64,000 nt of DNA from Candidatus Saccharimonadota bacterium (GTDB taxonomy: Bacteria > Patescibacteriota > Saccharimonadia > Saccharimonadales > Saccharimonadaceae). The stretch is from positions 1-64,000 of the forward strand of contig JAUMZP010000001.1 of assembly GCA_030528025.1 (NCBI GenBank). Reading direction: 5' to 3'. A program made the position numbers and the translations under genes. Positions 1 to 64,000 of this stretch are shown piece after piece. Numbering within the stretch: position 1 is the first letter of the stretch; each line of letters starts with the position of its first letter. A model generated the notes under the pieces. That model searched no databases and was not told where the DNA came from. It worked only from the letters and a program-made list of their open reading frames with translations.

Positions 1-21
1 CGTCATGGGGCTTCCATGACG
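1..21 (-). terminator. Hairpin downstream of the tRNA-Pro pair
   Basis: A perfect 8-bp inverted repeat (positions 1-8 with 14-21, 5-nt loop) lies just past the 3' end of the leftward tRNA-Pro gene. The T-run a terminator would need on the minus strand falls outside the window, so termination is inferred from position and stem only. Confidence 0.4.
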
Positions 22-42
22 TGGGTTTGAGTGTTGATTCAA

Positions 43-119
43 TGGTCGGGGTGACTGGACTCAAACCAGCGACCTCGCGGTCCCAAACCGCGCGCGCTAT
101 CAACTGCGCCACACCCCGA
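43..119 (-). tRNA. tRNA-Pro (anticodon TGG)
   Basis: The reverse complement folds as a 77-nt tRNA. The acceptor pair is TCGGGGT/ACCCCGA, the anticodon loop TTTGGGA sits on a CGCGG/CCGCG stem, the T-loop is GTTTGAGTC-like, and CCA is encoded (RC of 43-45). Loop positions 34-36 read TGG, decoding proline CCN codons. A second proline tRNA follows about 46 bp to the right, so the two are probably co-transcribed. Confidence 0.95.
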
Positions 120-165
120 TACGTTTTATATCACACGGGCGACCATTCTTTGCCGGAGCAAAATA

Positions 166-243
166 TGGTCGGGGTGACTGGATTTGAACCAGCGACCTCA
201 CCGTCCCGAACGGTGCGCGCTACCAAGCTGCGCCACACCCCGC
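166..243 (-). tRNA. tRNA-Pro (anticodon CGG)
   Basis: The reverse complement gives a tRNA with anticodon loop TTCGGGA on a CACCG/CGGTG stem (anticodon CGG, reading CCG), a T-arm with GTTCAAATC and encoded CCA (RC of 166-168). Its body closely resembles the TGG proline tRNA beside it. The first acceptor position is G opposite A72, a mismatch where its neighbour has T-A; the other six acceptor pairs are intact. Confidence 0.93.
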
Positions 244-259
244 GATACAAGACTTTGCC

Positions 260-289
260 ATCATACCACACAATATGGTAACCTGTCTA
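260..289 (-). promoter_or_regulatory. Probable promoter of the tRNA-Pro pair
   Basis: On the minus strand TAGACA (284-289) and TATGAT (260-265) are separated by 18 nt. The predicted start is about 10 nt upstream of the tRNA-Pro(CGG) 5' end. Both hexamers deviate slightly from consensus. Confidence 0.5.
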
Positions 290-419
290 CTGTTCTTACC
301 GTCAAAGCCAATGCCGCCCGCAAGCACAAGACCACTCTGCGGCGTTCATCCAAGCAACGTAAACACAACACACGTAAGCACCAACTTTGTGTATCTATAA
401 AACGTATCGCAATATTTAA
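290..419. other. Short intergenic stretch, no confirmed gene
   Basis: Between the tRNA promoter and the end of the phosphoglycerate mutase gene I find no convincing gene. One plus-strand frame from about 301 to 400 reads as a very basic peptide (many Lys, Arg, His), but it has no clear start or ribosome site and runs antisense into the mutase. Confidence 0.4.
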
Positions 420-1070
420 TTATGCCTTGGGTGGTACAATATCTGCTTTAAGTACATCACACGCAGTAGGGTATGCTGTACCGGGCTCAAATGTGTAGAC
501 AAGTAATTGACCAAAGGGCATCTCTACTGTACCCATATCTTCCTCAGGGATTCGGTCAAGATACTTCATAAGCGCACGAATCGTGTTGCCATGCGCCACG
601 ATCAGTACGGTCTCACCTGCCTGGAGCCGTGGCAAGATCTCTGACTCAAAATACGGAATCGAGCGCTCATACACATCCTTGAGCGTCTCACCCCCAGGTA
701 CAGGGTAATCCCAGCCGCGCCGAATACCGTTAAAAGCCTTCTCGCCAATCTCTTCTTTAACTTCCCACTTGTTCTTACCAGTTAGGTCGCCATAATCACG
801 CTCGTTCAGCTCGGAGGCGTGTACTACTGCAGCATCACTTGAGCGAATTGGGTTGTCTGCACCTTCCATCAACGCATCGAGTGTCTCATGTGTCCGTTTG
901 AGCGCCGAGGTATATACCGCATCGATGGTGCGACCACGCAAGAACTCGCCGAGTTGACGCGTATCGCTCTTACCTTTCTCGGTAAGACTTACGTCCGTCC
1001 AACCTGTCCATTTACCTTGTAGATTCCATTCGCTTTCGCCGTGCCGGCTGATGATAAGTGTTCCTGTCAT
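420..1070 (-). CDS. gpmA: 2,3-bisphosphoglycerate-dependent phosphoglycerate mutase
   Basis: This is a 216-residue histidine-phosphatase-fold enzyme of glycolysis that interconverts 3- and 2-phosphoglycerate. The N-terminus carries the phosphohistidine motif SRHGESEWN; later come ELNERDYG, PVPGGETLKD and the second catalytic histidine in VAHGNTIRAL, all in the order expected for the dPGM family. Length is slightly below the usual 230-250. I chose the ATG at 1070: a -10 box TATAAT ends six bases upstream, predicting a leaderless mRNA. A GTG six codons earlier (1088) lies upstream of that -10 box and is unlikely. Enolase, the next glycolytic step, lies about 0.8 kb away on the opposite strand. 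Confidence 0.93.
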   Translation of the reverse strand: MTGTLIISRHGESEWNLQGKWTGWTDVSLTEKGKSDTRQLGEFLRGRTIDAVYTSALKRTHETLDALMEGADNPIRSSDAAVVHASELNERDYGDLTGKNKWEVKEEIGEKAFNGIRRGWDYPVPGGETLKDVYERSIPYFESEILPRLQAGETVLIVAHGNTIRALMKYLDRIPEEDMGTVEMPFGQLLVYTFEPGTAYPTACDVLKADIVPPKA

Positions 1071-1076
1071 GCCTCC

Positions 1077-1082
1077 ATTATA
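1077..1082 (-). promoter_or_regulatory. Leaderless promoter of gpmA
   Basis: TATAAT on the minus strand is separated from ATG (1070) by exactly six bases, GGAGGC, so the predicted +1 is the A of ATG. The GGAGG inside the spacer is too close to act as a Shine-Dalgarno. Confidence 0.65.
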
Positions 1083-1140
1083 CGGCACTATTGGCGCGAG
1101 TGCTATATATGCCTACCAATCATTCCGTATTTGAGGTCCC

Positions 1141-1162
1141 AAAAGCCCCCTCAGGAGGGGGC
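1141..1162 (-). terminator. Rho-independent terminator of the small exported protein gene
   Basis: GCCCCCTC/GAGGGGGC (1145-1152 with 1155-1162) forms an 8-bp GC-rich stem with a 2-nt gap. Read leftward it is followed by TTTT (1141-1144). It lies about 60 bp past the stop of the gene at 1225-1605. Confidence 0.7.
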
Positions 1163-1224
1163 CGCGACAACGGGGGTTTTCATTTTCGTTTTTGGGTATA
1201 TCGGGTATTTCAGTGAGTAGTTAT

Positions 1225-1605
1225 TTAGCGAACGAAATCGCCTTGGTACACCGATCCATCGGTGCGAGACAACAGCCAGTAGCGATATGCTGCTCCCTCT
1301 GGTGCTGTCTCAAGACTGACACAGCCAGTCTCGCCAGCACCAAGGATTCGGCCATAACTTGGACCATTACCTTGGGTTGGCGCAACCGTAAAGGCTGTCG
1401 TGCCAGGTGTGCCGTCGGGGTAGTTTGCATCAGAAACGCAAAACAGTTTCGTCCCATCGTAGTATTGGACAACGGACGTACCGTTGTCATTGGCGGTCGG
1501 CCCGAAACTCTCTGCCGACGCTGGTGCTGTATTAAACAGCAAAGATCCCGCCGCCATTGAGCCAACTGCCAATACGCTAAGGATACCTACTTTTTTGAAT
1601 GTCAT
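1225..1605 (-). CDS. Small secreted protein of unknown function
   Basis: A 126-residue protein with a clear Sec signal peptide: MTFKKV, a hydrophobic core (residues 6-24), then an APASA cleavage site near residue 31. The mature part is about 95 residues, rich in Gly, Thr and Tyr, with two cysteines (in LFCVSD and ETGCVSLE) that could form one disulfide. The start at 1605 has a strong ribosome site (AGGAGG, 9 nt upstream); an in-frame upstream start at 1674 would spoil the signal peptide. Single-gene unit with its own terminator. I do not recognise the family; an exported or surface-exposed factor is the only inference I can support. Confidence 0.75.
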   Translation of the reverse strand: MTFKKVGILSVLAVGSMAAGSLLFNTAPASAESFGPTANDNGTSVVQYYDGTKLFCVSDANYPDGTPGTTAFTVAPTQGNGPSYGRILGAGETGCVSLETAPEGAAYRYWLLSRTDGSVYQGDFVR

Positions 1606-1828
1606 GGGAATAGCCCTCCTTACTGTGTAGGTGCGAAACGAAGAACGCAGGGTTACTGCCACCCTCCGCTTCATTAACCGTTGCCGTAATTATATTGTAC
1701 CATGTGTGTCAGCAAATACAATGCTTGAATCTACAAAATGACCTTTTGTCAATATCCTTGTCTGGCATGAAAATTTTCGCAGTTGATTCATGCTATTTCA
1801 ACGGTAGTAGCGATCACCTTCCATTCGA

Positions 1829-1837
1829 TGGTATACT
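1829..1837 (+). promoter_or_regulatory. Extended -10 promoter of eno
   Basis: TGG-TATACT (extended -10) is followed by seven bases and ATG (1845), so the leader would be 0-1 nt. No good -35 hexamer is visible. Confidence 0.6.
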
Positions 1838-1844
1838 AGAAGAT

Positions 1845-3125
1845 ATGTACAACTACTCTATCCAAACCATAAAAGCACGACAAATTTTAGACAGCCGCGG
1901 CAACCCCACCGTCGAAGCGGACGTCATCCTTGCTGATGGCACGCTAGGCCGAGCGGCCGTCCCGAGCGGGGCAAGCACCGGTGCGGGCGAAGCACTGGAG
2001 CTACGCGATGGCGGCAATCAGTGGACCGGCAAAGGAGTAAGCCAGGCAGTTGCCCACGTTAACGACGTTATCGCTCCTGCACTGGTAGGCCACGATGCGA
2101 GCGACCAGCAAGCGATTGATGATGCAATGCTTGCTCTTGATGGAACAGATAACAAGTCTAAGCTCGGTGCTAATGCCATCCTCAGCGTTAGCCTGGCTAC
2201 TGCCAAGGCTGTTGCTAATGCCAAGCAGCAACCACTCTGGCACTACATTGCCGAACAAACTGACAGCACGCCAAGCCTTCCCCTGCCAATGATGAATGTC
2301 CTCAACGGTGGTGCGCACGCCGCCTTTGCGACCGATATCCAAGAGTTTATGATCATCTGCAAGGGTGCGACAACCTTTGCAGACACGCTCCGCATGGGCA
2401 CCGAAATCTTCCACGCTCTTGCCAAAGTCCTCAAAGCACACGACTACCCCACCACTGTCGGCGACGAAGGTGGCTATGCACCACGCGTCCGCCAGGGTAA
2501 CCGCGAGCCGCTCGCCTTGCTGAGCGAAGCTATTACTAATGCTGGCTACACTGTTGGTACAGATGTCGTCTTTGCAATGGACGCAGCCTCGAGTGAGTTC
2601 TACCATGACGGCCGTTATGAGCTGAAGTGTGAAGGCAAGAGCCTGACCAGTAGCGAGATGATCGACTGGCTAGCTGCCCTCGTCGACGAATTCCCAATTG
2701 TCAGTATCGAAGATGGCCTGGCCGAGGGCGACTGGGCTGGCTGGCAGCAGCTCCGCCAGCGCCTCGGCGACCACGTCCAGCTAGTGGGTGATGACCTACT
2801 CGTCACGAATACAAGCCTCATCCAACAAGCGATTGACCAAGATGCGGCGAATACACTCCTCGTCAAGCCCAACCAAATCGGCTCACTCAGCGAGACAATT
2901 CAAGCCGTGCAGCTTGCCCAAAACGCTGGCTGGCGCACCGTGATGAGCCACCGCTCTGGTGAGACTGAGGATACCACAATCAGCCACTTGGCAGTTGGCC
3001 TGGGCTGTGGACAGATCAAGACTGGCTCACTTTCGCGCACCGACCGCGTGGCGAAGTATAACGAGCTACTCCGCATTGCCGAAGCAGATGAGAGTCTCAC
3101 GCTCGCGCAGCCATTTAAGCAATAG
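1845..3125 (+). CDS. eno: Enolase (phosphopyruvate hydratase)
   Basis: Converts 2-phosphoglycerate to phosphoenolpyruvate in glycolysis. The 426-residue product has the N-terminal motif [16 protein letters not shown], the [14 protein letters not shown] metal-site region, [13 protein letters not shown] with the catalytic Lys, and the family signature SHRSGETED followed by [13 protein letters not shown]. The length is typical of bacterial enolases. The reading frame is open further upstream, but the start at 1845 gives the canonical N-terminus and lies seven bases after a -10 box; there is no Shine-Dalgarno. Followed by a strong terminator. Confidence 0.97.
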
Positions 3126-3156
3126 TAGCTCACCTTGCCATACAACACTACTTTAT

Positions 3157-3190
3157 GCCACCCACCCTTACTTTGGGTGGGTGGCTTTTA
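3157..3190 (+). terminator. Terminator of eno
   Basis: An 11-bp stem, GCCACCCACCC (3157-3167) with GGGTGGGTGGC (3175-3185), 7-nt loop, then TTTT. It starts about 30 bp after the enolase stop. Confidence 0.85.
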
Positions 3191-3380
3191 GGTTACGCCT
3201 CCATACTAGCCTTTTCAATATTAACTTCTCTGCTCGCGAGTTATTTTTTGATATCGCTATAAGGGATACTGTTATTTAACTATCAACACCAGAGTTAGAT
3301 TAGTGATTGATCTATCTACTCTATTCTAGAGTAGAGCTACCTAATGGAGTCCATCTGCCAATACTATGCTGGTCATGCTA
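3191..3380. other. A+T-rich intergenic stretch with an 8-bp inverted repeat
   Basis: Part of the 305-bp gap between eno and the sortase gene. The only structure I see is CTACTCTA/TAGAGTAG (3316-3323 with 3327-3334) around a 3-nt gap, without a T-run. It could be an operator or chance; there is no gene. Confidence 0.4.
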
Positions 3381-3409
3381 TTGGCGTGCTGCTCCTTGTG
3401 CCGTATAAT
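3381..3409 (+). promoter_or_regulatory. Promoter of the sortase gene
   Basis: TTGGCG (3381-3386), a 17-nt spacer and TATAAT (3404-3409). The expected start near 3416 leaves a 15-nt leader holding AGGAG (3421-3425), five bases before ATG. Confidence 0.7.
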
Positions 3410-3430
3410 AGACAGAGATGAGGAGTTATT

Positions 3431-4069
3431 ATGCTAGCGATGAATAAAGCAAAACGACAGCCATCTACACCACGTCGTTCGCGTATGCGTTTGCCGCGCA
3501 TTTCGATACCAAACTGGATATTTGGCACTATCGCAGCCCTCTTTTTGTTGGTGGGAGGGTATCTACTTCTGCTCACTACATCACCGATCATTGCACCGCA
3601 CTTTACCAAGCCAATTACTGTAGCGACACTCGCCAAGCCTGAAGCCAAAGATAATCGTATTATCATCCCCAAGATCGGCGTTAATATCCCGTACGGTACT
3701 AATGGCAAACTCGCCCTCGACCGTGGTGCGTGGTGGCGCTACCCAGACCACGGCAACCCTGAGAAGGGCGGCAACTTCGTCGTGGCAGCCCACCGCTTTA
3801 GTATCCAGCCAACGCCTGGTGGCACAGTAGAAAAATCACCATTCTTTCATATCGATAAGCTCGCTCTAGGCGACCAGATTCTCGCCGACTACCAAGGCAA
3901 ACGCTACAACTACAAAATAACCAAGAAATTTGATGTCAAACCAACCAGTGTTGAGATTGAAGCCCCAACAGAAGACGCCCGCCTAACACTCTACAGCTGC
4001 GACTTAGGTGGTGCCAAGACTGGCCGAGTCGTCATCGTTGCCGAGAAGCAGGGCGAGGCTGCATCATAA
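3431..4069 (+). CDS. Sortase (class D/E-like transpeptidase)
   Basis: A membrane-anchored cysteine transpeptidase of 212 residues that would attach or process surface proteins. A basic N-terminus (residues 1-28) precedes one membrane helix (about 30-48), then the sortase barrel from about 70: IPKIGVNIPYGT, the catalytic His in VVAAHRF, the catalytic Cys in LTLYSCDL and the Arg in TGRVVIVAE. His-Cys-Arg are all present in order. The ATG at 3431 has AGGAG at the right distance. No protein in this window ends in an obvious LPxTG-type tail, so its substrates are elsewhere or use an unusual signal. Class is inferred from length and motif spacing only. Confidence 0.9.
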   Translation: MLAMNKAKRQPSTPRRSRMRLPRISIPNWIFGTIAALFLLVGGYLLLLTTSPIIAPHFTKPITVATLAKPEAKDNRIIIPKIGVNIPYGTNGKLALDRGAWWRYPDHGNPEKGGNFVVAAHRFSIQPTPGGTVEKSPFFHIDKLALGDQILADYQGKRYNYKITKKFDVKPTSVEIEAPTEDARLTLYSCDLGGAKTGRVVIVAEKQGEAAS

Positions 4070-4275
4070 GCTAGCTTGCATCTACTCATGCTCCTGTCAT
4101 TTACCTTAAGGAACACATAAAAGCATCTGCTACGTTGATACTGTGAGCTTGGATACTGGAACATATTGTCTCTTTAGATGAGAAAGGCTCATCAAGCATG
4201 CAATACTGCACACAAGGGTTTATTACTCGCTCGGTCACCTGGGCATTCTTATCCCATATGATACATCTACAAAAC

Positions 4276-4301
4276 AAAAACCGGCCAATTTGCTTGACCG
4301 G
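4276..4301 (-). terminator. Terminator of rny
   Basis: On the minus strand CCGGTCAA and TTGGCCGG (one G-T pair) form an 8-bp stem followed by TTTTTG. It lies about 34 bp past the RNase Y stop. The rest of 4070-4334 shows no gene. Confidence 0.8.
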
Positions 4302-4334
4302 CTTATCGTTTACAGGAGATAGATACATCCGCCC

Positions 4335-5822
4335 CTATTTGGCGAATTCGATCGCCCGTGTCTCGCGGATTACATTGACCTTGATTGTACCAGGGTATTG
4401 CATAGTACTCTCAATCTTGGTAGCGATATCTCGCGCAAGCTTGATGGCGCTCAGGTCATCCACTACTTCTGGCCGAACAATGACGCGTACTTCGCGCCCA
4501 GCACTAATTGCATAGGCTTTGTCGATACCACGGAAGCTGGTCGCAACATTCTCAAGGTCGCGCATTCGCTCGACGAAGTTCTCGGCGCTCATGTTGCGCG
4601 CACCAGGCCGAGCAGCACTGGCTGCATCGCATACTCGCACGACAATTGCCTCGGGTGTTGTGGCTTCAATGTCATCGTGATGAGCTTCAATGGCGTGGCA
4701 AATTGCCTCACTCAGGCCTGCCTTGCGGGCCAGCTCTGCCCCAATGTGATGGTGCTTGCCTTCCATCTTGTGCGTCACTGCCTTACCCATATCGTGAAGT
4801 AGTGTAGCGATCTTCACAGTACGCACATCTGCCCCAATCTCTGCTGCGATTAGCCCGGCAATCTGGGCCATCTCAGTACTGTGTTTCAAGACGTTTTGGC
4901 CGTAGCTCGTCCGGAACTTCAGCTCACCCACAAGGTGGAGCAGCTCCTTTGGAATACCAGCTACGCCAATCTCACGCGCCGCATCTTCACCAGCCCTCAC
5001 GACTTCTTTGTCAATTTGCTTGTTTGCCTTGGCCACAACCTCTTCGATGCGACCAGGGTGGATCCGCCCGTCTTTCATTAGCATCTCGAGGCTCAGGCGT
5101 GCCACTTGGCGACGCACTGGATCAAAGCTGCTGAGGACAATCATCCCTGGCGTGTCGTCCACTAAGATGTCAACACCAGTAGCTCGCTGCAGAGCTTGGA
5201 TATTGCGCCCTTCTTTACCAATAATGCGACCCTTCATATCGTCGTCGGGCAACTTAATGGCAGTCACCGTGCGCTCGGCCGTCACTTCGCTACTCATGCG
5301 CTCCATCGCTGTCACGAGGATCATCTGAGCCTTCTCCTCAGCATCATCCATCGCTTCGCGCTGCAATTTATCAACCAGACCAGTCAGGTCTTGGCGGATA
5401 TCACGCTCGGTCATATGCATCAGCTTGCTGGCAGCGTCTTGCTTGGTGAGGCCAGCGATTTTCTCGAGCTTAGCCTGCTGCCGGCCCCGAATCTCACGGA
5501 TCTCATTCTTGAGCTCATCGACTTCTGTCTCGCTCTTGCGGAGCTTCTCGCTGCGGCGATCAAGCTCGTCGAGTTTGCGATCTAAGCTCGCCTCGCGCTC
5601 GAGCAAGCGATTCTCTGTCTTTTGCATTGCACGGCGGCGCTCATTCTCGATCCGCAGCGCCTCATCCTTTGCCTTGAGGACGATGTCACCCGCGTGCTGC
5701 TTGGCTTGAGCCAATTCTTTGTCAATTGTCCGTTGACCATTGGTAGTTTGCTGACGATCGTAGGCGTACTTGCTACCAAAACCAAGCGCCACGCCAATCG
5801 CCGCGAAGAGTACTTCTATCAT
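4335..5822 (-). CDS. rny: Ribonuclease Y
   Basis: Membrane-anchored endoribonuclease that starts mRNA turnover. The 495-residue protein has a short N-terminal hydrophobic anchor (residues 1-16), a long charged coiled coil (about 30-150), a KH RNA-binding domain with GRIIGKEGRNIQALQ, and an HD phosphohydrolase domain with LLHDMGKAV and AIEAHHDD. This is the standard architecture and close to standard length. The start at 5822 is preceded by GGAGAAAGGAAT, so this mRNA has a leader. Single-gene unit with its own terminator. Confidence 0.96.
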   Translation of the reverse strand: MIEVLFAAIGVALGFGSKYAYDRQQTTNGQRTIDKELAQAKQHAGDIVLKAKDEALRIENERRRAMQKTENRLLEREASLDRKLDELDRRSEKLRKSETEVDELKNEIREIRGRQQAKLEKIAGLTKQDAASKLMHMTERDIRQDLTGLVDKLQREAMDDAEEKAQMILVTAMERMSSEVTAERTVTAIKLPDDDMKGRIIGKEGRNIQALQRATGVDILVDDTPGMIVLSSFDPVRRQVARLSLEMLMKDGRIHPGRIEEVVAKANKQIDKEVVRAGEDAAREIGVAGIPKELLHLVGELKFRTSYGQNVLKHSTEMAQIAGLIAAEIGADVRTVKIATLLHDMGKAVTHKMEGKHHHIGAELARKAGLSEAICHAIEAHHDDIEATTPEAIVVRVCDAASAARPGARNMSAENFVERMRDLENVATSFRGIDKAYAISAGREVRVIVRPEVVDDLSAIKLARDIATKIESTMQYPGTIKVNVIRETRAIEFAK

Positions 5823-6016
5823 GGTATTCCTTTCTCCGGATATGTGTTGTTTTTATTACATCAGACTTACGTCAGCCCACACCGGTATTATCAAACATTA
5901 AAACTATCTACAGACTAATATATTGTATCGCGTTTTGGCCAATTTGCGCAACTGGCAATATAGCAGTCTATCTATTTACAGAGGTAACAATTTATTACCC
6001 TCATGCTTCGCACCAG

Positions 6017-6406
6017 TTACTTCTTTGGCTGGGTGATATGTGCAGCTGCGCCGTACTGAGGTAAGACAATGTTATCATCCTCGCCATGTGCTAGCCGCTT
6101 AAGGCAGGTAGCGCGCCAATCATCACCCGATGCGCCAACTATCGGGATGTGCTGCTCGTGCGCAAGTGTATTAAGCACCGTCAGGCCAATCCGCAGCCCC
6201 GTAAAGCTCCCCGGCCCAGGCCGGGCCCCAATACCAGTCATATCTGCTAATGTCTTGCCATGCTCGGCCAAGCGATCACGCAGATAAGCCAGCATATCAC
6301 GCGCCAGGGTGCGGCCAGCTGGCCACTCATAGCTCGTCTGAGCACCAGTGTCATCTACCAATGTTAGCTCCACGACCATCCCCGCGCTATTCCACAAAAT
6401 AATCAT
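6017..6406 (-). CDS. tsaB: TsaB, tRNA t6A biosynthesis, short form
   Basis: TsaB is the non-catalytic partner of the TsaD glycoprotease-fold enzyme that makes N6-threonylcarbamoyladenosine on ANN-decoding tRNAs. The 129-residue product keeps the N-terminal ASKHA-like lobe with the diagnostic GIGARPGPGSFTGLRIG motif, but ends soon after, while many TsaB proteins exceed 200 residues. Either a lineage-specific short form or a loss of the C-terminal lobe. Its ATG overlaps the tsaE stop (ATGA at 6403-6406) and GGAGG lies upstream inside tsaE, so the two are translationally coupled. TsaD and TsaC are not in the window. Confidence 0.88.
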   Translation of the reverse strand: MIILWNSAGMVVELTLVDDTGAQTSYEWPAGRTLARDMLAYLRDRLAEHGKTLADMTGIGARPGPGSFTGLRIGLTVLNTLAHEQHIPIVGASGDDWRATCLKRLAHGEDDNIVLPQYGAAAHITQPKK

Positions 6407-6861
6407 GCTGAGACCTCCTGGAGAAGCTGGGTCGACACGGTACCACCAGCCTCAATATCTAGCCAGCGGACCGTCTCACTCTGTGCAGTAATGGTGATCG
6501 TCAGGTGGTCGGGTGGGACGACATCCGCTACAGCCTGAGCCCACTCGATGATAGTCACTGTGCGAGGCTCAGCAATCGCTTCAGCCAATTCAAGCTGCAT
6601 TACCCCTGCATCGCCTAAACGATAAAAATCATAATGCGCAAGCTGGATATCATCGCACCCATGATACAACCGACTAATCGTAAAGGTTGGACTCTGGATA
6701 TCATCGGTAATGGCAAGGCCACGCGCAACCCCCCTAACAAGCGTTGTCTTGCCTGCACCAATATCCCCTACTAGCACAATCACCTCACCACCGCGCAATG
6801 CCTGGCCAAGGCGTTGCCCAAGTTGTAACGTATCAGCAAGTGATTGACAGATAACACGCAT
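6403..6861 (-). CDS. tsaE: TsaE, ATPase for tRNA t6A biosynthesis
   Basis: P-loop ATPase of the TsaBDE complex, 152 residues, the normal length for the family. Walker A is GDIGAGKTTLVRG (about residues 32-44), followed by the family motif SPTFTI and the Walker B-like HYDFYRLGD; the C-terminal IIEWAQ is also typical. First gene of a two-gene operon with tsaB. The ATG at 6861 is nine bases downstream of a TATACT box, leaving a leader of about 3 nt and no room for a Shine-Dalgarno. Confidence 0.95.
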   Translation of the reverse strand: MRVICQSLADTLQLGQRLGQALRGGEVIVLVGDIGAGKTTLVRGVARGLAITDDIQSPTFTISRLYHGCDDIQLAHYDFYRLGDAGVMQLELAEAIAEPRTVTIIEWAQAVADVVPPDHLTITITAQSETVRWLDIEAGGTVSTQLLQEVSA

Positions 6862-6870
6862 ACTGGCTCT

Positions 6871-6876
6871 AGTATA
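6871..6876 (-). promoter_or_regulatory. -10 box of the tsaE-tsaB operon
   Basis: TATACT on the minus strand, nine bases before ATG; the predicted leader is about 3 nt, a near-leaderless arrangement. Confidence 0.5.
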
Positions 6877-6960
6877 GCACAGCCTTACCTCCGTTGATAC
6901 GAATATCGCTCTATCCTCTAGTCAGCATAAGCATAATGAGCTACAATAAGCGTAAGTACT

Positions 6961-8742
6961 ATGCATATATCTAATTCTACTATCGTCAAACTTCTCGAGC
7001 GCAGTGGCGCTGCAACCAGCCAGCAGCTTCAACCACTGGTGAGTGAGGCTGCGTCGTCTAATTTGCGGCTGCAAGATATTGTCTTGCAAAATAACCTCAT
7101 CGACGAGCGTGCCCTTACCAAGCTCTATGCCACCTACGCCGACATCCCCTACATCGAGCTTGACCCCCGCGACATCCCCTCCGACATCCTCATGCGCATC
7201 CCTGAGCGGATTGCCCGCCAGTATAACGCTGTCATCTTCAAGATCGACCCTAATGGGCTCATCCACCTAGCGATGGACGACCCAGATGATGTGCAAGCCG
7301 TCAACTTTATCGAGAAGGAAATTGGCACCAACACTCGTGTCTACATTGCGCCGCGCAGTAATATCTTGGAGTGTCTTGAGGGATACCGCGGCGATGTGAC
7401 GCAGGAGCTCAAGGAAGTGATCGACATCCAGCGCGAGGATGATGGCTCCAACCAAAAAGTGACCGAAGCAGAGGTAGCGGAAGACTCACCAATCGCCCAG
7501 ACGGTTAATCTGTTGCTAGAGTATGCCATCCGCAGCAACGCCAGCGATATCCACATCGAGCCTCGCGAGCAATTCGTACAGGTACGCTACCGGATTGATG
7601 GCGTCCTTAAAGAAGTAAACCGCCTACCCAAGAATGTGCTCGGTGCGCTCGTAAGCCGCATTAAGATCCTCTCCAACCTCAAGATAGACGAACGCCGCAT
7701 ACCACAAGACGGTCGCTTTAAGATCAAAGTTGCAGGCAAGCAGTATGCCCTGCGCGTCAGCACGCTACCCATCGCTGATGGTGAGAAGGTAGTGATGCGT
7801 ATCCTCGACGAATCGAACCAAGCAGTGACACTCGAGCAGCTCGGCTACTGGGGTCATTCGCTGGCTGTTATTAATCAAGCACTGACCGAGCCCAATGGGA
7901 TGATCCTCGTGACAGGCCCAACCGGGAGCGGCAAGTCTACCTCACTTTTCTCCGTCCTGTCGATGCTTAATACACCAGAGGTCAATATCTCAACCATTGA
8001 GGATCCAGTAGAGTATAAGATCCCCGGTGTCAACCAAACCCAAACCAATAGTAAAGCCGGCATGACTTTCGCCAGTGGTTTGCGCGCTCTGCTGCGCCAA
8101 GACCCAAACATTATCATGGTGGGTGAGATCCGCGACGGCGAGACAGCTAATCTTGGCGTCCAAGCTGCCCTAACGGGCCACTTGGTATTTAGTACACTCC
8201 ACACCAATAACGCCGCCACTTGTTTGCCACGCCTGCTTGATATGGGGATCGAGCCCTTCCTTATCGCCAGTACCGTTAAGGCTGTGGTGGGCCAGCGCCT
8301 GGTGCGCCGCCTCTGTATGAACTGCCGCCAGAGTTATGAACCCGACCAAACAGAAGTTGCAGAAATCGTCCGCCTCTTCCACCTTGCACCGGGGCAAAAT
8401 TTCTATTACATCCATCAACTTGAAGCCCAGGCTATCGTCCAAAAGGTCGGTGGTGAGACACCCTGGGGCACGACAGACACCACCATCGCGGCCCTCTGGC
8501 GGCCAAGTCCAAATGGCTGCGATGAGTGTAATCACACCGGCTTCAAGGGTCGGGTGGGTATCTACGAAGTCCTCGGCACTTCGCGCGAAATCCAAAAGAT
8601 GATCATCGGCGGCAACACCAGCAACGAAATCCAAGACCAAGCCGTCGCCGAAGGGATGACCACCATGCTCACCGATGGATTAATAAAAGCAATCCGCGGC
8701 AACACCACCGTAGAAGAAGTGCTCCGCGTCACAAAGGAATAA
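6961..8742 (+). CDS. pilB: PilB/GspE-type pilus assembly ATPase
   Basis: Hexameric cytoplasmic ATPase that powers type IV pilus extension. The 593-residue protein has an N-terminal MshEN/GspE_N region (about 1-150), then the secretion-ATPase core: SDIHIEP (Asp box start), Walker A GPTGSGKST near residue 320, the acidic box around STIEDPVEY, the Walker B-like IIMVGEIRDGETA and the His box LVFSTLHTNNA. A tetracysteine zinc site is present (CMNC and CDEC), but the two pairs are about 65 residues apart. pilC follows after one base. The upstream TACAAT (about 6942) is 13 nt from ATG. No PilT retraction ATPase is in the window. Confidence 0.95.
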   Translation: MHISNSTIVKLLERSGAATSQQLQPLVSEAASSNLRLQDIVLQNNLIDERALTKLYATYADIPYIELDPRDIPSDILMRIPERIARQYNAVIFKIDPNGLIHLAMDDPDDVQAVNFIEKEIGTNTRVYIAPRSNILECLEGYRGDVTQELKEVIDIQREDDGSNQKVTEAEVAEDSPIAQTVNLLLEYAIRSNASDIHIEPREQFVQVRYRIDGVLKEVNRLPKNVLGALVSRIKILSNLKIDERRIPQDGRFKIKVAGKQYALRVSTLPIADGEKVVMRILDESNQAVTLEQLGYWGHSLAVINQALTEPNGMILVTGPTGSGKSTSLFSVLSMLNTPEVNISTIEDPVEYKIPGVNQTQTNSKAGMTFASGLRALLRQDPNIIMVGEIRDGETANLGVQAALTGHLVFSTLHTNNAATCLPRLLDMGIEPFLIASTVKAVVGQRLVRRLCMNCRQSYEPDQTEVAEIVRLFHLAPGQNFYYIHQLEAQAIVQKVGGETPWGTTDTTIAALWRPSPNGCDECNHTGFKGRVGIYEVLGTSREIQKMIIGGNTSNEIQDQAVAEGMTTMLTDGLIKAIRGNTTVEEVLRVTKE

Positions 8743-8743
8743 C

Positions 8744-9961
8744 ATGCCACAATTTCGCTACATCGCCATCACGAACAAAAATGACTCCATCAATGGAACG
8801 ATCGACGCTCCCGATCGTGCCAGCGCCCTAGCCAGCCTGAGCCGTCAAGGCCTGCGACCAATTAGCGCTGAAGAGGTCAAACCAAAACGCGCCAGCTTTG
8901 CTCTCTTTGGTAGCAACAAAGTCAAGAGTGAAGACTTGGTGATGTTTACCCGTCAGCTCAGCGCCATGGTGTCGGCTGGTGTGCCGTTGCTGCGCGCCAT
9001 GGGTTCGCTGCACGACCACACCAGTAGCAAAGCCCTCCAAATGGTAACAGGCGACCTGCTGCGCGATGTCGAGGGCGGTGTGGCACTTGCCGACGCACTC
9101 GAAAAGCACCCAGAGACCTTTAATACCGTCTTTATTAACATGGTGCGCGCGGGCGAGGCGGCTGGTATTCTCGATGACATCCTCAAACGCCTAGCCATGC
9201 AACAAGAAAAAAATGCCAGTATGCGCAAAAAAATCAAAAGTGCCATGACATACCCTACCGTGCTCATCGTCATCACTATTGCTGCCTTTTTTGGCTTGAT
9301 GGTCTTTGTTATTCCACAAATCGGTAGCATTGTGCGCGGCCTCGGCGGACCGGACGCCAAGCTACCCGCCATTACCGAGTTTATGCTCGGACTGAGCGCA
9401 TTTATCATCCAATATGGAATCTTTATCATTGCTGCGCTCGGTGCGGGGATATACTTCTTCCGCCGCTATATCAAGACACCAGCAGGCAAACTCTGGCTCC
9501 ACACCATCATTCTCAAGATACCAAAAATCAACGATATCATCACCAAGATCGCTGTTGCCCGCTTTGCTCGCACGTTCTCGGCGTTGATGGGTTCGGGAGT
9601 AGCAGTGCTCGAATCCCTCCGCGTGACTGCCCGAGCGGTGGGCAACAAAGTCTACGAAAATGCCCTCAATGATGCTGCCGAACAAGTCAAGAATGGGCAC
9701 AACCTCTCGAGCATCATCGAAAAAAATCCGCTCTTCCCACCCATCGTGGCGCAAATGCTTTCCGTTGGCGAAGAGACTGGCCAGACCGATACCGTACTTG
9801 TAAAGGTGGCAGATTATTATGAGGAGGAAGTGGATGTCGCGATCGACGGCATTAGCTCCATCATCGAGCCCGTCATGATCGTCATCATGGGCGGTATGGT
9901 CGGGCTCATTGCCGCCTCGGTGATGTTACCAATCTCGAATATGGCAAATCAGATTAAGTAA
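8744..9961 (+). CDS. pilC: PilC/GspF inner-membrane platform protein
   Basis: Polytopic membrane protein that links the PilB motor to the growing pilus. At 405 residues it has the usual two T2SSF repeats (about 70-190 and 270-395), each starting with the characteristic FTRQLSAMVSAGVPLLRA or FARTFSALMGSGVAVLES and each followed by membrane helices (about 170-192, 220-238, 378-395). The start lies one base after the pilB stop, so the pair is an operon. The long poorly structured gap to pilM suggests pilM onward is a separate transcript. Confidence 0.95.
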   Translation: MPQFRYIAITNKNDSINGTIDAPDRASALASLSRQGLRPISAEEVKPKRASFALFGSNKVKSEDLVMFTRQLSAMVSAGVPLLRAMGSLHDHTSSKALQMVTGDLLRDVEGGVALADALEKHPETFNTVFINMVRAGEAAGILDDILKRLAMQQEKNASMRKKIKSAMTYPTVLIVITIAAFFGLMVFVIPQIGSIVRGLGGPDAKLPAITEFMLGLSAFIIQYGIFIIAALGAGIYFFRRYIKTPAGKLWLHTIILKIPKINDIITKIAVARFARTFSALMGSGVAVLESLRVTARAVGNKVYENALNDAAEQVKNGHNLSSIIEKNPLFPPIVAQMLSVGEETGQTDTVLVKVADYYEEEVDVAIDGISSIIEPVMIVIMGGMVGLIAASVMLPISNMANQIK

Positions 9962-10017
9962 GACTGGACTCCCTATTCTCCGTCGGCGTTTCAGCCACGC
10001 ATTAGCTCTTTATCCGA

Positions 10018-10070
10018 TGGTGTGATCTGCCACTGGCCAGCGGCCTGTCTTTTCTGCCATTATCACACCA
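10018..10070. other. 9-bp inverted repeat in the pilC-pilM gap
   Basis: TGGTGTGAT (10018-10026) and ATCACACCA (10062-10070) are perfect 9-bp arms around a 35-nt GC-rich centre that contains GGCCAGCGGCC. No T-run follows. It could be a structured RNA segment, a regulator site or a weak pilC terminator. Confidence 0.4.
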
Positions 10071-10134
10071 CAAACAACAGTCTACCAATCCATGACAATC
10101 CTCATCAAAACGCTAGCGTTTATCATATCGCTTA

Positions 10135-10143
10135 TGCTATAAT
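10135..10143 (+). promoter_or_regulatory. Extended -10 promoter of the pilMNO operon
   Basis: TGC-TATAAT (extended -10) lies 18 nt before ATG 10162, giving a leader of about 12 nt with only a weak GGAAA ribosome-site candidate. Confidence 0.6.
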
Positions 10144-10161
10144 GACGGAAACGAACGTATC

Positions 10162-11220
10162 ATGGCAAAATTATTTTATCGCGACAAACCAATCATCGGT
10201 CTCGACATTAGTCAGACAGGTATCAAAATCATGTCAATTGACCCCAAGCGCTGGCTCGTACTGGGCTATGGTTCGCTCGACCTCGACCCCAAGGAAGTCC
10301 AGACGTCCCTCGACAACCCTGATGATTCTTACCTGGCCGAGCGTCTCAGCTCACTCATCAACGAACATCTCATTGGCAACCTTGGTAGCGACCACGTAGT
10401 GATTGGTGTGCCAACCAGCCGCACCTACTCGCGCACCTTCATGATCCCAGCTAAAGAAGTAGCACACCTCGATGGCGCTATCCAGGTGGAGGTCGACCAG
10501 TACATCCCCTTGCCGCTCGATTCACTTTACGTTGATTATGAAGTGATCGAGCACACCAAAGAGCAACTCAACGTTGTGATGTCGGCTGTGCCCAAGCAGC
10601 TGGTCGACGCCTGTTTGCAAGCAGCTGAAGAGGTGGGACTCGTGCCAGTAGTTGTTGAACCTAATATCAACGCTATTGCGCGCGTGCTCGACAGCGCTGA
10701 TGCTGGCAACCTTCTCACGCTCGTCGTCGATATTGGCCCAGCGAGCACCGATATCGCTGTGCTAGATAAAAGTGCCGTCCGCCTTACTGGTGGGGTGGCA
10801 ATTGGCGGTAATACCTTCACTATCGATATCTCGAAGCATCTCAACATCACACTCGAGAATGCCCACCAGCTCAAGGTGCTCAATGGTCTCTCACCTGGGC
10901 CACGCCAAGCCGGCATCACCGAGGCACTCAAACCAAGCCTTAAGCGCATTAGCACCGAAATTCGCAAGGTGATCCGCTATTATAACGACCGGATTGGTGA
11001 TGAACGTAAGATCGAGCAAATCGTCATCGTCGGTGGTGGTAGCAATGTACCAGGCATGGGCGACTTCTTCACCAACGACCTCGTCATGCCAGTGCGCGTC
11101 GTTAATCCATGGCAAAAGCTTGACTTTGGCAAGCTCCAGCAGCCACAAAAGCAGTTTCGGCCTCGGTATATCAGTGTTGCAGGCCTGGCTAGCCTTAGTA
11201 GTGGGGAGATTTGGAAATGA
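10162..11220 (+). CDS. pilM: PilM, actin-like pilus assembly protein
   Basis: Cytoplasmic actin-fold ATP-binding protein that binds the N-terminal tail of PilN and couples the inner-membrane alignment complex to the motor. The 352-residue product shows the ASKHA elements: GLDISQTGIK at the N-terminus, VVDIGPASTDIAVL (phosphate 2 loop) near residue 192, and IVIVGGGSNVPGMGDF (adenosine motif) near residue 290. Length is normal. First gene of pilM-pilN-pilO and a fourth small gene, all with ATGA overlaps. Confidence 0.93.
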   Translation: MAKLFYRDKPIIGLDISQTGIKIMSIDPKRWLVLGYGSLDLDPKEVQTSLDNPDDSYLAERLSSLINEHLIGNLGSDHVVIGVPTSRTYSRTFMIPAKEVAHLDGAIQVEVDQYIPLPLDSLYVDYEVIEHTKEQLNVVMSAVPKQLVDACLQAAEEVGLVPVVVEPNINAIARVLDSADAGNLLTLVVDIGPASTDIAVLDKSAVRLTGGVAIGGNTFTIDISKHLNITLENAHQLKVLNGLSPGPRQAGITEALKPSLKRISTEIRKVIRYYNDRIGDERKIEQIVIVGGGSNVPGMGDFFTNDLVMPVRVVNPWQKLDFGKLQQPQKQFRPRYISVAGLASLSSGEIWK

Positions 11221-11777
11221 TTAATCTATTGCCACCAGCGTATAAAAAGCAGCTCGCTGCGAGCCGCACCAACACCTTGCTGCGCCGCTATGTCGTGCTG
11301 CTCTTTGTCTTGGTCTTTGTCGTTTTGGCTGAAATCGGCGGTGTGTACTTCTTCATTGCAACCGAGCGTGGCCGCAACCAAGCTGCCGTAGAACGCAATC
11401 ACAACAAAACTGCCGAATATGCCACCGTCAAGCGTGAAGCCACTGAGTTCAAAGCTAACCTTACCACCGCCAAAGCCATCCTCGACCAACAGGTCTCGTA
11501 CACCCGCCTCATCAAGCTTATTGCCGATCGTCTTCCGCCCAACGTTATCATCGAGCAGCTTAATATCGACCCAACAACCTTTGGTACTCCCACCACGCTG
11601 AGTATTCGCGCTAAAGGCTACAACGATGCTATTGCTCTACGCAACCGCCTCAATGACTCTGCCATCTTCTCCAGCGTCAGCTTCCAATCCATCACGCTGC
11701 AAGACAAAGACGCTGGTAGTTATCCCTACACCTCAACCTACAGTGTCACATTCAAGAAAGGAATCGGCCAACAATGA
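11217..11777 (+). CDS. pilN: PilN, inner-membrane pilus alignment protein
   Basis: Bitopic protein that pairs with PilM in the cytoplasm and PilO outside. The 186-residue product starts with INLLPPAYKKQL, the PilM-binding INLLP signature, followed by a single membrane helix (about 24-46) and a coiled coil, then a small alpha/beta domain. The ATG at 11217 overlaps the pilM stop (ATGA); a TTG two codons earlier is less likely because INLLP should sit at the very N-terminus. Confidence 0.9.
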   Translation: MINLLPPAYKKQLAASRTNTLLRRYVVLLFVLVFVVLAEIGGVYFFIATERGRNQAAVERNHNKTAEYATVKREATEFKANLTTAKAILDQQVSYTRLIKLIADRLPPNVIIEQLNIDPTTFGTPTTLSIRAKGYNDAIALRNRLNDSAIFSSVSFQSITLQDKDAGSYPYTSTYSVTFKKGIGQQ

Positions 11778-12418
11778 GCAAAAAATTCACGCTAACGGCG
11801 ACAAACCTCCGGATTATCCTCGCCGTGTCGCTGGTAGCCATTACTGCAATTGGAGCTGGTGGCTTTGCCCTTGCCTACAACTGGCTTGATGGCTTTGCGG
11901 CCGATGCTAGCACTGTTGCCTCGCAAGCTGCCGCCAGTGAGTCTGAGCTGCAAGAGCTCTCTCAGACCGAAAAAATGCTCAAAACGCAGCATCATGCCGT
12001 CGAGCGCGCCTCCAAGATCGCTGCCGAAAGTAAAAGCTACCAATATCAAGATCAGATTATCAACGACCTTAACGACTTTGCCCGCAAAGCTGGCATTACT
12101 ATTTCAGACATCACCTTTGCCGATGACAACGCTAAGAGCGGCTCATCGAGCAGTTCGTCAAGTAGCTCATCAAGCAGTAGTAACAAGACGGGCACATCCC
12201 TGCCTGCCATTGCCGGACTCAAAGCGACTACCGCCTCTGTCACCGTCAAGAATCCCGTCGAGTATCGCAAACTTCTCACCTTCATGTATCTCGTCGAGCA
12301 AAGCCTGACAAAGATGCGCATAGCCAACGTTGACCTCTCGCGCAGCACCGCTCAGGGCCAACCACCCGATAGTATTACTAGCAACACATTAACCATCGAG
12401 GTATATCTCCGATCATGA
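11774..12418 (+). CDS. pilO: PilO-like pilus alignment protein with a serine-rich linker
   Basis: A bitopic membrane protein of 214 residues in the PilO position: membrane helix about 14-36, coiled coil about 50-85, then an extracytoplasmic domain. An almost pure serine stretch (about residues 119-135, encoded by a mix of TCA, TCG, AGC and AGT codons) separates two halves of the outer domain. Assigned mainly by position and topology; sequence similarity to proteobacterial PilO is weak. ATGA overlap with pilN and with the following gene. Confidence 0.78.
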   Translation: MSKKFTLTATNLRIILAVSLVAITAIGAGGFALAYNWLDGFAADASTVASQAAASESELQELSQTEKMLKTQHHAVERASKIAAESKSYQYQDQIINDLNDFARKAGITISDITFADDNAKSGSSSSSSSSSSSSSNKTGTSLPAIAGLKATTASVTVKNPVEYRKLLTFMYLVEQSLTKMRIANVDLSRSTAQGQPPDSITSNTLTIEVYLRS

Positions 12419-12699
12419 ACAGCGATCTCTCACTCGCCGCGCTCGGGCGCGCCAGTAGCAAATTTCTCCATCGCTACCACATTATTCTCTTTGTTATTAT
12501 TGCCTTCGGCGGCTTAGCCGTTATTACCTTCCTGCTCAACACCACGATCTCCAAGGCGTCAGAGGCTGCTCCACCCCAGCCCACGAGTGGTGTCGATCAA
12601 ACGACTGTCAAAAAAATCGAGCAACTCAAAACCGCCAGCGAATCAGACCAAAGCGCCAGCCAACTACCGATTAGCTCGCGTAACCCATTTGTTGAGTAA
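12415..12699 (+). CDS. Small bitopic membrane protein ending the pilMNO operon
   Basis: A 94-residue protein with a basic cytoplasmic N-terminus, one membrane helix (about 21-43) and a hydrophilic Ser/Gln-rich outer segment ending in SSRNPFVE. Its ATG overlaps the pilO stop, so it is translated from the pil operon. It sits where PilP occurs in other bacteria, and the NPF-type tail resembles the end of PilP-like linkers, but there is no lipoprotein signal and no HR domain. A pilus accessory role is inferred from position only. Confidence 0.75.
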   Translation: MNSDLSLAALGRASSKFLHRYHIILFVIIAFGGLAVITFLLNTTISKASEAAPPQPTSGVDQTTVKKIEQLKTASESDQSASQLPISSRNPFVE

Positions 12700-12737
12700 C
12701 ATTTTGCGCAGCCGCAGTGGAGCTTTTTGCGGCACAA

Positions 12738-12746
12738 TGCTATACT
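12738..12746 (+). promoter_or_regulatory. Leaderless promoter of the PRC-barrel gene
   Basis: Extended -10 TGC-TATACT (hexamer 12741-12746), then exactly six bases (ACACAT) and ATG at 12753. Confidence 0.65.
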
Positions 12747-12752
12747 ACACAT

Positions 12753-13355
12753 ATGATACTGCTCGGATCTGCACTCGCCAACTATCCTGTGATGAGCTTA
12801 CAAATGGGCGGCAAAGTTGGCAGTCTAGCCCAGCCGCTTGTCGATCCAGCAACCTTAACCATCGTTGCCTACACCGTAGATGGCTCATTTGCTAACGACA
12901 CAACCATGCTACTTCGCCTCGCTGATGTACGTGAGATGAGTGAACTCGGCATGATCATCGACTCCGTCGACGAACTCATCACCCCCACCGATGTTATCAA
13001 GATCCAGCGCCTCTACGAGCTCAAGTTTCACCTTTTGGGCATGACTGTTCAAGACAAGCGCGGGCGACGCCTCGGTAAGATTAGCGACTATACGATCGAG
13101 ACGGGTAATTTTGTCATCCAGCAGCTCATCGTCCGGCGCTCGTGGCTCCACCGCCTCAATGATGCTGAGCTAGTTATCCATCGGTCACAAATTATCGAGA
13201 TCAATAACGACGCTATCATCGTCCAGTCGCAGGCTGAGACCAAAAAGCCCGAGCAAAAGGCCACTCAACCGGCCATGAGTAGTGGCGAATACGTCAACCC
13301 CTTCCGTAAGCCATCGCAAGCTCGAGAGTCAATTAAGACCGACGAGCGTCGCTAA
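12753..13355 (+). CDS. PRC-barrel domain protein
   Basis: A 200-residue soluble protein with two PRC-barrel-like halves: about 1-80 (SLQMGGKVGSLAQPLVDP...) and about 85-155 (LLGMTVQDKRGRRLGKISDY), followed by a charged tail with NPFRKP. PRC barrels are small beta-barrels found in RNA-processing (RimM) and photosynthetic proteins; in CPR genomes such stand-alone proteins are uncharacterised. I start at 12753 because a TATACT box ends six bases upstream; an earlier in-frame start would include the promoter. Convergent with recX. Confidence 0.8.
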   Translation: MILLGSALANYPVMSLQMGGKVGSLAQPLVDPATLTIVAYTVDGSFANDTTMLLRLADVREMSELGMIIDSVDELITPTDVIKIQRLYELKFHLLGMTVQDKRGRRLGKISDYTIETGNFVIQQLIVRRSWLHRLNDAELVIHRSQIIEINNDAIIVQSQAETKKPEQKATQPAMSSGEYVNPFRKPSQARESIKTDERR

Positions 13356-13360
13356 CACAA

Positions 13361-14032
13361 TCAGTATTCATCACCCGCCAAAGCGGCTCGGATATCATCA
13401 TAGGCAAAGCCTTGGCGCAAAAGATACGCGATAAGCTTTTGCTCATCTGGGTAGCGGGGGCGTTTTTTAGCAATCACCTTAGCTAGCTCGTCTTCATCAG
13501 TCCGCCTCGACTGCACTAATGCTTGGTTTATCACCTCTGGTGCAACGCCCTTAGCACGTAGTTCTGCCTTCAACTTGCGGCGCGATACACCCTTACTCTG
13601 GTGGCGATTCTCTACCCACCACTGGGCAAATGCCTCATCATCGATATGACCACGCTGCTCAAGACGCGCAAACACCCGCTGCACAACCGCTAGCGAAGCA
13701 CCAGGCTTCTCAACCAACGTACCAGTTTTGCGTTGTTTATACTTGCGTGGCAGTGTTTTGCGCTGGAGATAGTCACGGATTTCGCGCGCACTGTGCGGCC
13801 GCATCAGAGTGTACTCAAGCGCCCGCGCGTAGAGCTTACCAAACTCCCCCTCGCGGCGTAGCTCAGTCAGCTCGGCCTCAGTCAGCATCCGCCCCACCTT
13901 CACGCCACAATCCACCACCTGCGCCACATCAAGGCTAAAATCATACGTGCCATCGATAAATACATTCACTCGATCGGCATTCCGCACCTGTGCCGTGAGT
14001 GCAGTAATAGTGTAGGTTTTTTCTGTTGGCAT
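13361..14032 (-). CDS. recX: RecX regulatory protein
   Basis: RecX binds RecA filaments and limits their activity. The 223-residue protein has an N-terminal extension (about 1-60) like that of Gram-positive RecX, then the three-helix repeats: YTLMRPHSAREIRDYL, GHIDDEAFAQWWVENR, SKGVSRRKLKAELRAKGV and a final repeat near YLLRQGFAYDDIRAAL. recA is 1.2 kb upstream in the same orientation with one unknown gene between. Promoter is leaderless. Confidence 0.93.
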   Translation of the reverse strand: MPTEKTYTITALTAQVRNADRVNVFIDGTYDFSLDVAQVVDCGVKVGRMLTEAELTELRREGEFGKLYARALEYTLMRPHSAREIRDYLQRKTLPRKYKQRKTGTLVEKPGASLAVVQRVFARLEQRGHIDDEAFAQWWVENRHQSKGVSRRKLKAELRAKGVAPEVINQALVQSRRTDEDELAKVIAKKRPRYPDEQKLIAYLLRQGFAYDDIRAALAGDEY

Positions 14033-14038
14033 ATATTT

Positions 14039-14044
14039 ATTATA
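14039..14044 (-). promoter_or_regulatory. Leaderless promoter of recX
   Basis: TATAAT on the minus strand, then exactly six bases (AAATAT) and ATG at 14032. Confidence 0.65.
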
Positions 14045-14109
14045 CGCAAGTTTATTTAGTCATGTCACCTAGCTCTCCTCTCTAGAAATGAGCTATGCCA
14101 ACCCCACTA

Positions 14110-15135
14110 CTAAAATGCTTTGAGATAGATGTTGTATGCTTTATCGATGAAGACAGCTTTATTGGTACGAAAAGCTGATTGATCGCTATTTATTTCCTCG
14201 ACGTTTTCGCCATTAGAAATAAATTCAATTTTTGCTACTGGTACCATATGCCCAATCAGGACAGCTGGTCGGAGCGTGTGCTCATCTCGAGCGGAGGATA
14301 CATCAACAACATAAAACGTATTCTCTTGGTCATACCCTCCATTAGCAAGCAATTTATTAGCATTATCATAGGCAAGAAAAGCTCTCATACTATTAATAGG
14401 TTCGTATACTATGTATACACCTGCTGGACTAACCTTTCTTAGCTTAAAATCAGATATATCCTTATACCAAAAATTCTTGCACTCATCAAAGAACATACAA
14501 ATGACGTCATCTCGCGTGAACGCTGGAGTCTTATCAGAGTTCTCTCGCAGTTTATCATCCCACGCTCTCACTCCAAGGCCACTAATTGGGTTATACCACG
14601 CATATACACCTTCATCAAAATAACTAGTGATGATATCGCTACTCTCTGTGACAATCACCTCGCGAACCGCATCACCCAAGCACCCCAGCATGATCCCCTT
14701 GCCAGTTCTATCAACAATCTCTGCGTTATTACTCATAGACGGCTCCTCATAGTCCATTCGTGGGCAGACCAGCAGCAGCTTATCACCAATCAGCTGAACA
14801 TAGCGAAAATTAATAAAACGCCGGCCAAGGTCAAGGTGTATTACCTGTTTAACCGCCTCTTTCTCCCAATCAATGACAAATTCAAGAACCGAAAAGACAC
14901 TATCTACCTTGATTTCTGTAAAACAAGCCCACCCATCTCTCATTGGAATATTGCTCGAGAGCAAAACATAGAGATGATTATCATAGCCAAGCTGCATGCT
15001 GCATATTTCTGTCGTCTTGTGCCCGTGCTCTTTGAGTATCTCGCGCAGATTCGCTATGCGCGTTATATCAATCTGCGTCGTGGGAAGCGCATCTAGCACA
15101 CTACTTTCGTCTTTTAAGTCATCATTGTCAGTCAT
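14110..15135 (-). CDS. Unknown protein, possibly beta-propeller-like
   Basis: A 341-residue protein without signal peptide or membrane helices. It alternates predicted beta strands with charged turns (for example VLEFVIDWEKEA, LLVCPRMDY, VYIVYEP, NTFYVVDVSS), which fits a cytoplasmic propeller or all-beta fold, but I recognise no family. The start at 15135 has GAGGAG six bases upstream; seven codons of open frame precede it. The DNA is more A+T-rich than recA and recX on either side, suggesting a later arrival between them. Confidence 0.7.
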   Translation of the reverse strand: MTDNDDLKDESSVLDALPTTQIDITRIANLREILKEHGHKTTEICSMQLGYDNHLYVLLSSNIPMRDGWACFTEIKVDSVFSVLEFVIDWEKEAVKQVIHLDLGRRFINFRYVQLIGDKLLLVCPRMDYEEPSMSNNAEIVDRTGKGIMLGCLGDAVREVIVTESSDIITSYFDEGVYAWYNPISGLGVRAWDDKLRENSDKTPAFTRDDVICMFFDECKNFWYKDISDFKLRKVSPAGVYIVYEPINSMRAFLAYDNANKLLANGGYDQENTFYVVDVSSARDEHTLRPAVLIGHMVPVAKIEFISNGENVEEINSDQSAFRTNKAVFIDKAYNIYLKAF

Positions 15136-15259
15136 TTTTTCTCCTCTCTTAAGCAAATCTCTACCAGCTCCGGGAATACTCGCATCTGCATTGCACTGAA
15201 GGTAAAATAACCATAGTCGACAAATCGGTGGTAGCGTAGCTTTATTATGAGCTATGAAA

Positions 15260-16285
15260 CTACGCTTCTTCCGCTGCCTTCACTGTCTCACGAACTTTAC
15301 TATCAATTTCAGCCAAGGTATCGGCGTGCTCTTTGAGATACTCTTTGGTCTTGTCGCGGCCTTGGCCAATTGTCTCGCCACCGTATTTGAAGAAAGCACC
15401 AGACTTATCAACAATGCCATGCTGCACCGCTAGGTCGAGAATATCCCCCGTCTTGGAAATGCCTTCGTTATACATGATGTCGAATTCAGCAACGCGGAAG
15501 GGTGGCGCAATCTTGTTCTTCACAACCTTTACCTTCGTACGGTTACCGCGAATGTCGTCACCCACTTTGATCTGCCCAACTCGGCGGATATCCACCCGCT
15601 GCGAGGCATAGAACTTGAGTGCATTACCACCAGTTGTCGTCTCGGGGTTACCAAACATCACGCCGATCTTCATGCGGATCTGGTTGATGAAAATAACAGT
15701 TGCTTTGCTCTTGTTGATAATCCCCGTTAGCTTACGCAGTGCTTGGCTCATCAAGCGAGCCTGGAGGCCCATATGCGAATCACCCATATCGCCATCAATT
15801 TCGGCTTGGGGTGTCAATGCTGCCACCGAGTCTACGACAATAAGATCAACGGCGTTCGACCGCACCAGCGTCTCCGTAATCTCCAACGCTTGCTCACCAT
15901 TATCTGGCTGCGACACCAAAAGGTTGTCTGTATCGACGCCAAGCTTCTTGGCATAGCTAGGGTCGAGCGCATGCTCAGCGTCAACAAAGGCCGCTGTGCC
16001 ACCCTGCTTCTGAATCTCAGCAATAGCGTGCAGCGTCAGCGTCGTCTTACCGCTACTCTCTGGTCCATAAATCTCGATAATGCGCCCCTTAGGATAGCCA
16101 CCACCCAGCGCAAGATCGAGGCTCAGCGAGCCAGACGGAATCACCGCTACATCTGCCTGATGGAATTCACCAAGCTTCATAATAGCACCATCGCCAAATT
16201 GTTTTGTAATCTGATCCATTGCGAGGCCAAGCGCTTTGAGCTTGCCGTCGTCTGTAGTTTGTGTCGTATTCGATTGTTTGGTCAT
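15260..16285 (-). CDS. recA: Recombinase RecA
   Basis: DNA-dependent ATPase that forms strand-exchange filaments in recombination, repair and transformation. The 341-residue protein has Walker [11 protein letters not shown] near residue 65, Walker [13 protein letters not shown], the L1/L2 DNA-binding loops around the NPETTTGG motif, and the usual C-terminal domain, shortened and without a long acidic tail. The start at 16285 has AGGAGAGGGG upstream and the mRNA has a leader, unlike recX and the ruv genes here. No clear terminator was seen downstream. Confidence 0.97.
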
Positions 16286-16309
16286 ACGTCCCCTCTCCTT
16301 CAAGAATTT

Positions 16310-16318
16310 ATTATACCA
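16310..16318 (-). promoter_or_regulatory. Extended -10 promoter of recA
   Basis: TGG-TATAAT on the minus strand (hexamer 16310-16315). The predicted leader of about 18 nt contains the AGGAGAGGGG ribosome site. Confidence 0.6.
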
Positions 16319-16473
16319 GAATCTCTTACCGTTGTCCGCGCAGAGATTGGTTTGTATTGATGAAGCCTCGATATCACCGATTTATTTTTATATAACCTCC
16401 AGCTCCCATCGCTCTATTGATATGGAGCGCTAAACAGTAACGGGCCTTTTGAAGACATTTTTCGTGATGGACA

Positions 16474-16482
16474 TGCTATAAT
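16474..16482 (+). promoter_or_regulatory. Leaderless promoter of the pilin gene
   Basis: TGC-TATAAT (hexamer 16477-16482), then exactly six bases (AATACC) and ATG at 16489. Confidence 0.65.
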
Positions 16483-16488
16483 AATACC

Positions 16489-16887
16489 ATGAAGGCACAT
16501 AAAGGATTTACCGTTATTGAGCTTATCGTTGTGATCGCTCTCCTTGCAACGGGCAGCTGGCTCTTTTTCAGCGAGAAAATCGCGACCGAAGCGACGCAGC
16601 GTGACAACCAGCGCAAGACTGCCATTAACGCGATGTACTATAGCCTGGAAGAAGTGTATTTTGAAAAAAATAACCACTACCCTAACACAATCGATAGCAA
16701 GACACTGCGCTCGGTTGACCCATCGCTCTTTACCGATCCAAATGGCCACAAGCTTGGTAGCGCCCAGTCTAGCTACCACTACAGTGGCACCGACTGCACC
16801 ACCGACAACCAGTGCAAAGGCTACAAACTCACTGCCAACTTAGAGCGCGAGGCAGATTACACCAAGACCAACCGCAATAATACCTAA
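16489..16887 (+). CDS. Type IV pilin-like protein
   Basis: A 132-residue prepilin. The short leader MKAHKG precedes the cleavage/methylation site G-FTVIE, with Glu at +5 of the mature chain, then the hydrophobic helix LIVVIALLATGSWLFF. The globular part has two cysteines (DCTTDNQCKG) and a D/G-rich C-terminus. It could be the major or a minor pilin for the pil operon some 6 kb away; the prepilin peptidase is not in this window. Single-gene unit between a leaderless promoter and a bidirectional terminator. Confidence 0.9.
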   Translation: MKAHKGFTVIELIVVIALLATGSWLFFSEKIATEATQRDNQRKTAINAMYYSLEEVYFEKNNHYPNTIDSKTLRSVDPSLFTDPNGHKLGSAQSSYHYSGTDCTTDNQCKGYKLTANLEREADYTKTNRNNT

Positions 16888-16908
16888 GTCTCTATTGTGT
16901 AGATATGC

Positions 16909-16942
16909 AAAAACACCAAGCTTTGTCTGCTCGGTGTTTTTT
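16909..16942. terminator. Bidirectional terminator
   Basis: AAAACACC and GGTGTTTT form an 8-bp stem with T-runs on both strands. It serves the rightward pilin gene and the leftward PH-domain gene. Confidence 0.8.
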
Positions 16943-16962
16943 ATCATCAACGTCTGCTAGTA

Positions 16963-17727
16963 TTAGTCATCTGCCACTGGCCGGCCGTTCTTGAAGTCCT
17001 CTACTGCGTTATTAAGCGTCGCAATTTCTTGCTTGGGGTTGGCTACGAATGAGAAACGATAGGTCGTCTCGTCACCCTCCGTACTGAGGCGAATTGAGCC
17101 ATAATTAAACATTGCTTGGAGGACACCACGCTGATTGTAACTGGCATCTTCAATATTCATCAGGCTGACCGTTTGCTCGGTGTGTGAAAAAATACTTGTC
17201 TGGATCTCCTGAATAACACTCTCATTTGTTAGATAAAACATATTGCGCGTATATACCCAGACCGACACATAGCCACCAAGAACAAAGGCCAAGATGAGCG
17301 CTATACACAGCAACATAAATGACCCAGAGGCAGAAGCTGGCAGGTGGAGGAGGTCAAAAATATAATCGTAATTAAACATCAGTGCCAAGACAATGCTTGT
17401 CATCAAGGTCGACATAACAATCGCTGGCAGCATACCAATCGGGTGGCGACGCACCACACTAATGATGTATTCTTGCTCACTCAGGTTGAGATCCGGAAAG
17501 GCCATGACTGATTCATCATGGCGGCGGCGCACCTCTGATGATATCCGTGGCAGATTCGCTTCTGGGCGCGGCGCATGGTAGTGGGGAGCGCCTTCTTTGC
17601 CACTCACATCGTAGAGTGTGCTGCTCGCGCGTGGTGCCGTGGGCGGCTCGGCATAGAGTGGATTACCATCGACATCATAGGCGACGGGCCGTGGTGGATC
17701 ATTGCGTTGCAATCGTTGTGAATTCAT
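16963..17727 (-). CDS. Membrane protein with a bacterial PH (bPH2/YdbS-like) domain
   Basis: A 254-residue protein. The first 75 residues are proline- and charge-rich and likely disordered, with two VDGNPLY/YDVSGKE-like segments. Two membrane helices follow (about 115-137 and 150-172), then a PH-like beta domain beginning NMFYLTNESVIQEIQ and running through SLMNIEDASYNQRGVLQ and YGSIRLSTEG, typical of the YdbS/YdbT family. Function of these proteins is generally unknown. The promoter is leaderless. Confidence 0.82.
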   Translation of the reverse strand: MNSQRLQRNDPPRPVAYDVDGNPLYAEPPTAPRASSTLYDVSGKEGAPHYHAPRPEANLPRISSEVRRRHDESVMAFPDLNLSEQEYIISVVRRHPIGMLPAIVMSTLMTSIVLALMFNYDYIFDLLHLPASASGSFMLLCIALILAFVLGGYVSVWVYTRNMFYLTNESVIQEIQTSIFSHTEQTVSLMNIEDASYNQRGVLQAMFNYGSIRLSTEGDETTYRFSFVANPKQEIATLNNAVEDFKNGRPVADD

Positions 17728-17733
17728 GGGTAT

Positions 17734-17742
17734 ATTGTAGCA
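17734..17742 (-). promoter_or_regulatory. Leaderless promoter of the PH-domain gene
   Basis: Extended -10 TGC-TACAAT on the minus strand (hexamer 17734-17739), then exactly six bases (ATACCC) and ATG at 17727. Confidence 0.65.
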
Positions 17743-17769
17743 TATCTTCAGCTCATCACCTCATACCTC

Positions 17770-18777
17770 TTATTCCATTGCGCGGCCAAGATGCTGTCGT
17801 GCCCGTGGTGTCACCCGCCGGCCTCGCGGCGTTCGCTCTATAAAACCAATCTGCAGGAGATATGGCTCATAGAAGTCTTCGATCGTCGTTGTCTCATCAC
17901 CTGTCAGAGCAGCAATTGTCGTCAGACCAACCGGGCTATCGCCATAGGTATCGAGCATCGAGAGTAGCAGGTTGCGGTCAGCTGGGTCGAGGCCAAGCTC
18001 GTCGACTTCCAGCAGGGTTAGCGCCTGTGTTGTCGTTGCTACATCAATAATACCATCACCGTTTACGTCCGCGTAGTCACGCACCCGCTTGAGCAAGCGA
18101 TTAGCAATCCGTGGTGTGAGGCGCGCCCTCGTGGAAAGCAATCGCGATGCCTCTGGCTTGATGCGCGTCTCGAGGATAGTCGCCGCCCGCGTGATAATCT
18201 GCGCAATCTCCTCTGGAGTGTAAAATTCCAAACGATAGATATGCCCAAATCGGTCGCGCAGTGGCGCTGCAAGACTCCCCGTCCGTGTCGTCGCGCCAAT
18301 CACTGTAAAGCGTGGTAGATCAAGCCGGACACTGCGGGCCGCTGGCCCTTTGCCAATGACAATATCGAGTTTAAAATCCTCCATCGCCGAGTATAAAATC
18401 TCTTCCACAGCTCGCCCCAAGCGGTGGATCTCGTCGATAAACAACACATCGCCATCATTAAGGTTGGTCAAGATCGATGCTAAGTCGCCCGCTTTCTCGA
18501 TCGCCGGACCACTGGTGACTCGCAAGCCAGCTCCCATCTCGTTGGCAATCACCGCCGCCATCGTCGTCTTGCCAAGGCCAGGTGGGCCATAGAGCAAGAC
18601 ATGGTCGATCGGCTCACCACGCTTCTTGGCTGCCGCAATTGCCAACTGCAAATTCTTCTTCAGTCGCTCCTGCCCCACATACTCCGCAAAGCGCTGTGGT
18701 CGCAGCGTCACCTCAATGCGTTGCTCCTCGCTATCATCCGCGTGGCTACTGGTATCAACAATTCGTTCTATCGCCAT
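17770..18777 (-). CDS. ruvB: RuvB, Holliday-junction branch-migration helicase
   Basis: AAA+ motor that drives branch migration with RuvA. The 335-residue protein has Walker [10 protein letters not shown] near residue 65, Walker [10 protein letters not shown], sensor 1 TTRTG, the arginine-finger region [11 protein letters not shown]-like ([12 protein letters not shown]) and the C-terminal winged helix with [14 protein letters not shown]. Length is standard. ruvA and ruvC are within 7 kb in the same orientation but each starts its own unit. Confidence 0.97.
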
Positions 18778-18783
18778 AGGTTT

Positions 18784-18792
18784 ATTATATCA
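18784..18792 (-). promoter_or_regulatory. Leaderless promoter of ruvB
   Basis: Extended -10 TGA-TATAAT on the minus strand (hexamer 18784-18789), then exactly six bases (AAACCT) and ATG at 18777. Confidence 0.65.
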
Positions 18793-18871
18793 TTGGTGAT
18801 GCATGATAAATTATCTATGCGATTTTTTACGAAGATAAACAAAGTACCTTGTATTACTTCCGCTGGTTGCC

Positions 18872-19339
18872 TTAAGACTGTGGTAAGTTCTCTTGCACCG
18901 CAAGGACAATCTTGCCAAACAGCTCCTCGCCCACACGGTGCTCACCACTCTCTAGATGCCGTGGCCACTTTGGATCAGGGAATTCCTCCCCCGCAAAGTG
19001 TGTACCGTTAGCATAGCGCGGGTAGAGGTGCCAGTGCACATGGGTCGACTGCCCAGCCTTGACGGCATTGTTCATCAGGCATTCCCAGTTGCACACGTCT
19101 GCACCAAAGGCCTGAGTAATTGCGCGCTCCATGCTGCGGATCACTACGTGGAGCTCGCGCCAATCGGTCTCATCGAGCTCGCTAAGTGATGACTTGTGCT
19201 CACGTAGCGTCACAAACCCCTTGCCTAGATATAGCTGATTACGATCGAGCACCGCATTCCATCGATCGGTTCGCATGACCACCGCTGGGTCATCAATTGT
19301 TTGTTCTGCCACAAATGGGCAGATATCACAGTTTTTCAT
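18872..19339 (-). CDS. HIT-family nucleotide-binding protein
   Basis: A 155-residue histidine-triad protein, probably a nucleotide hydrolase or transferase. The N-terminus has CDICPF, a zinc-ribbon-like pair seen in many HIT proteins, and the triad motif HVHWHLYPR is near residue 107, preceded by NWECLMNNAVKAGQS. The start at 19339 has a near-perfect anti-SD complement, AAGGAGGTGAT. Directly upstream is the HD-domain gene, so the two may be co-transcribed. The substrate cannot be told. Confidence 0.88.
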   Translation of the reverse strand: MKNCDICPFVAEQTIDDPAVVMRTDRWNAVLDRNQLYLGKGFVTLREHKSSLSELDETDWRELHVVIRSMERAITQAFGADVCNWECLMNNAVKAGQSTHVHWHLYPRYANGTHFAGEEFPDPKWPRHLESGEHRVGEELFGKIVLAVQENLPQS

Positions 19340-19392
19340 TTTTATCACCTCCTTCTCTTGCTCTATTGTAGAGGAGAAGATGCTGCTTGTCA

Positions 19393-20133
19393 TTACTGAT
19401 TATTCTGTCGCTTAAGCCACGGGTTGCTCATTTCCATAATGCGCTTACGGTGAGATTTAAGAGTATCCAATCGTTTTTTGATTTCGTCCTCAGCAATACC
19501 AAGTAATTGAAAGTCGTTTTTCAATGACTCCATGTATATTGGGAAGAATTTTGCCTCAAACTTCTGGAAGTTCTCCCATAACATATCTGGATGCTCCTCA
19601 TGATGGAATGCCTCGGCACCGCGCCAGAATGTCTCCCAATCAGCTGTCATATAGGCCATATCAGCGTGATGGAGTAGCTTCGCCTCGGGTGTATCACGCT
19701 GTTGGAGCGCAGGCACCATAATTGTACCCCTAATAGCCCGATCAAGAAAAGCAATCTCGTGATCAGTCAGGCCAATATCATTACTCTTGATATCTTCCTT
19801 CATGAGTGCTATTGCATATTCTTCCTTCGTCGGATACTCCTGGGCCTCATCATCGTCAAAACCAGCATCATGCCAGGCCGCCGCTAGGGCAAGGAGGTCT
19901 TTTTGCCATGGAGTGGTCACACGCGGATAGCTATCACTGGGCAAAAGTTCTACAAGCTCGCCAACTGCCTCCATCACATCTTTCATGTGCCCAGGGTGGT
20001 GGTAAGGTAGCTCAGGATAGCGCTTACTAGCTCGAACTACCGACCCTTCAAAGGCTTTTGTATAATGCTCCTTTGACTGGCTAATCGATTCATGTGCACT
20101 ATCAACCTGAGAGTTAGGGAATTTATCAAACAT
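19393..20133 (-). CDS. HD-domain phosphohydrolase-like protein
   Basis: A 246-residue soluble protein with an HD-superfamily metal site: HHPGHMKDV near residue 45, AAWHDAGFDD (the His-Asp doublet) near residue 87, and the later HHADMAYM near 155. Similar proteins hydrolyse phosphate esters of nucleotides, but the substrate is unknown. The C-terminus is charged and helical. The ATG at 20133 is nine bases after a TATAAT box, so the leader is about 3 nt and the gene may head a unit with the HIT gene. Confidence 0.8.
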   Translation of the reverse strand: MFDKFPNSQVDSAHESISQSKEHYTKAFEGSVVRASKRYPELPYHHPGHMKDVMEAVGELVELLPSDSYPRVTTPWQKDLLALAAAWHDAGFDDDEAQEYPTKEEYAIALMKEDIKSNDIGLTDHEIAFLDRAIRGTIMVPALQQRDTPEAKLLHHADMAYMTADWETFWRGAEAFHHEEHPDMLWENFQKFEAKFFPIYMESLKNDFQLLGIAEDEIKKRLDTLKSHRKRIMEMSNPWLKRQNNQ

Positions 20134-20142
20134 AGATGTCCT

Positions 20143-20148
20143 ATTATA
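20143..20148 (-). promoter_or_regulatory. -10 box of the HD-domain gene
   Basis: TATAAT on the minus strand, nine bases before ATG; predicted leader about 3 nt. Confidence 0.5.
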
Positions 20149-20202
20149 TGGATAAATTTATCAGTTGTCAACAGAGGTACCTATACACCTCAGCTGTGGG
20201 TA

Positions 20203-20772
20203 TTATAACCGACGAATTTTTTTGCCAGTCGGCTTGCCAATCCCACGCAGGTGCGGTAATGTTGTGGCTACAACAACGCCAGCCGCTATACCGCCTGCGA
20301 GACGCGTTCGCCCTGGATTACCACGTGCCGCTATAACGGCAAGCGTCGCCGTAGCGATATTAGCGGCTCGTTTGTAGCGACCACCCTTGGTTACCTCACC
20401 AGTTTTTGCCAGGTGGTAAGCATTGGCTGCGCCAGTTGCTGCCTGCCCAAGTGCAACGGCGGCAATTCCCGCTCGCGCCTCAGGGTAACGCTTGCCTAGC
20501 TCATACATCACGCGCACCACAGCAGCTGTGTCCACCACACCATCAGTTACACGGCGCAGAGGCGTATCGTCAAGAATTTGCCCATCAGCAACATCAGCTG
20601 CCATAAAAGCTGCAAGCGCAAGGCCAATTGGCTTGCCGTCACGCGCCTGCCGTGCAATATATTCTACGCCACCATAGCGCAGGGCTGTTAGCCCCACACT
20701 CGCCATTTCTGTTAGACGAGACACGTGTTGCACATCCGGTTGCTCTGAATTCTTCTGCTCAGGATTTTTCAC
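20203..20772 (-). CDS. Membrane-associated protein resembling CDP-alcohol phosphatidyltransferases
   Basis: A 189-residue Ala/Gly-rich protein with several weakly hydrophobic helices. Residues about 55-80 contain ADVADG, then TPLRRVTDGVVD. This recalls the CDP-alcohol phosphatidyltransferase signature DxxDG...R...DxxxD, which would mean phospholipid head-group chemistry, but the spacing differs from the classical motif and the membrane helices are poor. The start is GTG at 20772. A degenerate or divergent family member is possible; alternatively an unrelated protein. It is last in a run of same-strand genes after pbp1A-ruvA. Confidence 0.65.
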   Translation of the reverse strand: MKNPEQKNSEQPDVQHVSRLTEMASVGLTALRYGGVEYIARQARDGKPIGLALAAFMAADVADGQILDDTPLRRVTDGVVDTAAVVRVMYELGKRYPEARAGIAAVALGQAATGAANAYHLAKTGEVTKGGRYKRAANIATATLAVIAARGNPGRTRLAGGIAAGVVVATTLPHLRGIGKPTGKKIRRL

Positions 20773-20812
20773 ACCATGTGCTAGTATCTCATATTTTTTG
20801 CATTATTCCTAA

Positions 20813-21232
20813 TCAATGATCAAGGTCAGCAATAATTTCATCTACCGAGTTACACAAGCGAATCGAGGGATGAAAATAAAAGATTGTTGCATGCTTGCGT
20901 TGACCCAATAGATAAATTCGTGGTGAACCGGTGGTGGTATTGAGCGCAAGCGCTCCACCCAGCTCAACATACATGCCCTTACCTGCTTTTTCATTATCGG
21001 TGCAGATAATGTAGACGTCGCTCTGGGTTACACCATTCATGTCATTTGTGGCACGGCGTGCTGACTCTGCCGCTTGATCGAACTTCGTCTGCTGACCAAC
21101 CAACATCTTACTGCCACCTTCGTTGCGCGTCCAATCATGAGTAATCTCATGCCCAGCCGCCACCAACGCTGCCTGCACTCGCTGCACTACAGGAATATCA
21201 CCAATCTGTCCTGACACAAATACTTTTGCCAT
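20813..21232 (-). CDS. Nucleoside 2-deoxyribosyltransferase-like protein
   Basis: A 139-residue Rossmann-like protein. It starts KVFVSGQI, has HEITHDWTRNEGG and the family-type segment QSDVYIICTDN followed by GMYVELGGALAL, where the Glu in a G-x-x-x-E-x-G context is the expected nucleophile of the 2-deoxyribosyltransferase fold. Such enzymes exchange bases on (deoxy)nucleosides or hydrolyse nucleotides, useful in a salvage-dependent organism. The ATG at 21232 has GAGGAG upstream and lies 22 nt after the ruvA stop, so it belongs to the pbp1A-ruvA unit. Confidence 0.75.
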   Translation of the reverse strand: MAKVFVSGQIGDIPVVQRVQAALVAAGHEITHDWTRNEGGSKMLVGQQTKFDQAAESARRATNDMNGVTQSDVYIICTDNEKAGKGMYVELGGALALNTTTGSPRIYLLGQRKHATIFYFHPSIRLCNSVDEIIADLDH

Positions 21233-21254
21233 CCTGTCTCCTCTCTTTATATTG

Positions 21255-21830
21255 TTATTGCTTCAAAGCCATTGTCACTCGCTGCGCCGTCGGCAAGCTC
21301 GTATCAATATGAGCAAGTGCTTTGGTGGCATCTGCCAACGTATAGCCTAGCGCAACCAACGCTTCGAGCGCTTCGTCGTTTGTATCAAGCTCCGCCTGCA
21401 CAGGTGCGTCGTGAGCAGCATAGTACGTTGGCACGCCCACCTTATCTCGCAGGTCTACTACCACACGCTCAGCAGTCTTTTTGCCCACCCCACTGGCTTT
21501 TTGGATAAAGGCCGCATCGGCATTGGCTAAGGCATTACGCACCTGCTCAGCCTCACCAAGGCTGAGGATAGCCAGTGCCGCCTTGGGGCCCACGCCTTGC
21601 ACAGTGATGAGCAGCTCAAACAGTTTCTTGGCTGCCCGTGACGAAAAGCCAAACAGTTCCTGAGCTTGCTCTCGAATGTGGTGATATGTATAGAGCTTGA
21701 CTGCCTCACCAAGCTGCATCGCATCATAATCATGTGCTGCGACCGCTATCTCATAGCCAACCCCTTGCACATCAATGATGACACTACCCGCAAATTTCTC
21801 ATCAACTCGGCCAGCAATATGAGCAATCAT
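21255..21830 (-). CDS. ruvA: RuvA, Holliday-junction binding protein
   Basis: Tetrameric junction-binding partner of RuvB. The 191-residue protein has the N-terminal OB fold (MIAHIAGRVDEKF), the two helix-hairpin-helix motifs (ELLITVQGVGPKAALAIL and FIQKASGVGKKTAERVV) and the C-terminal RuvB-binding three-helix domain (EALVALGYTLADATKAL). Length is normal. A strong GAGGAGG lies just inside the intergenic gap to pbp1A, 18 nt upstream, so ruvA is translated from the pbp1A transcript. Confidence 0.97.
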   Translation of the reverse strand: MIAHIAGRVDEKFAGSVIIDVQGVGYEIAVAAHDYDAMQLGEAVKLYTYHHIREQAQELFGFSSRAAKKLFELLITVQGVGPKAALAILSLGEAEQVRNALANADAAFIQKASGVGKKTAERVVVDLRDKVGVPTYYAAHDAPVQAELDTNDEALEALVALGYTLADATKALAHIDTSLPTAQRVTMALKQ

Positions 21831-21848
21831 CCACGCCTCCTCGGAGTA

Positions 21849-24374
21849 CTAAAAGTTAGTCCTGAAGAAGTTGTTGTTATTGCCACCAGTATTGTTCTGA
21901 CTATTCTGCCCAGAGCTATCATCATCGCTCGTACCACCAGTACCAGAAGTATCACCACTCGTACCACCAGTGTTACCACTGTTGCCGGTATTATTGCGGC
22001 GGCGAGTATTACTGTTGATGGTCGAGCTATTATCGCTGTCGTCGCTTGTGTTACCAGAGCTTCCACTGCTGCTTGATCGACAACTCGCAATGTTCTTTGA
22101 GTACCGGCTACTATCAAAGTCCTTCTCATCGATAGCAATGATGCGCTTTCGTTCAACGTCACAGACGCGGATTTGTTGCTTGGTCGTGGAACAGTCTGAG
22201 CTGTTTTTTGAGTACTTCGTGCTGTCGAAGTCATCTTCGTAGATAGACTCCATCTTTTTATCACTGAGATTACAGACTTCGATCTTGGTGCGCACAACAT
22301 TACACTGCTTAGTTGGCAATGCGCCAGTCAGGAAGTATTCTTTGTATGTCCCCTTGGCATTCTCAGTAGTAGCCAGGCCACCGTCGCTCGTACAGACCGA
22401 GCGCTGCACGACGCCACTAGGCACAGGGAACTGGGTATTCGACTGGCCCGCCAAGAGCTTCGTCATTGTGTTGCGCCAGATCGGCCCTGCCATATCCGAG
22501 CCACCATTTTTCATTGGTGTATTGTCATTATTACCAACCCAAACGCCAACGGCATACTCTGGGTTATAGCCAATCGTCCACGCATCTTTATTATCATTGG
22601 TTGTTCCTGTCTTGACGGCCGCAGTATGGCCAGGCACCGTGAGGGTTGAGCCAAACACGCTCGCTCGTGCCGAATTATCGGACAAAATGTTTGAGATCAA
22701 GTAGGCCCCGCCTTCGCTAATTGCCCGCTTGCTCGTTGCGTTGGGCCAGCTAACTTTCTTGTTGTATTTGTCGTTAACCTGCTCAATGAGCCCCAGTTCA
22801 AATTGCTGCCCTTGGTTGCCAAATGCTGCATAGGCATTAGTCATTTGCGTTAGTGACGCCTCACCGGAGCCAAGTGCGAGAGACAAGCCATTCTTCTCAC
22901 CTGTTGCTTGAGTAATCGACGAGATACCAAGATTGTTAGCCGTTTGAACCGACTTACTAATACCAAACTTCTTCATAATCTCCACACTTGGGATATTCAG
23001 CGACCAGCTAATTGCTCGACGCGTCGTCACACTCCCGTGCCAACGTTTATCAGCGTTGAGCGGCTGGTAGCCACCGCCAAAGTCCGTTGGCTTATCTTGG
23101 AAAATTGTCGCTGGTGTAATAACCCCCTCGGCTAGTGCCCCGGCATAGTAGATCGGCTTGAAGCTACTGCCTGGCTGGCGCGGCGTTGTTGCCATATTGA
23201 CATTACCCCACTGTGGGTTATTGTAGTCGGCACTACCCACTAGTGCACGTACGCGGCCTGTCTTGACGTCTATCACAACACCACTCGCATTCGTCCCACC
23301 ACGGTTGTTGAGGTATGGAATCTGCTTGGAGACGTTATCGATCAGCATCTGCTGCGTATCCATATTGAGCGTTGTCTTCACCTGATAGCCCGAACGCATT
23401 AACTTATCATACGCATTTTTATCGTCCGCACTGTATAGCTTCTGTTTAAGCTGGTTTATAACCATCTGCGCAAAGTGTGGTGCAATCGACTTAACGGTAT
23501 TTGCCGTCGATGCATACGAGAGCTGCTGCGCATACGCTGCGTCTTTTTGCTCATTAGTGATGGCACCCACATCAACCATGCGGCCGAGCACTGTCTTTTG
23601 ACGCTGCTTGGCCTTTTCTGGGCTGCCGCTGATTGGCGAGTAGGCGGTTGGTGCTGGCAGCACACCAACGAGCATAGCACTCTCAGCCAATGTGAGATCC
23701 TTCGGCGCTTTACCAAAGTAAATCTTGGCTGCCTCTTCGATGCCGAATGAGTCTTCGCCATAATACACAGAGTTGAGATACATCTCGAGGATTTGGTCCT
23801 TCGTATAGTTCTGCTCGATCGCGAGCGCTACGAACAGCTCTTGATATTTACGCATAAAGGTCTGTTCGCTTGTGAGGACGGTGTTCTTGGCGAGTTGCTG
23901 CGTAATGGTCGAGCCACCACCATGGCGCTGGAAGGCTGCCCGGAAGATACCGATTAGACTAAACCCAGGGTGTTTATAGAAGTCTTTGTCCTCACTAGCC
24001 AGTAGCGCATTTTTCATACTGTCTGAGATGTCAGCTAGTTTCACCATATTGCGGTGCTGGGCTCGCCCCACACTATAGAGTGGCTTGTTGTTGACATCAT
24101 TGAGGACAATACCAGTGTTGTTGCGGTTCATCAGCCGTTCTTGATCGGAGATATCACGTGCATAATATAGGTATGTCAAGATCGGCACAATCAGCAAGAA
24201 GAGCAAAAACGGCGTCAGGATCACCATCGCCTTCTTCTTTTTGCTCATATTCCAAAACCACAAGAAATGTTTATGCTCGCGTCTTCGGCGCGGTGGCTTC
24301 GACTGGCGAACTTCTCCAAAGTTGGCATATCTGCCCATCCGAGCTGGTTGTTGTCTTCCTCGCGGTAGTTGCAT
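21849..24374 (-). CDS. Class A penicillin-binding protein (PBP1A-like)
   Basis: Bifunctional peptidoglycan synthase, 841 residues. A basic cytoplasmic N-terminus (1-48) and one membrane helix (about 49-70) precede the GT51 glycosyltransferase domain (EDKDFYKHPG near 126, GGGSTITQQLAKN, RKYQE) and the transpeptidase domain (GSSFKP serine near 401, SLN, KTG near 586). The C-terminus holds two similar Cys-bounded modules (each with DFDS..YSKN and a closing Cys), then a Ser/Thr/Gly/Asn-rich tail of about 80 residues, likely reaching through the wall. Heads the unit with ruvA; the promoter is leaderless. Confidence 0.95.
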   Translation of the reverse strand: MQLPRGRQQPARMGRYANFGEVRQSKPPRRRREHKHFLWFWNMSKKKKAMVILTPFLLFLLIVPILTYLYYARDISDQERLMNRNNTGIVLNDVNNKPLYSVGRAQHRNMVKLADISDSMKNALLASEDKDFYKHPGFSLIGIFRAAFQRHGGGSTITQQLAKNTVLTSEQTFMRKYQELFVALAIEQNYTKDQILEMYLNSVYYGEDSFGIEEAAKIYFGKAPKDLTLAESAMLVGVLPAPTAYSPISGSPEKAKQRQKTVLGRMVDVGAITNEQKDAAYAQQLSYASTANTVKSIAPHFAQMVINQLKQKLYSADDKNAYDKLMRSGYQVKTTLNMDTQQMLIDNVSKQIPYLNNRGGTNASGVVIDVKTGRVRALVGSADYNNPQWGNVNMATTPRQPGSSFKPIYYAGALAEGVITPATIFQDKPTDFGGGYQPLNADKRWHGSVTTRRAISWSLNIPSVEIMKKFGISKSVQTANNLGISSITQATGEKNGLSLALGSGEASLTQMTNAYAAFGNQGQQFELGLIEQVNDKYNKKVSWPNATSKRAISEGGAYLISNILSDNSARASVFGSTLTVPGHTAAVKTGTTNDNKDAWTIGYNPEYAVGVWVGNNDNTPMKNGGSDMAGPIWRNTMTKLLAGQSNTQFPVPSGVVQRSVCTSDGGLATTENAKGTYKEYFLTGALPTKQCNVVRTKIEVCNLSDKKMESIYEDDFDSTKYSKNSSDCSTTKQQIRVCDVERKRIIAIDEKDFDSSRYSKNIASCRSSSSGSSGNTSDDSDNSSTINSNTRRRNNTGNSGNTGGTSGDTSGTGGTSDDDSSGQNSQNNTGGNNNNFFRTNF

Positions 24375-24380
24375 AGTTTA

Positions 24381-24389
24381 ATTATACCA
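24381..24389 (-). promoter_or_regulatory. Leaderless promoter of the class A PBP gene
   Basis: Extended -10 TGG-TATAAT on the minus strand (hexamer 24381-24386), then exactly six bases (TAAACT) and ATG at 24374. Confidence 0.65.
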
Positions 24390-24524
24390 TCGTTCTGGCG
24401 CAATGTGCTGAAAACACCAATCTTAGCGCTTTTCTCTTTCTCATCTCTGATAGAGCACAAGCGTAAGCTTTTTTACAATCTGGTTTCTGACTTTGTCAGT
24501 GTAGCTGCGTCCAACAGCAGCTCA

Positions 24525-25001
24525 CTATCTCTGCCGCGTCATAAATGCTGCCATAATCGCTGCCGCGAGGGCGTCTGCACAGTCGTCTGGCTTGGGTACC
24601 TTCTGAAGGCCTAGTTGGAGCCGTACCATCTCTTGCACTTGCTTTTTATCTGCTTTGCCATAGCCAGTGATTGTCTGCTTGATCTGGAGTGGTGTATATT
24701 CCTCAATCCGCAGCCCTGCCCGCTGGCCAGTCAGTAGCACTACGCCACGTGCTTCGGCTACGCTCATAGCGGTAGTTATATTGCGGGCAAAGAAGAGCTT
24801 CTCGATCGCCATCATTGTCGGCTGTGTCTCTGCAATAATACTCGTGAGACCATCGAATATCTCACCAAGGCGCTCTGGTATTGGAGTATGTGCTGGCGTT
24901 GTAATGACACCAGCTGTGACGAGTTGTGTTACGCCACCATGAGCGTCGATGACGCCAAAGCCAAGGATACCAGTGCCCGGGTCTATACCAATAATTCGCA
25001 T
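24525..25001 (-). CDS. ruvC: RuvC, Holliday-junction resolvase
   Basis: Endonuclease that cuts Holliday junctions. The 158-residue protein starts MRIIGIDPGTGILG with the first catalytic Asp, has the Glu in MAIEKLFFARN near residue 69, and the C-terminal acidic pair in DDCADALAAAI. Length is standard. Here ruvC is separated from ruvA by the PBP gene. Its promoter is leaderless. Confidence 0.96.
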   Translation of the reverse strand: MRIIGIDPGTGILGFGVIDAHGGVTQLVTAGVITTPAHTPIPERLGEIFDGLTSIIAETQPTMMAIEKLFFARNITTAMSVAEARGVVLLTGQRAGLRIEEYTPLQIKQTITGYGKADKKQVQEMVRLQLGLQKVPKPDDCADALAAAIMAAFMTRQR

Positions 25002-25007
25002 GGTGCT

Positions 25008-25013
25008 AGTATA
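25008..25013 (-). promoter_or_regulatory. Leaderless promoter of ruvC
   Basis: TATACT on the minus strand, then exactly six bases (AGCACC) and ATG at 25001. Confidence 0.65.
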
Positions 25014-25065
25014 GCTGAATCTGAGAACTTCTGCTATATACCGCTATGGTATAGCTAATGAGACT

Positions 25066-26853
25066 CTAACCTTTGTGCACCATCCGGCGCAACCACTGGC
25101 CAATCTCACTACGCCACTCCCAGCCAGCATAGCCCACTGCCACGATAGCTACTCCACCAATCATCCACCAGACAATCTCTGTCTGTCCATTATTACTACC
25201 CGGCTCAACAGCGTAGCCTGCGGCTGGTATTTTGCTAGTCTTGCTCGTCGATTTGCGGCAGCGATTGGTCGATGGATTACGCTCCCAGCCTGGCTTGCAG
25301 GGCGTCAGCTGGCGACTATTTGCTGCGCCAAGCTTTTTGCAGCGGCCGGTCGCTGGGTTGCGATAGTACCCTGCTTTACATACAGCAGCTGGTGCCTTGC
25401 CGCCAGCGAGCGCTCGGCAGCGCCCTGTGGCAGGATTGCGATACTGCCCCGCCTTGCACGCAGCCAATTGCTGGCCAGTGGCAGATACTGCGCGGCAACG
25501 GCCCGTTGCGGGGTTACGCTCTTGGCCTGGTTTACAGATAGTTAACTTTTGAGCATGAGAAGTACTACGCGCCACCTTTGCATTGCCGGCTCTTTGGCTT
25601 GATTGTTTCTCACTGCTGTTGATTTTCCGACAACGATTTGTTGCGGGGTTGCGTTCTTGGCCAGTGGGGCAAGGTTTGCCCGATGGCTGATGAGGTGAGG
25701 CTGGTGTATCAGTGATGATATTATCGGCTTGGTCGGGGCTTGGTGTTGTCCATTGCCACGTGCCAGTTTGCGAATTGTATGCCCAAGACTTGCCCTGGTG
25801 CGCAGCCTGCCCTGCACCGCTATATGCATCAATGCGCGGCGAAAAGCTCACTAAGCCATACTGGTCCTCAAACCATAGTGTACCACTGCGCAGTATTGCA
25901 AGCTCCGCACCATTTGCCTGAGCACGAATCGTCAGCACCTGGCCTGGCGCAATAGTCCCCGCAAGAGACGAGGTATTTCGCACAGTACTATTGCTGCCAG
26001 GTGTACCACTACGCAAACGATAGGCAGCAAGGTCGATTGGCTGGTCGCCGGTATTTTTGATCTTGACATATTTTTGGCAATTGTCTGGTGCTGTGTCGCA
26101 GGTGTGTGGATGAGGCAAGACCTCAAGAATTTGCAAAGGTGGCTCGCCTGGCGCTTCGTACGGCGCAGTTACCTCAGCTTCACCAGATCGTGCTCGAAAG
26201 TCCTTGGCAAATATCCCAGTCCGCGCCGCTGCCGTCCAGCGTGCACGCTCCCAGACGAGTGCACCTGCAAGCTCGTCTACAGCTGCACTTGCTTTGTCAA
26301 TGGTCGCACCCGATCGCTCCAGCGTCACATCATACCGCGTGACTTGCTCGCCATCTGGCACACTTGGGCAACCCTGGAGCTGTGCGCCATCTGTTGGGGC
26401 CACTGCTGGATGGTAGTAGCGCACCGACGACTGGGGTGGTGCATATCCTTGTAGATTGACGCGACACGTGTAGTCGGTGTGGTTTGTGCTAGCACTGACA
26501 ACAAGTGTGACATCACTAAGCGGTACAAACTGACGTGCAGTATTGTGCAGCTCAACTGCACTCACCGTGCGCCGGTCTGTTGTGTGGAGCGCCCCGATCA
26601 TCAATGCATCGTGTTCAGTATGAGCAGCAAGGTGCGCTACAGGCTGTGCTGCTGGAAACTTGCTGCTAGCAGTATCATCACGCGCCGCTGCCCGTTCAAA
26701 TAAAAAATCGCCGATGGCGGCGACTGGGGTGGCAAAATAAGCAGTGGAAGAATCAGCACCAAGCGCAGAAGCTCCGGCTATTCCTGGTATCATCATGGTT
26801 ACGGCAAGCCCATATGCAATAATTCGCCGGGCATAATTCCGCATAGTTTGCAT
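25066..26853 (-). CDS. Surface protein with a lamin-tail domain and Cys-bounded RNPATGRC repeats
   Basis: A 595-residue exported protein. A signal peptide (about 1-32, ending near GASA) is followed by a beta-rich region (60-220), a lamin-tail (LTD) domain at about 250-350 (QILEVLPHPHTC, YVKIKNTGDQPIDLAAYRLR, FEDQYGLVSF), a proline-rich link, five copies of a short repeat of the form C-x-x-G-x-x-RNP-A/S-T-x-R-C (about 395-550) and a C-terminal membrane helix with a basic tail (about 560-595). This topology puts the LTD and repeats outside the cell. The ATG at 26853 has GAGGAGG upstream. Ligand unknown; adhesion or host contact is a guess. Confidence 0.85.
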   Translation of the reverse strand: MQTMRNYARRIIAYGLAVTMMIPGIAGASALGADSSTAYFATPVAAIGDFLFERAAARDDTASSKFPAAQPVAHLAAHTEHDALMIGALHTTDRRTVSAVELHNTARQFVPLSDVTLVVSASTNHTDYTCRVNLQGYAPPQSSVRYYHPAVAPTDGAQLQGCPSVPDGEQVTRYDVTLERSGATIDKASAAVDELAGALVWERARWTAAARTGIFAKDFRARSGEAEVTAPYEAPGEPPLQILEVLPHPHTCDTAPDNCQKYVKIKNTGDQPIDLAAYRLRSGTPGSNSTVRNTSSLAGTIAPGQVLTIRAQANGAELAILRSGTLWFEDQYGLVSFSPRIDAYSGAGQAAHQGKSWAYNSQTGTWQWTTPSPDQADNIITDTPASPHQPSGKPCPTGQERNPATNRCRKINSSEKQSSQRAGNAKVARSTSHAQKLTICKPGQERNPATGRCRAVSATGQQLAACKAGQYRNPATGRCRALAGGKAPAAVCKAGYYRNPATGRCKKLGAANSRQLTPCKPGWERNPSTNRCRKSTSKTSKIPAAGYAVEPGSNNGQTEIVWWMIGGVAIVAVGYAGWEWRSEIGQWLRRMVHKG

Positions 26854-27037
26854 TTTGTTTTTCCTCCTCGCCACGATTATGCGCAAAGCAACCATCTCGG
26901 TCAAGCACAAGCACATTATTTTGTTGGTCACGCAAATTAATACGGTGGTCGGATTTTGTTCTCTGCCACACAATAATAGCGAGAAATAGGGATTAAGATT
27001 TTATAATGCGGATCTTCAAGCTTTCAAACAGATACAA

Positions 27038-27060
27038 CAAAAAACAGGCCGTCTCGCCTG
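27038..27060 (-). terminator. Terminator of tRNA-Lys
   Basis: CAGGC/GCCTG stem with a short loop, followed on the minus strand by six T residues, just past the tRNA 3' end. Confidence 0.65.
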
Positions 27061-27072
27061 CTAATTGATCAA

Positions 27073-27149
27073 TGGAGGGCCCAGTGAGGCTCGAACTCAC
27101 GACACCCTGCTTAAAAGGCAGGTGCTCTAACCTGCTGAGCTATGGGCCC
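27073..27149 (-). tRNA. tRNA-Lys (anticodon TTT)
   Basis: The reverse complement folds as a 77-nt tRNA with GGGCCCA/TGGGCCC acceptor stem, anticodon loop CTTTTAA on a CCTGC/GCAGG stem (anticodon TTT), a GTTCGAGCC T-loop and encoded CCA (RC of 27073-27075). Confidence 0.96.
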
Positions 27150-27161
27150 GTAGACTCTGCG

Positions 27162-27191
27162 AGTATAGCACTGGTCGTGGTAGACTGTCAA
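27162..27191 (-). promoter_or_regulatory. Consensus promoter of tRNA-Lys
   Basis: Minus strand TTGACA (27186-27191), 18-nt spacer, TATACT (27162-27167), with the start predicted about 6 nt before the tRNA 5' end. Confidence 0.85.
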
Positions 27192-27432
27192 GCGGAGCAA
27201 ATACTGGATTCATCATCACTCTTCCAAAATTCGTCTTTTTCCTCCGTGAGAGATTATATCTCGCTACCTCACCCAGTAAGATATAAAAATCTCTTGCTAA
27301 ACACAAAAGATTCAATAATTTCACCCTAAGAAAACAAATTACATAAAAATTTTAGCCTCCCTGATAAACCCTGCAGAAAGCAGAATAAACAGCATAAAAC
27401 TGACAGAAAGGCCGCGATTCAGATGCAATAAA
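27192..27432. other. A+T-rich intergenic stretch, nothing recognised
   Basis: The remainder of the 320-bp gap between tRNA-Lys and comEC. I see no gene, strong hairpin or repeat in it. Confidence 0.5.
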
Positions 27433-27461
27433 TTGACACATCAGCAACACAATAGTTTAAT
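27433..27461 (+). promoter_or_regulatory. Promoter of comEC
   Basis: TTGACA (27433-27438), 17-nt spacer, TTTAAT (27456-27461). ATG follows after eight bases, so the leader would be only about 2 nt. Confidence 0.65.
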
Positions 27462-27469
27462 GATAACCA

Positions 27470-28912
27470 ATGACGTGGTGGCAACGGCGAATTCACCCAA
27501 CATGGCAGCTCACAATGTGCTGCGGCGGCATCGTTGGTGGAGTAGCACTAGCCCAGTGGTGGCCGTATGCTGCGTGGTGGTGGCTTGTTGTAGCTGGTGG
27601 CGGAATTGCCTATGCACTACGCAAGAGCCAGCGGTGGTGCCTTATTATCATATTGATTGCTGGGCTTATGGTCGGCCTAGTGCGCGGTGGGAGTGACCAG
27701 CAACAACAGCGCTCCTACGCGGCATCGTTTGCGCACGTAGCAACAATCACTGGGCAGGTGCAGGATGACCCTGATACAAATCAACGCAATCAACTCGTCG
27801 TGAGGCTGAGCGCTATCCGCCTGAATGGCCGCTCATTGCCTGGCACAGTATGGGTGAGTCTGCACGGCAACCCTGCAGTCCATCGCAGCGACTGGCTAGT
27901 TGTGCAAGGTAAGCTCAAGCCTGGCTTTGGCAACTTTGCCGCTGTTGTGCAGCGCGCCCATGTGGAGCGTATTGTCCAGCCACAACCTGGTGATGTCGCC
28001 CTGCAGGTGCGCGATTGGTTTGCTGAGCACATTCGCCGCGCAGTTCACGAGCCAGCGGCTAGCCTTGGCAGTGGCTACGTCCTTGGCCAAAAGCGCGCCC
28101 TGCCACATGATATCCAAGGAGCAATGCGCACTACTGGCCTCACCCATATCGTTGTGGCAAGCGGATACAACCTCACGATCCTCGTCCGCCTCGCTCGGCG
28201 CTTGTTTGCTAAGGTGTCGCGCTACCTCGCAGTGCTTACCAGTGTGAGTCTCGTCCTTGGCTTTGTTGCCATCACTGGCCTAAGCCCAAGCATGACGCGC
28301 GCTGGTCTTGTGGCTGGGCTCAGCATTTGGGCTTGGGCGTATGGTCATGCGTTTCACCCCATTACACTACTGGCAGTAGCAAGTGCCGCCACAGTGCTAT
28401 GGAACCCAAGCTATGTCTGGGGAGATATTGGCTGGCAGCTAAGCTTTGCGTCCTTCGCTGGAGTGATGATCCTTGCACCGCTGTTGCAGCGCTATTTCTT
28501 CGGTCCAGCAGAGCCATCGATCGGTCGCCAAGTCTTGGGTGAGACAGTCTCTGCACAGCTTGCTACACTACCAATTAGCCTCGCAGTATTTGGGCAATTA
28601 TCGCTTGTGGCGCTGCCAGCCAATCTACTCATTGTGCCATGGGTGCCGCTGGCGATGCTTCTCACGTGCATTGCTGGGGTTGGGGCGCTTGTGTGGCCAG
28701 CCGCGGCAGCAGTGTTTGGTGCACCAGCACAATGGCTGCTCGATGCAATGCTGTGGGTTGTCCAGCAATGTGCCGCCTCTCCCTGGGCGCAGCTCGATTT
28801 TGCGCTACCCTGGTGGGGTGTGGCGCTGTGGTATAGTGGGCTCATTGGCCTCTGCTGGTGGCTCTGGCAAGCAACTGGCTACTCGCTGCGCGATGCCTCG
28901 CTCGTAGAATAG
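27470..28912 (+). CDS. comEC: ComEC/Rec2-type DNA uptake channel
   Basis: Polytopic membrane protein that passes single-stranded DNA into the cell during transformation. The 480-residue product has N-terminal helices, an OB-like outer domain (about 90-170, ITGQVQDDPDTNQ), and the competence domain with GYVLGQKRALPHDIQGAMRT, THIVVASGYNLTILV and the helix-rich C-terminal part (WLSF-type GWQLSFASFAGVMILAPLL). The C-terminal metallo-beta-lactamase-like domain of longer ComEC proteins is absent. No ComEA or ComF is in the window. With the pil genes and RecA this suggests natural competence. Confidence 0.92.
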   Translation: MTWWQRRIHPTWQLTMCCGGIVGGVALAQWWPYAAWWWLVVAGGGIAYALRKSQRWCLIIILIAGLMVGLVRGGSDQQQQRSYAASFAHVATITGQVQDDPDTNQRNQLVVRLSAIRLNGRSLPGTVWVSLHGNPAVHRSDWLVVQGKLKPGFGNFAAVVQRAHVERIVQPQPGDVALQVRDWFAEHIRRAVHEPAASLGSGYVLGQKRALPHDIQGAMRTTGLTHIVVASGYNLTILVRLARRLFAKVSRYLAVLTSVSLVLGFVAITGLSPSMTRAGLVAGLSIWAWAYGHAFHPITLLAVASAATVLWNPSYVWGDIGWQLSFASFAGVMILAPLLQRYFFGPAEPSIGRQVLGETVSAQLATLPISLAVFGQLSLVALPANLLIVPWVPLAMLLTCIAGVGALVWPAAAAVFGAPAQWLLDAMLWVVQQCAASPWAQLDFALPWWGVALWYSGLIGLCWWLWQATGYSLRDASLVE

Positions 28913-28925
28913 CAACCGCCCAATA

Positions 28926-28934
28926 TGCTACAAT
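28926..28934 (+). promoter_or_regulatory. Extended -10 promoter of yebC
   Basis: TGC-TACAAT (hexamer 28929-28934); the leader of about 25 nt holds AAGGAG (28955-28960), five bases before ATG. Confidence 0.6.
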
Positions 28935-28965
28935 GAGTGAAAGATAGAACAATCAAGGAGAACCT

Positions 28966-29670
28966 ATGTCTGGACACAGTAAATGGGCCACGACCCATCG
29001 CCAAAAGGCCGTGGTTGATGCAAAGCGCGGCGCAGCCTTTACCAAGCTTGGCAATATGATTGCCATTGCAGCCCGTGGTGGCACCGATCCAACAACCAAC
29101 TCAAGCCTCGCATTGGCCATCGAGAAGGCTCGGGCGGCTAACATGCCCAACGCCAACATCCAGCGGGCAATCGACCGCATTAACGATAAAAATGCTGCCG
29201 CACTCGAAGAGGCAGTCTATGAGGGCTACGGCCCAGGTGGTGTTGGTATCATTATCGAGACAGCAACCGACAACAAGAATCGCACCTACCCAGAGGTCCG
29301 CACTGCTCTCACCAAGAATGGCGGTACCATGGCAGATAGCGGTAGTGTGATGTTTCAATTTGCGCGCAAGGGTGTAATCCGCGTAGCAGCCAGTAGTGAA
29401 GAAGCGCTCCTTACTGTGCTTGATGCTGGAGCTGAGGATGCAACAGAAGAAGATGGCGGCCTCACCGTCTACACCGACAAAAAGGAGCTCGCCAAAGTTC
29501 GCGAAGCCTTGCTCGCAGCTGGCATGACTGTTGAAGATGCAGAGCTCCAGTATGTGCCCAATAACACTGTTGCTATTGAGGACGACGAAACCGCCCGCAA
29601 GCTTACCAAAATTATCGATGCACTTGAAGCACTTGATGATGTGACAAATGTTGCAACGAACGCGGCGTAA
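28966..29670 (+). CDS. yebC: YebC/PmpR-family regulator
   Basis: A 234-residue cytoplasmic protein of the TACO1/YebC family, known as transcription regulators and, in more recent work, as factors that relieve ribosome stalling. The N-terminus SGHSKWATTHRQKAVVDAKR and the GYGPGGVGIIIE motif are diagnostic; the three-domain length is normal. AAGGAG lies five bases before ATG. The gene stands alone between comEC and a terminator. Confidence 0.95.
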   Translation: MSGHSKWATTHRQKAVVDAKRGAAFTKLGNMIAIAARGGTDPTTNSSLALAIEKARAANMPNANIQRAIDRINDKNAAALEEAVYEGYGPGGVGIIIETATDNKNRTYPEVRTALTKNGGTMADSGSVMFQFARKGVIRVAASSEEALLTVLDAGAEDATEEDGGLTVYTDKKELAKVREALLAAGMTVEDAELQYVPNNTVAIEDDETARKLTKIIDALEALDDVTNVATNAA

Positions 29671-29704
29671 TATCCACTAGAGCTATACACGAATCACAAC
29701 ACTA

Positions 29705-29734
29705 AAAACGGCCCTTTATCATGAGGGTTGTTTT
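29705..29734 (+). terminator. Terminator of yebC
   Basis: AAAACGGCCCT (29705-29715) pairs with AGGGTTGTTTT (29724-29734), an 11-bp stem with two G-T pairs and T-rich 3' side. Confidence 0.55.
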
Positions 29735-29801
29735 GCTAGGCACATCAACGTATATATTCACACTTATCGAGTGACACGCGTAAGAGGGATATCTATCACT
29801 T

Positions 29802-30287
29802 TCACTTTTTCTTATGTGGTTTTGCGCTCTTTGTGCGAGCCACGAGTGTGTCAACAAGTGCATATGCAAACCCTATTGTTACAACCATTGCATGAGACCT
29901 ATCCAGCGCTGCTACAGCCATCTTGCCTGTCTCATCAACTGGCGGTACGAGACTACTCAGCGCACCAAACAGTACATACGTTGCCACAACACCAAATATC
30001 AGTGAGCCACTAATACGCCACCAGCGCTGACTCACCACTGAGCCACAGCACACCAATATTACAGCTGGTAGCACCGCCAGCACAATCGTCACCACTGCAA
30101 GCAAGGCAGATCGGTCAATGCCTATACCAACCCCAGCAGCATACGGCACGACATCTGCCGCCCACAGCTGTGTCATTACCATACCAACCGCCAGACCCAT
30201 TACTGGTAGCCCAAAATGCCGCTTCGCTACATATACCAAACCAGCCGAAACCACAGCCGTACCAACAAGCAATCCAAGCAACATCAT
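29802..30287 (-). CDS. Polytopic membrane protein of unknown function
   Basis: A 161-residue hydrophobic protein with about four to five membrane helices (about 2-22, 28-48, 58-80, 92-112, 130-150) and a basic C-terminus (TKSAKPHKKK). I do not recognise the family. I start at the ATG at 30287 because a TATAAT box ends six bases upstream, giving a leaderless message; a longer frame to 30308 would span the promoter. It lies directly downstream of the rimK-like gene but has its own promoter, so membership of the ligase operon is uncertain. Confidence 0.7.
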   Translation of the reverse strand: MMLLGLLVGTAVVSAGLVYVAKRHFGLPVMGLAVGMVMTQLWAADVVPYAAGVGIGIDRSALLAVVTIVLAVLPAVILVCCGSVVSQRWWRISGSLIFGVVATYVLFGALSSLVPPVDETGKMAVAALDRSHAMVVTIGFAYALVDTLVARTKSAKPHKKK

Positions 30288-30293
30288 GCCACC

Positions 30294-30302
30294 ATTATAC
30301 CA
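30294..30302 (-). promoter_or_regulatory. Leaderless promoter of the membrane protein gene
   Basis: Extended -10 TGG-TATAAT on the minus strand (hexamer 30294-30299), then exactly six bases (GGTGGC) and ATG at 30287. Confidence 0.65.
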
Positions 30303-30353
30303 TGACATCGATTCAACATAAGCGTTATGAGAAGCGCCAGTACGTTTGGATAG

Positions 30354-31271
30354 TTATGCCCCAACGCGATCCTTCTTGTGCTGCCGCTTTGCATTGCGCT
30401 CAATATATTCAATGATTGGTTTGGCTACATTGCGCCGCGTAATTTTCTCTATCCCAAATCCTGGGCTCGCATTGACCTCAAGCACTAGCGGCCCACGACT
30501 CGAGCGCATAAAGTCAACACCCGCTACTGTCAGACCCATCGCCTTAGCTGCCCGCAAACACATACGACGCTCGGTATCCGTCAAGCGGATCGGCGTTCCT
30601 TCACCTCCCTTATGGAGGTTGGAGCGAAAGTCGTCATCTAGGCTCTGGCGCTTCATACTCGCCACTACACGACTCCCTACCACAAAGGCGCGGATGTCCA
30701 CTCCAGCCGACTCACGAATAAATTCCTGCAACAGGATATTTGTCCCATCCTCGTTGGTGAGGTACAATGCCTGAAGCACTGACTTTGCTGCCTTCTTCGT
30801 CTCCGCTAGCACCACACCATTGCCATGAGTACCACGAGCGAGTTTGATGATGACTGGCGTACCACCAAGTTCGTTAAGGAGATCGTCTATATCGGCCGAG
30901 TTGCGGCTAAACACTGTCTTAGGAATAGCTACTCCACCTCGGGCTAGCAGCTGTGTCGAACGCAGTTTATCGCGTGCCCGGGTAATCGCAATCGAGCGAT
31001 TAACAAAAAGCGTGCGTGGATACGCCATTTCTAACTGGCGTGCTACTGCTGTGCCGTAGCGAGTCATGTAGCTTGCAATGCGCGGAATTATTGCATCGTA
31101 CTGATCAATTGCTTCACCATCATACATCACCGTTGGGTTCTTCTCATCAATCGTCACATAACATTTGCGGTATTTAATCACTCTCACACTATGTCCACGC
31201 CTCTCCGCCTCTTCCTTGAGGCGAAGCGTTGAGTAGTTCACATTGCCGTTACTGAGTATTGCGATTTTCAC
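30354..31271 (-). CDS. RimK-like ATP-grasp amino-acid ligase
   Basis: A 305-residue ATP-grasp ligase closest to RimK, which adds glutamates to the C-terminus of ribosomal protein S6. Seen: the pre-ATP-grasp domain (MKIAILSNGN, IPRIASYMTRYG), KLRSTQLLARGGVAIPKT, the glycine-rich ATP loop LARGTHGNGVVLAE, FIRESAGVDIRAFVVG and the intact metal-binding strand LEVNASPG (about 264-271). The start is GTG at 31271 with GAGG six bases upstream. It is the last ligase of a four-gene block with the MATCAP-like peptidase and may be the catalytic amino-acid ligase of that system. The target protein is unknown; S6 is one option. Confidence 0.87.
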   Translation of the reverse strand: MKIAILSNGNVNYSTLRLKEEAERRGHSVRVIKYRKCYVTIDEKNPTVMYDGEAIDQYDAIIPRIASYMTRYGTAVARQLEMAYPRTLFVNRSIAITRARDKLRSTQLLARGGVAIPKTVFSRNSADIDDLLNELGGTPVIIKLARGTHGNGVVLAETKKAAKSVLQALYLTNEDGTNILLQEFIRESAGVDIRAFVVGSRVVASMKRQSLDDDFRSNLHKGGEGTPIRLTDTERRMCLRAAKAMGLTVAGVDFMRSSRGPLVLEVNASPGFGIEKITRRNVAKPIIEYIERNAKRQHKKDRVGA

Positions 31272-31325
31272 TCCATACCTCGTACTATTATTTTATCGAT
31301 TTTGCTTATTATATGCTCTCTGTCT

Positions 31326-32834
31326 CTATTGTAGTCCATTTTGGCGTAGTTCTTGACGATTACTACTTTCGGCCTTCTTATCAATATCACCCTCTGCAAC
31401 ATGAACGATGAATTTATTACGCAAAATATTTCTTCCAATCAGCATTGGGTAGATCTGCCCTGATCTGTCTGCTAGTGTAACTTTTGCTTTCACTCGCCTT
31501 CCTGCCAAACTTACATTAATGACAACCTGATACCGCAGTTCCTCATAACCATTCGAACTCCGAACAGAGCGCATGGAATACTCAGAAAAATGCAACTCCT
31601 CACCAGTATACACTGGGGAGCCTTCACCAAATAGTTTGCAATAGAGGCCTGTCTTATCAACTCGAATATCGCTTGCCCATATAGACGAGACTGTTGCCCC
31701 TGTATCTATCCGAGCTTTAAATTTTTCGTTAACAAGATCAGGCAAAGCAACCTTTTCAACTCGGCCAATCATAACTATCTTTTTGCCGATAGGATGCGCC
31801 GTTTTTTCAATAGCATGAAATAGTTTTCGTGCAACATTCCGAGGTTTGCCTTCTGTTGGAAATTGGTGCATTCGTATCTCTGGAGATGCCATCACTCTTA
31901 CGACATAGCTATCATTTCCATCGCCACTAATGTTATCCGTCACAATATCAATACCAGCAATACCAAGAAAACATGCTGATGCCGCTTGAATTGCTATGTT
32001 TTTGAGTTCATCAGACACATAACTCGTGACATCAACTACTTCACCACCCCTACTCAGATTCAATGTATCTAAAACCTCAACAGCACGACCTTTCTCGGGA
32101 ACTTGTTGCAAAAAGTAAGCACCTTTATGTCTCGACACATCTTCAATGTTTATTTTCGCTACTAAACTAGCGTGTCTATTGCCATGCTTTGGGCAATTGT
32201 TATTTTTTTTACTTATCAAGGTTCGTATTGTTGATACTCCATCTCCAACAATATATGGTGGTCGACGATATGCTACTGCAATGACTTTTTTATTTAACAC
32301 CAAGAAGCGATATTCTTGCCCAAAAACCATTTGCTGAACAATTATATCAGGTTGTCCACCACTATTCTGATATACATGGTGTATTGCACGAAGCAAACTT
32401 TCTTCGTCACTAGCGTTAACAAGAACACTATTACTGTAGTTTACAGTAGCAGATTTGACAACAAGACGCTCATAGGACTCTAACATTTTTCGAAGTGTAT
32501 CATCAATTACCACATCTTCGGGTCTATTTATTTTCAATGGATATGTATCTGGTATTTGTATATGCGCTTGGTGTAATATGTTATTCGTCCAGATCCTGTC
32601 CTCATTCACCTGGACTGCATATGAAGGGTTTAGTGCAGTATTAAGATTATAAAAGTAAAGCTCTTTGCCGTCCTTTTCACAGCGCACCACATGTGATGTT
32701 GCTAAACGACCTGGAACTGTTGTGACCTGGTACCCTTTTCGGAGTGCCTCCTTCATTAGTAATCGAGAAGTCATGCCATACCGTGACAGGTCTGCTTTTT
32801 TGATACTATTCTTGCTTTCTTGCTCCATATTCAT
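31326..32834 (-). CDS. ATP-grasp domain fused to a RimB-like retropepsin-fold peptidase
   Basis: A 502-residue fusion. Residues about 1-345 form an ATP-grasp domain like those of cyanophycin synthetase or GshF (YERLVVKSATVNYSNSVLV, QQMVFGQEYRFLVLN, RRPPYIVGDG). Residues about 355-495 form an aspartic-peptidase-like domain of the RimB / ATP-dependent zinc protease family, with the catalytic DTGA at 377-380 and a C-terminal YPMLIGRNILR strand. The ATP-grasp strand that normally reads E-x-N-x-S-P is V-R-V-M-A-S-P (about 312-318), so both metal-ligand positions look replaced. No Shine-Dalgarno is visible; it starts 14 nt after the preceding gene. The DNA is visibly A+T-rich. Confidence 0.82.
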   Translation of the reverse strand: MNMEQESKNSIKKADLSRYGMTSRLLMKEALRKGYQVTTVPGRLATSHVVRCEKDGKELYFYNLNTALNPSYAVQVNEDRIWTNNILHQAHIQIPDTYPLKINRPEDVVIDDTLRKMLESYERLVVKSATVNYSNSVLVNASDEESLLRAIHHVYQNSGGQPDIIVQQMVFGQEYRFLVLNKKVIAVAYRRPPYIVGDGVSTIRTLISKKNNNCPKHGNRHASLVAKINIEDVSRHKGAYFLQQVPEKGRAVEVLDTLNLSRGGEVVDVTSYVSDELKNIAIQAASACFLGIAGIDIVTDNISGDGNDSYVVRVMASPEIRMHQFPTEGKPRNVARKLFHAIEKTAHPIGKKIVMIGRVEKVALPDLVNEKFKARIDTGATVSSIWASDIRVDKTGLYCKLFGEGSPVYTGEELHFSEYSMRSVRSSNGYEELRYQVVINVSLAGRRVKAKVTLADRSGQIYPMLIGRNILRNKFIVHVAEGDIDKKAESSNRQELRQNGLQ

Positions 32835-32848
32835 AGCGATACATTTAT

Positions 32849-34216
32849 TTACTTCGAACTATTTTCAATTATACCAATAATATTTCTTGATTCTCTCATA
32901 AGCGTACCCTCCTCATTCATAACACGAAAATTAGTAAATATAGACGCTAATCGAGACCCTGGCTCAATAGACCTCTCGCTCCTTGTATAATCCTGTACAA
33001 AAACCTGTTTTGCAGAAGAAGACCTATCGAATGACATTATATCGTCTATGGATTGCATCTTTTCATTATATAATCCCGACCGAGGGCTGTCAGCAACACC
33101 TGTCTCACTGTCTCGTTGATGGAGAACCATCAGCGCGCAATCATTATAGTCATTGCTGTATGAACTGTCTTCAATAGTATAATCAGCATTCGTTAGTTCT
33201 AAGATATGAAGAAGATAGAAGGGGATATGCTTTTTTGCATTATAGCTCATTGCAAGAAGCGGTGTTGCACCCGTAATGCGCGCATTAACTTCGATAGTAT
33301 ACACTGCATCATCCGTCACCAAAGAATCAACACCAAAAATACCACGATACCCTCTGTCGTATAATTCCTGGCCTATGACGCGCGCATTTTTCGTTAGTTG
33401 ACTACTCTGCCATGTGTGTTGATCATCTGCTAATATTTCAATACCACAAAACTTCTCAGCACCAGGAATACTTGTATTTGATAAATTCGGGTCTGCAATA
33501 ATCTGCCGCTGCACTGGCCCTATGAAGACCCCGTAGCGCGTTACAACGCCCTGTACCGACCAATCACGTCCATCAGCAATGTAGTCTGATACAACTACTT
33601 CACCAACCAAACCATTGCTATTCTGCATTGTGTTTATTGCGGAACAAAATGAGTCGAAGCTATCGACAATAAACGACCCCTTCCCTCCACCAAGTGTAGC
33701 ATCCTGCAAAACAATCTTACTGCGTCCATTACAGAGATTAGAAAAATATTCCTCATCCGATAACATTTCTCGCCAAGGGTATATTTTATGTGATGGAATG
33801 TTGCAAAGACGCTCTGCAAAAATACGCCGAAACCACGATTTATTCTCAAACTTCTGAGCCAACACGTACATATCGTTGCTAGGCAAAAATTGCAAACTGC
33901 TTTGTTTTAATCGCTCAGGAATTACGAAAGGTTTATACGTAAAAATACGGTACTCAGGTAAATGAGTTATTATCATGTCTTGGAATATTGGATCTTGCAA
34001 AAGAGCCTGTGTAGTCAGTTCACCTATATAAGGTTTCTCACACTGATCGCGCACATAAGCGAGACTATTCATGTGCTCTACATTCTGGCTGCGCATATTC
34101 CAGCCAGCTAGTGAAGCAATTTTGTAATTATCAAACCACTGCTCAGGTCCAATTCTTGCCCATGGTTGTATACTAACGCCTGCTATCTTTAAACTTTTAT
34201 CGTATTGAATTTTCAT
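32849..34216 (-). CDS. ATP-grasp carboxylate-amine ligase
   Basis: A 455-residue protein with an ATP-grasp core at about 165-340: glycine-rich loop ATLGGGKGS (173-181), VVVSDYIADGRDWSVQG, and IEVNARITGATPLL (about 308-321), where the metal-binding Glu and Asn are intact. The N-terminal 160 and C-terminal 100 residues match no family I know. Such enzymes join a carboxylate to an amine through an acyl-phosphate. It lies 14 nt downstream of the MATCAP-like peptidase gene and 14 nt upstream of the fusion gene, which implies one transcript. The composition is A+T-rich like its neighbours. Confidence 0.8.
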   Translation of the reverse strand: MKIQYDKSLKIAGVSIQPWARIGPEQWFDNYKIASLAGWNMRSQNVEHMNSLAYVRDQCEKPYIGELTTQALLQDPIFQDMIITHLPEYRIFTYKPFVIPERLKQSSLQFLPSNDMYVLAQKFENKSWFRRIFAERLCNIPSHKIYPWREMLSDEEYFSNLCNGRSKIVLQDATLGGGKGSFIVDSFDSFCSAINTMQNSNGLVGEVVVSDYIADGRDWSVQGVVTRYGVFIGPVQRQIIADPNLSNTSIPGAEKFCGIEILADDQHTWQSSQLTKNARVIGQELYDRGYRGIFGVDSLVTDDAVYTIEVNARITGATPLLAMSYNAKKHIPFYLLHILELTNADYTIEDSSYSNDYNDCALMVLHQRDSETGVADSPRSGLYNEKMQSIDDIMSFDRSSSAKQVFVQDYTRSERSIEPGSRLASIFTNFRVMNEEGTLMRESRNIIGIIENSSK

Positions 34217-34230
34217 TGCTTGTATTTAGT

Positions 34231-35811
34231 CTAAGTACTATGTGATTCGAGTATGACTCTCTGGTGCTTCTTCGAAGTATTAATTTTACCAGCTAGTAAT
34301 AAACTCAGCTGCAAATCATCACCACAAATTTTCTCTAGATATCCCCATACTTCTTTTGAGCCATTGTAATAGCAGAGATCCTTAAAGAGGGGCAGATCAT
34401 CAGTACCCCGATAAATACGCATTGTTGTGTTTGCTGCCCATTGCTTAGCTTTGTCAATCTGGACTTGTGTTGGTGCTTGATCAGGCTTGAGGCTCTCGAG
34501 AAGTTTGAGACGCCACTTCACATCGTAAGCACCTTTGAAGTCCTTGTTGTCAAAATAGGCAAGTCCAGCAGTAATATAGTGATCTATGCCAGCTTCTTGA
34601 TATTCTCCTTCAAGGGCGTGCTCCATTGCTTTCCTAAGCCCTTCTTGCGTATCATTAAAACCAGCTAAACCTTGTGTTAGCGGCCCAAGGTTTGTCGAAC
34701 CACCAGTCATTCGCGTTAAGACATGCACACCTATTTCATGTACAACTAGCCGTTTTACTTCATTAACAGACATAGCTTCTCGGTCTTGGGGTATTCTGAT
34801 ATGTCTTGTGTCTGGATCAATATTAATTGATTTTGCCTCTGTCACCTCAACCTTCCAATCCATATCTTTCTCGACATCTCTCGTCTCGGTATTGTCCCAG
34901 TCTGTTACAGCTTGTGCATCCTGAATATCGCCTGTCTGTCTACCTTCTTCAACCTCTTTGGATGACGCAAGGAACTCCTCAGTCAAGATATTCCGAAAGA
35001 TATCTTGAAGGTGTGTCGGCTGGATTTTTATAACCGTCTCATCGTGTGATTCTATTTGAAATTCTGATTTATGCGCTTCTACATAGCTATCAACATATCG
35101 AAGCATATTGTCATACAATCCATGAACAACTTCGTTCATCCATCTCATGGTCTCAGTAGATGGACGAAATCGATCTTGTACACGTGTACCATCTAGTGCA
35201 TTTTCTGGAAGAAGATTCCGAAGCTCCTGAAAGATTATCTTGGCACTTTGACTACGCTTTTTATGAAAGATGTTGGCAATTTTTTCGCCGAGTAATGACT
35301 CATATATTGTTTTAACTGGCTCACCATAGAGCGTAATATTTATCTCCATAAAACGCTGTGCTGCTACTTCTCTTGCTATGGGGTCTGTTGTTGCTGCTTT
35401 ATAATCCCTCATCGCTACTATCAAGTTCGCCTCTTGCTTGCGAGCCTCAATCGCCTGGAGATAGACTGTCCTCTCTGGCTCTGACATAGACTCAGCCATA
35501 TATATCAGCGTTTCCGCAGTATCTTGCATGGTTGTATAATCTTCGCCGGAATACTCCGCAATGGCCGGATACTTTTGCTGAAAAGACGTGGTACTACCTA
35601 TAATCAGACTATTAATTGCTGCTTCTTTGCTTTCTTGATCGGGAACAAGTGATTCAATGACTTTCGGTGATCGCTCAACAAGCTCCTGGTACTTTCCTCG
35701 GAACGCTTCAGGATCTATATCGACAGAGCTATTCTGGCTACGCCGAGCTTCTTTCACCTGTATATCATGATATGGAAGTGGTCTATCCTCGGGAGTATAG
35801 CTCGTTATCAT
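34231..35811 (-). CDS. DUF1704/MATCAP-family metallopeptidase (QEGLA-motif protein)
   Basis: A 526-residue soluble protein. The zinc motif HEIGVH (358-363, HExxxH) is followed by the family's QEGL (389-392), which would give the third ligand. The QEGLA family was first known only as a domain of unknown function; its eukaryotic members (MATCAP) remove the C-terminal tyrosine from tubulin, so a carboxypeptidase that trims protein tails is the natural expectation. The N-terminal 340 residues are mostly helical and charged. It heads a tightly spaced block with three ATP-grasp ligases, suggesting that it removes, or prepares the acceptor for, residues those ligases add. Confidence 0.83.
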   Translation of the reverse strand: MITSYTPEDRPLPYHDIQVKEARRSQNSSVDIDPEAFRGKYQELVERSPKVIESLVPDQESKEAAINSLIIGSTTSFQQKYPAIAEYSGEDYTTMQDTAETLIYMAESMSEPERTVYLQAIEARKQEANLIVAMRDYKAATTDPIAREVAAQRFMEINITLYGEPVKTIYESLLGEKIANIFHKKRSQSAKIIFQELRNLLPENALDGTRVQDRFRPSTETMRWMNEVVHGLYDNMLRYVDSYVEAHKSEFQIESHDETVIKIQPTHLQDIFRNILTEEFLASSKEVEEGRQTGDIQDAQAVTDWDNTETRDVEKDMDWKVEVTEAKSINIDPDTRHIRIPQDREAMSVNEVKRLVVHEIGVHVLTRMTGGSTNLGPLTQGLAGFNDTQEGLRKAMEHALEGEYQEAGIDHYITAGLAYFDNKDFKGAYDVKWRLKLLESLKPDQAPTQVQIDKAKQWAANTTMRIYRGTDDLPLFKDLCYYNGSKEVWGYLEKICGDDLQLSLLLAGKINTSKKHQRVILESHST

Positions 35812-35820
35812 AGTGAGGCT

Positions 35821-35829
35821 ATTTTAGCA
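35821..35829 (-). promoter_or_regulatory. Extended -10 promoter of the ligase/peptidase operon
   Basis: TGC-TAAAAT on the minus strand (hexamer 35821-35826), nine bases before the ATG at 35811; predicted leader about 3 nt. Confidence 0.5.
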
Positions 35830-36006
35830 ATAAACCACCGTATAAATCAAGACTCTTTCTCTTATATTTGCAGAGCACTGTGACGCAAAACCAAGTTATG
35901 CCATCGAATCTGAAATAATCTAGCAAAGTTACACCACCCAGCAAACAGGTTAGAATCAAACTCCTCACCACAAGTAGTTTAATTCTACACCAGTACCCAC
36001 CTGGAG

Positions 36007-37128
36007 TTACAACCCAAATATCCCCTTCCGCCCTAACGTGTCATTAAACTCGCGAAGGATTTCCTTCTGGCGGCGATTTAGTTTGGTTGGGGTGTCAACC
36101 ACTACTGTCACGATATGGGGCCCACGCTTGTCGCTTCGCATGTGTGGCACGCCATGGCCAGATAACTTGAAGTCTGTGCCCGATTGCGTACCAGCTGGCA
36201 CCTTCATTGTAATCGTCCCATCGACTGTCTTAACGTCGAGCTCGGCACCAAGCGCTGCATCTGCCATACCAATATGCTCCTCACTCAGGATTACATCACC
36301 TTCGCGGCTAAACGTCTTGTGTGGATTGACTCGCACCTGCACATAGAGGTCGCCCTTGCTGCCACCACCTACAGCTTCGCCACGACCACGGAGACGAATC
36401 GTCGAGCCATTATCAATACCGGCGGGGATCTTGACGGTAATCGTCTGCTCGCGGCGCTGCACACCGCTACCCTGGCAGACTGTACAGGCCTTCTCAGGAA
36501 TCTGCCCACGGCCTTGGCATGTCTCACACGTTACCGCCTGCTGAATGGGGCCAAACATTGTGTTCATCGTCCGCACGCGCTGGCCAGTGCCTTTACAATC
36601 TGGACAACTCTTAAGGCTTGAGCCAGGTTCGACGGTGCTACCGTGGCAATGCTCGCATTCGTCGTCAAGCGTTAGTGCAAGAGCGACTTCTTTGCCAAAG
36701 ATCGCTTCTTCAAATTCGAGCGTCACACTCGTCTCAACATCACGACCGCGTGATGGACCTTGGCTTGCACTGCCGCCAGCAGCGCCACCAAAGAACTGAC
36801 CAAAGATATCTCCTAGGCCACCATCACCAAAATCAAAGTGGATATTCTGCCCTTGGCCAAAGTCGCCAAAGCCAGCGAATGGGTTACCGCCGCCACTACC
36901 GCTGGCAGCGCCACCAACGCCCGCATGGCCAAATTGGTCATACCGCTGGCGCTTTTGCTTGTCCTTGAGGATTTCATACGCTTCATTAATTTCTTTGAAT
37001 TTCTCTTCACTCCCACCCGCTTTATCTGGGTGGTACTTCACTGCCAATTTGCGGAATGCCCGCTTGATGTCATCATCGCTGGCGCTTTTGGCAACACCAA
37101 GCACCTCATAATAATCTCGCTTCGCCAT
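36007..37128 (-). CDS. dnaJ: Chaperone DnaJ
   Basis: Hsp40 co-chaperone of DnaK, 373 residues. J domain with KYHPDKAGG (HPD near residue 32), a Gly/Phe-rich region (about 70-125), four zinc motifs ([32 protein letters not shown]; the first lacks its final Gly), then the two substrate-binding barrels. The start [11 protein letters not shown] at 37128 is canonical; a longer frame to 37155 covers the promoter. A -10 box lies nine bases upstream and a perfect CIRCE operator directly behind it. dnaK and grpE are not next to it. Confidence 0.97.
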
Positions 37129-37137
37129 ATCTGTCTT

Positions 37138-37143
37138 AGTATA
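37138..37143 (-). promoter_or_regulatory. -10 box of dnaJ
   Basis: TATACT on the minus strand, nine bases before ATG, with the CIRCE element starting six bases upstream in the -35/-10 spacer region. Confidence 0.6.
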
Positions 37144-37148
37144 GCCAA

Positions 37149-37175
37149 TTAGCACTCTAATTGCAAGAGTGCTAA
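37149..37175. promoter_or_regulatory. CIRCE operator (HrcA-binding inverted repeat)
   Basis: TTAGCACTC (37149-37157), 9-nt spacer, GAGTGCTAA (37167-37175): a full match to the CIRCE consensus bound by the heat-shock repressor HrcA. Its position over the dnaJ promoter implies repression of dnaJ in the absence of stress. hrcA itself is not in the window. Confidence 0.95.
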
Positions 37176-37186
37176 CAGGTCATTCC

Positions 37187-37849
37187 TTATATTTCGGTGA
37201 TAATCGATATATAGTCGTGTTTCGTAATGATAAGATGGTCGAGCAACTGGATACCAAGCAGCTTACCTGCCTCGGCAAGGCGCTGCGTTGTCTCTCGGTC
37301 AGCCTGGCTTGCGATAAGTTGCCCACTAGGATGATTATGCGCCACAATAATCCCTGCTGCTCGGTCGGCAATCGCATCCGTAAAGACTTCTCGTGGGTGC
37401 ACCAAGCTAGCAGTTAGTGTGCCAATAGTAATCGTGCGTTTAGCAATCAAGCGATGTGCTCCATCGAGCGTTAAACAGACAAAATGCTCCTGCCGTTTGT
37501 CGCGAATATCGGTAAGTTGCTCTGCTGCTTTGCTCGGCTCATCAATAATAGGCTGGTCACTTTTGAGCAGATAGCGCTGTGCAAGCTCAAAATTCGCGAG
37601 AATCACTGTCACCTTAGCCGCACCAAGGCCAGTTATCTTGGAGAGCTCCTCATGAGTTAGGTCACCTCCATGTGTGCGCAAGGCTTTAAGCACACAGCGC
37701 GCAATTTTACCAACGTCAGCTTGTGCATTACCGCTGCCGATAATTGCCATAAGGAGCTCGAGGTCACTTAGGCGAGCCGCTCCATCTCGCGCAAGTTTCT
37801 CCCGCGGGCGGTCACTTGGTCGTCTGTCACGCATTCGCATTAGCATCAT
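37187..37849 (-). CDS. radC: RadC-family JAMM protein
   Basis: A 220-residue protein of the RadC family: N-terminal helix-hairpin-helix region (LSKITGLGAAKVTVILA) and a C-terminal JAB/MPN metal site with the signature HNHPSGQ followed by S..D. The biochemical role of RadC remains unsettled; it is often linked with competence and DNA processing, which suits this window. The N-terminus reads MMLMRM: the ribosome site GGGAG touches the first ATG, so initiation at codon 4 (37840), with 9-nt spacing, is more likely. Confidence 0.93.
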   Translation of the reverse strand: MMLMRMRDRRPSDRPREKLARDGAARLSDLELLMAIIGSGNAQADVGKIARCVLKALRTHGGDLTHEELSKITGLGAAKVTVILANFELAQRYLLKSDQPIIDEPSKAAEQLTDIRDKRQEHFVCLTLDGAHRLIAKRTITIGTLTASLVHPREVFTDAIADRAAGIIVAHNHPSGQLIASQADRETTQRLAEAGKLLGIQLLDHLIITKHDYISIITEI

Positions 37850-37985
37850 CTCCCTTCACGCTACATCTTTTATAGTATACCGGAACATTATGCAAACACC
37901 AATTACGTATTGTCGTTGTGTGGCATAGATGCGATTCCCGCTCTCAAGATACAGACTGGAGTCACTTCAGACTCTATCACCTGTT

Positions 37986-39329
37986 TTATAGCCAAACCAC
38001 TGCCTTACCATCGAGTGTGTGCACTATATGGCCAGTTTTATTATCGATAATGTGCGTTTTGGTGGAGCTATCAGCAGTGCTTTTTTGCTCAATGGCGGTG
38101 TACTGATCGTTTGGTGATACAGTAATGTTCGTTGTATACGCCGGAGGTGTTGTCTGATGAATCACTCGTTTGGCTGGGTAGGTGAGTATTGTTTGACGCT
38201 GCAATATATGCTGTTGATTAACACTCGTTATCTCCATACTATAGCCACTGCGGGTGTGTAAGAATGCAGCTAATGATATAACGTTGTTTCCTTGTTGGTG
38301 AGTAATGGACGATTTTTTGCTATTTTCTAGGTTGAGTGCAAAATACCCATCCCCCGTTTTCATCATGATAATATTCTTGCCATCATATGATACATCACCA
38401 AGCACTGCTGCCTGGCCAAGTGGCTGCATAGCATGCTTGCCAGTCGGGTCAATAAGTAGTACATCATCACCGCGAGTTCGCGCCACAACTGCCGCACCAC
38501 GTGATACTGGGCGCCAATCATACACTGGTAATGGCTGCGCATTAAGGCCAAATATAGTGTGATGGCGCTGCGCTGCAATATCATGCACGATGAGATTGGT
38601 GGTCTTTTCTTTGCTGCCTGCCTTTGCAAAGAGATATCCCACCGTTCCATTATCCATCGCTCGCAGGCGAGACACCGTACCCTTACCAGGCAACGATAAC
38701 GGCGACACAGCACCAGTCTTTATATCAACCTGATGCAATTCACTGGTTGTTGCATCATTCATTGTATGGACAATGATACGAGAGTCTACTACTGCATAGT
38801 TGATAATTCGCGTCGCTTGGTAAAGTATCTTCTCATGCTTTGTTGCCAGATTCATTTGCACGATAGCATCCGTCGCTTGTGCGACGTAGAACTCTGTTTT
38901 TGTCTCTGCAGCATTGCGGTGCTTGAGATAATAGAGCTGTGCTGGTGGTGTATCAAAGTGGTAACTGGCTGCTGAGAGCTGCTGTGTATAGGCGTTGACT
39001 ACCTGATTGATCGCCACGTGATACTGCGAGTTACTTTGCAAACGATGCCGGAACTGAATCGTCACAGTTGCGTTGTTTGTTGTAACAGTAAAGTCTGCGC
39101 GCGGCGAGATTCGTATTGCACGAGCTTCAACTGGCTTAACTGGCTGATTAAACTGCAATTGCACTGTCTGGTAGCCTATATTTGGGTCATCTGCCATCAC
39201 TGCATGACGCAAGCGTGGGCCCTGTTGATAGCTCAGGACCGTGAGTACACTTAGTGTAATTAATAATCCAATCGCAACAAGCGAAAATCGCCATCGCTGA
39301 CGTACCCACCGCCAGCTTTTAGTATTCAT
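37986..39329 (-). CDS. Membrane-anchored propeller-like outer protein
   Basis: A 447-residue protein with a basic N-terminus, one membrane helix (about 15-35), a beta-sandwich-like domain (about 45-140, PVKPVEARAIRISPRADF, resembling Big-type or SbsA-Ig-like domains) and a C-terminal TolB/WD-like beta-propeller (about 145-440, with repeats such as LLIDPTGKHAM, VSYDGKNIIMMKTGDG, VSPNDQYTAIEQ). The start at 39329 has AAAGGAG and overlaps the end of the YcgQ-like gene by 11 nt, so it belongs to that operon. Exact function unknown; an outer-side partner for the permease is a possibility. Confidence 0.78.
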   Translation of the reverse strand: MNTKSWRWVRQRWRFSLVAIGLLITLSVLTVLSYQQGPRLRHAVMADDPNIGYQTVQLQFNQPVKPVEARAIRISPRADFTVTTNNATVTIQFRHRLQSNSQYHVAINQVVNAYTQQLSAASYHFDTPPAQLYYLKHRNAAETKTEFYVAQATDAIVQMNLATKHEKILYQATRIINYAVVDSRIIVHTMNDATTSELHQVDIKTGAVSPLSLPGKGTVSRLRAMDNGTVGYLFAKAGSKEKTTNLIVHDIAAQRHHTIFGLNAQPLPVYDWRPVSRGAAVVARTRGDDVLLIDPTGKHAMQPLGQAAVLGDVSYDGKNIIMMKTGDGYFALNLENSKKSSITHQQGNNVISLAAFLHTRSGYSMEITSVNQQHILQRQTILTYPAKRVIHQTTPPAYTTNITVSPNDQYTAIEQKSTADSSTKTHIIDNKTGHIVHTLDGKAVVWL

Positions 39330-40071
39330 AGGGCTCCTTTGGCTGGGTGGTTGACGTAACCGAATGCGGTATAATGACAATCGGCTGCTGACGATGTTGC
39401 TGTGGATGCGCGGCAAAGTCACCCGTTACTGTTACCCAACTATTGGGCTGGTAGTGCTCACGCCACCCAGGTGCATAGACTGGCACGCCAACCGCCTGTG
39501 CATCGACTACACAACACGTCACGACAAATCGAGATACATAAAAAATCTGCGAATCCGCTGTATCTGGCGTGACGAACCCTGTCAAGTTGACTGTTTTGCC
39601 ACGATAAAATGCGCTATCATGCGTTTGCGCGAGTAACCCTGCCCATTCTTTAATCGTGAGGTGCGAATAATCTCGCTGAGCAAAGATAGATGCTTGCGAT
39701 AGCTTGTCTGTAGATAGCCGAGTTACCGCCCCTTTGTTGATACCACGCTGCGTGGCAGTTGTTGTCGTTAGTGCTGTCGGTGGGACAAATAGTGCCATAC
39801 CTGCAACTATACATACCATCACACACGCAGCAACGCGACGCCACCAAATGAAGTGTGTCTGCTGGTGGGCACGTGATTGCGTAATAACACTCGCACTCGC
39901 CATCACAAGAGCTACCACTGCCATACCAGCCGTAAAGACGACATACCGCTGATGAATATAGAGTGTCAAACGACCAGTCGCAGCTAGCCACAGCGTCGCC
40001 ACAGCAATGACAAAAAGGAGTATTATACCTTGTTGCTGTGCAACTCGGGACAAGAATAGCCTAAAACGCAT
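39319..40071 (-). CDS. TIGR03943/YcgQ-like permease partner
   Basis: A 250-residue membrane protein with two to three N-terminal helices (about 15-32, 42-60, 82-100) and an outer domain with an OB-like region. The family hallmark is VVTCCVVDAQAVGVPVY near residue 185. In Bacillus, YcgQ pairs with the permease YcgR in a zinc-repressed (Zur) operon; here it likewise follows the permease gene with an 11-nt overlap. Metal-linked transport is therefore inferred from family and context. Confidence 0.85.
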   Translation of the reverse strand: MRFRLFLSRVAQQQGIILLFVIAVATLWLAATGRLTLYIHQRYVVFTAGMAVVALVMASASVITQSRAHQQTHFIWWRRVAACVMVCIVAGMALFVPPTALTTTTATQRGINKGAVTRLSTDKLSQASIFAQRDYSHLTIKEWAGLLAQTHDSAFYRGKTVNLTGFVTPDTADSQIFYVSRFVVTCCVVDAQAVGVPVYAPGWREHYQPNSWVTVTGDFAAHPQQHRQQPIVIIPHSVTSTTQPKEPYEY

Positions 40072-41053
40072 AATTTACCACCAATCCCAATGTTATTGAC
40101 GCCAGTCCAACGAGTGCACTCACCTGAAACAGCACACTTGGCCGATATGTCGTGCGCAGCAAGCTCAGCATCTTAATATCGATCATTGGGCCAAAGGTCA
40201 AGAAACTCACAAGCGCCCCGGTCATAAAGGTCTGGCGAAATGCCAAGGCAAAGAATGCATCAACATTAGAGCAAATTGAGACAATAAACGCCAGTGCCAC
40301 CATTGCAATCACCGACCATACTGGTTGACTCCCCAGCGACACCAACACTTCGCGCGACACCAACACTTGCACAAGACCTGCTAACCCTGCACCAACTACC
40401 AAGGCTGGCAGCATCGCCTGCACCTCACGTCGAAATATCGCAAGGCTTGCCACTCGCTTGTTCTGCTGCACATGATCTGCCTGGCACGAAGCAACAAACG
40501 TATTGGTCAATAACTCCTCCGCCGGGCGACGCGCATAGATCCAGCCAACAAGATTAGCAATAGCGAAGCCACCAAGCACTCGCGCCCAGAGAATGGTCAT
40601 ATCGCCAGCGAATGCTTGCTGCGTTGTGATGATTGTCACTGGGTTGAGGATTGGTGCAGCAAGCAAAAACACGAGAGACTCACTAGGCGTGAGCCCTTTT
40701 GCTAACAGGCCGCGAGCTAAGGGGACATTGCCACACTCACAGACTGGCAGCGCAATACCAAGGAGCGACAAACAAGCTCGACGCAATAATGGTTGCTGCG
40801 GCAGATAGGCAAGCAAGCGCTCAGCCGGCAGCCACACCTGCACTATAATTGCAATGCAGATCCCTAGCATGACGAATGGCAGCGCCTCGATCATCACGCT
40901 CAAACTCAGCGTTATCCAGTCTTGCAATCGATCAGGTAGCGACCACTGCCCTGTTTGTGCCAATACAAGGCGAAGTACAGCTAGCCCAACGAGCACCCCA
41001 GCCACTACCGCAACGCGGCGCCACCGCTTTGCCAACCAACGAATCATTTTCAT
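40061..41053 (-). CDS. DUF318/ArsP-type permease (YcgR-like)
   Basis: A 330-residue permease with about eight membrane helices. It has the family motifs LPVCECGNVPLARGLLAKG and a matching second half with VSICSNVDAFFALAF and GALVSFLTFGPMIDIKM. Relatives include YraQ, arsenical permease ArsP and the YcgR partner of YcgQ; the adjacent TIGR03943 gene favours the YcgR type. Its ATG overlaps the stop of the RNA-repair gene (ATGA), yet a TATAAT box ends six bases upstream, inside that gene, so it may also be transcribed alone. Confidence 0.88.
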   Translation of the reverse strand: MKMIRWLAKRWRRVAVVAGVLVGLAVLRLVLAQTGQWSLPDRLQDWITLSLSVMIEALPFVMLGICIAIIVQVWLPAERLLAYLPQQPLLRRACLSLLGIALPVCECGNVPLARGLLAKGLTPSESLVFLLAAPILNPVTIITTQQAFAGDMTILWARVLGGFAIANLVGWIYARRPAEELLTNTFVASCQADHVQQNKRVASLAIFRREVQAMLPALVVGAGLAGLVQVLVSREVLVSLGSQPVWSVIAMVALAFIVSICSNVDAFFALAFRQTFMTGALVSFLTFGPMIDIKMLSLLRTTYRPSVLFQVSALVGLASITLGLVVNYAF

Positions 41054-43272
41054 GCTTCTATTATACCGGGAAGGGCGAGGTCGGCAATACGGCTATAAGG
41101 TTTTTCTTGCTCTCGCTGCCAGCGGCGACGCACATCGATAATAGACATCTGGGCTAATGCGTCAATAGGGATGCCCTGCATATAGGCAATGACGCGCGCT
41201 GCGTACTCAGGATGTGGGTAGGCAGCGGCACGCTTTGGGCTGCGCCCCACCTTAAGTCCATCAAGCACACCACGCATCCGCTTCCAAAATGAATAATAAT
41301 CGAGTTTTGCTTTAACCTGCCAATGCTGAGTATCCTCTATAACAAAGCCCTCGATCGGTACACCGTCATACAAATAGTCAAGCCCCTGCACCTGCTCATA
41401 CCACGTCGCAAACTCCTCCCACGTCTGGAGCGTCGCCGCAAGCCGCTTGGTTTCCATGCCAAACATAGCCGCAAATCGCTCACGCTCAACTTGGTCAACT
41501 GCGGCAAATTTCGCCTGGCGATGCACTATATCGAGCAAAACAATCCGGTCTTGTGCATACTCGATAATGTGTGGATCCTCTGTCGGGAGTATCACCTCGC
41601 AGACCAAACAAACATTGTGCTCGGCAAGATACTGACGGATCGCATCAACATGCTTACCATAGCGCTGCAAAAATAAGCGACGAAACCATCCAGCAAAATC
41701 GCTCTCTGTCGTTGTTTTCGACGCGAAGACGAGGTCACCTAGTGTTGCATCATAGCCCACCAAGCCAAGATAGCCATTCTCTTTCACCCAGGCACGCACT
41801 GGAAAGACAAGCTGATCTTTGAGCGCAGCAAATTCAGTTTCTCGTCGCTCACCAATATTGAAGAATTTATCATAGGCACGAATCACAATCTCATTTGTGA
41901 GCGTATTCATAAATAGTCCACGGGCTCGCACTGTTTGTGCTGTCCATTTTTTGTCATAAAACACCTTTGGTTTAAAGTGGAATGAGCTAATGTTACCCGG
42001 CAGTGATCGCTCGCTAATCAGTTTATTGGTGCGTAGACTATGGATGAGCGGTGCATTTTCTGGATGGAGGATACCTTCAGCCGATTGGTTGCTTATCTCA
42101 ACGACCGACCAGTCCTTCTCGACAAGCTGTGCAACTCGTAGTGTGCCACCAAACTCCACTTTGCCCTCGAGATTAAAGCACCGCTGATTATACTGCGCTG
42201 GATAATTCTGAGCGTTGCGATGACCATGTACTTGATAGACATTATCAGAGGTGTGAGCAACAAAAGAATCGTCAATAACACCAACTTGATCATAGCGCCC
42301 CACACCACGAATATACTGCTGGCTGGCTAGCAGCAGAGGATTCTCTGGTAAATTACTCACTCCTGCATGACTCACAAATACTTGCCGATCATGCCATGTG
42401 TAGTAGAGGCAATCTTGCATGGAGTTCATCAAGCGACTAACAGCACGCTTATCTATATTGGCACGCTCTAGCTGCGCTCGAGTTCGACCATTAAACTCTC
42501 GCGCTCTTATCGGCTGGTGAGTAAGCCACTGCCAAATATAGCCATCATGGTTACCCTCAATAAATGTCACATTTGGCTTGTCGACAAAATTATCACACAC
42601 ATACTGCAGCACTTCTGCATTCTCTGTGCCACGATCAAGTAGATCTCCCGTAAAGATATAATAATCGTGCTCGGTATAGGGATGCTGTTCAAAATATTCA
42701 CGCAGCGGCGTATAGCATCCTTGGATATCACCAATGTGATGAATGTGCTCATACTGACTCAAATTAATCGGTTGCCGATATGACGCTATAAGCTCTTTTA
42801 CTGCCGCTGGCTGTATGACGGTGTATTGTTTTGGTATGGTACACGTGGAGAGACGAGCGTGCATTTTCTCGAGAACTACATCATCGACTATCTTATGTGG
42901 CGCACGCTGACGATTGCGCTCTAGGCAGACCGCAAGCGGTACATCCGCAAAGTCTATGACGTACAGCTTATAACGATGCTTCTGTGCAAGCTGTGCATAC
43001 TGCTGAAAGTACGAGCTCGTTGTATGTGTTGCATCAACCACAATGAGCTCACCACGAGCCATACGCATATCAAGCAACTCGTGAAGCTGCTGCCACACCC
43101 GTCGATCATCCTGATATGGCATAACGATGCGCCCTGCATCATTCATCACTGGGCTGCTATACGCTAGGCGCAGAGTATCGGGAGATAGTGTATATGGGCC
43201 AAGTCCAGCAGATTGCAAAAAGGTGCTTTTACCAGATCCAGGAATTCCACGTGTAATAAAAAGATGTCGCAT
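41050..43272 (-). CDS. Trifunctional RNA end-healing and sealing enzyme (kinase-phosphatase-ligase)
   Basis: A 740-residue protein with three domains. Residues 1-165: P-loop polynucleotide kinase, Walker A GIPGSGKST at 9-17. Residues 175-400: calcineurin-type phosphatase with GDIQG (181-185), GDLLDRG (209-215), GNHD (240-243), SHAG and HGH (349-351). Residues 430-740: T4 RNA-ligase-1-like nucleotidyltransferase, with YDKFFN (467-472), a KENG motif I (497-500), CEVILP, EGFVIED (motif IV) and KAKLDYY (motif V). The order resembles Clostridium Pnkp, but the ligase looks Rnl1-like and no Hen1 methyltransferase is nearby. Predicted to repair broken RNA, such as cleaved tRNA. The ATG at 43272 has GGAG five bases upstream. 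Confidence 0.88.
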   Translation of the reverse strand: MRHLFITRGIPGSGKSTFLQSAGLGPYTLSPDTLRLAYSSPVMNDAGRIVMPYQDDRRVWQQLHELLDMRMARGELIVVDATHTTSSYFQQYAQLAQKHRYKLYVIDFADVPLAVCLERNRQRAPHKIVDDVVLEKMHARLSTCTIPKQYTVIQPAAVKELIASYRQPINLSQYEHIHHIGDIQGCYTPLREYFEQHPYTEHDYYIFTGDLLDRGTENAEVLQYVCDNFVDKPNVTFIEGNHDGYIWQWLTHQPIRAREFNGRTRAQLERANIDKRAVSRLMNSMQDCLYYTWHDRQVFVSHAGVSNLPENPLLLASQQYIRGVGRYDQVGVIDDSFVAHTSDNVYQVHGHRNAQNYPAQYNQRCFNLEGKVEFGGTLRVAQLVEKDWSVVEISNQSAEGILHPENAPLIHSLRTNKLISERSLPGNISSFHFKPKVFYDKKWTAQTVRARGLFMNTLTNEIVIRAYDKFFNIGERRETEFAALKDQLVFPVRAWVKENGYLGLVGYDATLGDLVFASKTTTESDFAGWFRRLFLQRYGKHVDAIRQYLAEHNVCLVCEVILPTEDPHIIEYAQDRIVLLDIVHRQAKFAAVDQVERERFAAMFGMETKRLAATLQTWEEFATWYEQVQGLDYLYDGVPIEGFVIEDTQHWQVKAKLDYYSFWKRMRGVLDGLKVGRSPKRAAAYPHPEYAARVIAYMQGIPIDALAQMSIIDVRRRWQREQEKPYSRIADLALPGIIEA
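41060..41065 (-). promoter_or_regulatory. Leaderless promoter of the permease operon, inside the preceding gene
   Basis: TATAAT on the minus strand, then exactly six bases (AGAAGC) and ATG at 41053. The box sits in the last codons of the RNA-repair gene (encoding Ile-Ile). Confidence 0.55.
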
Positions 43273-43387
43273 ATTTTCTCCTTTCTGTAGCGTTGTTTTC
43301 AAGATTTCGCTTAACTATATGTAACTCAAGTAATTTACTCTTGTTTTTATATTATATCATCATCTGTTAGAAAAGGCTTTTACCTCA

Positions 43388-43407
43388 TTAGGGTATATAG
43401 CAATTTA
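43388..43407 (+). repeat. Degenerate half-copy of the palindromic repeat
   Basis: TTAGGGTATATAGCAATTTA matches the right arm of the palindrome at 43437-43476 at 16 of 20 positions by eye. Confidence 0.4.
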
Positions 43408-43436
43408 TCTTATTTTATGAATAATATTTATTAATA

Positions 43437-43476
43437 GTTCATTGCAAAATACCCCGTTAGGGTATTTTGCAATGAA
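43437..43476. repeat. Perfect 18-bp palindrome with 5-nt loop
   Basis: Left arm 43437-43454 and right arm 43460-43476/43477 (GGGTATTTTGCAATGAAC) are perfect reverse complements around a CGTTA-type loop. It lies in the A+T-rich gap between the divergent RNA-repair and deacetylase genes. The right arm recurs identically at 54858-54875. No T-run follows; no gene is visible in the gap. Confidence 0.8.
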
Positions 43477-43559
43477 CATAGAGTAGTACATATTCTATTT
43501 TACAATGTCTTTCGTATCAGACTTCGCTTATCCCATTTTGTTCTTACCTCGGTTCGCGC

Positions 43560-43565
43560 TACAAT
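43560..43565 (+). promoter_or_regulatory. Leaderless promoter of the deacetylase gene
   Basis: TACAAT, then exactly six bases (ATAGCT) and ATG at 43572. Confidence 0.6.
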
Positions 43566-43571
43566 ATAGCT

Positions 43572-45026
43572 ATGTTCTATAAGGTGGAAGAGACAGATGC
43601 TCAAGTGTATTCAGGTGTTGAAAGTGATACAACACCTACAAAACCTCGCGGCTTTTTTTATACATGGCTCTGCCTTATTATTACTAGTCTACTAATCTGC
43701 TCACTTTGGTATGGCCAACAATCACAAGAATCATCACACATCACACATATACCACCATCAACAACGCACACTTATACACTATCTTCTCATGGTGCTATTC
43801 GCTCACGCATCATCAAGCATCAATCGGCATCACATCAAACAATCGTTACCTATCCACAAACAGGCATTGCCAATATAGACAAAACGGTTGCCACGATCAT
43901 CGATAGTGCAATTCCATCTCAACAAACACCTTCAGCTACTATAGCAGCTCGAAGCAACACTATTACCTATCGCATTATTCACCAAGATGACACGACGATT
44001 TCTCTCGCTGTGTTTATCCGTACTACTATACCTCATGCTCTGCCAACCAACACGGTTCACTATTGGACATTCGATAAAATGAGCGGCCAGCCGATTACAT
44101 CGTCTGCCCTCGTTGATACATCAATCGCAGGGATAAATGAGATTGTTATTGCTCTACGTAAACAGGTACAGCAGCACTACCCGCATGCAGAGCCGGTAAA
44201 AGTAGTGGGAGTCATTACTCCAGAATCTATCACGAACTTTTTAGTACACGACCGAAAAACAATTGGCTTTCTCTTCGATAAACGCTCGCTTGGTATTGGT
44301 GTAGATGGAATCATTAGCCTGAAATTGCCAATCAAGCAGCTCAGCCATTTTGTCCAAAACCCAACCACCAAGAAGCTTTTTGATATTCCACCGTCAGCAT
44401 TATCATCAACAACCGACTGCATGCGTCATCGCTGTATTGCACTCACCTTCGACGATGGGCCTGGGTTATACACGCAAACACTACTCGAGCATCTTGATCG
44501 CTATCATGCTAAGGCAACCTTCTTTGTGGTGGGGCGAAATGTTGCACCGTATAGTATCGCGCTCCAGCAAACAGTTCAGCGCAAACACCAAGTAGGCAAC
44601 CACACGTGGAATCATCCACTCCTTTCTAAGCGAGACGAAGCTGTTATCCGCCAAGAGATTGAGAGTACAAACAGCGCCGTTGCTGCAGCTACTGGCGTGA
44701 CGCCAACAATGGTCCGTCCACCATATGGTGGCATGAATGACAAGGTGCGTGCGCAGCTCCAGCAGCTTACTATGCCAGCCATTATGTGGTCAATCGATAC
44801 ACGTGATTGGGCCGATCACGATGCAGCAATTGTCTGCAGCCGCGCCGTTGCCAATGCTGCACCTGGTGCGATTATTCTCATGCACGATATCCACAAAACC
44901 AGCGTCGATGCCGTGCCATGCATCCTCGATGCATTGCAAAAGCAAGGGTACAGATTTGTCACGGTCAAGAACCTATTTGGCCATCCGCTCAGCGCTGGCG
45001 AGTCATACTCTCAATATAAGCAGTAG
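43572..45026 (+). CDS. Membrane-anchored polysaccharide deacetylase
   Basis: A 484-residue CE4-family enzyme that probably removes acetyl groups from peptidoglycan GlcNAc, a known route to lysozyme resistance. One membrane helix (about 28-48) anchors it; residues about 60-270 form a PgdA-type accessory region; the NodB domain (about 285-475) has TFDDGP, HTWNHP (metal histidines), RPPYGG, SIDTRDW and LMHDIH, so all five CE4 motifs are present. No Shine-Dalgarno; the promoter is leaderless. Confidence 0.93.
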   Translation: MFYKVEETDAQVYSGVESDTTPTKPRGFFYTWLCLIITSLLICSLWYGQQSQESSHITHIPPSTTHTYTLSSHGAIRSRIIKHQSASHQTIVTYPQTGIANIDKTVATIIDSAIPSQQTPSATIAARSNTITYRIIHQDDTTISLAVFIRTTIPHALPTNTVHYWTFDKMSGQPITSSALVDTSIAGINEIVIALRKQVQQHYPHAEPVKVVGVITPESITNFLVHDRKTIGFLFDKRSLGIGVDGIISLKLPIKQLSHFVQNPTTKKLFDIPPSALSSTTDCMRHRCIALTFDDGPGLYTQTLLEHLDRYHAKATFFVVGRNVAPYSIALQQTVQRKHQVGNHTWNHPLLSKRDEAVIRQEIESTNSAVAAATGVTPTMVRPPYGGMNDKVRAQLQQLTMPAIMWSIDTRDWADHDAAIVCSRAVANAAPGAIILMHDIHKTSVDAVPCILDALQKQGYRFVTVKNLFGHPLSAGESYSQYKQ

Positions 45027-45074
45027 AGGGTCTTTTATAAACTGCTCATGCTACCATTTCACCGTGTAATCCTC

Positions 45075-45080
45075 TACACT
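45075..45080 (+). promoter_or_regulatory. Leaderless promoter of a 63-residue gene
   Basis: TACACT, then exactly six bases (AATGCT) and ATG at 45087. Confidence 0.5.
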
Positions 45081-45086
45081 AATGCT

Positions 45087-45278
45087 ATGGAACGTTCACC
45101 TCTATCTCATCAAATACCCGTCTCTGAAATTCGTGATGTCGAGCAGCGGCTTGACGTCCTGCAGCTTCCTGAGGCGAAGCTGCTGGTCGGCGAAGATATC
45201 AAAGCCTCACCAGAGTCACAAGGGGCAGACGAAACAGCCAATCAGCGCGCAGAATATCAACGAACTGTCTGCTGCTAG
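45087..45278 (+). CDS. Small acidic hypothetical protein
   Basis: A 63-residue reading frame encoding a hydrophilic, mostly acidic peptide (MERSPLSHQIPV... ending TVCC) with a possible helix at VEQRLDVLQLPEAKLLV. Its main support is the leaderless promoter pattern shared with established genes and a terminator about 60 bp downstream. I recognise no family. It could be a real small gene or a chance frame. Confidence 0.5.
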   Translation: MERSPLSHQIPVSEIRDVEQRLDVLQLPEAKLLVGEDIKASPESQGADETANQRAEYQRTVCC

Positions 45279-45338
45279 CATTTCGTCTCTCGGTATTTGA
45301 ATTTTGCGACTCGAGTGCAATATACGCTTTAATAAAAT

Positions 45339-45363
45339 AAGACCGATTTTCATCGGTCTTTAT
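45339..45363. terminator. Bidirectional terminator
   Basis: AAGACCGA (45339-45346) and TCGGTCTT (45353-45360) form an 8-bp stem with T-rich flanks on both strands. It serves the small rightward gene and the leftward tRNA-Asn. Confidence 0.75.
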
Positions 45364-45372
45364 CATGCATCG

Positions 45373-45447
45373 TGGCTCCGGAGACTGGGCTCGAACCAGC
45401 GACCTAATCGTTAACAGCGACCCGCTCTACCACTGAGCTACTCCGGA
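45373..45447 (-). tRNA. tRNA-Asn (anticodon GTT)
   Basis: The reverse complement folds as a 75-nt tRNA with TCCGGAG/CTCCGGA acceptor, anticodon loop CTGTTAA (anticodon GTT) on a GGTCG/CGATT stem, TTCGAGC T-loop and encoded CCA (RC of 45373-45375). Confidence 0.96.
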
Positions 45448-45457
45448 TTACTCTGTA

Positions 45458-45487
45458 AGTATACCGGTTGAAGGGGTGGTTCGTCAA
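45458..45487 (-). promoter_or_regulatory. Promoter of tRNA-Asn
   Basis: Minus strand TTGACG (45482-45487), 18-nt spacer, TATACT (45458-45463), starting about 4 nt before the tRNA. Confidence 0.8.
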
Positions 45488-45516
45488 GAGTCACGCCGCA
45501 AAATAAGCATTTTATG

Positions 45517-47283
45517 CTATGGCTGGCTACGGAATTGTTCGATCCGCTTAGTTAGCTCAGCGATATTGTTCCAACTACTGCCATCTGTCATGATGGCAAG
45601 TACATATTTGCCGTTTGAGTCATAGACAATCGCTGCGTCGTGCAGGAGACCATTCAAGAATCCAACCTTATTTGCCACCGTGCCATTCGTACCAGCAGGG
45701 ATACCCTTGCGATACACATTAGCCTTGAGTGCAGAGAGGAACCGGTCGCGGTTGGCACTACTAAAGTTCTGCCCCGCATCAAGCATTACCATAAAGCGTG
45801 CAAGGTCATTTGCTGTGGTGTATGGCCCGCCAGACTTGGCAAAGGTCGTATCTTTGAAGCCAATGTCATTGGCATCCTTTGTCACAACATCATAGCCAAT
45901 AACTTTGAGGTAATTTTCTGCACATGGGTTATCGCTTTGGCTAATCATTTTGTTGAAGCAAACTTGGTTGTCTTCCCAACGCCAGCCTGCCAACTGCTCG
46001 CGCCGAAGCACGCTATAGCCAACAAATAGTTTGTATGTACTGGCAGTAACAAATTGCTTATTGCCATTGTAGCTTGCATTGCGCTTCTTGCCATCAATTT
46101 CTAAGAATGAGACACCATACATCCCGGGGTGGTCCTCAGCATAGTGTTTGAGAAGAGCGTTGAGCCCGTCTTCGGTCGAGCTATAATTGCGGTCATATTC
46201 TACCTTGGCTGGCACCGTCTTCGTCACTGCGGCTGGCTGTGGGCGTGTTTGATTAATAAACTCCGAGAGCTGCTGCGCAGTTGCGTCAATATCCAGCGTG
46301 CGCCCTGGTTTGCCATCTGTACGTGACGTTTCGGTGAGATCGTACGTGGCAACTTTCGTGGTACCTGGGTCAATATTCACCTTTGGCGTGACATGCTTTG
46401 TGAGATAGCCAGAGGCCTGCGATGCACTAATACTTGCTACTAATGTCTTGTCCTTTGGCTGAGTAACAACCCATTGAATAACTTCATTCGCTGGCAATGT
46501 CACTATCTCGTCGTTTACTTTAAGGGCAACGCCTTTGCCGATAACCTTCGTAATTTTTTGCTCAAGAGCCTTCGCTGTATCAGTTGTAATAGCCGGGGCG
46601 ATGCCGCGCATTGGGATCTCAACGGTCGTGCCCTGTACAAGACGTGGGCTAATCGCACCAATGCTATGCGATACCGCATCACGCTGACACTCACCACCAC
46701 GCCGCGCTTGATTCACCACCAGCTTGCCATGTTCGACTTTCAGGCTCGCATCGACTGGTGCACGCTTACAGACTGGCATGATCGTCTGAGTAATATATTG
46801 CTCAGTACGCGTCGTAGTCGTTAATTTTGGCGAGCTTGGCACATCTGGCTGCCACCAGAACGACGACAACGGCATAATTCGCCACAGCAAGGGATACTGC
46901 GCCTGCGCAAGCCGGTCGGTGTTGTCTACTGTAATAGCGAGTTGCTCAATCGTCGGCGAAGCGATGGTTGTGCCATCACCCACTAGCTTTACGGAATGTT
47001 CTTGGTACGCCTGATTAAGCGTATCTGTGGCTTCTGACATTGTCTGCCAGCCAAGCGACACACCGTCGATCCGTGCATTTGGCAGCAATCGATCACTCGG
47101 GTACACCAGCTGGAATAGCACATTGAGACCAAGAATAATACCGATGGTGATATATGTTTTGCGCCGTGTCCAGCGAATACGCAGCACTGGCACACGCCAA
47201 TCGGCAAAACGAAGTTTTTCAGCAATAGTTGCCTTGCGGCGTCGGGGGTACGGACGCTGCGTGCGCGGAGGAGTGTACATCAT
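45517..47283 (-). CDS. Beta-lactamase-fold serine hydrolase with YoaR/VanW-type repeats
   Basis: A 588-residue membrane-anchored outer protein. Basic N-terminus, one membrane helix (about 44-62), then two peptidoglycan-binding-4-like regions (about 65-330) as in YoaR/VanW proteins, and a C-terminal class A beta-lactamase-like domain (about 375-585) with TASTYKLF (SxxK), SQSDNPCAEN (SDN-type) and NKVGFL in the KTG position. The third motif is altered from KTG to KVG. It may be a D,D-peptidase or a wall-sensing protein rather than a resistance enzyme. The ATG at 47283 is leaderless. Confidence 0.85.
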   Translation of the reverse strand: MMYTPPRTQRPYPRRRKATIAEKLRFADWRVPVLRIRWTRRKTYITIGIILGLNVLFQLVYPSDRLLPNARIDGVSLGWQTMSEATDTLNQAYQEHSVKLVGDGTTIASPTIEQLAITVDNTDRLAQAQYPLLWRIMPLSSFWWQPDVPSSPKLTTTTRTEQYITQTIMPVCKRAPVDASLKVEHGKLVVNQARRGGECQRDAVSHSIGAISPRLVQGTTVEIPMRGIAPAITTDTAKALEQKITKVIGKGVALKVNDEIVTLPANEVIQWVVTQPKDKTLVASISASQASGYLTKHVTPKVNIDPGTTKVATYDLTETSRTDGKPGRTLDIDATAQQLSEFINQTRPQPAAVTKTVPAKVEYDRNYSSTEDGLNALLKHYAEDHPGMYGVSFLEIDGKKRNASYNGNKQFVTASTYKLFVGYSVLRREQLAGWRWEDNQVCFNKMISQSDNPCAENYLKVIGYDVVTKDANDIGFKDTTFAKSGGPYTTANDLARFMVMLDAGQNFSSANRDRFLSALKANVYRKGIPAGTNGTVANKVGFLNGLLHDAAIVYDSNGKYVLAIMTDGSSWNNIAELTKRIEQFRSQP

Positions 47284-47289
47284 GTAGAT

Positions 47290-47298
47290 ATTATATCA
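47290..47298 (-). promoter_or_regulatory. Leaderless promoter of the beta-lactamase-fold gene
   Basis: Extended -10 TGA-TATAAT on the minus strand (hexamer 47290-47295), then exactly six bases (ATCTAC) and ATG at 47283. Confidence 0.65.
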
Positions 47299-47299
47299 T

Positions 47300-47662
47300 C
47301 TATGATGATTGGTCGCTTTGCAAAATTTCTAGTGCGCGCTGCAAAACCGCAATATCATCAGCGGCATTGTCCTGCTGCTCTAATGCACTTATTTTTGCAC
47401 GAATCACCTGCTCGACTGGCGCTACCACCACATCCGCAGCATTCTGAGTGGGTGGTACCACTTGCAAGCTACGCGCCGAGTTATCCTTTTTGACCAAAAA
47501 TCCACGAACAATCAGGCCGTTGACATGCGCTGCCACCGTACTGACCGACTTGTAATCAAAGGCGCGCATAATTTCGCGGTAGCTTGGGCCGTAGCCATTA
47601 CTCTTGATAAATGTGTCTATAAACGTCAATAATTCACGTTGTTTTCGCGTTGGGCTTGTCAT
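47300..47662 (-). CDS. LexA-type DNA-binding domain protein lacking the peptidase domain
   Basis: A 120-residue protein whose first 68 residues match the LexA winged helix (TRKQRELLTFIDTF, GYGPSYREI, YKSVSTVAAHV, VRGFLVKKDNSARSLQV). The S24 autopeptidase domain of LexA is missing; instead there is an Ala/Glu-rich helical tail (about 80-118) that could dimerise. RecA-stimulated self-cleavage would therefore be impossible. The start at 47662 has GGAGG four bases upstream and overlaps the stop of the O-antigen-ligase-like gene (ATGA), so the two are coupled. Confidence 0.85.
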   Translation of the reverse strand: MTSPTRKQRELLTFIDTFIKSNGYGPSYREIMRAFDYKSVSTVAAHVNGLIVRGFLVKKDNSARSLQVVPPTQNAADVVVAPVEQVIRAKISALEQQDNAADDIAVLQRALEILQSDQSS

Positions 47663-48957
47663 AATCCATCCTCCGTTATCGCTAGTGCTGCCAGCCCCCA
47701 CCAGAGCATCGACACAGTGTCGTCAACAAAAACTGGTAAGAACAATCCTATCACAGTTAAGCCGATTCCGCCAGCAAAACTACCGAAAGCCAGCCAATAT
47801 GACCGGCGATGCCATAATTTTACCAGTACACCAGTGGTTAATGCAACTAATAATAGTAATCCAATCCAGCCAATTTCGTGAGCAACGAACAAATAGTGGT
47901 TTTCAATGATTAGGCTCTGCCCATTGCCAAGAAGTGATGCCGAGCCAGTACTTCCTACACCAGTGCCAATCGGTTGCTGCAAGGCGCGCCCTAGGCCAGC
48001 TTGCAACGAAGTGATTCGGTCGCTGTCGGATGTTTGGGTCGGGCCATGCGTTGGGTCGTTATGCAAGATAACATTATCAATAAAGTGTGGATCCATAGTG
48101 TAGCCAATACTGCCAACAATCACCCCGCAGCCAAGTACTGCGCCAGCACCCCACAACACGATACGCCGAGATGCCTGCGACTGCCATGCCCTGACAATCG
48201 CAACAATGCCAACGCCAACCGCCACCGCGAGCAACGCACTTCGTGAATAGCTCTGCCACACGGCAAATGCCGCTAGCAGTGCCATACCACCAAGCACCCA
48301 ACGCCTCATATGCGAGATACGCCGCCATTGCAATGCGCTATACGCCACGATAAGTGTCAGGACAGTACTTGCATATGCCCCAAGTGGGTTTGGCCCACGC
48401 AGCGTGCTATTAATGCGGACATAAGCACTGTTGGAGTCAACTGTTTGGTAAGGCTCGATCGTCGTTGGCCCGTAGCCAAGCGGTACAAGCACATCACGCG
48501 GCAGGACAAGCTGCGCTGCTGCAAAGCCAATCACGATGACTGCACCCGCACCAAGCATACGCAGTAACCAGCGTCGATACTGCGGATAATTACTCACAAA
48601 CACATAGACCGCCGCACCAAGCGCCACAAAACGCAGATCAATCAACAAACCTGATAGCAATGCCAAACCAGACGTTGGCACAAGCAGCGCCACCACGCCG
48701 TGCCACAGTGCAAAGGCGAGCGCAAGCTGAATAATGCGATCACTCAGCCAACGCTGCCACTGTCGACGTAGCGTCACGTCGATAACAACAAGAAGCAAAA
48801 CAATGAGAAGCAAAACTTCCTTCCATGCCTTGACAAAGAGCGCATAATCTGGCCAATGAGCACCCACCCATACCGTCAGCAGTGCATGGATAGCCAGTCC
48901 GAAAAATATCGTACACAAAAACCAAGCCGGTATCTTTTCTCGCAATAACCGCTTCAT
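47659..48957 (-). CDS. O-antigen ligase/polymerase-like membrane protein
   Basis: A 432-residue polytopic protein with about ten to twelve membrane helices and one large outer loop (about 275-345) with HNDPTHGPTQTSDSDR and IIENHYLFVAHEIGW, the layout of the Wzy/WaaL superfamily, which polymerise or ligate lipid-linked glycans. It is divergent from the polyprenyl phosphotransferase gene next door, so both likely serve one surface polymer. A TACACT box lies eight bases before ATG, a near-leaderless start. Confidence 0.85.
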   Translation of the reverse strand: MKRLLREKIPAWFLCTIFFGLAIHALLTVWVGAHWPDYALFVKAWKEVLLLIVLLLVVIDVTLRRQWQRWLSDRIIQLALAFALWHGVVALLVPTSGLALLSGLLIDLRFVALGAAVYVFVSNYPQYRRWLLRMLGAGAVIVIGFAAAQLVLPRDVLVPLGYGPTTIEPYQTVDSNSAYVRINSTLRGPNPLGAYASTVLTLIVAYSALQWRRISHMRRWVLGGMALLAAFAVWQSYSRSALLAVAVGVGIVAIVRAWQSQASRRIVLWGAGAVLGCGVIVGSIGYTMDPHFIDNVILHNDPTHGPTQTSDSDRITSLQAGLGRALQQPIGTGVGSTGSASLLGNGQSLIIENHYLFVAHEIGWIGLLLLVALTTGVLVKLWHRRSYWLAFGSFAGGIGLTVIGLFLPVFVDDTVSMLWWGLAALAITEDGL

Positions 48958-48965
48958 CTCTTTCT

Positions 48966-48971
48966 AGTGTA
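48966..48971 (-). promoter_or_regulatory. -10 box of the O-antigen-ligase-like gene
   Basis: TACACT on the minus strand, eight bases before ATG; predicted leader about 2 nt. Confidence 0.5.
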
Positions 48972-48990
48972 GCAAACTTTCAGTAAAAAG

Positions 48991-48999
48991 TGTTATAGT
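48991..48999 (+). promoter_or_regulatory. Extended -10 promoter of the polyprenyl phosphotransferase gene
   Basis: TGT-TATAGT (hexamer 48994-48999), ten bases before ATG 49010. Confidence 0.5.
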
Positions 49000-49009
49000 A
49001 ACAGTTGTT

Positions 49010-50446
49010 ATGCCGTCAAAAAATACGAAATTTTATAGTCTCATTCTCATCGGCCTCGATTTTGTTGTGCTGATGGCGGTGTTTTTCATCGCATATTATG
49101 TCCGCACGCAAATCGATCACCGTGATTTGCTCTATACTGTCTATGCCAGCGACTACTTACTCGGCTTCGTCGTCATTGCACCAGTGTGGATTATTCTCTA
49201 TGCCTCGCTTGGGCTCTATAGCGCGAGCGTCTATAGCCGGCGACTCGTCGAATGGGGGCGACTGCTGCTTGGGACATTTATGGGTATTCTGCTCGTGATT
49301 GGCTGGGAGTATGGCACACGAATGTACATCTTTCCGGCTCGTTTGGTAGCAATGTATGTCTTTCTTGGTTCGTTTTTGGCGATCGGCACAGTGCGCGAAT
49401 TGTTTCGCCTGACGCGAAGTTGGCTCTTCCAGTACAACCATGGCGTGAACCGTGTGATGGTAATTGGGACATCGCTGGCAACGCGGGACATCGCTGAGTC
49501 GATCTCGACCACCTACAAGTCAGGTTTTCGTGTTGTGGCAATGGCTGGCCCCAAGCGCTTTGTGCCACCTGGACTCGATGTTGTTCATTTTGCATCACTC
49601 GACCCTGCCCTTGCGCAGATCAAAGAGCTCAAGATCGACACCATTATCCAAACCAACCTCTACGAAAACGAAGAAAAGAATCAAAAAGTGCTTGGTGCCG
49701 CACAGGTCAACCATATCCAATACAACTTCATCCCTGGCGAGCCAGAATTTTATACTGGCAAAAACACCATCGATGTTTTTCTTGGCTACCCAATGATTAC
49801 CGTTAGTCAAACACCACTTATTGGCTGGGGAGAAATCGCAAAGCGGATTTTCGACACAATTATTTCTGGCATACTGCTCATTGTCCTTGCCCCGCTTTTT
49901 GTACTCCTTATCATTATGCAAAAGATTTTTAACCCTGGGCCAGCATTTTATATCTCAAAGCGCCTCAGTCGCTACTCCGAGCCAATCCAGCTCATCAAGT
50001 TCCGTAGTATGGGTGCACAATATGGCAAGCAAGATGCGGCTGATGAATTCCGTGCAATGGGTCGCGACGACCTGGCTGAAGAGTATGAAAAAAATCGCAA
50101 GGTCGAACACGACCCACGCATCACTCGCTTTGGCAATTTTTTGCGGGCAACATCACTCGACGAATTACCCCAGATTTTCAACGTCTTTCGTGGTGATTTG
50201 AGCTTGGTTGGGCCGCGGCCAATTCTACCCCAAGAAGTGAAGTTTAGTTCAGCCCGCACGGCACTCTTACACAGCGTGAAGTCAGGGGTGACAGGCTTAT
50301 GGCAGGTATCTGGGCGCTCAAACCTGAGCTTCGATGAGCGGATCGAGCTTGAGCTATTTTATGCCCAAAACTGGAGCTTCTGGCTGGATATCAAGATTCT
50401 ATTCAAGACGATTGGTGTAGTGTTACGCAAGACAGGTGCAAAATAG
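49010..50446 (+). CDS. Polyprenyl glycosylphosphotransferase (WbaP/WcaJ type)
   Basis: A 478-residue enzyme that starts polysaccharide assembly by moving a sugar-1-phosphate to undecaprenyl phosphate. Four N-terminal membrane helices (about 8-115), a Rossmann-like middle domain (about 135-260), a further helix (about 285-305) and the catalytic bacterial-sugar-transferase domain with KIFNPGPAFYISKR, LIKFRSM, RFGNFLRATSLDELPQ and SLVGPRP, all signature motifs. The sugar specificity cannot be read. Convergent with the GT4 gene. Confidence 0.94.
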   Translation: MPSKNTKFYSLILIGLDFVVLMAVFFIAYYVRTQIDHRDLLYTVYASDYLLGFVVIAPVWIILYASLGLYSASVYSRRLVEWGRLLLGTFMGILLVIGWEYGTRMYIFPARLVAMYVFLGSFLAIGTVRELFRLTRSWLFQYNHGVNRVMVIGTSLATRDIAESISTTYKSGFRVVAMAGPKRFVPPGLDVVHFASLDPALAQIKELKIDTIIQTNLYENEEKNQKVLGAAQVNHIQYNFIPGEPEFYTGKNTIDVFLGYPMITVSQTPLIGWGEIAKRIFDTIISGILLIVLAPLFVLLIIMQKIFNPGPAFYISKRLSRYSEPIQLIKFRSMGAQYGKQDAADEFRAMGRDDLAEEYEKNRKVEHDPRITRFGNFLRATSLDELPQIFNVFRGDLSLVGPRPILPQEVKFSSARTALLHSVKSGVTGLWQVSGRSNLSFDERIELELFYAQNWSFWLDIKILFKTIGVVLRKTGAK

Positions 50447-50525
50447 CACATGACACTATGTCATTGTGAGGCCCGTGTAAGAGAGTAACCTCGATAGGTA
50501 TCCTCTAGTTAAGTCACAAACTATT

Positions 50526-51650
50526 CTACTGTATCATCTGGTCACGCACTACCTTGCGTAGCTTGGTTAGAAATAGCGTCTTGTCAAAACGCTGTGCGGT
50601 GCGGCGCAAGACCGTTGGGTCAAAGGTTCGTTTCTCGGCTTGCTCAATAGCTTTAGCAACGCTGATACTTGTCTGCCTGTCAAATAGCACACCCATTTCG
50701 GGTGACGTCACGATATCTGTCGTCCCACCACGTGCCAGGCCAATCACGGGTGCGCCAGCCGCTAGCGCTTCAACACTGACAATCCCAAAGTCCTCCTCTG
50801 CTGGATAGACAAAACCACGCGCTGTTGTAATAGCCTTCTCATATTCGGCATCGCTCGCATCGCCGAAGCGATTGGTGCGGAACTCAACTGTTGGACCAGC
50901 CAGGTCAACGAGCCTACTGTGCGCGGGACCATTACCAAAGACGATCAGCTTCTTGCCAAGCTTCGTCGCTGCTGTGACTGCCAAGTCGTACCGCTTGTAT
51001 GGCAACTGCCGGCCAATCGTCACATAATGATCACCCCGCTTGGCAGCAGGCGTAAACCGGTTTATATCTACTGGTGGATGAATAACTATACTATTTCGAT
51101 TGTAATATTTTTTAATGCGCTGTTGCGTCTCGGTAGAGTTTGCCAAGAAAACATCAACTTGCCGGGCCGCTTGGAGGTCTAGCTTGCGCTGGTGTGGTAC
51201 CATGAGCGGCATAAGTGTGCGAATGAGTGGATTAAGATTACCATAGCCTGGGTCGCGCCGATACTCGTTGTAGTGGCTCCAGTAGTATCGTGGTGGTGTG
51301 TGACAATAGTTGATAATAACCTGATCGGGCCGTGTCTTTCTCACTTGATGACCGTGCATGTACGAGCTAGTGAGGATGATATCAAACTCACGCAAATCAA
51401 GTCGCCGCATCGCTTTGACAGCTAGCGTTGGAAACAGCTTATAATACGTGCGCACCTTGCGCGGGATTTTTTGCAAAAATGACGGTCGAACATCAAGCTC
51501 AGCAAAGGCTGGCATTTTATCCTCATTATACATTGCGGTATAGATCGGCGCATCCGGAAAAGCTTCGTGCATAGCCAACACGACATTCTCGGCACCACCC
51601 ATTGTTGTCAAGAAGTCGCAGACAATGGCAATTTTGGGTTGTTTACTCAT
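50526..51650 (-). CDS. GT4-family glycosyltransferase
   Basis: A 374-residue GT-B glycosyltransferase. N-terminal part IAIVCDFLTTMGGAENV with the GGAE acceptor-side motif; C-terminal part with YVTIGRQLPYKRYDLAV, the donor-binding EDFGIVSVEALAAGAPVIGL (E-x7-E motif) and a final helical tail. Similar enzymes transfer mannose or other hexoses to lipid-linked glycans. The start at 51650 is six bases after a TACACT box; an upstream in-frame GTG at 51668 precedes that box and is unlikely. Confidence 0.92.
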   Translation of the reverse strand: MSKQPKIAIVCDFLTTMGGAENVVLAMHEAFPDAPIYTAMYNEDKMPAFAELDVRPSFLQKIPRKVRTYYKLFPTLAVKAMRRLDLREFDIILTSSYMHGHQVRKTRPDQVIINYCHTPPRYYWSHYNEYRRDPGYGNLNPLIRTLMPLMVPHQRKLDLQAARQVDVFLANSTETQQRIKKYYNRNSIVIHPPVDINRFTPAAKRGDHYVTIGRQLPYKRYDLAVTAATKLGKKLIVFGNGPAHSRLVDLAGPTVEFRTNRFGDASDAEYEKAITTARGFVYPAEEDFGIVSVEALAAGAPVIGLARGGTTDIVTSPEMGVLFDRQTSISVAKAIEQAEKRTFDPTVLRRTAQRFDKTLFLTKLRKVVRDQMIQ

Positions 51651-51656
51651 AGTATC

Positions 51657-51662
51657 AGTGTA
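51657..51662 (-). promoter_or_regulatory. Leaderless promoter of the GT4 gene
   Basis: TACACT on the minus strand, then exactly six bases (GATACT) and ATG at 51650. Confidence 0.6.
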
Positions 51663-51689
51663 GCGCAAAGGAGAGATTTTACCTATACC

Positions 51690-53516
51690 TTACTCCACCG
51701 TCACGCTCTTGGCAAGATTGCGCGGCTGGTCGACATCGTGCCCCCGCTCTACTGCCATATAGTAAGCAAAAAGCTGTGATATAACATTAAATAAAATTGG
51801 CGTGAGGTGCTGCAGCTTAGTTGCAACGCGCACCACTGTCTCGGCAGGTACGCGTTTATCCGTATCGGTAATAACAATTGCATGAGCACCACGTGCATTC
51901 ATCTCGATCAGATTACTCTGCGATTTTTCGTACAGCCAGTTGTCCTGCAAATAACACACTTCGAAAAAATGATCGTCGATCAGGGCAATTGGCCCATGCT
52001 TGAGCTCGCCTGCTGCATAAGCCTCAGCATGAATATAGCTTACTTCCTTAAGCTTAAGTGCGCCCTCAAGTGCAGCTGGGTAGAGTGTATCGCGACCAAT
52101 ATAAAGCGCATGATTATAGTGAGCATAATTATGTGCGATATCTTTGACGCTATCAGCTTGCTTAGCCAGCGTCTTTTTAATCTCGGCTGGTAGCATCTCA
52201 AGCTCATTGATAAACTCACCTATCAGTTGCGGGTTTGTCCCCTTGGCTGCTGCGAGCATAAGGCCAAAGATCGTCATTGCTGCCACTTGCGAAGTAAAGG
52301 CCTTGGTGCTGGCCACACTGATCTCTGCCCCCACGTGTACATATACTCCACCGTCAACTTCGCGTGCAATCGTGCTCCCCACTGCATTGACGACACCAAG
52401 GCACGTCACACCCCGTCGCTTGAGTTCCGTCAGGCAGGCCAATGTATCGGCCGTCTCACCACTCTGGCTCACAATGAGCGCAACGGTATGCTCGGGGATG
52501 TTATATGCTCGGTAGCGCAGCTCACTAGCAATCTCTACACTCACTGTTACATCATCAGTCAGTTGCTCAATAAAATAACTAGCCTGCATCCCCGCAAAAT
52601 ACGCTGTGCCACAGCCCACAATCATCACATGCTTGATCTGTCGCAATTCAGCATCACTTAAGCCTATACCGCCTAGCCGGGCATAGCGCTGCGCGGCAAT
52701 CACTCGCCCAGCCAGCGTTGCCGCAAGGCTGGTCGGTTGCTCAAATATTTCTTTGAGGAGGAAGTGGTCGTACCCCTGTTTTTGAATAGCTTGCAAATCC
52801 ATCTCTAGTGTCTCTACTTGCACATCGACCACTTGTGAATCAGTCGTTTGAAGCTCGAGACCAGTGCGGGTGCAGCGCCCTACTTCGCCATCGTGCAGAT
52901 AGACCACTTGGTTGGTATACCCCACCAAGGCCGATGCATCACTGGCAATGTACGTTTCGCCATCACCAAGCCCAACAATGAGCGGACTACCCTTGCGTGC
53001 CACAATAATCTCATTAGGGTCATTCGCTTGAACCACTGCTAAGCCATACGTGCCTACCACCATTTTGAGCGCACCTCGCACTGCCGCCAAGAGGTCTGGT
53101 GCTTGCTTGTGTAGATAGTCGATGAGCGCCGTCAATACTTCAGTATCAGTATCACTCTTAAATTCATACTCATGCGCTGCAAGCATCGTCTTGAGCGCCT
53201 GATAGTTCTCGATAATGCCATTATGTACAACGTAGATCTGCCCCACCTGATGCGGATGAGCGTTGCGTTTGCTGGGTGCCCCATGGGTTGCCCAGCGAGT
53301 GTGACCAATGCCAACCGTATCAGTCGTCTTGTGGCGAGCTGTGAGCTCATTCAGCGCAGCCACCTTGCCTTTTGTTCGGAGTAACGTTGGCGCAGCATCC
53401 TTGTCGAGTGTAACAATACCAGCACTATCATATCCGCGATATTCAAGCCGCTTGAGCTCCGTCAGCAGTACACCCTGCGCTGGTCGCGTTCCGATATATC
53501 CAACTATTCCACACAT
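51690..53516 (-). CDS. glmS: Glucosamine-fructose-6-phosphate aminotransferase
   Basis: Makes glucosamine-6-phosphate from fructose-6-phosphate and glutamine, the entry to UDP-GlcNAc and peptidoglycan. The 608-residue protein has the N-terminal nucleophile Cys (MCGIVGYIG), glutaminase motifs GHTRWATHG and HNGIIENY, and two SIS sugar-isomerase domains (MIVGCGTAYFAGMQA, VSQSGETADTLACL, SYIHAEAYAAGELKHGPIAL), ending in KSVTVE. Length is standard. The start has an AAAGGAAAAA-type ribosome site; no glmS ribozyme was recognised upstream. Confidence 0.97.
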   Translation of the reverse strand: MCGIVGYIGTRPAQGVLLTELKRLEYRGYDSAGIVTLDKDAAPTLLRTKGKVAALNELTARHKTTDTVGIGHTRWATHGAPSKRNAHPHQVGQIYVVHNGIIENYQALKTMLAAHEYEFKSDTDTEVLTALIDYLHKQAPDLLAAVRGALKMVVGTYGLAVVQANDPNEIIVARKGSPLIVGLGDGETYIASDASALVGYTNQVVYLHDGEVGRCTRTGLELQTTDSQVVDVQVETLEMDLQAIQKQGYDHFLLKEIFEQPTSLAATLAGRVIAAQRYARLGGIGLSDAELRQIKHVMIVGCGTAYFAGMQASYFIEQLTDDVTVSVEIASELRYRAYNIPEHTVALIVSQSGETADTLACLTELKRRGVTCLGVVNAVGSTIAREVDGGVYVHVGAEISVASTKAFTSQVAAMTIFGLMLAAAKGTNPQLIGEFINELEMLPAEIKKTLAKQADSVKDIAHNYAHYNHALYIGRDTLYPAALEGALKLKEVSYIHAEAYAAGELKHGPIALIDDHFFEVCYLQDNWLYEKSQSNLIEMNARGAHAIVITDTDKRVPAETVVRVATKLQHLTPILFNVISQLFAYYMAVERGHDVDQPRNLAKSVTVE

Positions 53517-53800
53517 AGATTTTTCCTTTCCTCTTGTATTATGGCGCTTTGGTCTTTGCCTTCTAGTGTACTCTCATTTTTAAATAATTTTGCAAGAATG
53601 TAAAAATTACAATGATTTTTCTCTGTTAGATTGTGTTGGTGTTTTTACATCAATAGTATTTTACCTATAAAAGATAGAGAAAAACGACAGAAAAAGCAAG
53701 GACGAATGCAGTGCTTATTTTCAGCAATAGTTAAGCTGATACACTCATACTTATAGACAAAGAATAATACGATATGTTCGACATTTTTTCGACGAAGAGG
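53517..53800. other. A+T-rich divergent intergenic region
   Basis: Nearly 300 bp between glmS and galE. I see no gene, repeat or ribozyme fold in it beyond the galE -10 box at its right edge. Confidence 0.5.
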
Positions 53801-53806
53801 TATACT
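53801..53806 (+). promoter_or_regulatory. -10 box of galE
   Basis: TATACT, seven bases (AGGTGAT) before ATG 53814; predicted leader 0-1 nt. Confidence 0.6.
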
Positions 53807-53813
53807 AGGTGAT

Positions 53814-54836
53814 ATGAGTAGAGAAACGATTTTAGTCACTGGTGGCGCTGGGTATATTGGCAGCCACACCATTATTGAGCTTATTGCGGCAGGATTTGAC
53901 GTCGTCGTTATTGACAACCTTGCCAATGCGAGCCATGAAAGCCTGCAGCGCGTCGAAACAATTACCGGCACAACTATCCCCTTTGTCGAGGCTGATGTGC
54001 GCGACCGATCGGCACTCGATGCGATTTTTACCAAGCATGATATCAGTGCTGTGATTCACTTTGCTGGACTCAAGGCAGTTGGTGAGTCGGTTGAGAAACC
54101 GCTGGAATACTATGACTGCAATCTTAGCTCAACCCTCACCCTCTTAGCTGCAATGCGACAACATGGGGTGTATCGACTTGTTTTCTCGAGCTCTGCGACG
54201 GTCTATGGCACACCAGAGTCATTACCACTCACTGAATCATCACGCACTGGCACCGGTATTACTAATCCATACGGTTGGACGAAATATATGATCGAGCAGA
54301 TCATTCGTGACTATTGTACGGTACACCCCGATTTCCAAGCGACCATCTTGCGCTACTTCAACCCGATTGGTGCGCATATATCAGGTATGATTGGCGAAGA
54401 TCCAAATGGTATCCCTAATAATCTCCTGCCCTATGTTGCACAAGTTGCAGTTGGAAAATTGCAGAGCGTTGGTGTATTTGGTGATGACTACGACACGCCT
54501 GACGGTACTGGTGTACGCGACTATATTCACGTTGTCGACCTCGCTAAAGGGCATGTCGCCGCTCTATCGCACATGCAGCCTGGTGAGCATACCTATAACC
54601 TTGGTACTGGCCATGGCACTTCTGTTTTGGAGATCATTAGTGCCTTTGGTAAAGCGTGCAAACATGACATTCCATACGAGATAAAACCACGCCGAGCTGG
54701 TGATATTGCAGCTTGCTATGCCGACTGTAGTAAGGCACAGCAAGAGCTTGGTTGGCAAGCAGAATTGTCTATCGAACAAGCTTGTGAAGACTCCTGGCGA
54801 TGGCAGTCTCACAATCCAAATGGTTATAAGAATTAA
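53814..54836 (+). CDS. galE: UDP-glucose 4-epimerase
   Basis: Interconverts UDP-glucose and UDP-galactose for surface glycans. The 340-residue short-chain dehydrogenase fold has GGAGYIGSH near the N-terminus, AVIHFAGLKAVGES, the Ser in VFSSSATVYG, the YGWTK Tyr-Lys pair, and RYFNPIGAH, GVRDYIHVVDL and NLGTGHGTSVLE, all typical of GalE. It stands alone between a near-leaderless promoter and a palindrome-rich gap. Confidence 0.96.
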   Translation: MSRETILVTGGAGYIGSHTIIELIAAGFDVVVIDNLANASHESLQRVETITGTTIPFVEADVRDRSALDAIFTKHDISAVIHFAGLKAVGESVEKPLEYYDCNLSSTLTLLAAMRQHGVYRLVFSSSATVYGTPESLPLTESSRTGTGITNPYGWTKYMIEQIIRDYCTVHPDFQATILRYFNPIGAHISGMIGEDPNGIPNNLLPYVAQVAVGKLQSVGVFGDDYDTPDGTGVRDYIHVVDLAKGHVAALSHMQPGEHTYNLGTGHGTSVLEIISAFGKACKHDIPYEIKPRRAGDIAACYADCSKAQQELGWQAELSIEQACEDSWRWQSHNPNGYKN

Positions 54837-54845
54837 AATTTAGAT

Positions 54846-54875
54846 AATACCCCATGAGGGTATTTTGCAATGAAC
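54846..54875 (+). repeat. Second copy of the palindromic repeat arm
   Basis: GGGTATTTTGCAATGAAC (54858-54875) is identical to the right arm of the palindrome at 43437-43477. Here only the inner part (AATACCC/GGGTATT, 54846-54852 with 54858-54864, loop CATGA) is still inverted. Confidence 0.7.
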
Positions 54876-54916
54876 AAAATATTTATTATATTCAAAATGA
54901 ATATAATATTTGTTCA
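54871..54916. repeat. A+T-rich long inverted repeat after galE
   Basis: Arm 54871-54893 pairs with 54899-54916 as two perfect blocks (8 bp and 10 bp) with a 5-nt bulge on the left arm. It overlaps the end of the repeat arm before it and could form a cruciform or RNA hairpin. No gene is visible in 54837-55094. Confidence 0.65.
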
Positions 54917-55028
54917 TACAATAATTTTATTATTCAAAACGTAGGCTTCTTGCTATGTACTTTTGCGTCTCTGAGTAATAAATGTATACAAACTATTGTT
55001 GCCTGCAAAGTTAATTTATAGAAATAAT

Positions 55029-55058
55029 AAACAGCCCAATATCTATGGGCTGTTTTGT
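55029..55058. terminator. Bidirectional terminator
   Basis: AACAGCCC (55030-55037) and GGGCTGTT (55047-55054) with T-rich ends on both strands, between galE and the convergent cytidylyltransferase gene. Confidence 0.8.
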
Positions 55059-55094
55059 TACTGCAAAAATAGCAAGGTCCAGTTTAGACGCCTA

Positions 55095-56645
<1,551 letters not shown>

Positions 56646-56649
56646 GCCA

Positions 56650-57198
56650 ATGCCTGACACCCCCAGCAAAACTCGCGTGAGTAGCAAGATCACCTACCAA
56701 AACCCCTGGATCACCATCCACGAAGACCAAACACGCGACCGCGCAGGTAACCTGGGAGTATACGGCTATATGGAGTCGCGAAACTCGTGTATGGTCGTCG
56801 CTGTCGACGAGCATGAGCGAATCTACCTGGTGCGCGGCTTCCGTTATCCGTCACAGAGTTTTGGCTGGGAATTGCCTGGTGGCGGTGGTGACGGCGAAGA
56901 TCTGCTCACCGCCTCCAAGCGTGAGCTAGAGGAAGAGACTGGTATTGTTGCCCAGTCGTGGGAGAAGCTCGGTGAAGCATATGTATGCAACGGCCTAATG
57001 ACAGAGAAAATGGCGGTGTGCTTGGCACGAGACCTGTCTTTCGGCGGCAACAAAGAACAATCGGATGAAGTATTCAGCGATATGCGGTTCTTCACTCATG
57101 AGGAGATTAACCAACTTATTACCCAAGGCGATATTAACGACTGCCAGACACTAGCTGGCCTCCATTATTATCATATATGGCGAAAGGAGAACGCATGA
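56650..57198 (+). CDS. NUDIX hydrolase
   Basis: A 182-residue pyrophosphatase with the full Nudix box from GGGGDGED to REL-EEETGIV (about 77-98), preceded by FRYPSQSFGWELPGG as in ADP-ribose/ADP-sugar pyrophosphatases. It lies between rfbB and rfbC, 4 nt after the former and overlapping the latter (ATGA at 57195-57198). A nucleotide-sugar or house-cleaning substrate linked to the rhamnose pathway is an inference from position only. Confidence 0.93.
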   Translation: MPDTPSKTRVSSKITYQNPWITIHEDQTRDRAGNLGVYGYMESRNSCMVVAVDEHERIYLVRGFRYPSQSFGWELPGGGGDGEDLLTASKRELEEETGIVAQSWEKLGEAYVCNGLMTEKMAVCLARDLSFGGNKEQSDEVFSDMRFFTHEEINQLITQGDINDCQTLAGLHYYHIWRKENA

Positions 57199-57764
57199 AT
57201 TTCGACCCATCAAGCTATAACGACCTTACCATGACTGAATCGCCAATTCCAGGGCTATTCGTCATTAAACTGCCTGTCCATGGTGACAACCGTGGGTGGT
57301 TCAAAGAAAATTACCAAAAGGAGAAGATGGAAGCGCTGGGGCTACCTGCCTTTACCATTGTACAAAACAATATCAGCTTTAATGACAAAGCTGGTGCAAC
57401 ACGTGGGCTACACGCCGAGCCCTGGAACAAGTTCATTAGTACCGCCAATGGCCGCGTGTTCGGTGCATGGTGTGATGTGCGCCAAGGCTCAACCTTTGGC
57501 CGCACATTCTCTGTAGAAATTAATCCTGGCACAGCGGTATTCGTACCCAAGGGCGTGGCAAATGGTTACCAGACACTGGACGATAATGTGGCATATACCT
57601 ACCTGGTTGACGCCCACTGGTCGCCAGATGCGCAGTATACCTTTGTCAATCTCTTTGACCCAGCGCTCGATATTGCGTGGCCACTTGGCAAAGATAAGGC
57701 GATCATCTCACACAAAGATGCTGCGCACCCACTCCTGCGCGACGTACAGCCAATGGAATTATAA
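57195..57764 (+). CDS. rfbC: dTDP-4-dehydrorhamnose 3,5-epimerase
   Basis: Third step of dTDP-L-rhamnose synthesis. A 189-residue cupin-like protein with DNRGWFKENY, QNNISFNDKAGATRGLHAEP (catalytic His), GRVFGAWCDVRQGS, VPKGVANGYQTL and TYLVDAHWSP (Tyr). The start at 57195 has AAAGGAG; it overlaps the NUDIX stop. The shape is slightly closer to the short RmlC-like forms in CPR genomes than to the classic RHYQ variant. Confidence 0.93.
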   Translation: MNFDPSSYNDLTMTESPIPGLFVIKLPVHGDNRGWFKENYQKEKMEALGLPAFTIVQNNISFNDKAGATRGLHAEPWNKFISTANGRVFGAWCDVRQGSTFGRTFSVEINPGTAVFVPKGVANGYQTLDDNVAYTYLVDAHWSPDAQYTFVNLFDPALDIAWPLGKDKAIISHKDAAHPLLRDVQPMEL

Positions 57765-57781
57765 AAAGAAAGGAAGCGTGC

Positions 57782-58639
57782 ATGACAGATTACACCTCTA
57801 CCCTCATCATTGGTGCCAACGGGCAATTGGCCAAAGCAATGCAGCAGCAATACCCTAGTGCTCGGGCGGTTGGGCATAATGACCTTAACCTCTGTGACAC
57901 AGCAGCTATTGCAACCTTCGACTGGTCCGGTATTAAGACAATCATCAACACTGCTGCTTATACCAATGTTGACGGCGCAGAAACATCGGAGGGCCGCGCA
58001 GCAGCCTGGCGCATCAATGCCCAAGCGGTGGGACAGCTTGCTCGTATCTGCTCCGAGCGAGACATTACCTTGGTTCATGTATCGAGCGATTATGTTTTTG
58101 ATGGTGAGACAGCACCACATACCGAAGATGAGCTATTTAGCCCCTTAAGTGTCTATGGTGCATCCAAAGCAGCAGGCGACATTGCCGCAAGCACCACACC
58201 ACGGCACTATATTGTCCGCACCAGCTGGGTGATCGGCGATGGTAAAAATTTCGTGACAACGATGCTCGGCTTGGCCGCAAAAAATATCGCACCAACAGTG
58301 GTAGCAGACCAAATCGGCCGCCTGAGCTTCACTCCAGAAATTGCGCGGGCGATTGACCACCTGGTAGAGAACAAGGTACCATACGGTACCTACAATGTAA
58401 CAAATAGTGGTCCACTGGTAAGCTGGGCAGACATCACGCGGCAGATCTTTGCCTTGGCAGGGCGTGATGACTTACCAGTAACAGATACAACCACCGCCGA
58501 GTATTTTGCTAATAAGCCCGGTGTCGCACCACGACCGCTCAATAGTGACCTCGGCCTTGATAAACTCCATGCGACTGGCTTTGTCAGCCAAGACTGGCGC
58601 GAGGCACTACGCGAATATGTCGCTCAAAATATTCACTAG
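57782..58639 (+). CDS. rfbD: dTDP-4-dehydrorhamnose reductase
   Basis: Last step to dTDP-L-rhamnose. The 285-residue short-chain reductase has IIGANGQLAKAM at the N-terminus, NTAAYTNVDGAE, VHVSSDYVFDG, the YGASK Tyr-Lys pair, RTSWVIGDG and FTPEIARAIDHLV, all typical of RmlD. AAAGGAAG precedes the ATG. A related sequence ends the window at 63696-64000. Confidence 0.95.
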   Translation: MTDYTSTLIIGANGQLAKAMQQQYPSARAVGHNDLNLCDTAAIATFDWSGIKTIINTAAYTNVDGAETSEGRAAAWRINAQAVGQLARICSERDITLVHVSSDYVFDGETAPHTEDELFSPLSVYGASKAAGDIAASTTPRHYIVRTSWVIGDGKNFVTTMLGLAAKNIAPTVVADQIGRLSFTPEIARAIDHLVENKVPYGTYNVTNSGPLVSWADITRQIFALAGRDDLPVTDTTTAEYFANKPGVAPRPLNSDLGLDKLHATGFVSQDWREALREYVAQNIH

Positions 58640-58749
58640 CGAACGTTATCATCTAGCAAAATTCTATAAAAATAAATATACTCTTTAAAATACAGAATCC
58701 CTGCCATGTGACGAGAGATTCTATATTTAAGCTAGTATACTACTGTGTG

Positions 58750-59334
58750 CTATGCTTCTCTATCTTTATTGCTAAAATGAAAGTAGAGTATATTAGACCA
58801 GCGTATATTATTGATCTGATCGAGGATTTGTGTGTCACCCAAGGAAATCTGCTGATTAACAAAGTAACTGTAGACCTGGGCGACTCCAGAGTCATCTTCA
58901 TCATTTCTGATTCCTTCGCATAAATCACGGTTTTCTGCTATCATACCTGCTTCGCCGTCCGCCAATAATGAATAGAGTTCGCCCGCCTCAAGCAAAAAAT
59001 ACTGCTGAACATTTTTCTCGTTGCGCAAAAAAGCGAGTGTCTCAGCAACCATCTGATCGTCAATATGTTCCTTTATATTAGCAAAGAACATTTCGAGTCG
59101 ATCTACACCACGTTTATAATCAGCAATGAGAGCAAGTGGTAGTGTCTTGCCTCTCTCTTCAATACTATTAAATAATATCGAATCAACTATCTCTGTTTTA
59201 GCACTCAACAGAATTTCGTATACAATTGGCATACCCCAGTTGTATTCAGATATATCAACTATTCGGGCTTTGTCAATATCATCATCTGTATATGGTTTTC
59301 GGTCAATTGAATACAAGTATGCACGATTTGCCAT
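58750..59334 (-). CDS. Hypothetical protein (MANRAYLYS family)
   Basis: A 194-residue acidic soluble protein starting MANRAYLYS, an opening I associate with a poorly described stand-alone family (DUF7822-like; low certainty). It has no signal or membrane helix; helices such as LIADYKRGVDRLEMFFANI and AGELYSLLADGEAGMI dominate. AAGGA precedes the ATG. It is on the opposite strand between rfbD and rfbA and is more A+T-rich than they are, which suggests a later insertion into the rhamnose cluster. Function unknown. Confidence 0.72.
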   Translation of the reverse strand: MANRAYLYSIDRKPYTDDDIDKARIVDISEYNWGMPIVYEILLSAKTEIVDSILFNSIEERGKTLPLALIADYKRGVDRLEMFFANIKEHIDDQMVAETLAFLRNEKNVQQYFLLEAGELYSLLADGEAGMIAENRDLCEGIRNDEDDSGVAQVYSYFVNQQISLGDTQILDQINNIRWSNILYFHFSNKDREA

Positions 59335-59529
59335 ATGGGTTCCTTTTGATCTTTAGCTTTTATTGTGTACACAATAATATACTAATGGTGATGTATCAAC
59401 AAGTCTCTTTGATAGTCCCACTGTGGGTAGAATCTCTCCAATGTCATATTCGCATCATGTTTTGGGATATGGTACTATTAACTATATCTGTTATGATAAG
59501 TGTATAGTTTCAAAAAAGGAGTTTTACGT

Positions 59530-60381
59530 ATGAAAGGTATTATTTTGGCAGGTGGTTCGGGCTCGCGCCTGTGGCCGATTACTAAAGCAATTAGCAAACA
59601 GCTGATGCCCATCTATGATAAGCCAATGATCTATTACCCTCTCACCACGCTGATGCAAGCAGGGATTCGCGACATTCTCATCATCACGACCCCAGCTGAC
59701 CAAGCAGGCTTCCAGCGCTTGCTTGGTGATGGTGCGCAGTGGGGTATCAATCTGCAATATGCCATTCAGCCCAGCCCCGATGGCTTGGCGCAGGCATTTA
59801 TCATTGGTGAGGAATTTATTGGTAACGACAAGGTGGCGCTCGTCTTGGGTGACAATATCTTCTATGGCGCAGCGCTCGATGACTCACTGCGCTCCTGTAC
59901 CGACCCAGATGGTGGTGTGGTTTTCGCTTACAAAGTATCTGACCCAGAGCGGTATGGCGTTGTAGCCTTTGACGATAACAATCATGCGGTGTCGATTGAA
60001 GAAAAGCCCGCCCAGCCTAAGTCGAACTTCGCAGTGGTAGGACTCTATTTCTACGACAATGATGTAGTAGAAATTGCGAAGAATGTCCAGCCAAGCGACC
60101 GTGGTGAGTTAGAAATTACCTCTGTGAACGCTGAGTATCTGCGTCGCGGCAAACTGAAGGTCCAGACACTAGACAACGGCGATGTATGGCTTGATACTGG
60201 GACGATTAGTAGCCTGACCGATGCTGAGGACTTTGTGCGCGTTGTACAGAATCGCACCGGCCAAGTCGTTGGCAGCCCCGAAAAGACTGCGCACATCAAC
60301 GGTTGGATTACCGACGAGCAGCTTGCCGAACTCGCTGCACCGTTAAAAAAATCAGGCTACGGAAATTACCTCTCGGCGTAG
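59530..60381 (+). CDS. rfbA: Glucose-1-phosphate thymidylyltransferase
   Basis: First step of dTDP-L-rhamnose synthesis: dTTP plus glucose-1-phosphate. The 283-residue protein has the nucleotide loop [44 protein letters not shown] (metal Asp), the EITSVN motif (as [11 protein letters not shown]) and WLDTGT. The start at 59530 is the canonical MKGIILAGG with AAAAGGAG upstream. Separated from rfbD by the leftward hypothetical gene, so it needs its own promoter; a TGT-TATGAT box near 59488-59496 is a candidate. Confidence 0.97.
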
Positions 60382-60387
60382 TATAAT
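60382..60387 (+). promoter_or_regulatory. -10 box of the GT2-DUF2304 operon
   Basis: TATAAT, nine bases before ATG 60397; predicted leader about 3 nt. It begins right at the rfbA stop. Confidence 0.5.
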
Positions 60388-60396
60388 AATACCAAT

Positions 60397-61116
60397 ATGA
60401 AAACGAATACCAAGACAGTGTGCGTGATCGTCCCAGCCTACAACGAAGCGACGGTCATCAAGGACGTGATCAAACAATCCAAGCGAGTCTTTGCTAAAGC
60501 CAAGGCAGCTGGCTACACGATCGACGTTGTGCTGGTAAATGATGGGTCGAAGGACGACACACTTACCCAAGCCAAAAAAGGCGGTGCCATTACGATCGAT
60601 CATATCCTTAACTCTGGTGCGGGCGGTGCAACTTTAACTGGTCTATCGTATGCTCGGCAGCATGGATATGATATTGCCGCTACGATGGATGCCGATGGTC
60701 AGCACGCGCCAGAGGATGTGTTGGCAGGCATCACGCAGATCGATGAGCGCCAAGCTGATTTACTTATCGGTAGTCGTCTCATTGACAGCACCGGTATGTC
60801 CAAGACAAAAGTGCTCGGCAATAAAGGCTTGAGTCTTATTACCAAATTCTTATTTGGCATTAATGTGACAGATTCACAGTCTGGCCTACGTATCTATTCG
60901 CGCCGCGCCATTGATGACCTTGATTGGAAGTCAACCGGTTACGAATTTTGCTCGGAAATGATCTGGCGTGCCAAGCAAGCGGGGATGACAATTGGTGAAT
61001 ACCCCGTCAAGGCAATCTACACCGACTACTCCCGTGCTAAAGGCCAAAACAACTGGAATGCCATCAATATCGTCAAACGCTTATTCAAACAACGCTTAAC
61101 GGAGCTCTTCGAATGA
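60397..61116 (+). CDS. GT2-family (dolichol-phosphate-mannose-synthase-like) glycosyltransferase
   Basis: A 239-residue GT-A enzyme that probably charges a polyprenyl phosphate with a sugar. N-terminus VIVPAYNEATVIKDV, then VVLVNDGSKDDT, the TMDADGQHAPEDV metal motif (DxD), SRLIDSTGMSKTK and DSQSGLRIYSR. There are no C-terminal membrane helices, but a DUF2304 membrane protein follows with an ATGA overlap, a common pairing that may anchor it. Confidence 0.93.
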   Translation: MKTNTKTVCVIVPAYNEATVIKDVIKQSKRVFAKAKAAGYTIDVVLVNDGSKDDTLTQAKKGGAITIDHILNSGAGGATLTGLSYARQHGYDIAATMDADGQHAPEDVLAGITQIDERQADLLIGSRLIDSTGMSKTKVLGNKGLSLITKFLFGINVTDSQSGLRIYSRRAIDDLDWKSTGYEFCSEMIWRAKQAGMTIGEYPVKAIYTDYSRAKGQNNWNAINIVKRLFKQRLTELFE

Positions 61117-61472
61117 GATACTTTGCCCTTGTCTTGCTCAATGTGCCAATTATTCTCTTGGCGCTCGTCAATATCATCACCCAATATAAATTACGCAAGA
61201 TCACTATCACTCGTCTGCGCCACCAGGTGGTGATGTGGCTGGTGGTGATGGCAGTGCTACTGAGCTGCTTCCCGCTGTATAATATTTCGATTGGCCACTC
61301 ACCGTTTGATTCGTCGGAGTTGAGCTTGTTTGATATTGTCCAAACAACAGCGATCGTGTTACTCTTCTACATCGTCAACACGCAGCGCCAACGGATCGAC
61401 CAAAACGAACGCCGCGTGCGCGACCTTCATCAAGAATTATCTATTAGACTCTCAGCTCATGACAAAAAATAA
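61113..61472 (+). CDS. DUF2304-family membrane protein
   Basis: A 119-residue protein with three membrane helices (about 2-22, 36-56, 68-88) and a charged C-terminal helix (QRQRIDQNERRVRDLHQEL). DUF2304 proteins often sit beside dolichol-phosphate-mannose-synthase-like GT2 enzymes, as here. Its ATG overlaps the GT2 stop, and its 3' end overlaps the next glycosyltransferase by 14 nt. Confidence 0.88.
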   Translation: MRYFALVLLNVPIILLALVNIITQYKLRKITITRLRHQVVMWLVVMAVLLSCFPLYNISIGHSPFDSSELSLFDIVQTTAIVLLFYIVNTQRQRIDQNERRVRDLHQELSIRLSAHDKK

Positions 61473-62274
61473 ATCACTCGATATCGTCATCCCCTATTGG
61501 GGCGAATTCACTCTCCTCAAAGAAGCGGTTGACTCTGTTTTGGCTCAGACGAGCGACGACTGGCACCTAACCATTCTTGACGACCACTACCCATCGACTG
61601 AAGCACGCGATTATTACACAAAGCTCGCCGACCCACGCATCACCTATATCCGGCACAAGAAAAACCTCGGCATTACCAAAAACTTCAACTTTGCCGTCCA
61701 GCACGTAACGGCACCACACTGTATGATTGTGGGGTGTGATGATCGGCTCTTGCCGGAGTGTGTAGCAGTGGCACTGCAGACAATTGGTGAGGCAGATTTT
61801 TATCAGACAGGAGTGCAAGTGATTAATGATAAGGGGCAGCTATATCTCCCATTAGTCGACCGCGTTAAGCGATTTTTGCAACCTCATAAATCAGGGCTTT
61901 ACTCAGGCGAAAAACTCGCAACATCCCTGAGTCATGGCGACTGGCTCTACTTCCCATCGATCGTCTGGAAGACAGCGATGCTCAAGCGGTATTCCTTTGA
62001 TGCAACGTATACTATACTAGAAGATCTTGTCTTGGTATTTGATTTTATTCTTGACGGAGCGGTACTTGCTTTTGATCAGACTGAGACATTCCAATACCGG
62101 CGCTTTGCCCAGTCGCTCTCAAGCAAAGAAAAGTCAAAGGATGGCGTGCGCTTTGCAGAAGAAAATGCAGTATATAATAGCTATGCTCAGCGCTTCGCAT
62201 CGGTTGGCTGGCATAAAGCTGCTCGGGCAGCGCGGCTCCATATTACATCGCGCATTCATCAGTTGTTGTCGTAG
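61459..62274 (+). CDS. GT2-family glycosyltransferase
   Basis: A 271-residue GT-A glycosyltransferase: DIVIPYWGEFTLLKEAVDSV, LDDHYPSTEA, HKKNLGITKNFNFA and IVGCDDRLLPE (DxD-like CDD). The C-terminal half has EDLVLVFDFI and a basic tail. The start at 61459 overlaps the DUF2304 gene; open frame upstream is a shadow of that gene. The acceptor is unknown but is likely the surface polymer built by the neighbouring genes. Confidence 0.88.
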   Translation: MTKNKSLDIVIPYWGEFTLLKEAVDSVLAQTSDDWHLTILDDHYPSTEARDYYTKLADPRITYIRHKKNLGITKNFNFAVQHVTAPHCMIVGCDDRLLPECVAVALQTIGEADFYQTGVQVINDKGQLYLPLVDRVKRFLQPHKSGLYSGEKLATSLSHGDWLYFPSIVWKTAMLKRYSFDATYTILEDLVLVFDFILDGAVLAFDQTETFQYRRFAQSLSSKEKSKDGVRFAEENAVYNSYAQRFASVGWHKAARAARLHITSRIHQLLS

Positions 62275-62599
62275 TAATGCAATTTTACTATCCTCTCACC
62301 TCAATAAAAATAGAGGTTATTTCGTGAGTAAATTAGTGTCTCTTTGCTCTTGTATTACTGCATAATAAAACTTGAGAATGACATTCATTAGTAGCAATTC
62401 GCTTATTATTTTCTCTATTAGCTCATTCCAGTTTCATTATAGATGAGATGATAGACGCGAAAATTATTTTTCACTTTTATAAAATATTTTTATATTGAGA
62501 AATTTTAGAATAAAGCGCTATCTTAAGCAATGTATGACAGTAAGAGTGCAAAAATTGACACTATTCTACATCAAGAAATATTACCCTTTGCCACGCACG
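62275..62599. other. A+T-rich intergenic stretch, nothing firm
   Basis: Most of a 376-bp gap between convergent glycosyltransferase genes. A short ACCTC/GAGGT hairpin followed by TATTT (62298-62322) could be a weak terminator for the GT2 gene. I see no gene. Confidence 0.45.
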
Positions 62600-62641
62600 A
62601 CAAAACCGGCTCGATTTATTTCCTTGAGCCGGTTTATTTTA
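62600..62641. terminator. Bidirectional terminator
   Basis: AAACCGGCTC (62603-62612) and GAGCCGGTTT (62626-62635), a 10-bp stem with T-rich tails on both strands, just before the stop of the leftward GT8 gene. Confidence 0.82.
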
Positions 62642-62650
62642 TCATATACG

Positions 62651-63679
62651 CTATCTTACGTTTGCTTCAGTAGTCTCGGTTTTCTCTTTATCAACCTCGG
62701 CAAACTTACGCTCCACCGCCATGATGTATAGCTGCATAAAGATTGGGCGAGGTAAGATATCATACAGGTACCATACCAGTGTTTTCTTAGCATGCGGAAG
62801 CTCGGTATTCTTCCACGGAGTGAGTGCAAAGTACTTTTGCCACAGCAGTCGGTTGGGGTGCTTGTTGCCAACTTCCCATGGTTTACCCTGAATGCCATAG
62901 AGCGAGTGAATAATCTTGGGACTGTAGTAGTTGGTCATAATCTCGTCGTAACTATAGAAATACGGCTGCTTAAGATTATTAATGCGCAGCAGATCTTGCG
63001 GCCGATAAGCATAAAACGCGCTAGAGAAATTATAGGCGATATCGAGCGTCTTAATCTGTCCTCGGAACATAACATTGCAGAGATCTTGATCAGCAATGAC
63101 ATAGTCGCTTTTCTTCGACAGGTGCTCTATCACTTGACTTGATATATCATCTTTGAGCCATTTTTTGTGATTGATAAGCATGATGCCACAGTTGTAGTAA
63201 CCATCGGTGGGCTGAAGGCCAATCGTTGCTTTGTGCTGATTAGTGAGAGTATCATAGGCCAGTGCCATAATATTTTTTTCAAAATCAAGCTCTAGCAAAC
63301 CATCAAGCGAGCTGGTAATGATCGTGTGCGGATTGAGATAGAGTACACGATCGGTCTTGATATCAAGATCGGCTAGCGCCAGCATCTTGAGCCACGTCAC
63401 ATACACGCCATGCCACGGCTTAACGCCTAGCTTCTGTAACTTCTTGTGGTACGCGTTGGGATTGATGAATGTCAAATAGGCATTGGGGTATTTTTCAACC
63501 AACTTTTTGAGGCGATCTTTGCTTTGCTTGCTTAGCTTATACCCACAATAAAAAATATGAATCTCATCGAGTGTCTTGTTGTTCTCAAGCAGTGATGCGA
63601 TCGAAATCGCACTGACCACTGCATAGTTATCGTCACTTTGATACAAGACATTTAAGATTTTCTTTTTGACTCTGGGCAT
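62651..63679 (-). CDS. GT8-family glycosyltransferase without the DxD motif
   Basis: A 342-residue member of the GT8 (LPS galactosyltransferase/glycogenin-like) family. It keeps LYQSDDNYAVVSAISIASLLENN, WLKMLALADL, GYYNCGIMLIN, ADQDLCNVMF and the C-terminal IIHSLYGIQGKPW (HxxGxxKPW). The central strand that normally reads YLDxD is YLNPH (114-118), so both Asp ligands of the metal are replaced by Asn and His. Either it uses another metal-binding scheme or it is inactive or a regulatory subunit. No Shine-Dalgarno was identified with certainty (CTCTCC on the plus strand gives GGAGAG upstream of ATG). Confidence 0.87.
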   Translation of the reverse strand: MPRVKKKILNVLYQSDDNYAVVSAISIASLLENNKTLDEIHIFYCGYKLSKQSKDRLKKLVEKYPNAYLTFINPNAYHKKLQKLGVKPWHGVYVTWLKMLALADLDIKTDRVLYLNPHTIITSSLDGLLELDFEKNIMALAYDTLTNQHKATIGLQPTDGYYNCGIMLINHKKWLKDDISSQVIEHLSKKSDYVIADQDLCNVMFRGQIKTLDIAYNFSSAFYAYRPQDLLRINNLKQPYFYSYDEIMTNYYSPKIIHSLYGIQGKPWEVGNKHPNRLLWQKYFALTPWKNTELPHAKKTLVWYLYDILPRPIFMQLYIMAVERKFAEVDKEKTETTEANVR

Positions 63680-63695
63680 GGCCTGCCTCTCTCCT

Positions 63696-64000
63696 TTATT
63701 CCACCGCTGCTATGTTTTTTACGTAGTTTTCCAGTAATGGCTGATAGCTCTCACTGATGAATCCGGTGTTGTGCAGCTTCGACAAATTCATATCGCTATA
63801 CATTGGTCGAGGTGCAAACGGAATCTTATCTTTACTATACTCTTGTGTTGACACTTTTACAACCCTATCGCGATCGTGCCCTGCATATTCGAAGATATCT
63901 TCGGCAAGCTCTGCCCACGACTTGATCGGCCCGGAGTTAGAGACATGATACAAACCATACTCAGCTTTGGTGTCTATCAAATGCTTGGTGGCACGCGCAA
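63696..64000 (-). CDS. Second dTDP-4-dehydrorhamnose-reductase-like protein, partial
   Basis: The 5' part lies beyond the window; the last 100 or so codons are present. They align by eye along their length with the C-terminus of the rfbD product at 57782-58639 (YGLYHVSNSGPIKSWAELA against YGTYNVTNSGPLVSWADIT; FAPRPMYSDMNLSKL against VAPRPLNSDLGLDKL). A paralogue of RmlD, perhaps for another deoxysugar or an allelic extra copy. Any start at the TTG near 63980 would be spurious because the frame stays open to the window edge. 16 bp downstream is the GT8 gene in the same direction. Confidence 0.88.
   Translation of the reverse strand, partial: ARATKHLIDTKAEYGLYHVSNSGPIKSWAELAEDIFEYAGHDRDRVVKVSTQEYSKDKIPFAPRPMYSDMNLSKLHNTGFISESYQPLLENYVKNIAAVE

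Follow-up and report, generated by a model that had tools for sequence, protein, structure and literature searches.

The window analysed here is a 64,000-nucleotide stretch of DNA from a member of the Saccharimonadales (Patescibacteria), a Saccharibacterium with a very small genome. Between dnaJ and yebC lie four leftward genes, which encode a MATCAP-family peptidase, an ATP-grasp ligase (AG1), a fusion of a second ATP-grasp domain to a RimB-like retropepsin (AG2::RimB), and RimK (Table 1). The dnaJ gene lies upstream, its end separated from the MATCAP gene by 195 nt; the first two intergenic gaps are 14 nt each (34217-34230 and 32835-32848), and the third is 54 nt. The preliminary description had given the same four minus-strand reading frames, coordinates and paired 14-nt gaps, and the sequence contains HEIGVH, QEGL, IEVN in the gene beginning at 34216, RIDTGA, and LEVN in RimK. 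Its family assignments are likewise borne out by Pfam (MATCAP, ATP-grasp_3, a fusion of RimB to a RimK-like ATP-grasp domain, and RimK).

Table 1. Features of the dnaJ-rimK region, in window coordinates
Feature	Coordinates	Strand	Remarks
MATCAP-family (PF08014, DUF1704/QEGLA) HExxxH metallopeptidase	34231..35811	-	526 aa; Pfam
AG1, PRK06524-like ATP-grasp amino-acid/peptide ligase	32849..34216	-	455 aa; intact TIEVN
AG2::RimB, ATP-grasp and RimB-like retropepsin fusion	31326..32834	-	502 aa; NCBIfam and Pfam
RimK	30354..31271	-	305 aa; GTG start; intact LEVN; Pfam
orf168, conserved hydrophobic protein, 3' of RimK	29802..30308	-	168 aa; homologues in relatives
dnaJ, constant upstream boundary of the variable slot	36007..37155	-	Pfam DnaJ/DnaJ_C

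The MATCAP, AG1, and AG2::RimB genes form a compositionally foreign, low-GC cassette (42.6%, 40.4%, and 40.2%, respectively) beside a resident rimK whose GC content (51.2%) resembles that of the flanks. Across the order RimK belongs to the resident gene set, occurring in 100 of 120 relatives. The ancestral block is dnaJ-rimB-rimK-orf168-yebC; a homologue of orf168 lies 3' of RimK in most relatives examined, and the protein matches no family in Pfam or NCBIfam. Promoter-like sites in the locus are no more common than in shuffled sequence, so the promoter and terminator scan supports no operon claim.

The peptidase matches PF08014 with an E-value of 3.3e-19 (69.5 bits, against a cut-off of 27) and falls well short of the TIGR02421 QEGLA equivalog cut-off (56.7 versus 338.65 bits); by these profiles it is a divergent member, related to TIGR02421 yet outside that equivalog. 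Its catalytic residues are H358-E359-H363, and its EG motif is E390-G391. Thirteen residues, including H358, E359, H363, E390, Y412, and R468-G469-T470, are invariant across 21 relatives that share only 16-39% identity. The top PDB match of the family profile is human MATCAP (7z5g, E 6e-9, with the next unrelated match at E 0.08), whose HEIGTH and EEG motifs align with the HExxxH and EG motifs of the bacterial protein. An AF2 model built from five sequences is weak (pLDDT 63, pTM 0.58) and returned no match in Foldseek; VIA-align superposes it on 7z5g with a Z of 7.1 (rmsd 5.4 over 216 residues), a result that counts as support solely alongside the sequence match; the model also resembles DUF885 proteins at similar Z. 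This resemblance, the divergence of the protein, and its position adjoining dnaJ would suit a general zincin peptidase without a tail-editing role, acting for example in protein quality control with DnaJ. Such a role is very improbable given that human MATCAP is the clear top sequence match, that neither the EG nor the RGT motif varies, and that relatives are fused to glutamate ligases. The literature searched assigns no partner or substrate to the bacterial MATCAP family, and searches on DUF1704, QEGLA, Saccharibacteria RimK, and Patescibacteria polyglutamylation found nothing relevant.

Two of the three ATP-grasp genes are likely to encode active ligases. AG1 matches ATP-grasp_3 in Pfam (E 1.4e-10) and NF005096 in NCBIfam (E 7.5e-24), and is 46% identical to the gene that follows MATCAP in L135, a closely matching locus; its family also adjoins MATCAP in other classes (L219, L227, and L228). 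RimK matches PF08443 (E 5e-55) and Rimk_N (E 6e-31) in Pfam, has an alpha-L-glutamate ligase as its top PDB match (7qyr, E 2e-85), and exceeds the TIGR00768 RimK family cut-off (249.7 versus 143.4) with an intact LEVNASPG strand; the NF007764 S6-ligase equivalog cut-off is narrowly missed (320.3 versus 331). The AG2 domain, at approximately residues 10-342 of the fusion, is cyanophycin-synthetase-like (TIGR02068, E 1.8e-55; RimK-like ATP-grasp in Pfam, E 6e-7), and cyanophycin synthase 7lgn is a PDB match (E 2.5e-28). At its Mg-ligand positions, AG2 has R313 and M315 (VVRVMASPE), whereas all 13 relatives compared and the cyanophycin synthetases have E/N. Having lost these ligands, the domain is probably dead as a ligase. 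The three ATP-grasp ligases previously described thus stand as three ATP-grasp genes and probably amount to two ligases and one dead domain.

The retropepsin half of the fusion (approximately residues 355-486) matches PF05618 (E 1.6e-15, 57.7 versus a cut-off of 27) and, in the PDB, the zinc-protease-domain chain 9g59. The score of 45.7 against the NF052261 RimB equivalog cut-off of 200 marks it, at the profile level, as a RimB-like domain outside that equivalog. Its RIDTGA motif is intact, and a DTGA-type motif is present in 62 of 62 RimB domains. Catalytic residues are intact in the sequences of MATCAP, AG1, RimB, and RimK.

The preliminary description had pointed to conservation of gene order as one way to check the association, and the association holds in relatives. 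The dnaJ-rimK interval contains MATCAP in 24 of 31 MATCAP-bearing relatives from several families; in the other seven, the gene is located outside that interval or on a short contig. The four-slot order of the window recurs in L135 (MATCAP - AG1 - RimB - RimK) and in L054 (MATCAP - ATP-grasp - ATP-grasp::RimB - RimK), and throughout the order dnaJ is found upstream of RimB or MATCAP. A locus search seeded with four close sequences recovered four Saccharibacteria loci. Other occupants of the dnaJ-rimB slot in relatives include a GNAT, a glycosyltransferase, a Mur ligase, and an S51 (cyanophycinase-fold) peptidase; because the slot admits such enzymes, the neighbourhood alone could reflect a hotspot. 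On that reading, RimB-RimK would be the only functional system, and MATCAP and AG1 would be passengers without any connection to it, brought in at a site behind dnaJ that is prone to integration. Consistent with passengers are the variability of the slot and its many enzyme types, the low GC content of three genes, and the patchy distribution of MATCAP, detected in just 32 of 120 relatives (an undercount). Set against this, most of the inserts are amide ligases or peptidases, distant classes have the same three kinds of domain fused into one chain or in a shared operon, and MATCAP co-occurs with RloB, all of which make the passenger explanation improbable.

Elsewhere in the phylum, 24 of the 30 best MATCAP loci encode a single chain of about 790 aa in the order ligase-retropepsin-MATCAP, adjoining RloB. 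The ligase of this chain is a TIGR02291/RloC-like, glutamate-ligase-like ATP-grasp domain with its metal strand intact, and the middle domain is a degenerate retropepsin that matches RimB (hhalign 97.2%, E 4e-11). The downstream flank of the fused-protein gene is ordinary (queuosine synthesis, SpoIIE, DUF3048). Split operons also occur, in the order RloB - ligase::RimB - MATCAP with AG1-like and mostly AG2-like ligases, and one of these has in addition an N-formylglutamate amidohydrolase and further ligases. MATCAP and RloB co-occur (51/54 versus 35/~211 genomes, Fisher p 1.5e-27), and the C-terminus of RloB is -EE in 19 of the 21 fused-type genomes, against 0 of 32 MATCAP-negative genomes (p 2e-12), although the sequences are related rather than independent, so that both p-values overstate the evidence. 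The possibility that -EE is a hidden Shine-Dalgarno sequence was checked: the tail codons are GAA 29 times and GAG 5 times, a preference that makes a Shine-Dalgarno effect alone unlikely, and possible start codons follow at no constant spacing. RloB (PF14402, inactive transglutaminase/7TM) has no match in the genome of the window.

The residue added at this locus had earlier been left open. It is most likely glutamate, since the partners are glutamate ligases of the RimK/RloC family, RimB cuts polyglutamate (PMC11957791), and the animal MATCAP/TMCP enzymes remove glutamate in addition to tyrosine (PMC10499314). RimB removes glutamate from polyglutamylated S6 and needs approximately five to six consecutive glutamates (PMC11957791). 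Ribosomal protein S6 of the window's genome ends in -QTEE. As a discriminator of RimK, the S6 tail was rejected: S6 has a terminal E in 34 of 45 RimK-positive and 7 of 12 RimK-negative relatives, a difference that is not significant, so S6 remains a candidate substrate only. The locus's own neighbours show no enrichment of -EE tails.

These same enzymes could instead leave proteins unmodified and both build and degrade a free product, either a small peptide metabolite or a polymer (poly-glutamate or a cyanophycin-like one). AG2 is related to one half of cyanophycin synthetase, its ATP-grasp half (E 2e-55), the slot in relatives holds an S51 peptidase and a Mur ligase akin to the other half of that enzyme, and RimK and RimB together yield free poly-glutamate in vitro (PMC11957791); the N-formylglutamate amidohydrolase and further ligases of one split operon point the same way. 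This alternative is nonetheless unlikely: AG2 in the window lacks metal ligands and the locus lacks a Mur ligase, while other classes fuse a ligase to MATCAP, which belongs to an animal tail-trimming family, and the linked membrane protein has a matching -EE tail.

On balance, the locus probably, if by no wide measure, serves RimK-type glutamylation of C-termini and carries two erasers, and the modification would be reversible. Which residue is attached and to what substrate, in which direction each reaction runs, and how the work is shared are inferred as follows. The resident RimK would add alpha-linked glutamates to a protein ending in Glu-Glu, with S6 as the first candidate. Long polyglutamate chains would be cut internally by the RimB domain of the imported fusion, and MATCAP, as a zinc carboxypeptidase, would take residues off the C-terminus one by one, thereby handling chains too short for RimB. 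AG1, the second intact ligase, probably either contributes a residue or primes the tail, and the AG2 half of the fusion probably serves in binding or docking without catalysis. The earlier picture of a single unit of writers and erasers is supported in part, by co-conservation and by the one-polypeptide forms of other classes; it is modified in that one ligase lacks metal ligands and RimK is a resident beside a foreign cassette.

More speculatively, the MATCAP family may have arisen as, or been ancestrally, a partner of bacterial RimK/RloC-type glutamate ligases. In Patescibacteria, RloB would be the modified substrate, its predicted cytosolic C-terminus being -EE mainly with the fusion and never in the sampled MATCAP-negative genomes, and the window would represent a ribosome- or protein-directed offshoot. 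This broader proposal is tentative, and the balance lies somewhat against it. If it is true, the animal tubulin tail code, with its TTL/TTLL ATP-grasp writers and MATCAP erasers, reuses a pair already coupled in bacteria. The locus itself, with an eraser from the family of the human tubulin-trimming enzyme, suggests a bacterial, reversible equivalent of the editing of tubulin tails; it would amount to a C-terminal glutamylation system with two erasers in reduced Patescibacteria genomes and would point to a bacterial root for enzymes of the tubulin tail code. The fusions and the Glu-Glu end of RloB, which in this sample is confined to MATCAP-bearing genomes, offer a testable substrate, residue, and reaction direction.

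Systems in which ATP-grasp ligases adjoin peptidases and modify peptides or proteins were reportedly predicted as amidoligase-peptidase systems by Iyer et al. in 2009. The window shares with RimABK/RimB-RimK of P. fluorescens (PMC11957791) a RimK beside a retropepsin RimB with intact DTGA, and the S6 of its genome has a Glu-Glu end. Unlike RimABK, the RimB domain of the window is C-terminal to a probably dead cyanophycin-synthetase-like ATP-grasp domain, and MATCAP and a second ligase are extra. In the RimBK hybrid of the D. psychrophila type, RimB is N-terminal to RimK; the fusion in the window has the reverse order, and its ligase half resembles cyanophycin synthetase and has lost the metal ligands. 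AG2 aligns at the E-value given above (2e-55) with the central ATP-grasp domain of cyanophycin synthetase (CphA), and, unlike CphA, AG2::RimB has no Mur-ligase half, has lost its metal ligands, and has a retropepsin fused on. With RloABC of P. aeruginosa (PMC12239564) the locus shares a retropepsin and an ATP-grasp ligase, polyglutamate being the likely chemistry, and related Patescibacteria have RloB and RloC homologues together with MATCAP. In contrast, Pseudomonas RloA is secreted, whereas the retropepsin of the window follows an N-terminal ATP-grasp domain; the published Rlo operon is without MATCAP, and the window's genome is without RloB. With the MATCAP/TMCP tubulin carboxypeptidases (KIAA0895L/KIAA0895), which act on C-terminal acidic tails in animals (PMC10499314), the peptidase has in common the HExxxH and EG metal-ligand motifs and the sequence match to 7z5g. 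It differs from them in being bacterial and divergent, with QEG in place of EEG, and in having RimK-type ligases as its partners, whereas those of the animal enzymes are TTL/TTLL.

Four open reading frames, all on the minus strand, occupy the positions assigned to them in the preliminary description and are separated by gaps of 14, 14, and 54 nt. The genome that carries them is 1.03 Mb and 98.6% complete, and the named close matches to the locus come from Candidatus Nanosynbacter and other Saccharibacteria. The four products are a MATCAP-family peptidase (PF08014, E 3e-19); AG1, an ATP-grasp protein near NF005096/PRK06524 in NCBIfam; a single chain joining AG2, a cyanophycin-synthetase-like ATP-grasp domain (TIGR02068, E 2e-55), to a RimB-type retropepsin (PF05618, E 2e-15); and a RimK-family protein (Pfam, E 5e-55). 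Elsewhere in the window lies a gene for a secreted-looking protein, the C-terminal part of which has several imperfect copies of a ~25-residue cysteine unit (C-x-x-G-x-x-R-N-P-[AS]-T-x-R-C-[RK]) preceding a C-terminal membrane segment.

Features of the window and of the dnaJ-rimB slot in relatives
Feature	Location	Context
MATCAP	34231-35811 (-)	window locus
AG1	32849-34216 (-)	window locus
AG2::RimB fusion	31326-32834 (-)	window locus
RimK	30354-31271 (-)	window locus
Secreted-looking protein with Cys units	25066-26973 (-)	window
S51 (cyanophycinase-fold) peptidase and Mur ligase	L055:8984-9778, L095:6575-7843, L086:2726-4009 (the last assigned through similarity to the L095 gene)	dnaJ-rimB slot, other Saccharimonadales
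DUF2157-like membrane protein, ~780-1100 aa	L032:3142-6267 and seven other loci	dnaJ-rimB slot, MATCAP present or not

Across 21 MATCAP relatives of 16-39% identity, the invariant residues are H358, E359, and H363 (HExxxH), E390-G391, Y412, and R468-G469-T470; the best solved structure for their profile is human MATCAP (7z5g, E 6e-9), whose HEIGTH and EEG align with the bacterial motifs. The AF2 model, based on five sequences, is weak (pLDDT 63); a Foldseek search with it returned no match, and VIA-align placed human apo MATCAP (Z 7.1, 216 residues) in a tie with DUF885 proteins and others. The assignment thus leans mostly on sequence evidence, as structure alone would not decide the fold. RIDTGA is intact in the window RimB domain, and a DTGA-type motif occurs in 62/62 RimB domains examined. 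The locus had been described as encoding three ATP-grasp ligases; the strands of AG1 (TIEVN) and RimK (LEVN) are indeed intact, but AG2 alone among 14 aligned AG2 domains lacks the metal ligands E and N, having R313 and M315 instead. The nearest fusion, that of L054 (40% identity), retains IEVN. The window's AG2 has therefore probably lost catalysis.

Among 120 relatives, RimB (PF05618) is found in 92 and RimK in 100, usually as neighbors placed between dnaJ and yebC or orf168, a conserved hydrophobic protein gene; this arrangement is an ancestral block. MATCAP has a Pfam match in 32/120, an undercount to which profile searches of loci added L066, L068, L080, and L081, and by locus inspection it lies within the dnaJ-rimK interval or near RimB/RimK in 24 of 31 MATCAP-bearing relatives. 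An order of MATCAP, ATP-grasp, RimB (or fusion), and RimK is found again in L044, L034, L136, L135, and L054, the second slot of L135 holding an AG1-family gene 46% identical to that of the window. GC content is 40-43% (GC3 31-37%) in the window MATCAP, AG1, and AG2::RimB genes, below the 51-54% (GC3 about 52%) of RimK, DnaJ, and YebC, so the simplest reading is that a three-gene cassette was imported next to a rimK that was already resident, and took the place of the native rimB. Three relatives without RimB (L144, L145, L146) have the usual RimK replaced, at this dnaJ-orf168 site, by a divergent RimK (39-44% identity) paired with an AG1-family ligase, and one genome (G023, L050) has three MATCAP paralogs within one 18-kb stretch away from RimB/RimK.

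Other relatives have further RimK-like or ATP-grasp_4 ligases in the dnaJ-rimB slot, as well as S51 peptidases and a Mur ligase related to the second half of cyanophycin synthetase; GNAT proteins, one GT4 glycosyltransferase, and a membrane protein of ~1050 aa also occur there. This site is a hotspot, but its contents share a theme: ligases and peptidases predominate, which keeps alive the alternative that the enzymes act on a free peptide or polymer.

In the wider phylum, MATCAP scores above cut-off in 62 of 287 Patescibacteria genomes drawn. In 24 of the best 30 loci it makes up the C-terminal portion of a protein of ~670-840 aa. The N-terminal part matches an alpha-L-glutamate-ligase-like ATP-grasp family (TIGR02291, E 1e-68 to 5e-89) in the three such proteins searched with NCBIfam and PF14397 in the three searched with Pfam, and its E[IVL]NAR strand is intact in 24/24 fusions. 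Between the two lies a shrunken retropepsin of ~150 residues (97.2%, E 4e-11, by hhalign with the 62 RimB domains) that lacks the catalytic DTGA (L190-L192, L194, L195, L197-L212, L215, L216, L218), as if the erasing role had passed to MATCAP. Where the chain is split (L213/L227, L196/L228), a RimB part with RIDTGA is followed by MATCAP. AG1-family genes are also present in L227, L228, and L229, the first two of which carry AG2-like ligase genes as well; the families apparently imported into the window therefore belong to a wider ligase/peptidase set. L196/L228 also carries an N-formylglutamate amidohydrolase gene.

Directly upstream of the ligase-MATCAP fusion is a PKD and 7TM_transglut protein (PF14402), a relative of the Pseudomonas membrane protein RloB. 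Among the 287 genomes, with those of the Saccharimonadales (their number estimated as 22) set aside, RloB occurs in 51/54 MATCAP-positive versus 35/~211 MATCAP-negative genomes (Fisher p 1.5e-27, inflated by shared ancestry). With fusion status set by ORF length, RloB ends in Glu in 21/21 genomes with the fused protein (19 Glu-Glu), in 5/17 MATCAP-positive genomes without it (4 Glu-Glu, by script count), and in 3/32 MATCAP-negative genomes (0 Glu-Glu). Among RloB loci L230-L300, terminal Glu-Glu was seen only in MATCAP-bearing genomes, mostly of the fused type. A Shine-Dalgarno effect is unlikely as its sole cause, because GAA (29) outnumbers GAG (5) in the final two codons and the spacing to the next potential start is variable. 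The tail would lie in the cytosol, given an outside N-terminus and seven helices.

Apart from one weak sub-threshold match, no RloB was found in the window genome or sampled Saccharimonadales. Ribosomal protein S6 of the window genome ends in -SRQTEE and is a plausible but unproven target, a candidate only, since a terminal E occurs in 7/12 RimK-negative as well as 34/45 RimK-positive relatives. RimB removes Glu from polyglutamylated S6, requires a run of about five to six Glu, and stimulates RimK (PMC11957791); RloA cut reporters that carried eight Glu and left those with six uncut (PMC12239564); and the animal TMCP/MATCAP enzymes shorten C-terminal Glu chains and also remove Tyr (PMC10499314). 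From these activities we infer a division of labor in which RimK would be the writer, RimB the cutter of long chains, and MATCAP the end trimmer. The tagging and untagging originally proposed is right in outline, with stronger support than could then be known. It needs two amendments, as AG2 is probably dead and RimK is a resident gene, and the added residue, left open at that stage, is likely Glu. The locus is a variant of the Rim/Rlo kind.
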